From a bacterium (GTDB lineage: Bacteria > Vulcanimicrobiota > Vulcanimicrobiia > Vulcanimicrobiales > Vulcanimicrobiaceae): DNA of 36,817 nucleotides. Positions 1-36,817 of the stretch are shown in pieces. Position numbers and translations under genes: made by a program. The notes under the pieces are model-generated. The model was not told the DNA's origin and did no database searches. It was given only the letters and a program-made list of their open reading frames with translations. Numbering within the stretch: position 1 is the first letter of the stretch; each line of letters begins with the position of its first letter. Where the stretch lies: NCBI GenBank assembly GCA_021786705.1, contig JAJYMV010000147.1, positions 1 through 36,817 of the forward strand, written 5' to 3'.

Positions 1-125
1 TAGCCGCCTCGAGCGCCTCGAGCGAGCCTACCTCAGCTAAGCACGCGGCTCCCCAGAGGGGAGATCTTTGCTTTGCTAAGGACCGGACATCTCTGCTTTG
101 CTCCTACACAGAGCTATCCTCGCGC

Positions 126-154
126 TTGCATGGCGCCCGCGCCCGTGCTATCCT
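126..154 (+). promoter_or_regulatory. Candidate sigma70-type promoter upstream of infC leader (TTGCAT-17-TATCCT)
   Basis: TTGCAT at 126-131, 17-nt spacer, TATCCT at 149-154; followed by a structured leader and infC. Weak consensus match. Confidence 0.3.
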
Positions 155-256
155 CTCCAAGCCGAAGCAGCACTCCCGGAAGGGAGCGCTCACCGGATGC
201 CTGTGGGCGATCCGGTCTTCACGAGAGGGAACCGACGGTAGGTTCCGTTGATGTGA

Positions 257-286
257 GGTCGCTCCGGCGGCCTTTCTTCGTTTTTT
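257..286 (+). terminator. Candidate leader terminator/attenuator upstream of infC
   Basis: Stem GGTCGC(257-262)/GCGGCC(267-272) with TCCG loop and one G-U pair, then TTTCTTCGTTTTTT; lies 17 nt before the infC start. Further hairpins upstream: ACCGGAT(192-198)/ATCCGGT(210-216) and GGAACC(228-233)/GGTTCC(241-246). Confidence 0.55.
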
Positions 287-303
287 CGACTAGGAGTATC
301 GCC

Positions 304-999
304 ATAGCACGACCGCTACGCGTCAACGAACAAATCCGCATTCGATCGGTCCGCGTCATCGATGACAACGGCGAGCAGCTCGGCGTCATGCCGACTGAGG
401 AAGCGCTCTCGCGAGCGCGCACCGCAGGGCTCGATCTTATCGAGATTTCGCCAAACGCGCAGCCTCCGGTCTGCAAGATCGGCGATTTCGGACGGCTCAA
501 ATACGAACAAGCGAAAAAGGATAAGGACGCCCGTAAAAAGCAGCGTCACGTCGATCTACGCGAAGTGAAGCTGCGCCCCAAAATCGAGCAACACGATTAC
601 GAGACCAAGGCCCGCATGGCCGAACGCCTCTTGCTCGATGGAAGCAAAATTAAAGTAACGATTATGTTCCGTGGCCGGGAAATTACGTATCAGGGTTTCG
701 GAAAGCGTTTGCTCGATCGCATGGTGGAGGATATGATGCCTCTCGCGCTTCTCGAACGCGAACCCAAACTCGAAGGCCGAAATATGTTTATGATTTTAGC
801 GCCGCGCGCGACGCCGACGGGACCGCCGAAGTACTCCTCGATGAAGGAGCACGAACGCGCCCAACCGCCTGCACCGACTGCGAACGCTGAGCAACCCAAG
901 GAGTCTACCGATCATGCCAAAGATTCGAACCCACCGCGGAACGGCGAAGCGAGTAAAGATAACCGGGACCGGGAAAGTGATGCACCGACACCAGTTTAG
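304..999 (+). CDS. infC: Translation initiation factor IF-3, apparent AUA start and C-terminal extension
   Basis: Protein RVNEQIRIRSVRVIDDNGEQLGVMPTEEAL...PPVCKIGDFGRLKYEQ is IF3. AGGAG at 292-296 is 7 nt before ATA at 304; no ATG lies near the conserved N-terminus. The tracked ORF start at 73 is too far upstream. Confidence 0.93.
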   Translation: MARPLRVNEQIRIRSVRVIDDNGEQLGVMPTEEALSRARTAGLDLIEISPNAQPPVCKIGDFGRLKYEQAKKDKDARKKQRHVDLREVKLRPKIEQHDYETKARMAERLLLDGSKIKVTIMFRGREITYQGFGKRLLDRMVEDMMPLALLEREPKLEGRNMFMILAPRATPTGPPKYSSMKEHERAQPPAPTANAEQPKESTDHAKDSNPPRNGEASKDNRDRESDAPTPV

Positions 1000-1120
1000 C
1001 GGTTGCGGGCACATCCTTTCGAAGAAAACGCGTAAGCGCAAACGTAACTTCCGCAAGGATCAACCGACGTTTAAGGGCGATCTCAAGCGCCTAGCGCCGA
1101 CGATCCCGTATTTGGTGTAA
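914..1120 (+). CDS. rpmI: 50S ribosomal protein L35
   Basis: MPKIRTHRGTAKRVKITGTGKVMHRH... typical L35; AAGGAG SD 10 nt upstream. Confidence 0.95.
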   Translation: MPKIRTHRGTAKRVKITGTGKVMHRHQFSGCGHILSKKTRKRKRNFRKDQPTFKGDLKRLAPTIPYLV

Positions 1121-1135
1121 GGAGGCTCTTCACAG

Positions 1136-1495
1136 ATGGCACGCATTAAACGCGGCGTTCACGGCCTCAAACATCGCCGCAAGGTCATGAAGCTCGTCAA
1201 GGGCTTCCGCGCCGCGCGTCGTCGCAACTATCGCGTTGCGAACGAAGCGCTGCTCCACTCCCTTGCCTACGCGTTCCGCGATCGTCGCGTCCGCAAACGC
1301 GATTTTCGTTCGCTCTGGATCAGCCGTATCAACGCGGCGGCCCGGCGCGAAGGCATGAGCTATTCGATGCTGATGAACGGCTTGAAAAAGTCGGGCGTCG
1401 CGCTCAATCGGAAAGCGCTCGCCGATCTCGCCGTGAACGACAGCGCGGCCTTCGGCTCGCTACTCGCGGTCGCGAAGAAAGCGGTCAGCGCCTAG
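1136..1495 (+). CDS. rplT: 50S ribosomal protein L20
   Basis: MARIKRGVHGLKHRRKVMKLVKGFRAARRRNYRVANEALLHSLAYAFRDRR... typical L20; directly follows rpmI. Confidence 0.97.
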   Translation: MARIKRGVHGLKHRRKVMKLVKGFRAARRRNYRVANEALLHSLAYAFRDRRVRKRDFRSLWISRINAAARREGMSYSMLMNGLKKSGVALNRKALADLAVNDSAAFGSLLAVAKKAVSA

Positions 1496-1517
1496 GCCTC
1501 GACCAGCGTTCCCTCGG

Positions 1518-1551
1518 GCCCCACCCGCAGGCTCTGCAGGTGGGGCTTTTT
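1518..1551 (+). terminator. Rho-independent terminator of infC-rpmI-rplT
   Basis: GCCCCACC...GGTGGGGC stem with inner GCAG/CTGC helix, then CTTTTT; 22 nt after rplT stop. Confidence 0.92.
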
Positions 1552-1601
1552 CTATCCCTAAAGCAGCTCCGCAGTACGCGCTCGCTTTTGAGGAGGTTTC
1601 C

Positions 1602-2321
1602 GTGCACCACGAACTCGCTCGCACCGATCGTCGATCCTTTCTCGCACGGAGCGGGCTTGGAATCGCCGCCGGCGCGCTCGCGCTTCCCACAGTCGCCGGC
1701 ATCGCCGACGCGGCGGGCGCCGCACCACCGCCGATGGCCGCCGATGCGAAGGCCGGCCTCGAACGGCTGATGGCAGGCAACGCCCGCTTCGTCGCGGGGC
1801 ACCCCATCTGCCCGCCGCTTACCCAGCGTCGCGCCGCGCTCGCGCACGGTCAGAGCCCGTACGCGATCGTGCTCTCGTGCTCCGATTCTCGCGTTCCGGT
1901 CGAAACGGTCTTCGACGAAGAACCCGGTAATATTTTCGGCGTTCGCATCGCGGGAAATTTCCTCGACGATAACGGCATCGGCTCGATTGAATATTCGGTC
2001 GCCGTCCTCAAATCGACGCTGATCGTGGTGATGGGACACTCGGAGTGCGGTGCGGTGAAAGCGGCGCTCGAGAACGTCAAGAGCGGTGCGATGCCGCCCG
2101 GGCACATCGCGGGGCTCGTCCGCGCGATCGAACCCGCCGCGAAGGCGAGCAAAGGGCGCCCCGGCGACTGGTTGCACAATGCCATCGTACAGAACGTGCG
2201 CGAGAATGTCGCCGCATTACCGCACCGCTCGGCGATCGTCGCAGAGGCCGTACGCGCTGGAAAACTCCGCGTCGTCGGCGCGCTCTACGATCTCGCGAGC
2301 GGAAAGGTCTCGCTGCTGTAA
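1602..2321 (+). CDS. Beta-class carbonic anhydrase with twin-arginine signal
   Basis: GTG start with GAGGAGG SD; N-terminal DRRSFLARSGLGIAAGALALP Tat-like signal; CSDSRVP and GHSECGAVKAA zinc-site motifs. Confidence 0.92.
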   Translation: MHHELARTDRRSFLARSGLGIAAGALALPTVAGIADAAGAAPPPMAADAKAGLERLMAGNARFVAGHPICPPLTQRRAALAHGQSPYAIVLSCSDSRVPVETVFDEEPGNIFGVRIAGNFLDDNGIGSIEYSVAVLKSTLIVVMGHSECGAVKAALENVKSGAMPPGHIAGLVRAIEPAAKASKGRPGDWLHNAIVQNVRENVAALPHRSAIVAEAVRAGKLRVVGALYDLASGKVSLL

Positions 2322-2322
2322 T

Positions 2323-2889
2323 TTAGCGACGTGCGAGCATCGTCAACGCAAGCAGCGTCTTCGCGTCGGCGATCTCGCCGCGTTCGAACATCGCCATCGC
2401 CTCGTCGAGCGAGACGGAACGCGCCTCGATGCGCTCGTCCTCGTCGAGCGACTGCGCGCCCGGCGTGAGATCGCGCGCGAGAACGAGGTGCAGCACCTCG
2501 TCGCAAAAGCCCGGCGTCATCGCGACCGATGCGAGCAGCTCGACGCGCGCGGCGCGATAGCCGGTCTCCTCGGCGAGTTCGCGCAACGCTCCTTCGAGCG
2601 GGCTCTCGCCCGACTCGCATTTTCCCGCCGGAATCTCCCACATCGTCGCACGCAACGGGTGGCGATATTGCCGCACCAACAACACCTCGCGCTCGCCGAG
2701 CATCGCCGCGATCGCGACCGATCCGGGGTGCTCCACCACATCGCATGCAAAGCGATGTCCGTCGGCGTAGCGCAGCAGATCGGTGCGCACGCGAAAGACC
2801 GGGCCGCGATAGCGCTCCTCGCTCGTTTCGACGACCGGGCTCGCGCCGGCACCCTCTTCTGCACTATTTCCCATCGTAGGAGCGAGCAT
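2323..2889 (-). CDS. NUDIX hydrolase (ADP-ribose pyrophosphatase-like)
   Basis: NUDIX box GALRELAEETGYRA preceded by WEIPAGKCESGESPLEG. Start uncertain (2889 or 2874; the tracked ORF extends to 3270). Confidence 0.88.
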   Translation of the reverse strand: MLAPTMGNSAEEGAGASPVVETSEERYRGPVFRVRTDLLRYADGHRFACDVVEHPGSVAIAAMLGEREVLLVRQYRHPLRATMWEIPAGKCESGESPLEGALRELAEETGYRAARVELLASVAMTPGFCDEVLHLVLARDLTPGAQSLDEDERIEARSVSLDEAMAMFERGEIADAKTLLALTMLARR

Positions 2890-2931
2890 TAACGGAATCG
2901 GCGGCGCGGGCCTCGTACTCTCGGCACTATC

Positions 2932-3147
2932 GTGAAACAGAACGCTCCGAACAACTCCTCGATCGGTGTCGAGATCGCATGGCTTCTCGGCTTCCTCGTC
3001 GTCTTCGCCATCGCGCTGCTGCTGCTCAACATCTATCTCGTTCCCCATCATTTCAACGATAAAGTCGCCGACACTGCCGCCGGCGTCATCGCGGCGATTC
3101 TCTACGTCGTGGCGCGCCGCTGGGCGATGCTGCGAGCGAAACGCTAG
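2932..3147 (+). CDS. Small membrane protein of unknown function
   Basis: 71 aa, GTG start, two hydrophobic helices (IAWLLGFLVVFAIALLLLNIYLV, AAGVIAAILYVVA). Confidence 0.6.
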   Translation: MKQNAPNNSSIGVEIAWLLGFLVVFAIALLLLNIYLVPHHFNDKVADTAAGVIAAILYVVARRWAMLRAKR

Positions 3148-3149
3148 GC

Positions 3150-3956
3150 GTGGAGCTCCTCGGCCGCCACAGTGCCGAGCTCCGCTCGCTCGTCGCACTC
3201 GCACGCCCGGAGGGGCGCGCGGAACGGGGGCTCTACCTCGTCGAAGGGACGACGCTGCTGGAAGAAGCACGGCGAAGCGGCGTCGCGCTCGCAGCGATCT
3301 ATGCCACCCAGGAGGCCTACGAGCGCGAGCCGCAACTCGCCGCCGCCCACGCCGAGGGCGTGCCGCTCAAATTGCTCGACGAGCGCTCCGCGCAGCGGCT
3401 CTCCGATCTCGAAAATCCGCCCGGGAGCTTCACCCTGGTCCCGCTGACTCAGGCCGAGCCGGCGGCGATTCTCGCCCGGCGCGGCCTCGCGCTGCTCCTC
3501 GCCGATCTCAACGATCCGGGAAACGCGGGCACCCTTCTGCGCGCAGCCGAGGCCTTCGGCGCCACCGGAGCGCTGCTCGGCGATCTCGGCGTCGATCCGC
3601 ACCATCCAAAACTCGTCCGCGCCGCCATGGGGGCGCATTTCCGCCTCCCGCTCGCCCGCATCTCGCCCCCCGAGCTCGCCGGTCGGCTCGCGGAGCAGCC
3701 CACCCTCACCATCGGCCTGAGCGCCGAGGGCGCGCCGCTCTCCAGCTTTCCGCACCGCGGGGCCCGCCTGCTCGTGGTCGGCAACGAACGGCACGGCCTG
3801 GGGCGCTGGGCCCCGCTCTGCCGCGAGCTCGCCGCGATCCCCATGCCGGGGCGCGCCGAGAGCCTCAACGCCGGGGTCGCCGGGGCGATCGCCCTCTACG
3901 AGCTGGGGGCGGCAGGAGAAGGGCGGGGGCTCGCGGGGGGCTTGTCAAGAGAGTAG
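3150..3956 (+). CDS. TrmH/SpoU-family RNA 2'-O-methyltransferase
   Basis: LADLNDPGNAGTLLRAAEAFGATGALL, LLVVGNERHGL and IPMPGRAESLNAGVAGAIALYE are SPOUT motifs. Confidence 0.9.
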   Translation: MELLGRHSAELRSLVALARPEGRAERGLYLVEGTTLLEEARRSGVALAAIYATQEAYEREPQLAAAHAEGVPLKLLDERSAQRLSDLENPPGSFTLVPLTQAEPAAILARRGLALLLADLNDPGNAGTLLRAAEAFGATGALLGDLGVDPHHPKLVRAAMGAHFRLPLARISPPELAGRLAEQPTLTIGLSAEGAPLSSFPHRGARLLVVGNERHGLGRWAPLCRELAAIPMPGRAESLNAGVAGAIALYELGAAGEGRGLAGGLSRE

Positions 3957-4070
3957 TTTCGAAGCAAAAAGTCAAGACTTCCCCAGAGAAAAGTCGCATG
4001 GTATGCTCTGGGAGCCCCATTTAACGGGTCTTTTGTCGGAATGCTTCGTGTAAAGGAGACTCACCGCCTC

Positions 4071-4172
4071 ATGGCTACCTCCGAATTGTTCTGGAAGCTC
4101 TTTGCCAACACCGGATCGATTGGCGCCTACCTCGCATACCGAAAGACACACCCGACTCCGAGCCACGGCTGA
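4071..4172 (+). CDS. YqzL-like microprotein (33 aa), not in the supplied ORF track
   Basis: My translation: MATSELFWKLFANTGSIGAYLAYRKTHPTPSHG*. FWKLFxxTGSIxAYLxYR resembles the YqzL-like family; AAAGGAG at 4052-4058. Confidence 0.8.
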   Translation: MATSELFWKLFANTGSIGAYLAYRKTHPTPSHG

Positions 4173-4201
4173 CGACAGAAAAGCATTAGAAAAGAACGTT
4201 T

Positions 4202-4239
4202 GGCGCCCGGTATGATGAAACGACCGGGTGCCTTTTTTT
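4202..4239 (+). terminator. Rho-independent terminator or attenuator between the YqzL-like ORF and pheS
   Basis: GGCGCCCGGT(4202-4211)/ACCGGGTGCC(4223-4232), 10 bp with one G-U, then TTTTTTT; ends 30 nt before pheS ATG. Confidence 0.9.
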
Positions 4240-4269
4240 GCCCGACGATACCGACGACGATAGGGAGCG

Positions 4270-5304
4270 ATGAGCGCACTCCAACCACAACTCGATGACT
4301 TGGCGCAGCGGCTTCGTGCCGGTGCGGATGCGGCGAACGACATCGCCGCTCTCGAAGAACTCCGCGTACGTTTTCTCGGACGGAACGGCGAAGTCACGCT
4401 CGTCCGCCGCGGGATCGGCGCGCTTCCGCCCGCCGAACGACCCGATGCCGGAAAACTCATCAACGATGCCGTCGCACGGATGGAGGCGCTGCTCGACGAT
4501 GCGAAGGCACGCCTCGCTCGCGGCGCGCTCGACGAAGAACTCCAGCGCCGCATCGACGTCACCTTTCCCGCGCCCGAAGCTTCGCTCGGGTCGATCCATC
4601 CCGTGCGCCGCATCGTCGACGAGATCGCCGACGCATTCGGGCGGCTCGGCTTCGCGACGGTGCTCGGCGATGAAGTCGAACCGAGTTACTACGCCTTCGA
4701 CGCGCTCAATATCCCCGCCGATCATCCCGCGCGCGAGGGCTTCGATTCATTCTTCATCACCCCCGAACTCTTGCTGCGCCCGCATACGTCGCCGATGCAG
4801 ATTCGCACGATGCAGCAACATCGTCCGCCGGTCGCGATCCTCGCCCCCGGGCGCTGTTATCGCCGTGACGCCGTCGACGCGCGTCACCTCTTTCAGTTCC
4901 ATCAAGTCGAAGGGCTCCTCGTTGCCGAAGGCATTCACTTCGGGCATCTCAAGGGCGCGCTCGCGCATCTCTCTCGCTCGCTCTTCGGCCCCGACCAACG
5001 CGTGCGTTTCCGTCCCTCGTTCTTTCCGTTCACCGAACCGAGCGCCGAAGTCGACACCACCTGCCCGAAGTGCAAAGGAAACGGCGAGAGTTGCTCCATG
5101 TGCGGCGGCTCGGGGTGGATCGAGATCGGCGGCGCCGGCATGGTGCATCCGAACGTTTTACGTGAAGTGGGATACGACCCCGCCGTGGTGAGCGGCTGGG
5201 CCCTCGGCGTCGGCGTCGAGCGCATCGCACTCGCTCGCTACGAGATCGACGATATCCGCCGGCTCATCGAATCCGAGACCGAATTTTTGCGTCAGTTACA
5301 ATAG
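4270..5304 (+). CDS. pheS: Phenylalanyl-tRNA synthetase alpha subunit
   Basis: LGSIHPVRRIVDEIADAFGRLGF, FDALNIPADHPARE, LLRPHTSPMQIRTM, GWALGVGVERIALARYEIDDIR motifs. Confidence 0.97.
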   Translation: MSALQPQLDDLAQRLRAGADAANDIAALEELRVRFLGRNGEVTLVRRGIGALPPAERPDAGKLINDAVARMEALLDDAKARLARGALDEELQRRIDVTFPAPEASLGSIHPVRRIVDEIADAFGRLGFATVLGDEVEPSYYAFDALNIPADHPAREGFDSFFITPELLLRPHTSPMQIRTMQQHRPPVAILAPGRCYRRDAVDARHLFQFHQVEGLLVAEGIHFGHLKGALAHLSRSLFGPDQRVRFRPSFFPFTEPSAEVDTTCPKCKGNGESCSMCGGSGWIEIGGAGMVHPNVLREVGYDPAVVSGWALGVGVERIALARYEIDDIRRLIESETEFLRQLQ

Positions 5305-5319
5305 GGATTTCGAAACGAT

Positions 5320-7683
5320 ATGCGTCTTCCGCTCGCCTGGCTCCGCACCTACGTCGATCTCCCCGACGACGTCGATGCGATCGCCGATAAACTCTCGATG
5401 CTCGGCTTCCCCGTCGAAAGTATCGAACGCAAACCGACCATCACCGGAGTCGTCGTCGGCCGGATAACCGCGATCGAAAAGCACCCGAATGCCGATCGTC
5501 TGCAGGTTTGCACGATCGATATCGGTGCGGCAAAGACGCTGACCATTGCGACCGCCGCCACCAACGTCGCCGCGGGGCAGTGGATTCCGGTCGCGCAGAT
5601 CGGCGCGATTCTTCCGCACGTCACCATCGCACCGCGCAAGATGCGCGGCGTGGAATCCGAGGGCATGCTCTGCTCCGCCGAGGAGCTCGCGCTGCCTGCG
5701 GAATGGTTCGAAGACGGCATCATGCAGCTCGACGAGAGCCTGCCGCTCGGTAGCGACGTCGTCGCCGCCTTCGGCCTCTGCGAACCGATTCTCGAGGTCG
5801 AAATCACCTCGAACCGCGCCGATGCAATGTCGGTCCTCGGCATCGCGCGCGAACTCGCCGCCGCCTACGGCACCGCGCTGCGCGCACCCTCGTTCGAGAA
5901 TCCGGCGAGCCTCCCCTCACCCACCGAACGCGCACCGCGGATCGAGCTTCGTTCGAACGATTGCACGCGCTTCGTCGCGCAACGCGTCGAGGGCGTTCGC
6001 GTCGCGCCTGCGCCGAGCGCGATTCGCATCCGGCTCGCACAGGCCGGGCAGCGCCCGATCGACGCACTCGTCGATATCTCCAATTACGTCATGCTCGAAA
6101 TCGGGCAGCCGCTGCATTTTTACGACGCGGACGCGATCCCGAACGCGCACCTCATCGTGCGCGATGCCGCACCCGGCGAACGACTGACGACGATCGACGA
6201 ACGCGAACTCGAACTCGACGAACGCGCGCTCGTCATCGCCGACGAAAACGCCGCGCAAGGGCTCGCGGGCATTAAAGGCGGCAGCGCGAGCGAGGTGCGC
6301 GCGAGCACGACCGCACTCTTGATCGAAGGCGCCACCTTCGTCGGCGCGCGCATCCGGCGCACGAGCGCGCGCTTCGCGTTGCGCACCGAGGCATCGTCGC
6401 GCCACGAGCGGACGCTTCCGCCCGCACTCGCCGACGCCGGCGTCGCACGCGCGGCACAGCTCCTCGCTTCGCTCGGCGCGCAGCTCTTCGCACCGGTCGT
6501 CGCGGGCGGCGAGATCGCGCCGACTCCGCAGATCGCGCTTGCGTCGCACGAACTCCGCCGACTGCTCGGCATCGCGGCCTCCCCCGATTCCATCGCCTTT
6601 CATTTGCGCGCGCTCGGTTGCGAGGTCGCCGTCGACGGCGAGCTGCTCTCCGTGCGCCCGCCGTGGTGGCGCCGGGACCTGACACAAAGCGTCGATCTCA
6701 TCGAAGAGTACGCTCGTCTGGAGGGCTACGACCGCATTCCCGAGTCCTTGCCCAGCGTTCCGGCGACCGAGGTTTCGAGCGCGCGCTATCGGCGCGAGCG
6801 CGAGGCCGCGTTCTTGCTCGAGGCACTCGGCTATCGCGAGGTGCTCACCTACTCGCTCGTCGGCGAATCGCTGCTCGGAACGCTCGCGCGCGGCGGACTC
6901 GATGAGCGTGCGCGCAGCGTCGAGGTTGCGAACCCGCTCTCCGAAGAGCAACGGTACTTGCGCGCGTCGCTCGAAGCGGGGCTTCTCGCCTATCTCGCGC
7001 GGCGCGACGAACGCGCGGCGATCTTCGAGATCGGCCACGCATTCGCGCGCGACGAACGGAGCGTGCTCGAAACGCCGACGATCGCATTCGCACGCGCGAC
7101 CGATCCCGTGGAGCAGCCCGAGTGGCGCGAGGAAGGCTTCGCGCGCGTGAAAAGTGACGCGATCGCGCTGCTCTCGCGCCTGACCGGGGCGGCGGTGACG
7201 GTCGCGAGCGGCGAGCATCGCTTCCTCCACCCCGGCATCTGCGCGCTGCTTTCCATCGGTGGGCGCGAGCTCGGCGTCGTCGGGCGCCTGCATCCCTATC
7301 TCGCGCAGAGTTTCGCCCTCGAACGCCCCGTCTATCTCGCGGCGCTCGCGTTCGACGCGATTCCCGAGTACGTCGCACCCACGTACGCACCGCCCTCGAA
7401 ATTCCCGGCGACCTATCGCGACCTCGCGCTCGTCCTCGCCCCCGAGATCGAAGCGGCCGCCGTCGAACGCGTCGCTCGCGCGGCGGTCGGCGCGACCTGC
7501 GTCGGCGTTCGCGTTTTCGACGAGTATCGCGGAGCGCAGGTCGGCGCCGGCAAGAAAAGCCTTGCGGTACGAATTACCATGCAGAGCCCATCCGAAACGC
7601 TCACCGACACCGCCGTCGACGAACGCATCGACGCGGCGATCGCACGTTTGCACGACGAACTTGGAGCGACCGTCCGCCGGTGA
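5320..7683 (+). CDS. pheT: Phenylalanyl-tRNA synthetase beta subunit
   Basis: MRLPLAWLRTYVDLPDDVDAIADKLSMLGFPVE...; VGRITAIEKHPNADRLQVCTIDIG; C-terminal anticodon-binding region. Confidence 0.97.
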   Translation: MRLPLAWLRTYVDLPDDVDAIADKLSMLGFPVESIERKPTITGVVVGRITAIEKHPNADRLQVCTIDIGAAKTLTIATAATNVAAGQWIPVAQIGAILPHVTIAPRKMRGVESEGMLCSAEELALPAEWFEDGIMQLDESLPLGSDVVAAFGLCEPILEVEITSNRADAMSVLGIARELAAAYGTALRAPSFENPASLPSPTERAPRIELRSNDCTRFVAQRVEGVRVAPAPSAIRIRLAQAGQRPIDALVDISNYVMLEIGQPLHFYDADAIPNAHLIVRDAAPGERLTTIDERELELDERALVIADENAAQGLAGIKGGSASEVRASTTALLIEGATFVGARIRRTSARFALRTEASSRHERTLPPALADAGVARAAQLLASLGAQLFAPVVAGGEIAPTPQIALASHELRRLLGIAASPDSIAFHLRALGCEVAVDGELLSVRPPWWRRDLTQSVDLIEEYARLEGYDRIPESLPSVPATEVSSARYRREREAAFLLEALGYREVLTYSLVGESLLGTLARGGLDERARSVEVANPLSEEQRYLRASLEAGLLAYLARRDERAAIFEIGHAFARDERSVLETPTIAFARATDPVEQPEWREEGFARVKSDAIALLSRLTGAAVTVASGEHRFLHPGICALLSIGGRELGVVGRLHPYLAQSFALERPVYLAALAFDAIPEYVAPTYAPPSKFPATYRDLALVLAPEIEAAAVERVARAAVGATCVGVRVFDEYRGAQVGAGKKSLAVRITMQSPSETLTDTAVDERIDAAIARLHDELGATVRR

Positions 7684-8216
7684 GCTTCTCCTGGCCGGAT
7701 ATCGTTATCGGCGCGATTCTCATCATCGCGGCCTTTCGCGGGTGGCGGCGCGGCCTCATCGGCGAACTCGCCGGAGCGATCGCACTCTTCGCCGGGTTAC
7801 TCGCACCGTGGTACTACAACGGCTCCGCCGATACGGCGATCGAAAACCTCACGCACGTCGGCCCGGGATCGGCGCACGTGATCGGCATGTTCCTCACCGG
7901 CGTCGCCGCATATGCCATCGTAATGGCGCTCGCGTGGGCGCTCGACCGGGTCGCAAAACTTCCCGGGCTGGGACTGCTCAACAGTAGTATCGGTGCGCTC
8001 ATTGCTTTAGCGAAAGGCGTCGTCTTTCTCTGGTTGTTGCTCTACGTCGCGCTCTTCTTTCCGCTCTCGCCCGATCTGCGGCGCGATCTCGGCCGCTCGA
8101 GCTTGGCGATGATGCTCGTGCAGCCCGATGCGAAGATCGACGCGGCGTTGCAGGCGCACGAGCCGTGGTTCGCACGACCATTTACCAAATCGCTCTTCAA
8201 CCGTCACCGGCTCTAA
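7680..8216 (+). CDS. CvpA-family membrane protein
   Basis: GTG start overlapping pheT stop by 4 nt; PDIVIGAILIIAAFRGWRRGLIGELAGAIALFAGL is CvpA-like. Confidence 0.8.
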   Translation: MSFSWPDIVIGAILIIAAFRGWRRGLIGELAGAIALFAGLLAPWYYNGSADTAIENLTHVGPGSAHVIGMFLTGVAAYAIVMALAWALDRVAKLPGLGLLNSSIGALIALAKGVVFLWLLLYVALFFPLSPDLRRDLGRSSLAMMLVQPDAKIDAALQAHEPWFARPFTKSLFNRHRL

Positions 8217-8223
8217 GCGCGGT

Positions 8224-9606
8224 ATGAGCTCGTTCCGTACGCTCGCTACGACCGTGCGAGCGAGCGAACGCTATTCGCGCTACGCCGTCGCGACGGTGAT
8301 GCTCGGCACCGTGATGGGACCGCTCGACGGGTCGATTGCCAACGTCGCGATGCCGACGATCGCTCGTTTCTACCATCGCGGCGTCGACGAGGCCGAATGG
8401 GTTTTGCTCGCCTATATGTTGGTCACGGCATCGACGCTCGTGCTCTTCGGGCGGATCGGCGACATCTTCGGACACAAGCGCGTCTATCAAACTGGTTTCG
8501 GGATCTTCGGGTTGGGCTCGCTGCTTTGCGCGCTCTCCCCCTCGCTGGAAGCATTGATCTTCATGCGCGTCTTCCAAGCGATCGGTGCGGCGATGCTCGT
8601 CGCGTGCACGCAAGCGCTCATCGTCGAATCGGTCGCACCGGAACGGCGCGGTCGCGCGATCGGCCTCAACGGCGCCGCGGTCGCCGTCGGCCTCACCGCC
8701 GGCCCCATTCTCGGCGGCGCGATCATCGCGCTCGGCGATTGGCGCTGGATCTTCGCGATCAACGTACCGATCTCGATTCTCGCACTCGTCGCCGCCAGCA
8801 TCGTTTTGAAACCGATCGCACCGCGCCGCGAGGGCTTCGACCCCGTCGGGGCGCTGCTCTCGATCTTCGGCCTCTTCGCATTATCGCTCGCGCTCTCGCG
8901 AGCGCACCGCTGGGGATGGAGCTCCGAGAAGACGCTCGGGTGGATCGCGCTCTCGTTTCTCGTGCTCGCGATCTTCGTTTTCGTGGAGCGCCGCGTGAAG
9001 GCACCGACGTTCGACCTCACGCTTTTCCGCTCGCGCATCTTCGCATTCTCGACGATCGCCGCATTCTGTTATTTCATCGCGCAATCGGGAATCGTTTTTC
9101 TCGTGCCGTTAACCGCCCAGCTCGCGCTGCACGCGACGCCGCTGCAAGCGGGGTTGCTGCTCGTTCCTTTAACAGCCCTCAACGTCGCGCTCGCACCGAC
9201 CGCCGGCGCGCTCTCCGATCGCTTCCCCGCGCGCTACATCTCGACGGCGGGCGCGATCCTCGTCGCGATCGGCACCTTGCTGCTCGCCCACCTTCCGGCC
9301 TTTCCTACGACGCTAGAGATCGTTCTCGCACTGATCGCAACCGGAATCGGCACGACGATCTTCTCGCAACCCAACAATAACGCGATCATGTCTTCGGCCC
9401 CGCACGAGCGGCGCGGCATCGCCGCAGGAACGCTCGCCACCGCGCGCACGACCGGGCAACTGCTCGGCGTCGCAACGGCGGGCGCCTATTATTTCGCACA
9501 CGACGGGGGGAGCGCTGCGGGCACCTTCGTTCCCGCGAGCGGCTATTTTGCGATTCTTACGTTCGCGATGATCGCGGTCGCCGTTCTTTCGTACGTTCGC
9601 GAATAG
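8224..9606 (+). CDS. MFS transporter, DHA2/EmrB-QacA-like
   Basis: LDGSIANVAMPTIARFY, LFGRIGDIFGHKRVYQTGF, GPILGGAIIALGDWRWIFAINVPI motifs. ATG at 8224 preferred over the tracked start at 8128. Confidence 0.92.
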   Translation: MSSFRTLATTVRASERYSRYAVATVMLGTVMGPLDGSIANVAMPTIARFYHRGVDEAEWVLLAYMLVTASTLVLFGRIGDIFGHKRVYQTGFGIFGLGSLLCALSPSLEALIFMRVFQAIGAAMLVACTQALIVESVAPERRGRAIGLNGAAVAVGLTAGPILGGAIIALGDWRWIFAINVPISILALVAASIVLKPIAPRREGFDPVGALLSIFGLFALSLALSRAHRWGWSSEKTLGWIALSFLVLAIFVFVERRVKAPTFDLTLFRSRIFAFSTIAAFCYFIAQSGIVFLVPLTAQLALHATPLQAGLLLVPLTALNVALAPTAGALSDRFPARYISTAGAILVAIGTLLLAHLPAFPTTLEIVLALIATGIGTTIFSQPNNNAIMSSAPHERRGIAAGTLATARTTGQLLGVATAGAYYFAHDGGSAAGTFVPASGYFAILTFAMIAVAVLSYVRE

Positions 9607-9622
9607 CAGCGCGCGTACGCCG

Positions 9623-10621
9623 CTAGCACTTGTACCACGTCGGTTGTTGGAGAGCGGTCGGCGAAGGCTTCGCCGGACCGATATAGGTGCAGGTCTTTTT
9701 TGGAAAGTGTATTTTGAGATCGACGTTGAAAAACACGACGTTATCGATCGTCTCCGAACCGACGACGGTGAGCGTCTTACTTGGATCGATCTTGCACGAC
9801 GCCGGCTTTCCGGCGTTTGCCGGCGTACATTTTAGCTTCGTCGCCCCGTTCTTGAAGGTAACCAAGCCGGAGGGGAGCATGAAAACTGCGGTGCGTGCAA
9901 ATCCGGTGAGTTCGATCTTCTTCGAACAGGATTGCGTGTGATTCGATGCCACCATTTTTGCGATTGCGTAGGCAGGCGACGCCGCTCCGACGACCGCGCT
10001 CGAAAGGTTCAGATAGACGGCCACGGGCAACGGAGTGCTTTCGGTCGCCCCTTTTGAGTTTATGCGTGCGTTCCCGAAGAGGAGAAAGCTCGGCGGCCCA
10101 TCGGCACTCATGCGCTCGATGCCGAATTGCGGTTGCCAGTGCATCGTCGCGTCAAAACTCCCGCAGTTCGGAACCGGTTCGATATCGCGAACGGTTATGG
10201 AACTTCCGCGGAGATCGAGCTTCGTATAACCCTTCACGTGTTTGCCGTTGTAAATCTCGATGTTCGCGCTCGCCGAACACCGCGCGCCGTCGGCGTAACT
10301 CAGGATGAGGCGAATCGTGTAGCGTTCGGTCATTTTCGCGACCGGCGTCGCATAGGTGTGATGAACGAGCGCGCTTGCGCTCCGCCCCGACGCGGCGGAA
10401 CCATCGCCGAAGAACCAGGCGCGCGAGGTTACCCGCGTGCCCTTCGGAGCGAGGCTTTTATCGAGAATCGCTACCGGCGTCCCCCCCTCGGCACTCCTCG
10501 GTGCGGCGATAACGGCGCGACAGCTAGGAACGCCGGAGGCACGGGCCGCGATGCGAACGAGCACCGGCGAGGAGAGCACGAGCGTCGATGCGAGCAGAGC
10601 GGCGGTGATTCGATGCATCAT
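9623..10621 (-). CDS. Secreted protein with PKD-like motif, function unknown
   Basis: N-terminal signal peptide; AWFFGDGSAASGRSASALVHHTYATP resembles a PKD fold; start overlaps stop of upstream lipoprotein gene by 4 nt. Confidence 0.7.
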   Translation of the reverse strand: MMHRITAALLASTLVLSSPVLVRIAARASGVPSCRAVIAAPRSAEGGTPVAILDKSLAPKGTRVTSRAWFFGDGSAASGRSASALVHHTYATPVAKMTERYTIRLILSYADGARCSASANIEIYNGKHVKGYTKLDLRGSSITVRDIEPVPNCGSFDATMHWQPQFGIERMSADGPPSFLLFGNARINSKGATESTPLPVAVYLNLSSAVVGAASPAYAIAKMVASNHTQSCSKKIELTGFARTAVFMLPSGLVTFKNGATKLKCTPANAGKPASCKIDPSKTLTVVGSETIDNVVFFNVDLKIHFPKKTCTYIGPAKPSPTALQQPTWYKC

Positions 10622-12270
10622 GGAACGATTGCGACTCCCTCTGCCGACGCGATTCCCGTCGAGCTCCCGGTTATCGTTCGGATCGGCGCCTGTGGGCTCC
10701 CGGTGACCGGGGCAAAGACCTCGATCTCGTTCGAGCGGCCGAAGACGTAGAGATCGTTCGACGCATCGACGGCGATGATCGCCTGGTCGATGAGAAAATC
10801 GTACGTGCCTCCCTGAATGACCGCCGAGGGAACGACGTTCCCGTTCGAGCCGGGCGCATAGACGGTGATCGTATCGTTCACCGAATTGCCGACGTAGACG
10901 CGCCCCGTCGAATCGACCGCGATCGCCTCGGGGCCGTCGAGCCCGGTTGCGCTTCCGGCGATCGTTGCGATCGGCGTTGCGTTTCCGCTCGCGCCCGCAG
11001 CATATTCAACGACGGAGCCGAAGCCGTTCCCGTTGACGACGTAGATATTATTGCTGCCGTCGAATGCGACTTGATAGGGGAGGTTCAAGCCGGTGTTCGC
11101 CCCCGAAATCGTCCTGACCGGACTCGCCGCGCCAGTCGCGCCGGGAGCAAAATATTCGACGATGTTGTTGTTCGCATCGGTCGCAACGAGTTCGTCGGTC
11201 GTCGGATCGATCGCGAGCCCCCAGCCGTGCGCGTCGGTCGTCAACGTCGACGAGGGGGTCGCATTCCCACTCGCTCCATAGGCATACGAGAAGATCTCGG
11301 TCCCGGTCGGACCGTATGCAACGACGTACGCACGCCCGGTTGCATCGACGGCGATCCCCGTCGGCGATTGGATTGCCGCCGTAAAGCTTGCGAGCGGAGC
11401 GACGTTCCCATTCGCCCCGGAAGCGAAAGCACCGAACGTATAGCTACTGCCGTAACTCAACTCGTAGAGCGTCCCGGCAGCGGGGCTCGCCGCGGGTGCG
11501 ACGGTCGGCGTCGCAGTCGGCGCGACCGTCGGCGTCGCAGTCGGCGCGACCGTCGGCGTCGCGGTCGGTGCGACCGTCGGCGATGCGCTCGGTGCAACGG
11601 TCGGCGAACTCGACGGCACCGGCGAGGGTGTCGCCGTGGGGCCGGTCGCAATCTCGTAGAGCTCGGCGAGGTAGGTCGTCCCCGCGTCGAGCGTCAGCGG
11701 CGAAGCGCTTCCGCTGAAGGTCAATATCGACCCCGATACCGTAGCCGGCCCGATCGTCGCGAGCAACGGTGCCTGCGCGCTCGCACCACCGAAGATAGCG
11801 ATGAAGAACGATTCGTTCACGGTCGATATTCCGGCGGGAAGTTGTATCGAAAAACTCGGCGTGCTTTGAAACGTGACGTTCTGCGAAACTTGAAAACTTA
11901 CAACGAATAGCACCGTCGGCAGCGCGGCGGCCTGAGGCGCGCGTGCGACGGAGTGCGGTGTGCTCGCCCCGTGCGATCGCCGGAGCGCCTGCGGTGTCGG
12001 CGCTCCCGCCGGCGGAGCGCTCGAAGCCCCGATCGTTATCGTCGTGCCGCTCGGCGCGTCGTTCGCCGGAAGTTGAACCGATCCGGAGTATCCCCCCGCG
12101 GTCGGGAGCGCGACGGGCCCACCGGCGGGCAACAAGAGCAACGTCGTGGGGCCGGAGGGCGCCGATCTCGGTGGAATGGGCTGCGGCCCACCCGCGCCGC
12201 CGGCGCACCCTCCAAGGGCGGCGATCGCTCCGAAGAGCGCGAGGGTCAATAGATGGCTACGGCGTTGCAT
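10618..12270 (-). CDS. Lipoprotein with Pro/Thr linker and NHL-like beta-propeller repeats
   Basis: Lipobox ALGGCAGG; PTVAPTATPTVAPTATP linker; repeated PTGIAVDATGRAYVV / PEAIAVDSTGRVYVGNS units. Confidence 0.85.
   Translation of the reverse strand: MQRRSHLLTLALFGAIAALGGCAGGAGGPQPIPPRSAPSGPTTLLLLPAGGPVALPTAGGYSGSVQLPANDAPSGTTITIGASSAPPAGAPTPQALRRSHGASTPHSVARAPQAAALPTVLFVVSFQVSQNVTFQSTPSFSIQLPAGISTVNESFFIAIFGGASAQAPLLATIGPATVSGSILTFSGSASPLTLDAGTTYLAELYEIATGPTATPSPVPSSSPTVAPSASPTVAPTATPTVAPTATPTVAPTATPTVAPAASPAAGTLYELSYGSSYTFGAFASGANGNVAPLASFTAAIQSPTGIAVDATGRAYVVAYGPTGTEIFSYAYGASGNATPSSTLTTDAHGWGLAIDPTTDELVATDANNNIVEYFAPGATGAASPVRTISGANTGLNLPYQVAFDGSNNIYVVNGNGFGSVVEYAAGASGNATPIATIAGSATGLDGPEAIAVDSTGRVYVGNSVNDTITVYAPGSNGNVVPSAVIQGGTYDFLIDQAIIAVDASNDLYVFGRSNEIEVFAPVTGSPQAPIRTITGSSTGIASAEGVAIVP
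11495..11606 (-). repeat. 24-bp tandem repeat encoding the PTVAPTAT linker
   Basis: Repeated gcgaccgtcggcgtcgcagtcggc-type units in frame with the lipoprotein. Confidence 0.85.
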
Positions 12271-12383
12271 CGTTCGTCGATCTCCCGTCGGTATTGGTGC
12301 ACGCAGCGTAGGGGGAGAATCTTACATTCGCCTTAGCTCGACGGCGGAAGCGCGCTCCGGAAAAACGAAGTGCTCGCAGGCCC

Positions 12384-14483
12384 ATGTCGGCCGCAGCACT
12401 GCTCCTCACCCTCGCTATGGCGTGGTCTTCTCCGCCGCTCGCCCCTTGCGCACCGGTCGTTCGCGCCCGCGTCGTCGCTCCCGACCGAGGAAGCGTCCTC
12501 CGCGAGATCGCGCTTCCGGCGGCTCGGAGCAGCGGGCCCTGGGAGCTCTTTGCGCCTGCGGGGAGCCGAGCGGCGCTCGCCTATCGGCTCGCAAGCGGTG
12601 GGAACGAATGGAGTTTCTTCGAGGACGAGATCCCCGACGAGGGACACGTCCTGTATAGCGGGCCACCCGCTCTCACGATTCCGAACTCATGGCGAAAGCG
12701 CCCGTTCTTCGTGCGCGTTTTCGCGACGGGGCGCCCCCTCGGGTGCATTCGCGCGGCGCCGCTCGCATACGTCATTCACAACGAACCGAGAGCCATCCCA
12801 CTCTATCTCTACTTCGGGCTGCTCGGCGGAACCGCGCTGACGATGTTGGTGCTCTTCGCGATGTCGGGTGAGCCGTTCATCGGTTGGTATCTTGCCTATC
12901 TCGCCTCGCTCGTGCTCTATCAGCTCTTTCGAAACGATTTTTTGTGGCAACTCGGATGGCCGTTCGGCCCGTGGCATAGCGGCGAGATCGAATACGTTCT
13001 CTGGGGCCCCAACATCGCGCTCTACGCGCAGTTCGCGCGCTCGTTCCTCCAAACGGCGCGGTACGCTCCCCGCATCGACCGCCTGCTTCTCGTCGGAATC
13101 GCGATGTTACTGGCCTATCTCCCGCTCGTCGTCGTCGTCCGACACGTCACCGGAATCGATCTCAACCCGCACGGCGTCCTTCCCATTACGGCGATGCTGT
13201 TGGTATCGGTGCTCGTCATCGCGGCGACGATCGGGCGCGCGCGTGCGGGCTACCGACCCGCGCGGTATTTTTTACTGAGCTATCCGATTTTATTATTTTT
13301 CGTTTGCATCGCGTTATGGCAATACGTCGCTCGCACGCACGCCGGGATCGGGCTGTACGGCGCGGAGATCGGGACCGGAAGCGAGTGCGTCTTGCTCGCC
13401 TTTGCCATCGGCGACCGCCTGCGCCTCGAACGCACGTTGGGACGCGTGCTCTCAAGCATCGATGCAATCGTCGTACGCTTCGGGCGCGACGGCAACATTC
13501 TCTATGCGACCGCAGCGATCGAATCGGTACTCGGCGTATCGCACGAAGAGCTCGTCGGTAGGCAGATCGCCGACGTTCTCGGTGCGAGCAACGCCGGCCT
13601 CATGACGAAGGTGGCGCGCGCGGCGATCCGAACGAGCGCGAACGCGCGCACGACGCTGGAGATCGCGCTCCGGAACCAACGCAACGAATTGCGGGAGTAT
13701 GACGCGACGCTCTCCGTCGATCGCGACCGTTCCGGTGCGGTCGTCGAGATGCAACTCATCCTCCGCCCCACAAAAACCACGAACGCGGCGCGGGAGACCC
13801 TCTATCTAAGCGTCTATCGAGGACTCGTCCTGCTCGGCGCTTCGCCGGTTGCAGTGACCGGACGCGAACTCGAACTCCTCTGCTATCTCGCGCTTCATCG
13901 CGCGCCGATCTCGAGCGCGCACCTCGCCGACGCGATCTGGCCCGATCGCGATGCACGTGCGGCGGCGAGCGCGCTCCAGACGACGATCTCCCGGCTCCGA
14001 AAAAAACTGCCGCCCGGAACCCTCCTCGCCGAGCGTCGGCAGTACGCGCTGGGAGCGACGGTGCGCACCGACATCGACGAGCTGCGCTCCGCGGCGCGCG
14101 CGAGAGATCTCGGCGAACTCGAGCGCTTGCGAACGTTCGTCAGTGCAGAGATCCCGGCACTCCTCCGGCGCTGCGAATGGTTCGCCGAATTCGACCTCTG
14201 GCTGGAGAGCCTTCGGCGCGATGCGCTCGTCGATCTCGGAGAGGCGTTGGTGGCGCGCGGCGAGCTCTCGATTCCGCTCGCGATCGCCGACGATCTCCGG
14301 CGGCTCGCCCCCTGCGACGAGAGCGGCTATCTCCTCGCAATTCGCGCGCTCCTCGCCGCGAACGACCCGGCTGCGGCGCAACGCGCCTATGCTGACTGCC
14401 GCCGCGCGCTCGAGCGCGAGCTCGGGCTTTCGCCCTCCCCGCAATTCGAAGAATTTTACCGTTCGTTGCGGGAGAGTGCCTGA
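12384..14483 (+). CDS. Membrane-tethered one-component regulator: 7TMR-DISM-PAS-wHTH-BTAD
   Basis: Extracellular beta-rich N-terminus; 7TM block ending RARAGYRPARYFLLSYPILLFFVCIALW...GLYGAEIGTGSECVLLAFAIGDRLRLER; PAS VLSSIDAIVVRFGRDGNILYATAAIESVLGVSHEELVG; wHTH ELELLCYLALHRAPISSAHLADAIWPD..AASALQTTISRLRKKL; BTAD helices to C-terminus. Confidence 0.85.
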   Translation: MSAAALLLTLAMAWSSPPLAPCAPVVRARVVAPDRGSVLREIALPAARSSGPWELFAPAGSRAALAYRLASGGNEWSFFEDEIPDEGHVLYSGPPALTIPNSWRKRPFFVRVFATGRPLGCIRAAPLAYVIHNEPRAIPLYLYFGLLGGTALTMLVLFAMSGEPFIGWYLAYLASLVLYQLFRNDFLWQLGWPFGPWHSGEIEYVLWGPNIALYAQFARSFLQTARYAPRIDRLLLVGIAMLLAYLPLVVVVRHVTGIDLNPHGVLPITAMLLVSVLVIAATIGRARAGYRPARYFLLSYPILLFFVCIALWQYVARTHAGIGLYGAEIGTGSECVLLAFAIGDRLRLERTLGRVLSSIDAIVVRFGRDGNILYATAAIESVLGVSHEELVGRQIADVLGASNAGLMTKVARAAIRTSANARTTLEIALRNQRNELREYDATLSVDRDRSGAVVEMQLILRPTKTTNAARETLYLSVYRGLVLLGASPVAVTGRELELLCYLALHRAPISSAHLADAIWPDRDARAAASALQTTISRLRKKLPPGTLLAERRQYALGATVRTDIDELRSAARARDLGELERLRTFVSAEIPALLRRCEWFAEFDLWLESLRRDALVDLGEALVARGELSIPLAIADDLRRLAPCDESGYLLAIRALLAANDPAAAQRAYADCRRALERELGLSPSPQFEEFYRSLRESA

Positions 14484-14523
14484 TTGTGACCGTTCTGTAA
14501 GTCGCACGACGTACGGTGCGAGG

Positions 14524-15222
14524 ATGAACGGCCCACGAATCCATCTCGAACTCCTCTCCGGCTACGCTCGGCGCGGCGAGGAACGGCTTCCCCTCGCCCG
14601 CGGCGAACGCGAGCTGCTACTCGCGCTCGCACTCCATCGGCGGGGGATCGGTGCCGAGCGCTTGACGGAACTGCTTTGGCCGCAGAGCGCCACGGCGACC
14701 GCACGAAACCGGCTCTACGTCGCGCTCCATCGTCTCCGCCGACGCTTCGGCGACGAGCTGTTCGCGCGCAACGGGGGCTCCTATCGCCTCGACGACGGCG
14801 AGGTTCGCGTCGACCTCTGGTGCTTCGCCGAGCGCTGGGATCTCCCGGAGCATCACGCCTGCGAGGAGCTCGTAACGCGGCTCGAGAGCGCGACGAATGC
14901 CGCCGCGCTCTACGAAATCCCTGAGTGGCTCGCGCCGACCTATCGACGCCTCGAAGAGTTCGCGCAAGCCGTCAGAACGACGCTCGCCGAACGAGCGCTC
15001 GGAGCCGGGGAGATCGAACGTTCGGTGCTCCTCGCTCGCCGCGCCCTCGCATACGATGATTGCGACGAACGCGCGTGGAGCGTCCTCATTCGTTCGCACC
15101 TCGTCGCCCGGGATCGCCTCGGCGCGCTACGCGACTATCGCACGTACTCCCGAGCCCTCATGCGCGAATTGCAGGCGACGCCCGCCTATGAAATCGCGCA
15201 TCTCCTCGATCGCGCGCGTTAG
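14524..15222 (+). CDS. SARP/BTAD-type transcriptional regulator
   Basis: wHTH ERELLLALALHRRGIGAERLTELLWPQSATATARNRLYVALHRLRRRFGDELF; BTAD DERAWSVLIRSHLVARDRLGALRDYRTYSRALMRELQ. Confidence 0.85.
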   Translation: MNGPRIHLELLSGYARRGEERLPLARGERELLLALALHRRGIGAERLTELLWPQSATATARNRLYVALHRLRRRFGDELFARNGGSYRLDDGEVRVDLWCFAERWDLPEHHACEELVTRLESATNAAALYEIPEWLAPTYRRLEEFAQAVRTTLAERALGAGEIERSVLLARRALAYDDCDERAWSVLIRSHLVARDRLGALRDYRTYSRALMRELQATPAYEIAHLLDRAR

Positions 15223-15231
15223 GCGCGCGAT
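15209..15231. repeat. 9-bp inverted repeat spanning the convergent BTAD/lon stop codons
   Basis: ATCGCGCGC-GTTAG-GCGCGCGAT; the 5-nt loop contains TAG (+, 15220-15222) and TTA = TAA (-, 15219-15221). Confidence 0.85.
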
Positions 15232-17693
15232 GCCGGGCGCGGCGAAATCTTCGCGCGTCCGCGCGTCGCTCCCGAGCGCTTCCCGGCGCCGCGTTTGGGC
15301 ATCGGTACGACGATGCCGTTTCGCTTGAGGTTCTCGTTGCCGAGCGGTACCGGAGCGATGATGCGTTTACCGAGCGCGTGAGCGAGCACCTCGGAGAGCT
15401 CCTCGACCGATACGAACGTCATCTGCGTCCGCACTTCGTCGGGAATATCGTCGAGATCGACCTCGTTGCGCTTGGGCAACAGCACCTTCGAGATCCCCGA
15501 GCGCCTCGCACCGAGCACCTTCTCTTTTAAGCCGCCGATCGGCAGCACCTGACCGGTCAACGTAATTTCACCGGTCATCGCCAGATTCGGGTCGACTTTG
15601 TTCCCGGTGAGCATCGACGCGATCGACGTTACCAACGCGATACCCGCGGAGGGGCCATCCTTCGGCGTCGCGCCGGCGGGAACGTGAATGTGGATGTCGT
15701 GCTTGGCGAAGAAGTCCTCGGCGAGCCCGAGTTCGTTCGAACGCGACCGTAGGAACGAAACCGCGGCTTGCGCGCTCTCCTTCATGACATCGCCGAGTTG
15801 CCCCGTCAACACCACTTTCCCGCTGCCGGGCATCACTTGCGTCTCGATGAAGAGAATATCCCCACCGACCGGCGTCCAGGCCATTCCCGTCGCGACCCCG
15901 ACCGAAGCGACGCGTTTCTTCACTTCGTTGAAGAAGCGCGGCTTCTTCAAATACTCGACGAGGCTCTCCGGCTTGACACGCGCTTTATATTTTGCGTTCT
16001 CCGCAACCTTGCGCGCGATTTTACGGAAGACCGTCCCAATCTCGCGGTCGAGATTACGGACGCCCGCCTCGCGCGTATAATCGTTGATAATCGCGCGCAA
16101 CGCCGTATCGCTAATTTGCGATTGCGCGTCCTTGACGCCGTTTGCAAGGCGCTGTTTTTTCAACAAATAGCGCTTGGCAATCTGCAATTTTTCGAACTCG
16201 GTGTAGCCCGAGAGTTGGATGATCTCCATGCGGTCGCGCAGCGGCGGAGAGATAGTGTCCAGTGAGTTCGCGGTGCACACAAAGAGCACTTGGCTCAAGT
16301 CGAACGGAAGATCGAGATAGTGGTCCCGATAGCTCTTGTTCTGCTCGGGATCGAGCACCTCCAAGAGCGCCGATTGCGGATCGCCGCGAAAATCGGAGCC
16401 GACTTTATCGATTTCGTCGATCATCATCACCGGATTGCGCGTACCGGCATCGCGAATCGCGCGCACGATCGTGCCCGGCATCGCGCCGATATAGGTGCGG
16501 CGATGGCCGCGAATCTCTGCTTCGTCGCGGACGCCGCCGACCGAGAGCCGCACGAACTTCCGCCCCATCGCACGGGCGATCGATTGCCCGAGCGAGGTCT
16601 TTCCAACGCCGGGAGGGCCGACGAAGCACAGGATCGGGCCGCTCAAACGATTCTTGAGTTTTCCGACTGCAAGATATTCGATGATACGATCCTTGATTTT
16701 CTCGAGATCGTAATGGTCTTCGTCGAGGATCTCTCGCGCTTTGCGAATATCGATGGCATCGGTGGTCGCCACGTTCCACGGCAACTGCACGAGCCAGTCG
16801 AGATAGGTGCGGATGACGCTGTATTCGGGGCTCGCCTGCGGCACCTTCGAGAGGCGGTCGAGCTCGCGCTCGGCGGCCTTTTGCGCCTCCTCGGGCATCT
16901 TCGCTTCGTCGATTTTCTTTTTGAGTTCGTTCACCTCGGCGAGCTGCGGATCGATCTCTCCGAGCTCCTCTTGAATGGCGCGCAGCTGCTGGCGCAGGTA
17001 GAACTCGCGCTGATTTTTGTCCATCTCGCGCTGAATATCGCCCTGAATCTTATGCCCGAGCTCGACGACTTCGAGCTCTTTGGTGAGCAACATCGTGAGC
17101 TTGCGCATCCGCTTGGCGGTATCGCGTTCTTCGAGCAGCGCCTGGCGCTCGGCGGTCTCCAAGCGCATCGTCGACGCGACGAAATAGGTCAGCACGTTGG
17201 AGTCGGTAATATTTTGAACTTCCATCTCCATCTCGCGCGGTGCCTGCGGCAGGTACGAGAGGAGTTTTTGGAAGAGCCCGGCGAGATTGCGATGCATCGC
17301 GACGCGCGCTTCGTTTTCGACGGTCTTATCGGGTAATTCCGTATATGCGGCGACCAAATAGGGATCGCTCTGCGTGAATTGCTCGATGCGGAAGACCGAT
17401 TGGCCGGCAACGATGCAACGGAGCGTTCCGTCGGGAACCTTGAGCATCTTCTGAATGACGCCGATGGTTCCAATGCGTTCGACGTCGTCGGGGCCCGGGT
17501 TCTCCGTCTCGCGATCCTTGAGCACGGTCAAGCCGATCGGGCGACCCTCGCGAATCGCTTCTTCGACGAGGCGAATGCCCGGCTTCTTCACCACCGCGAG
17601 CGGGATGACGGTGTTCGGGAAGAGCACGGCTTCCTGCAGCGGCAGAATGCCGAGCAACCCGGCGGGAACGATGGGTTTCGCTTTCGCGGCCAT
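15219..17693 (-). CDS. lon: ATP-dependent protease Lon (LonA)
   Basis: LonA N-domain; [20 protein letters not shown] Walker [22 protein letters not shown] catalytic Ser; [12 protein letters not shown] catalytic Lys. Confidence 0.98.
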
Positions 17694-17695
17694 AA

Positions 17696-18085
17696 TTAGA
17701 TGACGATCCTTTGCACGATGATCCGCACGTCGTTACGTGTGGTCGGAATATACGCAGTCGCTGCAATGGGCAGCACGATGGAGAGCAAGCCGTCCAGGTA
17801 CGTCGCCGAGGTGCGCTCGAGATCGACCGGAACGGGGAGGGTGAATTCGCGGCCGAATTCGCCGAAAGCGATCTCTTTGAGCACGAACGAACCGCGGCGC
17901 TGCGGCAGGGTATCGAAACGCCGCCCGGCGACGAGCAAACGGTCGGCCTCGACGGCCAAGCGGATCGATTCCGGAGCGACGCCCGCGACCTCGAGCGTAA
18001 CGACGAGCGCCTCCCGCTCTTCGTCGAGGAAGGCGTCGGCATTCGGTTCGAAACGCCCGCGGCGCCCTCGAATTACAAACTCCAT
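17696..18085 (-). CDS. Hsp20/alpha-crystallin small heat shock protein
   Basis: DEEREALVVTLEVAGVAPESIRLAVEADRLLVAGRR...GEFGREFTLPVPVDLERTSATYLDGLLSIVLP; 2 nt upstream of lon, probably same operon. Confidence 0.87.
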   Translation of the reverse strand: MEFVIRGRRGRFEPNADAFLDEEREALVVTLEVAGVAPESIRLAVEADRLLVAGRRFDTLPQRRGSFVLKEIAFGEFGREFTLPVPVDLERTSATYLDGLLSIVLPIAATAYIPTTRNDVRIIVQRIVI

Positions 18086-18105
18086 CGCATCCTTAACCCA
18101 TACCG

Positions 18106-18132
18106 TTAGCAGTCGGATGCGTCAAGTGCTAA
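18106..18132. promoter_or_regulatory. CIRCE-like HrcA operator upstream of hsp20-lon
   Basis: TTAGCAGTC-N9-AAGTGCTAA, one mismatch per arm to CIRCE TTAGCACTC-N9-GAGTGCTAA; exact 9-9-9 spacing; 20 nt upstream of hsp20 start. Confidence 0.85.
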
Positions 18133-18136
18133 GCCG

Positions 18137-18682
18137 TCAGAAGCGCGGATCGGGGAGCTGGCGCCCCGAGGGCCACGCCACGCAGGGGTCGATCCGGACG
18201 CGGAGCGCCGAGAGCGCGCTCGCCTGGATCTGGACGGGGAAGAACTGCCGATAGTGCGTGGCGACCCCATAGCGCATCTGCGGGGGGAAAGCGGTCTCGG
18301 TATCGGCAGGGAGCCGCGAGCCGGCGAGCACGAGGTTGATCGCACGGGAATCGGCGGCGGACATATAGTCGGGCGTACGCTGACCGAGCCAGGTCGTGCC
18401 GTCCTGGAGCGTATAGAGAAAACCGATGACCTCACCGGGCATCATCGAATCGGTCGAGACGACCTTGTCGATGCGGACGATCTGGTTCCCGACCGTTACC
18501 GGGGCCTGCAGGACGAGCGGGACCGCCCGAGGCGAATCGAGGCAAGGGCCGTTATTCAACGTATCGCTGGGCAACGGTGCGAGCGGCGGTGCGGCGAGCA
18601 CCGGCGGCTGCGTCGGAATCGCGACCGGCGCCTGTTGCGGCGCGAACGCGAGAAGGAGAGCGAGCGCGTGAATCGGTTGCAT
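18137..18682 (-). CDS. Secreted hypothetical protein
   Basis: Start at MQPIHALALLLAFAPQQ (short signal-like N-terminus); no family recognised. Confidence 0.6.
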   Translation of the reverse strand: MQPIHALALLLAFAPQQAPVAIPTQPPVLAAPPLAPLPSDTLNNGPCLDSPRAVPLVLQAPVTVGNQIVRIDKVVSTDSMMPGEVIGFLYTLQDGTTWLGQRTPDYMSAADSRAINLVLAGSRLPADTETAFPPQMRYGVATHYRQFFPVQIQASALSALRVRIDPCVAWPSGRQLPDPRF

Positions 18683-18741
18683 GGAGGCCTCATTCGCCGC
18701 ATGCAGGCGAAACCTAGGTGGGACGCGCAGGTTGTCGGCGC

Positions 18742-19533
18742 ATGAACGACGCTTCAACCATCGCCGCCTACGGGCAGCGCGGCCGATCGCCGATCCTCTT
18801 CCTCCACGGCTTGCGCCTGGGAAAGGCGATTTGGGAGCGACACGCACGGGCGCTCGCCGACCGCTATTACGTCGTCGCGATCGATTTGCCCGGACACGGC
18901 GGGCGCGTTGACGAGCCGTTCGATACCGATCGCGTGAGCGCCGCGCTCGATGCGGCGGTCGAAGCCTGCGCGATGCCGCCGCTCGTCGTCGGATATTCAC
19001 TCGGCGGCTTCGTTGCGGTTTCGTATTTTTCACAGCATCTCGCCGCGAGCCGAGCGTTGCTGCTCGCCGGTGCGACCTACGATTTCGACGGATGGAAGCG
19101 CCTGCCGTTTCGCATCATGGCGCAAGCGATGGGAGCGCTCCCGCACCCGATCTATCATTCGCTCGCATCGTTCTCTCTGCACGCCGTCGTCGGCGACGAG
19201 TGGGCGCGGGAGATCGAACGCATTCCGTTCGATCCGCGCGTCCTCGATTCGACGAGTGCAATGGCGGCGCACGGGTTGCGACAGAGCGAACTCATCGCGC
19301 GCTACCATCGCCCGATCCTCATCGTAAACGGCGAGTACGATCTGATCTTTCGTTCCGACGAAGCGCGCTTTCTCCGCAGCGCACCGAACGCACGCCGTGA
19401 GATCCTGCTCGGTTCGGACCACGTCGCGCCGATACGCGAGAGCGCGCGTTTCACCGCGATCGTCCGCGCCTTTGCCGACGAAGTTTTCCTCGCCGAGCAA
19501 CCTCCCGACGCCGCTGCGGGTTCCGGTGGGTGA
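18742..19533 (+). CDS. Alpha/beta-fold hydrolase
   Basis: LFLHGLRLGKAIWERHARAL, AIDLPGHGG, VVGYSLGGFVAV nucleophile elbow, late GSDHVAP catalytic His. Confidence 0.9.
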   Translation: MNDASTIAAYGQRGRSPILFLHGLRLGKAIWERHARALADRYYVVAIDLPGHGGRVDEPFDTDRVSAALDAAVEACAMPPLVVGYSLGGFVAVSYFSQHLAASRALLLAGATYDFDGWKRLPFRIMAQAMGALPHPIYHSLASFSLHAVVGDEWAREIERIPFDPRVLDSTSAMAAHGLRQSELIARYHRPILIVNGEYDLIFRSDEARFLRSAPNARREILLGSDHVAPIRESARFTAIVRAFADEVFLAEQPPDAAAGSGG

Positions 19534-20576
19534 TGAAAGCCACCGTTTATCACGGCACGCGCGACGTGCGGCTCGAAACCGTTCCCGACCCGTCGCTGCG
19601 CGAAGCGACCGATGCCATCGTGCGCGTCACGCGCGCGGCGATCTGCGGCAGCGATCTTTGGTTCTATCGCGGCATCGTCGAACGCGAACCCGGCGAACGG
19701 ACCGGACACGAATTCGTCGGTATCGTCGAAGAGGTCGGCAGCGCCGTGAAGACGCTCGAGCCCGGCGACGCGGTGATCGCGCCGTTTGCGATCGGCGACG
19801 GAACCTGCGCCTATTGCCGCCGCGGTTTGCAGACCTCGTGCGTTCATGGAAGTTTTTGGGGCGACGAGGCAAACGGTGCTCAAGCCGAGTTCGTACGCGT
19901 ACCCTTCGCCGACGGAACGCTTGCAGTCATGCACGAAGCAATGCGCGATAACGACGAAATGCTCGCCGATGCGGCGACGCTCTGCGACGTCATGGCGACC
20001 GGACATCACGGAGCGACCACCGCGGGCGCCGGGAACGGCGGCACGGTCGTCGTCATCGGCGACGGCGCCGTCGGTCTCTGCGCGGTGCTCTCCGCCGCGC
20101 GCGTTCATCGCGCCGAGCGCGTGATCGCGGTCGGGCATAACGCCGAACGCTTGAAGATCGCCGCCGATTTCGGCGCCGACGATTGCCTCGATTCCCACGA
20201 TCCGCAGACGCTCGACCGCCTGCTCGCGCTCACCGAGGGTGGGGCGCCGTCCATCGTCGAGGCCGTGGGAAACGAGGAGAGTTTCAACCTCGCCATCGCC
20301 GCCGCCGCCCCCGGAGGCACCGTCACCTACGTCGGCGTCCCGCATAACGTCAAGGCGCCCGATCTGCGCTCGATTTTTCTCAAAAACCTCAACCTCCGCG
20401 GCGGGCTTGCCCCGGCACGCGCCTATATCGAGACGCTGATGGCGGCCTGCGTCGCCGGCCAAATCCACCCCGGGCGCGTCTTCGACAGCCGCATTCCGCT
20501 CGCGCGCGTCGCCGAGGGCTACGCCGCGATGGACGAACGCCGCGCCATCAAGGTCTTACTGAACCCCGGGGCGTAG
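19530..20576 (+). CDS. Zinc-dependent MDR alcohol dehydrogenase
   Basis: ICGSDLWFYRG, GHEFVGIVEEVGSAVKTLEPGDAV, CAYCRRGLQTSC structural zinc site, VVIGDGAVGLCAV Rossmann motif; ATGA overlap with preceding gene. Confidence 0.92.
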   Translation: MMKATVYHGTRDVRLETVPDPSLREATDAIVRVTRAAICGSDLWFYRGIVEREPGERTGHEFVGIVEEVGSAVKTLEPGDAVIAPFAIGDGTCAYCRRGLQTSCVHGSFWGDEANGAQAEFVRVPFADGTLAVMHEAMRDNDEMLADAATLCDVMATGHHGATTAGAGNGGTVVVIGDGAVGLCAVLSAARVHRAERVIAVGHNAERLKIAADFGADDCLDSHDPQTLDRLLALTEGGAPSIVEAVGNEESFNLAIAAAAPGGTVTYVGVPHNVKAPDLRSIFLKNLNLRGGLAPARAYIETLMAACVAGQIHPGRVFDSRIPLARVAEGYAAMDERRAIKVLLNPGA

Positions 20577-20592
20577 GCTGTACCATTCGCCT

Positions 20593-21543
20593 ATGACCGA
20601 GATCCTCTTAGCCAACCCGCGCGGCTTCTGTGCCGGCGTCGACCGTGCGATCGATATCGTCGAGCAGCTGATCGAAGCGCACGGCGCTCCGCTCTACGTG
20701 CGCCGCGAAATCGTTCACAACCGCGAGGTCGTGGAGGGACTCCGCGCGCGCGGCGTCGTCTTCGTGGAGGGACTCGACGAGATCCCGAACGGCGCGCTCG
20801 CGGTCTTCAGCGCGCACGGCGTGTCGCCGACGGTACAACGCGAGGCGCGCGAACGCGGGCTCCGTATCGTCGACGCGACCTGCCCGCTCGTCTCCAAAGT
20901 ACACCTCGAAGCACTCCGTTTTGCAAAAGACGGCTACTTCGTCTTGCTCGTCGGACATCGCAACCACGACGAAGTCGACGGGACGCTCGGGCACGTTCCC
21001 GGCGGCATCGCGTTGGTTGAAGATGTCGCGCAGGCCCTCTCGGTGCCGGTTCCCAATCCCGAGCGCGTCGCCGTCGTCACGCAGACGACGCTCTCGCTCG
21101 ACGATACGGTTGCCATTCTCGCCGCACTGCGCCAACGCTTTCCCGCATTGCGCGAACCCGCGCGCAGCGATATTTGCTACGCCACGCAAAACCGTCAGGT
21201 CGCGGTGAAGGCCCTCGCCGCGGAGGCCGAAGTCGTGGTCGTCGTCGGCTCCGAAAACAGTTCGAATTCGCAGCGTCTGCGCGAATGTGCGGAACAGATC
21301 GGCGCCACTGCCTATCTTGTCGACTGCACCGAACAACTGCGCGCCGAGTGGTTCGTCGGGCACGCTCGTATCGGGGTCACCGCAGGCGCTTCGTCGCCCG
21401 AGACGCTCGTCGCGGGCATCGTCGATCGCATTCGCGAACTCGTCGGCGACGCGACGATCCTCGATTTCGGAGAACGCGAACCCGCGATTATCTTCGCACC
21501 GCCGAAGGAACTCGCGCTGCTGCAGACTTCCGCCGGCGCGTGA
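20593..21543 (+). CDS. ispH: 4-hydroxy-3-methylbut-2-enyl diphosphate reductase
   Basis: MTEILLANPRGFCAGVDRAIDIVE, FSAHGVSPTV, VDATCPLVSKVH, DICYATQNRQVAV, GVTAGASSPE. Confidence 0.97.
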   Translation: MTEILLANPRGFCAGVDRAIDIVEQLIEAHGAPLYVRREIVHNREVVEGLRARGVVFVEGLDEIPNGALAVFSAHGVSPTVQREARERGLRIVDATCPLVSKVHLEALRFAKDGYFVLLVGHRNHDEVDGTLGHVPGGIALVEDVAQALSVPVPNPERVAVVTQTTLSLDDTVAILAALRQRFPALREPARSDICYATQNRQVAVKALAAEAEVVVVVGSENSSNSQRLRECAEQIGATAYLVDCTEQLRAEWFVGHARIGVTAGASSPETLVAGIVDRIRELVGDATILDFGEREPAIIFAPPKELALLQTSAGA

Positions 21544-22868
21544 ACCTTCGTCGGCGGCTCGGGACGCTCGACGTAGCGCTCGTTACCATCGGCGGTATCA
21601 TCGGTTCGGGAATATTTCGTACGCCCTCCGTCGTCGCGCGCGACCTCGGAACGGCACCCGCGATTCTCGGCGCCTGGATTCTCGGCGGCGCGATCTCTTT
21701 GCTCGGCGCGCTCGTTCTCGGCGAACTCGCCGCACGCCGCCCGCTCGACGGCGGGCTCTACGCCTATCTGCGCGACGCCTTTCATCCTGCGCTCGCCTTC
21801 GTTTTCGGGTGGATGCTGCTCTTCATCGCGATGAGCGGCGGCGCGGCCTCGGCGGCGATTGCGTTCGCGGGATACGCCGCACCGGTCTTCGGCATCGCCT
21901 CGACGCCGACGACGCTCGGCGCGCTCGCGATCGCCGCGGTGCTGCTCTTTACGGCGATCAACGCGCTCGGCGTGCGCGCCGGTGCGAACGCGCAGAACGC
22001 GTTCATGTTCGCAAAGATTCTCGCGTTCGCGCTCTTTGTCATCATCGCGCTCGCGGCGCCGCACGCACCCCCTGCCGCCCTCGCCGCCGTGCCGCAACCC
22101 TCGATCGGGCTTCTCGGCGTCGCCATGCTTCCGGTTCTTTTTTCCTATCTCGGCTGGGGCCCCGGCACCTACGTTTCGGCGGAGATTCGCGACCCGGCAC
22201 GCTCGTTACCGCGCGGGCTCGCGCTCGGCGTGTTGGGCGTTACCGCGATCTACGTCGCCGTCAATGCGGTCCTCATCCACGCGCTCGGCATCACCGGCCT
22301 CGCGGCGACGACCACGCCGATCGCCGACGTCGCGCGCGTTGCGTTCGGAGCGGTCGCACAACGGATCGTCGGCGCCGTCGTCGCGCTTTCGTTACTCGGA
22401 TTCGTCAGCAATCAATTGCTCACCGCGCCGCGCGTCTACTACCAAATGGGCGTCGACGGCCTCTTTTTCCGGGCCTTCGCAAAGCTCGATCCGCGGACGG
22501 GCGCGCCGATCGTCGCGATTCTCGTTCAAGCGGCGATCGTCGTCGCACTAACGCTCTCGCGGAGCTACGATCAATTACTCAATTATATTACCAGTGCCGA
22601 TTTTCTGTTTTTGATGCTTGCGGGAATCGCGCTCTTCATCATTCGGGCGCGCGACGCGCGGAGCGGCGCCGAAGAGCCGCGCATGAAGGTGCCGTTCCAT
22701 CCCTATTCGACCGCGCTTTTTACCTCGATCGCCTTCGCCATCGTCGCGGGCGCGCTCTATAAGGCACCGATCGACACGTTGATCGGCTGGGGAATCATCG
22801 CGAGCGGCCTCCCTGTCTATGCAATCTTCGCCGCGCGCAAGCGCGCGCGCGAAGGCCGCCCCGGCTAA
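21540..22868 (+). CDS. APC-family amino acid permease
   Basis: GTG start overlapping ispH stop; IGGIIGSGIFRTPSVVA and multiple TM helices. Tracked start at 21174 lies inside ispH. Confidence 0.9.
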   Translation: MNLRRRLGTLDVALVTIGGIIGSGIFRTPSVVARDLGTAPAILGAWILGGAISLLGALVLGELAARRPLDGGLYAYLRDAFHPALAFVFGWMLLFIAMSGGAASAAIAFAGYAAPVFGIASTPTTLGALAIAAVLLFTAINALGVRAGANAQNAFMFAKILAFALFVIIALAAPHAPPAALAAVPQPSIGLLGVAMLPVLFSYLGWGPGTYVSAEIRDPARSLPRGLALGVLGVTAIYVAVNAVLIHALGITGLAATTTPIADVARVAFGAVAQRIVGAVVALSLLGFVSNQLLTAPRVYYQMGVDGLFFRAFAKLDPRTGAPIVAILVQAAIVVALTLSRSYDQLLNYITSADFLFLMLAGIALFIIRARDARSGAEEPRMKVPFHPYSTALFTSIAFAIVAGALYKAPIDTLIGWGIIASGLPVYAIFAARKRAREGRPG

Positions 22869-23344
22869 CGCGGCTTCGGGACGTTCGCACTACCGACTCG
22901 AACGAGTCGCCCTTTGCGGATTTGATAGAGCTCGACGAGATAGGCGCTCGGGCAACAGTTCGGATCGTTTGCGGCGTAGATTGGTTCGGTCACGACGATC
23001 GATGCGTACGAAAGTGTCACGCCGATATGCCCGGCACCCCAATCGACCTTTCCCGCATACCGAAGCCGGCCGCTCCCGTCGGCGGCGTAGATCAACACGG
23101 TAAAATCGCCGCCGCTCCCACCGCTCATCAACGGTACCGCGAGAATACCGCGAGCATCGGGCCCCATCGTTCCCGAGACGACGTACCGCGCATCGGCAAA
23201 CCCGCCGAGGCTGTTCTCGCCGCTCCCGCGCACCTTCACGAACGGAACGTCTTTCGCGTCGCCGTAGCGGCCCGCACCTGCGACGCGACGCAGCTGCGTC
23301 GTCGTACGCAGGAGCTCGTTGAGGGCGGCCTGTGCGATCGGCAT
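22865..23344 (-). CDS. Hypothetical protein
   Basis: 159-aa ORF, convergent overlap with permease stop; no family recognised. Confidence 0.55.
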   Translation of the reverse strand: MPIAQAALNELLRTTTQLRRVAGAGRYGDAKDVPFVKVRGSGENSLGGFADARYVVSGTMGPDARGILAVPLMSGGSGGDFTVLIYAADGSGRLRYAGKVDWGAGHIGVTLSYASIVVTEPIYAANDPNCCPSAYLVELYQIRKGRLVRVGSANVPKPR

Positions 23345-23371
23345 ACCGAGTCCTTAGCGCGAACTCCGCCC

Positions 23372-23394
23372 CACCCTGCTAGGGCTGCAGGGTG
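23372..23394. repeat. Operator-like inverted repeat in a divergent intergenic region
   Basis: CACCCTGC-N7-GCAGGGTG, perfect 8-bp arms, between 22865-23344(-) and the DUF4282 gene(+). Confidence 0.5.
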
Positions 23395-23456
23395 CCGAAC
23401 CCGGCGCGCGAAGCGGATTTTTACCTACTACTCGTACACCAATGAGGAGGAACACC

Positions 23457-23792
23457 GTGGACCAATCCGCAGCGGCGAAGGGATTTCTCTCCGCCCTCTA
23501 CGATCTCTCGTTTCACGCATTCATCACTCCAAAAATAATTCAGGTCGTCTACGCGCTCGCACTCGTCGGCGTCGCGATGGGCTCGCTCGCCTATCTCGGT
23601 TCGGCGTTCGTACCGGTCTACTCGTTCTTCGGCCCGCCCGAAGGGCCGAGCTTCGGCGGCATCGTGCTGCACGTTATTCTCACGCCGATCATCTTCGTTC
23701 TCGGATCGATCGCCGCGCGCATCTATCTCGAGTTCATCGTTGCGGTCTTCCGCATCGCCGAGAATACCGAAGGGCTGCGCAACCGTCCCTAA
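23457..23792 (+). CDS. DUF4282-like small membrane protein
   Basis: GTG start with GAGGAGG SD; two TM helices; IYLEFIVAVFRIAENT motif typical of DUF4282. Confidence 0.75.
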   Translation: MDQSAAAKGFLSALYDLSFHAFITPKIIQVVYALALVGVAMGSLAYLGSAFVPVYSFFGPPEGPSFGGIVLHVILTPIIFVLGSIAARIYLEFIVAVFRIAENTEGLRNRP

Positions 23793-23795
23793 AGG

Positions 23796-24824
23796 CTACG
23801 CTCCGCCTGCGATCTTTGCAAACGTCGCACGATCCAGGCGGAGTTCCCCCTCGGCATAATCGCGCAGCGGCCGAGCGGGCATGCGTTCGCGCTCGCAGAG
23901 ATCGGGCTCGTCGCCGCTGACGAAGAGCAGGCCGGTGACGAGCTCTCCGCGCGTGCGGCTTTCGTGTATCGTACGGAGCGCGCCAAGACGGTCGGTCGCG
24001 TCATATTCGCGGTCGAGTTTGCGCAGTAACAGGTGCGAACCATCGTCGAGTTCGACTTCTTGAACCGTGCCGGGTTCGTAGTCGACGACGATCTCTTTCC
24101 CCGCGGGAATGAAATCCGGAGCGTTCACGAGCACGTCGTGCTCTTTCACGTACGCGTAGCTCTTGGTCGAGCCCTCGTGGTCGTTAAACGTTACGCAAGG
24201 GCTGATAACGTCGAGGATCGCCGTGCCGCGATGAGCGAACGCCGCCTCTAGGAGCGGAACGAGTTGCTTGCCGTCCCCGGAGAACGAACGCGCGACGAAG
24301 GTCGCGCCGAGTTCGATCGCCAGGCCGCAAACGTCGATCGTCGTGTAGGCATTGGTTCCGCCATGCTTGAGGGTGGAACCGACATCTGCGGTCGCCGAAA
24401 ATTGCCCCTTGGTGAGCCCGTAGACGCCGTTATTTTCGACGATGTACGTGATATCGACGTTCCGACGAATCATATGACAGTATTGGCCGAGCCCGATCGA
24501 CGCGGTATCTCCGTCGCCGCTGATTCCGAGAACCATCAACTCGCGATTCGCGAGTTTCGCTCCGGTCGCGGCCGAGGGCATGCGCCCGTGAAGGCCGTTA
24601 AAGCCGTGCGCCCGATCGACGAAATAGGCGGGGGTCTTCGAACTGCATCCGATGCCGCTCATCTTCGCCAACCGATGCGGCGGTACGCCGTATTCGTAGA
24701 GCGCTTTGATGAGATGATTGGTGATCGAGTTATGTCCGCAACCCGCGCAGAGCGTGGTCGGCGAGCCTTTGTAGACCTCTCGAGCGAGCCCGATGATGTT
24801 GAGGGTTTGAGCGGCGGCGGTCAT
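23796..24824 (-). CDS. korB: 2-oxoacid:ferredoxin oxidoreductase beta subunit (KorB-like)
   Basis: TLCAGCGHNSITNHLIKAL, KMSGIGCSSKTPAYF, GISGDGDTASIGLGQY, ENNGVYGLTKGQ (TPP binding). Confidence 0.93.
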   Translation of the reverse strand: MTAAAQTLNIIGLAREVYKGSPTTLCAGCGHNSITNHLIKALYEYGVPPHRLAKMSGIGCSSKTPAYFVDRAHGFNGLHGRMPSAATGAKLANRELMVLGISGDGDTASIGLGQYCHMIRRNVDITYIVENNGVYGLTKGQFSATADVGSTLKHGGTNAYTTIDVCGLAIELGATFVARSFSGDGKQLVPLLEAAFAHRGTAILDVISPCVTFNDHEGSTKSYAYVKEHDVLVNAPDFIPAGKEIVVDYEPGTVQEVELDDGSHLLLRKLDREYDATDRLGALRTIHESRTRGELVTGLLFVSGDEPDLCERERMPARPLRDYAEGELRLDRATFAKIAGGA

Positions 24825-26647
24825 GAACGTGCACCTCCTGCATGGGCGAGTTCGCGTCGTGATTCGAGCAGCGGATCGACGATCGCCGAGGCGTCGATCG
24901 AAACGCCGTTATAGTGCCGAAGCGACCGCAATCGCGCGATCTGCTCCGGAAGTAATTCGTTCCGAAGAATGCCGAATAATTGGCCGTCGCGGTTCTGTTC
25001 GACGACGTAGACCGTTTCGTGCCGATCGATGAATTCCGCAACTTCGGCTGCGAGCGGCAGCGCGCGCACGCGAAGATAATCGGTCTCCAGCCCCGCTTCG
25101 CGGAGCAGATCGCGTGCTTCGACGACCGCATGATGCGTCGATCCGTAGGCGAGGATGCCGATCGCACGCCCCGTTTCCTCGCAGAGCGGCTGCGGGACCA
25201 ACGTACGCGCCGTTTCGTGCTTGCGCGCGAGGCGATCGAGGTTACGCTGCCATACCTCGGGATTTTCGGAGTATTTCGCTTCTTCGTCGTGCCCGGTACC
25301 GCGCGTAAAATATCCGGCTGCGGGGTGTTCGGTCCCGGGAAGGGTCCGGTAGGGAATTCCGTCGCCGTCGACGTCGCGATAGCGCCCCCAGTCGGGTTGC
25401 GCGCTCAAATCCTCGGCGCGAAGAACCTTCCCGCGATCGAACGGCTTCTCGGGATACGCAAACGGCTTGGTCAGCCACGAATTCATGCCGAGATCGAGAT
25501 CGGAGAGCACGAAGACCGGGCACTGCATCCGCTCCGCGAGATCGAGCGCGGCCATGCCGTCTTCGTAGAGCTCTTCGACGGTTCCGGGCAACAGCACGGG
25601 ATGTTTCGTATCGCCGTGCCCTAAGGTGTAGGTAAAGCTGAGATCGCCCTGCATCGTTCGGGTCGGCAACCCGGTCGACGGGCCGACGCGTTGCACGTCG
25701 AAAATTACCGCCGGTATTTCGGCGAACGAGGCATAGCCGACGTATTCGGCCATCAACGAGATGCCGGGCCCCGAGGTAGCGGTCATCGCGCGCGCGCCGG
25801 CCCACCCCGCGCCGATAATCATGCCGACCGCCGCAAGTTCGTCCTCGGCTTGAACGACGGCATATTTTCGCTCGCCGGTTTCGGGATCGACGCGATATTT
25901 TTCACAGAGCGCGATAAACGATTCGCAGAGCGAGGAGGCCGGCGTGATGGGATACCACGCGCTGACGGTGCAACCGCCCATCACGCATCCCAGCGCGGCG
26001 GCACGGTTTCCGTCGATAAAAAACAATTCGTCGGTCGCGCCGGTCATCGGTTCGATCGCGATATTTTCCAACGGCGGCAGATGTTCGCGCGCGTACGCAG
26101 AGCCGACCCGCACCGCTTCCAAGTTCGCCGCTGCGGCCTTTGGTTTGCTCTTAAATTGCGCGCCGAGCGCCGCTTCGATCGTCGATTCGGGAATGCGCAA
26201 TAACTCGGCGAGCACCCCTACGTAGATCATATTGGTCAAGTATTTGCGCATCGCGCCGTCTTTAACGTGCGTTTTCGCAAGTTCCGTAAAAGGAACGGCG
26301 TAATAGGTGATGTCGTCGCGCTGCGTGAGCCCCGCGACCGGATAGGTGCTTTCGTGGACGATCGCGCCCCCGGAGCGAACGCTCGCCACATCTTGCGTCC
26401 AAGTGGCGGTATCGAGGGCGACCAGAAGATCGATGGTTCGCGATCGGCAACGATAACCGCGTGCGGTCGCTCGAATGTCGTACCAGGTCGGAAGCCCCTC
26501 GATATTCGAAGGGAAAACATTTTTCGGCGCTACCGGAACGCCGAGCCGAAAGATCGCATTCGTGAGCACCAAGTTCGAGGACTGACTCCCCGAGCCGTTG
26601 ACCGTAGCGACCCGTATCGTGAAATCGTTGACCGCCTTATTGCCCAT
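24821..26647 (-). CDS. korA: 2-oxoacid:ferredoxin oxidoreductase alpha subunit, gamma-alpha fusion (KorA-like)
   Basis: VNGSGSQSSNLVLTNAIFRLG gamma domain; GGCTVSAWYPITPASSLCE and MTATSGPGISLMAEYVGYA alpha domain; 4-nt overlap with korB. Confidence 0.93.
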   Translation of the reverse strand: MGNKAVNDFTIRVATVNGSGSQSSNLVLTNAIFRLGVPVAPKNVFPSNIEGLPTWYDIRATARGYRCRSRTIDLLVALDTATWTQDVASVRSGGAIVHESTYPVAGLTQRDDITYYAVPFTELAKTHVKDGAMRKYLTNMIYVGVLAELLRIPESTIEAALGAQFKSKPKAAAANLEAVRVGSAYAREHLPPLENIAIEPMTGATDELFFIDGNRAAALGCVMGGCTVSAWYPITPASSLCESFIALCEKYRVDPETGERKYAVVQAEDELAAVGMIIGAGWAGARAMTATSGPGISLMAEYVGYASFAEIPAVIFDVQRVGPSTGLPTRTMQGDLSFTYTLGHGDTKHPVLLPGTVEELYEDGMAALDLAERMQCPVFVLSDLDLGMNSWLTKPFAYPEKPFDRGKVLRAEDLSAQPDWGRYRDVDGDGIPYRTLPGTEHPAAGYFTRGTGHDEEAKYSENPEVWQRNLDRLARKHETARTLVPQPLCEETGRAIGILAYGSTHHAVVEARDLLREAGLETDYLRVRALPLAAEVAEFIDRHETVYVVEQNRDGQLFGILRNELLPEQIARLRSLRHYNGVSIDASAIVDPLLESRRELAHAGGARS

Positions 26648-26709
26648 GTCCTATGATGTTTGCGTGCGTCGGCTCGACTCCTACCTGCGAATAGGTTATG
26701 GAACGTTCG

Positions 26710-28890
26710 CTAGACGCGCGTTACCGTCAGCCAGCGGAAGAAATCGTCGGCTCGCATCGGACGGGCGAGAAAATAGCCTTGGACGTAGCGACATCCGTAG
26801 AAGCGCAATCGTTCCAATTGTGCTTCGTTTTCGATCCCCTCCGCGAGCGGACGAAGGCGGAGCTCCTGCGCGATCTTCAATACCGCCTGTACGACACCGC
26901 TCGCTTTGTCGTCGATCTCGCAGCGAGCGACGAATTGTTGATCGATTTTCATCACGTCGACCGGAACTTCGCGTAACCGAGCGAGCGACGAATGCCCGGT
27001 TCCGAAATCGTCGATCGCCGTCATCGTGCCGAGTTCGTGGAGGGCGCGCACCGCACGCTCGATATCGTTCGTGTCTTCGGCAATCACGCGTTCGACGATC
27101 TCGAGTACGAAACGCGAAGGCGAGAGCCCGTGTTCGTCGAGCAACGTTTTTAGGTGTTCGGGTAAGCGCGGATCGAGCGCCTGGCGCGGAAAAAGATTGA
27201 TCCAGACTTGCAGATCCACGTCGGCATCGAGCCATTCGCGGGCTTGTCGCGCCGCCTCGCCGAGCACCCAGAGGCCGACGCGTTCGGCGAGCGTCATGTT
27301 CTCCAAAAAATCGAGAAACGCCGACGGCTCGAGCAACCCGAGGCGAGGATGGTTCCAACGCAGGAGCGCTTCGACGCCGGTGCAGCGCAAGTTTTCACCG
27401 ACGAATTCGAAGATTGGCTGATAGAACAGCACGAACTCGCGATTACGGACGGCGGCGTGCAGTTCCGTTGCCAGGGAGAGCGTGCGCTTTTCTTCGGCGA
27501 GATCGGCGGTATAGAGCACGGCCCGGTTGCGGCCGGCCTGCTTCGCCCGGTACATGGCGAGATCGGCGTGCCGTAGCACGTCTTCGTATTCTGCGTATTC
27601 GGCTGCGAAGGCGATCCCCACCGAGACCGAGACGTAAAGTTCGTGCTCTTCGACCGCGACCGGCTCTTCGAACAGCTCGGCGATGCGTTGCCCTAGCTGA
27701 TGCGCGCCCTCGACTCCCCCGCGCACCACCATCGCGAATTCGTCGGCACTGACGTGCGCGACGAAATCCGCTCCGGAGAAATCGTTACAACGTTCGGCGA
27801 TCCGTTGGAGCAACTTGTCGCCCGCCGCACGCGTTAGCCCTTCGTTCGTCAGCTTCATGTGATCGATATCGATGAGCGCCAGCAGCAACGCGCCTTCGCT
27901 GCGGCCGAGCCAGCGTTCGAGGCCGCGCCGGTTCGGCAGACCGCTCAGCGAATTGGTGAACGCGAGCGCTCGCGTCTGCCGTTCGGCACGCGCGCGTTGG
28001 TCGACGAGCGCGCCGACGGAGAGCGACGAGATCGCCGAGATCACGATAAAGGTCTGCAGATCGATCGGGTGGATCGCGGTGGTGGGAAAGATATAATTCA
28101 AAATGCTCGTGAGCGCGTCGGTCACGAAGATTCCGGGAATGGCGAGGCGCAAACCGCCGCGCGCCGCCATCCACATCAGCGGAAGAAAGACGAAATACCG
28201 AAGCGGATCTCCGCTGACGCCGGTCAGCACGGCGGCGTATCCCAACAGCGTCGCGCCGATCACCGTCGTATAGAGCAGCATCCGTTCGCGCAGTTTGATA
28301 TCGAAGACGGGGGCCGGCGGTTCGTCGGGGTCTGCGACGAGCAGCGGCGTCAGGTAGGTCGCGAGAATCGGCACGAGCACTAATAGCCCGAGGGTATCAC
28401 CGACCCAAAAGCTCACGACCTCGCGCAAATAGTGCTGCCAGCCTCCACCGTAAATCGAAACCGCAATCGCGCCGGGGATCAGCGCGAGCACGAGCGGCGC
28501 AACAATAGAGACGCCGCAGAAATTTGCGGCGTCTTGGAAGCTCACGAACGGGAGGTGAACCGCTAATACGCGCTTGAGTATCAGCACGACCAGCGAATAC
28601 CCGATAGCGGCGATGATGCCGAACTCCCAATACACGAGCGGCGGGAGATGCGCCGTTGCGGGAAAGACGATCGGCCGCGTAATTTCGGCGAGCACCGCGA
28701 GCGGTGCGTAGGCGTAGCCGAAGGTATAGATGAGATAGAACGTGAGCGCGGCGCCGAGAAACCAGGGATAAAATGTACCGTGCGCGCCGTTATAGAGCGT
28801 TCCGAGAAGATCGCTCCCGACCCACGCGACGAGATAGAGAGCCGCCACGGCAATACTCTGCACCGGAGATAACCTGGGCCTGCGCTCCAT
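26710..28890 (-). CDS. MASE1-like membrane sensor with degenerate GGDEF and EAL domains
   Basis: N-terminal multi-TM MASE1-like region; GGDEF domain SLSGLPNRRGLERW with SADEF signature; EAL domain GVEALLRWNHPRLG, AIDDFGTGHSSLARLREVPVDVMKID, AEGIENEAQL. Confidence 0.9.
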   Translation of the reverse strand: MERRPRLSPVQSIAVAALYLVAWVGSDLLGTLYNGAHGTFYPWFLGAALTFYLIYTFGYAYAPLAVLAEITRPIVFPATAHLPPLVYWEFGIIAAIGYSLVVLILKRVLAVHLPFVSFQDAANFCGVSIVAPLVLALIPGAIAVSIYGGGWQHYLREVVSFWVGDTLGLLVLVPILATYLTPLLVADPDEPPAPVFDIKLRERMLLYTTVIGATLLGYAAVLTGVSGDPLRYFVFLPLMWMAARGGLRLAIPGIFVTDALTSILNYIFPTTAIHPIDLQTFIVISAISSLSVGALVDQRARAERQTRALAFTNSLSGLPNRRGLERWLGRSEGALLLALIDIDHMKLTNEGLTRAAGDKLLQRIAERCNDFSGADFVAHVSADEFAMVVRGGVEGAHQLGQRIAELFEEPVAVEEHELYVSVSVGIAFAAEYAEYEDVLRHADLAMYRAKQAGRNRAVLYTADLAEEKRTLSLATELHAAVRNREFVLFYQPIFEFVGENLRCTGVEALLRWNHPRLGLLEPSAFLDFLENMTLAERVGLWVLGEAARQAREWLDADVDLQVWINLFPRQALDPRLPEHLKTLLDEHGLSPSRFVLEIVERVIAEDTNDIERAVRALHELGTMTAIDDFGTGHSSLARLREVPVDVMKIDQQFVARCEIDDKASGVVQAVLKIAQELRLRPLAEGIENEAQLERLRFYGCRYVQGYFLARPMRADDFFRWLTVTRV

Positions 28891-28975
28891 CGCTCCCTCG
28901 CTCTCGTGTAGTGAGCAGCCTACGCCACGCTCGCAGCGACACCCTTCAACGAGCTATCGGCACGTATGTGCAAAT

Positions 28976-29006
28976 CGCCACTAGCCTTTCGGCTCGGCGC
29001 GTGGCG
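28976..29006 (-). other. Possible structured element upstream of the EAL gene
   Basis: Minus strand: CGCCAC-GCGCCG-AGCC-GAAA-GGCT-A-GTGGCG, two stacked helices with a GNRA tetraloop. Confidence 0.35.
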
Positions 29007-29030
29007 CCGGAAAGAGCGGCCGCGGCCGCA

Positions 29031-29067
29031 CAAAAAAGTACCCCGGCAGCGTTCGCTGCCGGGGTAC
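29031..29067 (-). terminator. Rho-independent terminator of groES-groEL
   Basis: Minus strand GTACCCCGGCAGC-GAAC-GCTGCCGGGGTAC then TTTTTT; 13-bp perfect stem, 28 nt after groEL stop. Confidence 0.95.
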
Positions 29068-29095
29068 CGCACGTGCATTTCGCCGCGAAGCGAAA

Positions 29096-30778
<1,683 letters not shown>

Positions 30779-31084
30779 TTACGCGTGCGCCGGCACTTTG
30801 TCGACGATAGCCAGGACGTCTTTTTCGGAAACGATGAGGTACTCGACGCCGTCGATTTTGACTTCGCTGCCCGAGTATTTCGAGAAAATTACGCGGTCGC
30901 CGACCTTCACGGTCATTGCAACAGTCGTGCCGTTGTCGAGCACGCGGCCGCTCCCGATCGCGCGGACGATCCCCTCTTGGGGCTTCTCTTTCGCGGTGTC
31001 GGGAAGAAAAATGCCGCCGACGCTCTTCTCTTCTTGCTCGACGTGCTCGATGACCACGCGGTCGGCCAATGGCTTCAGGTTCAC
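30779..31084 (-). CDS. groS: Co-chaperonin GroES
   Basis: [47 protein letters not shown] start with GGAGG SD 7 nt upstream; tracked start at 31183 would place the promoter and CIRCE inside the ORF. Confidence 0.97.
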
Positions 31085-31119
31085 GGAAAAACCTCCAAAA
31101 ATGTGTTTCGAGATGGATT

Positions 31120-31146
31120 TTGGCACTCTTAGCATCTGAGTGCCAA
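31120..31146. promoter_or_regulatory. CIRCE element (HrcA operator) upstream of groES-groEL
   Basis: TTGGCACTC-N9-GAGTGCCAA: perfect 9-bp arms, one symmetric change from consensus CIRCE. Confidence 0.95.
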
Positions 31147-31154
31147 CCTGTTGG

Positions 31155-31183
31155 ATATTAGCAGAGACCCCACCCGAGTGCAA
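31155..31183 (-). promoter_or_regulatory. Sigma70-type promoter of groES-groEL
   Basis: Minus strand TTGCAC (31183-31178), 17-nt spacer, TAATAT (31160-31155); CIRCE lies just downstream near the expected start site. Confidence 0.8.
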
Positions 31184-31298
31184 GCGGTTTCATGCGATGA
31201 GCAATTGGTTAAACTCCCCCCGGGGCGTGCCGAGCGAGCCGCCCGAATCGTTTTTTCGATAGCCGGCTCCCTGCGAAAAGTCGGCAAAGGAGCAGAGC

Positions 31299-32096
31299 AT
31301 GAAACGTCTCGCAATCGGCCTCACCGCCGCGATCTTCGCCCTCAGCCTCGTGGGGGCACGCCCGGCGATGGCGAGCATCAACATCGGGATCGGCATCTCG
31401 ATCGGAAGCCCACCTCCTCCCATCCCCTACTACGCCTACGAGCAACCGCCGCCGCCGGCTCCGAACTGGATCTGGATTCCGGGCTATTGGCGCTGGAACC
31501 GCGGCGGCTACCACTGGGTCCGCGGCCGCTGGACCCCGGCACCCGCACCCGGCCTTTATTGGACCCCCGGTTACTGGGCCTGGGACGGCAACGGCTATTA
31601 TTGGAACGGCGGCTACTGGGGGCGGAGCGTCGGCTACTATGGCGACGTCAACTATGGCTGCGGCTACTACGGCCGCGGGTACGACGGCGGCGAGTGGGAT
31701 GGCGACCGTTTCCGCTACAACAGTTACGTGACGCACGTCGATCGCAACAGGATCGGGAACGCGGTCTACTACGATCCGCACGTCTATCGTCGCACCCCGC
31801 AGGAAGGGCGCTCGAGCTTCGTACGCGTCACCCGCGCGGCCGCTCCGCGGAACGCCCGCTACCAGCCACAGCGCCGGCAGCCCCAGCCGCGCTATGAGCC
31901 GCAGCACCGGCAGCCCCAGCCGCGCTATCAGCCGCAGCACCGACAGCCCCAGCCGCGCTATCAGCCGCAGCACCGGCAGCCCGAGCCGCGTGGTAACCAG
32001 CAGCACGGCAACCAACAGCACGGGAACCGCGGCGGAGACCAACAGCACGGCCACGGCGACCACGGCGGGCACGGGCACGGCGGGCCACCCGCTTAA
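31299..32096 (+). CDS. Secreted YXWGXW-type repeat protein with Gln/Pro/Arg and His-rich tail
   Basis: Signal peptide MKRLAIGLTAAIFALSLVGARPAMA; WIPGYWRWNRGGYHWVRGRWTPAPAPGLYWTPGYW; RQPQPRYQPQH repeats; HGHGDHGGHGHGG tail. Confidence 0.85.
   Translation: MKRLAIGLTAAIFALSLVGARPAMASINIGIGISIGSPPPPIPYYAYEQPPPPAPNWIWIPGYWRWNRGGYHWVRGRWTPAPAPGLYWTPGYWAWDGNGYYWNGGYWGRSVGYYGDVNYGCGYYGRGYDGGEWDGDRFRYNSYVTHVDRNRIGNAVYYDPHVYRRTPQEGRSSFVRVTRAAAPRNARYQPQRRQPQPRYEPQHRQPQPRYQPQHRQPQPRYQPQHRQPEPRGNQQHGNQQHGNRGGDQQHGHGDHGGHGHGGPPA
31858..31992 (+). repeat. 33-bp tandem repeat (RQPQPRYQPQH)
   Basis: Near-identical cggcagccccagccgcgctatcagccgcagcac units, about four copies. Confidence 0.9.
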
Positions 32097-32126
32097 AAGC
32101 CCCTCGAGCGCCCTCGGCTCGGCGAC

Positions 32127-32165
32127 AACGCGGTTACCCGTTTGGGTGACCGCGTTTTCGTTCTG
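32127..32165 (+). terminator. Rho-independent terminator after first YXWGXW gene
   Basis: AACGCGGTTACCC-GTTT-GGGTGACCGCGTT (13 bp with G-U), then TTCGTTCT. Confidence 0.85.
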
Positions 32166-32227
32166 CGTGAAATCGCGTCGTACTGGGAAGCATGAGAGGG
32201 GTTCATCCCCAGAATGTAGGCACTCCC

Positions 32228-32923
32228 ATGAAATTCCCACGCGCACCTTTCGTCGCGATCTTCGCCGTCGTTGCATTTTTTATGCCTCGTCCGGCATCGG
32301 CGATTACCCTGAGTCAAATCATCTCGATGGTCGCGCCACCGGCGATTCCGTCATCGTCCTACCAACAGCCCGCACCACCGGCTCCGAACTCCATGTGGAT
32401 CCCGGGTTATTGGCACTGGAACGGCAGCTCGTACCAATGGGTCGCCGGGCGATGGACCTACGCACCGAGCCCGGGGCTCGTGTGGACCCCTTCCTACTGG
32501 CAGGCAACGCCGGCCGGGTATCTCTATCACTCCGGTTATTGGGGCAAGAGCGTCGGGTATTACGGCAATCTCAATTACGGCCACGGATATTTCGGCAAAG
32601 GGTATGACGGAGGGAAGTGGCAAGGCAAAACGTTCCTCTACAACACCTACGTCACGCACGTCGACCAGCACACCGTTCATTCGGTCTACTTCGACCGCAG
32701 CGTCTACAGGCGCTCGCCGCAGCAGAACCATCAGAGCTTCGTCGGCCAAATGCATTCGGCAGATCGCGGACACGCAATGCAGAACGCGCGCGCCAATCGC
32801 GGCGCTCCCCCCGCGAAGCAGTCGGAGCGCGGAAAATCTTCGAACGAACATGCCGCTAAGAGCGGCAAGGGCAACGACGGGCACGGCAATGCCGGGCACG
32901 GCCACGGAAAGCCGCCGCGCTAA
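32228..32923 (+). CDS. Second secreted YXWGXW-type repeat protein, paralogue of the preceding gene
   Basis: MKFPRAPFVAIFAVVAFFMPRPASA signal; MWIPGYWHWNGSSYQWVAGRWTYAPSPGLVWTPSYW; shared YVTHVD and VYRRSPQ motifs. Confidence 0.83.
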   Translation: MKFPRAPFVAIFAVVAFFMPRPASAITLSQIISMVAPPAIPSSSYQQPAPPAPNSMWIPGYWHWNGSSYQWVAGRWTYAPSPGLVWTPSYWQATPAGYLYHSGYWGKSVGYYGNLNYGHGYFGKGYDGGKWQGKTFLYNTYVTHVDQHTVHSVYFDRSVYRRSPQQNHQSFVGQMHSADRGHAMQNARANRGAPPAKQSERGKSSNEHAAKSGKGNDGHGNAGHGHGKPPR

Positions 32924-32956
32924 CAGCGGCCTCTTTTCGGAGAACATAATCGAAAC

Positions 32957-32983
32957 CGCCGGCGTACATATCGTCGGCGTTTT
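32957..32983 (+). terminator. Candidate terminator after second YXWGXW gene
   Basis: CGCCGGCG-N7-CGTCGGCG (one G-U) followed by TTTT. Confidence 0.6.
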
Positions 32984-33029
32984 CGTGTAAGAGCACCGAG
33001 ATCGTTGCGCAGCTGTCATGCCGAGTAGG

Positions 33030-33073
33030 CTGCCCCTTCGACTCGCTTCGCTCGCTCAGGACAGGCTCCGCGC
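33030..33073. repeat. Possible interspersed repeat (VLSERSESKG-type sequence)
   Basis: ctgccccttcgactcgcttcgctcgctcaggacaggctccgcgcc; minus-strand translation reads VLSERSESKG. Resembles an intergenic motif I recall from unrelated bacterial assemblies. Confidence 0.5.
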
Positions 33074-33099
33074 CGAATCGAGGCACCGTACGGCCGCGA

Positions 33100-33543
33100 T
33101 TACGAGGTGCTGAGCGTGACCTCGACGGCGATCCCCTGGCGCACGCTTGCGGTGACGGTGCAGAAGTCCTCGAAGAGCGCGCGGCATCGTTCGAAGCGCT
33201 CGCGGTGCTCCTCGGCGATCTCCGCGTGCAGTTCGACCTCGATCGCCCCGATCCGCAGGCGGCCGCGTTCGTTGCGCGCTTTGTGAATCGAGACATCGGC
33301 GCGCAATCCATCGAGCGACGCGTGCGCTTTTCCGACGCAGAATAGCAGGCTCGAGGCCAAGCAGCTGCCGACCGCCGCGCCGAGCATCGTATCGGGGCTG
33401 GGGCCGCGCGCCTCACCGAGCGGAGGGCCCTCCTCGACGAAAAACTCCGGCACGCTCGTCTCTTCGACGCGGACGAGAAATTCGTAGCCCTCGCGCCGTT
33501 CCAGGCGCACTTTCGTCGGCTGGGGCTCTTCGTGGACGGCCAT
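33100..33543 (-). CDS. OsmC-family protein
   Basis: GPSPDTMLGAAVGSCLASSLLFCVGKA and overall OsmC-like pattern. Confidence 0.85.
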   Translation of the reverse strand: MAVHEEPQPTKVRLERREGYEFLVRVEETSVPEFFVEEGPPLGEARGPSPDTMLGAAVGSCLASSLLFCVGKAHASLDGLRADVSIHKARNERGRLRIGAIEVELHAEIAEEHRERFERCRALFEDFCTVTASVRQGIAVEVTLSTS

Positions 33544-33677
33544 ATCGATCTCCTCATCGGCGTGCGGTGGAATGCTCCAACTCCCACACAGAGACGCGCT
33601 CGCTCTCCCGCACTCCTGCGCGCGCTCGTCGAGCAGCCTAGTGGGAGCGAACGAGCGACCGGGAGAAGAGCGCCCGC

Positions 33678-34166
33678 ATGCCTCCCACTCCTCGCCAATA
33701 CCCCGCGATCCTCGCCCGCGGCATCCTCGCCGGCATCGTCGGTGCGATCCTGATCGACGGCTTCCTCTACGTCACCCAAGTGCGCCCCCAAGGCGGCACG
33801 ATGCAGCAATTCTGGAGCGTCGTCGCCATGGCGGCGATGGGGAAAGCGATCCTCGCCGATCCGCTCGCACCGCTCTACGGCGCGATCGTTCACCTCTTGG
33901 TCTCCCTGGTATGGGGCGTGGCCTTCGCCTGGGTCGCCGCCTCGCAACCATTTATTGCGAAGCGCTGGCTACCCTCGGGGCTCGCCTACGGAGTCGTGGT
34001 CTACATCGCAATGGATGTCGTCATGCTCGCAGCGGGAATATTGCAGAACCCCAAGACGCCGAACGATTTTATCTTCCAGCTCCTCGCGCACACGGTGTTC
34101 TTCGGCTTGCCGATCGCCTGGATCGTCGCGGCGATGACCCCCGCCTCTACCGACGCGCCGGCGTAG
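33678..34166 (+). CDS. Hypothetical integral membrane protein
   Basis: 162 aa, about four TM helices; 1 nt upstream of alr. Confidence 0.65.
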   Translation: MPPTPRQYPAILARGILAGIVGAILIDGFLYVTQVRPQGGTMQQFWSVVAMAAMGKAILADPLAPLYGAIVHLLVSLVWGVAFAWVAASQPFIAKRWLPSGLAYGVVVYIAMDVVMLAAGILQNPKTPNDFIFQLLAHTVFFGLPIAWIVAAMTPASTDAPA

Positions 34167-34167
34167 C

Positions 34168-35289
34168 GTGAACGGCACGCTCGAAATATCGCTCGCGGCG
34201 CTGCGCGCGAACGCCGAGGCGCTGCGCGCGCTCGTCGCGCCGACGCATGCGGCATTCGTCGTGAAGGGCAACGCGTACGGCCACGGAGCCCCGGAGGTCG
34301 CGCGCGCCGTTGAAGCGGGAGCGCGTTATCTTTGCGTCTACACGATCGATGAGGCGCTCGCACTGCGCGCCGCAGGAATCGGCGCACCGGTGCTCGTGCT
34401 CGGCCCCGTTCCCGCCGCATCGCTGCGTGCCGCCGTCGAAAACGATTGCGAGTTGCCGCTCTGGGACGAGCGCGGCTACCTTCACGATCTCGCCACTGCG
34501 GCGCGCGCCTGCGGAAAGAGCGCGCGCGTGCATCTCAAAATTAATACCGGGCTCAATCGCTTCGGTATCGCGCCCGACCAATGCGATGCCATGCTCGATG
34601 CCGTCGCGAGCGTTCGCGACGTCGAAATCGTCGGCGTCTTTTCGCACCTCGCCGCCGCCGAAGAGATCGACTCTCCGTACACCCAGTACCAGCTCGCGCG
34701 CTTTTCGATCGCGCGCGAACGCGTGCGCGCGCGCTTTCCGGCGGCGCAACACCATATCGCGGCCTCGGCGGCGGCGATGCTCTGGCCGCAATCGCGGCTC
34801 GATATCGCCCGCTTCGGCATCGCGCTCTACGGGCTCTGGCCCTCGGAGCAGACGCGCGCGGCGATGGGCGAATCCGGCATCGCATTGCGCCCCGCACTCG
34901 CGTATCGCTCGCAATTGGTGGTCACCCGCGAGATCGAAGCGGGTGAAGCGGTCGGCTACGGGTGCACCTTCCACGCACCGCGGGCGATGCGCATCGGGGT
35001 GCTGCCGCTCGGCTACGCCGACGGTATCCCACGGCTGCTCTCCGGCAACGGCAGCTTTCTCATCGACGGCGCGCGGTGCGCGATTCTCGGACGGATCGCG
35101 ATGAATACCACCGTGCTCGATCTGAGCCACGCCCCCGCCGCCGGCGTCGGGGCGACGGTGACGCTGATCGGGCGAGACGGGAGTGAAGAGATCGCCGCCG
35201 ACGATTGGGCGCGGTGGGCCCAGACGATCTCCTACGAAATCGTTACCCGGTTGCCCGATACGCTCCCGCGCCGGTTCGTCGAATTATAA
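34168..35289 (+). CDS. alr: Alanine racemase
   Basis: FVVKGNAYGHGA PLP-lysine region; INTGLNRFGI; RPALAYRSQLVVTREIEAGEAVGYG; LPLGYADGIPR; GRIAMNTTVLDLS. Confidence 0.95.
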   Translation: MNGTLEISLAALRANAEALRALVAPTHAAFVVKGNAYGHGAPEVARAVEAGARYLCVYTIDEALALRAAGIGAPVLVLGPVPAASLRAAVENDCELPLWDERGYLHDLATAARACGKSARVHLKINTGLNRFGIAPDQCDAMLDAVASVRDVEIVGVFSHLAAAEEIDSPYTQYQLARFSIARERVRARFPAAQHHIAASAAAMLWPQSRLDIARFGIALYGLWPSEQTRAAMGESGIALRPALAYRSQLVVTREIEAGEAVGYGCTFHAPRAMRIGVLPLGYADGIPRLLSGNGSFLIDGARCAILGRIAMNTTVLDLSHAPAAGVGATVTLIGRDGSEEIAADDWARWAQTISYEIVTRLPDTLPRRFVEL

Positions 35290-35331
35290 ATACCACGTAA
35301 CAAGCAAGCGCTATAGGACGTTTTACGAACG

Positions 35332-36817
35332 ATGCTTCATCCCGCTACCCTTGCAATCATCGTCGGAGGCAGCACATTGCGCGATCGCGCAGTCGTCGTT
35401 CGCCAACGCGCGCTCCTGCCGGTGCGCGCGCTCTCGCAGGCTCTAGGGAGCCGCGTCGACTATCTCCCATCACTGCGCGAAATCGACGTTCGCCGGCCGG
35501 GCGGCGCGACGATTCGCCTCCGGATCGGCTCGCGTTCGGCGTGGATCGGTTCGAAGAGCGCCGCACTCGATGTCGCGCCGCGGATCATCGCCGGGCGCAG
35601 TTACGCGCCGCTGCGGTTTGTCGCCGATGCGCTAAACGTGCGCCTTCATTACAGCGCCGCACGGCATGCCGTCTTCGTTTCGGGAAAAGCATCGAAGGCG
35701 AGCGCGCTCGCGCCGGGGATTAGCGGATTGGTGCCGGTTCCGTATAGCGCGAATGCAACCGCATTCCCCGTCGTCGGCGCGAACATCGACGCTCCGAAAG
35801 TTTCCGCTTCGGCGATCCGCTTGATTCTCGACGGCACCGACGTAACGATGCAAGCGAAGCGAACGGCTCGCGGGATTCTTTATTTGCCGAGTGCGCCATT
35901 GCCGAAGGGCAATCACGTCGCCGAGGTTTCGCTCGATAACGGTGCCACTATCGCCGAACGGTGGGCCTTTACCACCACCGTCAGCGCTGCGATGCCGACG
36001 CCCGAACCCGCACAACCGCCGCTCCCGAGCCAGCAATCGTTTCCGGAGATTCAGTTTTATTCGCTCGACGGCACGACGTTTTCAGCGGGAGATTCCGCCG
36101 AAGTGGAGATGGTCGCTCCGCAGGGCGGATACGCCTACGCGCAAGTCTGTTACAACGGTTGGAGCTATCCGCTCTATCCTAACGCCACCGATCCGCAGAT
36201 CTACGACGGATGGGTCTCGCTCCCATACGGCAGCGACACGCAATTCTGTCCGATTCAAGGCTACTACGTCGACGCGCGCGGCGTTCGGTATCAATCGCCG
36301 TTCTCGATTTTCGTCACGATTTACGGCTCCAATTATTACGGCCACCGCCACGACCACGGGCAACCCTCGCCCACGCCCTCGCCCTCACCGTCGCCGTCGC
36401 CCTCGCCGACGAGCGCACCACCGGTCGGTCGGCGTACCCCGCCGCCGGGGAACTGCCCTCCGGGACTCCGCTGCATTCTCGGTGGAACGCCGGCACCGTT
36501 GCGGCCGCCCTTCGACGGCGGCGTGAAGCGCCCGGGCCCAATCGCGCACCCGATTCCCGTCGCGCATCCGACTCCCACCACGCATCCAGCTCCCACCACG
36601 CATCCCGTCATCGTGCCGCCGCACCACGACGGCGGAGTCAAGCGCCCGGGACCGATCGCGCATCCGATTCCCGTCGCGCATCCGATTCCCACCACGCGCC
36701 CCGTCATCGTGCCGCCGCACCACGACGGCGGAGTCAAGCGCCCGGGACCGATCGCGCGTCCGGTTCCCGTCGCGCATCCGATTCCCGTCGGGCATCCAGC
36801 ACCCACCATGCATCCCG
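35332..36817 (+). CDS. Copper amine oxidase N-terminal-like protein with Pro-rich repeat tail (partial, open at right edge; not in ORF track)
   Basis: My translation from ATG 35332: RQRALLPVRALSQALGSRVDYLPSLREIDVRR...GRSYAPLRFVADALNVRLHYSAARHAVFVSG matches the Cu-amine-oxidase N-like fold; then PSPTPSPSPSPSPSP and DGGVKRPGPIAHPIPVAHP repeats; no stop before 36817. Confidence 0.8.
   Translation, partial: MLHPATLAIIVGGSTLRDRAVVVRQRALLPVRALSQALGSRVDYLPSLREIDVRRPGGATIRLRIGSRSAWIGSKSAALDVAPRIIAGRSYAPLRFVADALNVRLHYSAARHAVFVSGKASKASALAPGISGLVPVPYSANATAFPVVGANIDAPKVSASAIRLILDGTDVTMQAKRTARGILYLPSAPLPKGNHVAEVSLDNGATIAERWAFTTTVSAAMPTPEPAQPPLPSQQSFPEIQFYSLDGTTFSAGDSAEVEMVAPQGGYAYAQVCYNGWSYPLYPNATDPQIYDGWVSLPYGSDTQFCPIQGYYVDARGVRYQSPFSIFVTIYGSNYYGHRHDHGQPSPTPSPSPSPSPSPTSAPPVGRRTPPPGNCPPGLRCILGGTPAPLRPPFDGGVKRPGPIAHPIPVAHPTPTTHPAPTTHPVIVPPHHDGGVKRPGPIAHPIPVAHPIPTTRPVIVPPHHDGGVKRPGPIARPVPVAHPIPVGHPAPTMHP
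36514..36817 (+). repeat. Nested tandem repeat DGGVKRPGPIAHPIPVAHP...VIVPPHHD
   Basis: DGGVKRPGPIA occurs at 36514, 36628 and 36724: spacings 114 and 96 bp, differing by 18 bp; inner 15-18 bp sub-repeats. Confidence 0.88.

Follow-up and report, generated by a model that had tools for sequence, protein, structure and literature searches.

A predicted HrcA operator (CIRCE) ahead of hsp20-lon in one order of Eremiobacterota

The hsp20-lon locus and its palindrome

The DNA analysed here (36,817 nt, hereafter the window) makes up contig C37 in an assembly of 2.19 Mb and 89% completeness. Comparison with named relatives assigns it to Candidatus Eremiobacterota (WPS-2, Vulcanimicrobiota), a little-studied soil bacterial phylum. 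A cultured relative, Vulcanimicrobium alpinum, has a complete genome of 3.50 Mbp (PMC9758169). On the minus strand of the window, hsp20 (17696–18085), the first gene of the operon, encodes a small heat-shock protein of 129 aa (PF00011, E = 2.3e-13) and is followed by lon (15219–17693), which encodes a LonA-type ATP-dependent protease of 824 aa (TIGR00763, PF05362, PF02190 and PF00004). The Lon product scored 959 bits against TIGR00763 (cut-off 608), and the gene is 97% identical to lon on the MAG contig JABEUX010000096. A first-pass annotation of this DNA had placed lon 2 nt after hsp20, as these coordinates confirm, and a CIRCE-like operator 20 nt ahead of hsp20. The latter position also proved exact: a palindrome on the minus strand (18106–18132) is separated by 20 nt (18086–18105) from the ATG of hsp20 at 18085. 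On the plus strand it reads TTAGCAGTCGGATGCGTCAAGTGCTAA, which is parsed as TTAGCAGTC GGATGCGTC AAGTGCTAA, and in the sense of hsp20 it reads TTAGCACTTGACGCATCCGACTGCTAA. Compared with the consensus TTAGCACTC-N9-GAGTGCTAA, the window's TTAGCAGTC-N9-AAGTGCTAA agrees at 16 of 18 arm bases, with one mismatch in each arm and a spacer of exactly 9 nt. Dinucleotide shuffling of the window gave a CIRCE match in none of 100 shuffles, with 0 expected.

A co-directional gene of 181 aa (18137–18682, minus strand; no NCBIfam match) lies upstream of the operator. The gap between it and hsp20 is 51 nt, most of which is filled by the operator, so that 4 nt remain upstream of CIRCE. The C-terminal C-V-W-P...LPDP motif of its product is also seen ahead of hsp20 in numerous related genera. 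Scanning 17900–18800 for sigma-70 promoters revealed no promoter-like site; the one terminator-like site in the same region (18423–18438) was dismissed, as it falls within the upstream gene and scored no better than shuffled sequence. Since the stop codon of the 181-aa gene is only 4 nt before CIRCE, the hsp20 promoter must overlap either CIRCE or the 3′ end of that gene, unless transcription continues from there into the operon. At four loci of relatives (L032, L033, L054 and L056), the 3′ end of CIRCE abuts or overlaps the candidate hsp20 ATG (GAGTGCTAATG). This leaves no room for the usual leader and hints at leaderless hsp20 transcripts at these loci.

hrcA and the CIRCE sites of the genome and its relatives

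The repressor gene, whose absence from the genome the first-pass annotation had named as grounds against HrcA control, is present: another contig of the assembly (G000:C40, L001) carries hrcA in full length with dnaJ behind it, and the gene scores 299.4 bits against TIGR00331 (cut-off 197.2). It was likewise found in 53 of 60 relatives. The annotation had also proposed a genome-wide scan for further CIRCE sites. Allowing up to three mismatches, the whole assembly, 89% complete as it is, contains only five, as against one match for the backward-read pattern. Besides the site at hsp20-lon, these precede hrcA-dnaJ, groESL, a second hsp20 and a gene for an FmdB-type zinc-ribbon protein, and all five stand 10–35 nt before a stress gene. 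The groESL site lies in the window itself (31120–31146, minus strand, two mismatches), 35 nt before the GTG start codon of groES (30779–31084, minus strand; PF00166), which is followed by groEL (29096–30760, minus strand; PF00118). The distance is 10 nt for hrcA, 19 nt for the second hsp20 (L005:1501-1930, G000:C146) and 18 nt for the FmdB-type gene (L006:1228-1527, G000:C148; 84 aa; PF09723, TIGR02605), which is also preceded by CIRCE in G007, G017, G019, G032, G035 and G038. Its product in the window's genome has a Ser-rich tail. The second hsp20 adjoins a CysD-like sulfate-assimilation gene, and its CIRCE is kept in other genera. The dnaK gene of this genome is found within htrA-dnaK-grpE on contig C46, dnaJ instead being placed behind hrcA, and no CIRCE was detected at htrA-dnaK-grpE with up to four mismatches across the surrounding 6.5 kb. 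A search of locus L190 for the GAGTGCTAA half-site gave no match within one mismatch.

Six genomes of the window's own family (f1) carry 29 CIRCE sites, 25 of which precede stress genes, namely hrcA, groES, hsp20-lon, the second hsp20, the zinc-ribbon gene and, in G017, clpB. Four three-mismatch sites in relatives (L163, L165, L166 and L167) stand at no recognised stress gene and look like chance matches. G035 and G027 have lost the hsp20-lon site and kept other CIRCE sites, and G017 carries it. Among the genomes examined, G017 is also the only one in which a CIRCE was seen at clpB, 1 nt before the start codon (L146:1501-2527). Family f3, which belongs to the same class, presents a different set: at the sites examined, CIRCE stands before hrcA, groES and htrA-dnaK-grpE-dnaJ, and in one genome also before the second-hsp20 gene. 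At the f3 loci L207, L208, L170, L173 and L187, the gene preceded by CIRCE encodes an HtrA/DegP-like protease and is the first of htrA-dnaK-grpE-dnaJ, a gene order seen in L207 and L208. In more distant members of the phylum, the CIRCE sites examined precede groES. The site sets of the two families suggest that, within the window's order, the regulon took in hsp20-lon and gave up dnaK; the exit of dnaK is the less certain part, being read from a few genomes scanned with three mismatches allowed.

Conservation of the hsp20-lon CIRCE

All 60 relatives searched gave a match to lon, although some of these matches are fragments or merely distant Lon-like proteins. Within the class, hsp20 stands immediately upstream of lon wherever the upstream region is readable. 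The CIRCE between hsp20 and its upstream neighbour is present in 31 of the 37 assessable genomes of the order: 27 of 33 in the window's own family, including G015, whose site came from the end of another contig (L188), and four of four in a second family of the same order (f2). In f3, by contrast, none of the 11 genomes assessed has it. Across 23 aligned sites, information per base amounted to 1.28 and 1.80 bits in the arms, compared with 0.59 in the spacer and 0.21–0.29 in the flanks. Within the window's genus, the arms are identical in all nine genomes with a readable site, whereas the spacer and the neighbouring bases drift.

Outside the phylum, we sampled 51 lon loci (Actinomycetota, Chloroflexota, Binatota, Zixibacteria and others), two of which (L113 and L140) have no upstream sequence. 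No CIRCE was found upstream of lon within five mismatches in the 49 readable loci, many of which, Actinomycetota, Chloroflexota and Zixibacteria loci among them, have hsp20 beside lon. Among loci L089–L139, Thermoleophilia, Chloroflexota and some other phyla commonly have hsp20 directly ahead of lon, with neither CIRCE nor HAIR nearby. This suggests a functional pair of long standing that is controlled in other ways there.

In a Lon tree with long outgroup branches and a root set for drawing only, the window's order is recovered as a well-supported clade, and 8 changes of the CIRCE label are required, versus 18.4 in shuffles. This is consistent with about seven losses after one gain of CIRCE at the base of the order, a single gain that we infer from the tree. 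Because the site is bound to the order, and absent from f3 and from outside loci where hsp20 also neighbours lon, HrcA control of the old pair was probably acquired a single time in this order and lost several times afterwards. No fewer than six genera of the window's family have lost the site, which is thus not essential for the operon.

Proposed HrcA control and comparison with known systems

What these genomes show directly is the site and its conservation, the order of the genes, the presence of hrcA and the set of sites across the regulon. Judged on this sequence evidence, the palindrome at 18106–18132 is very probably a functional HrcA operator of the two-gene operon hsp20-lon, operating according to the HrcA–GroE model, and hsp20 and lon are most likely under the same repressor as the chaperonin genes.

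The same palindrome could be read as an inherited CIRCE that has decayed and no longer functions, with hsp20-lon expressed constitutively or read through from the upstream gene. Such a reading is in keeping with the mismatch in each arm, the repeated loss of the site within the family, and an intergenic space of only 51 nt in which the promoter scan recognised nothing. A decaying site, however, would hardly retain identical arms throughout the readable genomes of the genus while its spacer and neighbours drift, and the groES sites of the same genomes also have two mismatches; we therefore consider decay improbable. Could the palindrome instead serve another regulator, or act as an mRNA hairpin on the stability or translation of the hsp20-lon transcript? 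A position at the likely transcript's 5′ end, and contact with or overlap of a candidate start codon in some relatives, would suit such a role, but in sequence, beyond mere pairing, the arms fit the HrcA consensus as well as this genome's own sites at groES and hrcA, and the HAIR motif of HspR is not found upstream of lon in the readable loci, which makes this very unlikely. Control by HspR/HAIR was set aside: in the readable loci of named relatives, CTTGAGT-N7-ACTCAAG has no match within two mismatches in the region ahead of lon, searched over at most 1.3 kb. That a palindrome arose by chance, with no connection to heat shock, deserves next to no credence: the one backward-read match in the genome indicates that single three-mismatch matches can arise randomly, but the window shuffles yielded none, every one of the genomic sites is at a stress gene, and retention of the site in most of the order already refutes this reading.

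A functional CIRCE, the favoured reading, would place the operon in a well-described circuit. HrcA is a CIRCE-binding repressor kept active by GroE, and the regulon is set free once unfolded protein occupies GroE (Mogk et al. 1997, as cited in PMC7737663). In C. jejuni, HrcA binding is stimulated by GroE (PMC8533110). If hsp20-lon behaves like the HrcA systems described elsewhere, HrcA would bind and repress it, with feedback through GroE and induction by heat. Under normal conditions, GroE-activated HrcA would sit on the palindrome, overlapping the promoter or the 5′ leader, and hold down transcription of hsp20-lon. Once GroE is occupied by unfolded protein, or HrcA itself unfolds with heat, the repressor would be released, and Hsp20 (a holdase) and Lon (a protease) would rise together with groESL, hrcA-dnaJ, the second Hsp20 and the Ruc-like zinc-ribbon protein. 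Chaperonin load would in this way set the levels of holdase and Lon protease alike. The CIRCE genes of M. gallisepticum showed heat induction no greater than that of many CIRCE-less genes (PMC4245973), so a CIRCE is no guarantee of strong heat control. Whether one Eremiobacterota order rewired its GroE-sensing HrcA regulon, with the dnaK operon out and hsp20-lon in, so that chaperonin load controls holdase and Lon proteolysis instead of DnaK, is in our judgement evenly balanced. The hsp20-lon CIRCE of the order, set against the htrA-dnaK-grpE-dnaJ CIRCE of another family of the class, offers a tractable case of members being gained and lost by a stress regulon.

The literature searched, mainly open-licence papers, contained no HrcA study in Eremiobacterota/WPS-2 and no description of hsp20-lon combined under CIRCE, and in a phylum whose regulation has hardly been studied, the sites described here would constitute a first HrcA regulon derived from genomes. 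The first-pass proposal that HrcA links Lon and Hsp20 is supported by the presence of hrcA, the stress-gene sites and the order-wide conservation of the arms, but the novelty it implied was overstated, given precedents for lon in Mycoplasma and for a small heat-shock gene in Lactobacillus plantarum. In Mycoplasma pneumoniae and M. gallisepticum, CIRCE lies directly upstream of lon, which is under HrcA control (PMC7737663, PMC4245973). As in the window, lon is there preceded by CIRCE and grouped with chaperone genes under HrcA; unlike in the window, no hsp20 is reported in the transcript, lon of M. pneumoniae follows the trigger-factor promoter, and the regulon includes dnaK and clpB, whereas dnaK of the window's genome has no CIRCE. 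The small heat-shock gene hsp1 of L. plantarum has CtsR and predicted HrcA sites and is derepressed in an hrcA mutant (PMC3842655). It resembles the window's hsp20 in its predicted HrcA site and differs from it in being under dual control with CtsR and in having no linkage to lon.

A comparable arrangement exists with HspR/HAIR in actinobacteria, where a repressor likewise ties a small heat-shock protein, or Lon, to a chaperone feedback loop, although the repressor and the operator are different and the chaperone partner is DnaK rather than GroE. Bucca et al. are said to have placed lon in the HspR regulon of Streptomyces in 2003. In mycobacteria, acr2 (Hsp20) and clpB belong to the HspR/HAIR regulon (PMC8223512). 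For deltaproteobacteria, CIRCE is listed for groESL, hrcA-grpE-dnaKJ and rpoH, and clpP-clpX-lon is assigned to sigma-32 (PMC545781). The FmdB-type gene also has a possible counterpart, ruc/Rv0991c of Mycobacterium tuberculosis, which encodes an HrcA-repressed small zinc-ribbon protein with a disordered tail that acts as a redox chaperone (PMC7448276). Both genes are HrcA- or CIRCE-associated, a candidate likeness that bears on the regulon and not on the hsp20-lon operon itself. As HrcA control of lon, small heat-shock and ruc genes is already published, hsp20-lon is best described as a new, lineage-specific addition to a known regulon, and its CIRCE extends a known control system rather than introducing a new kind of control.
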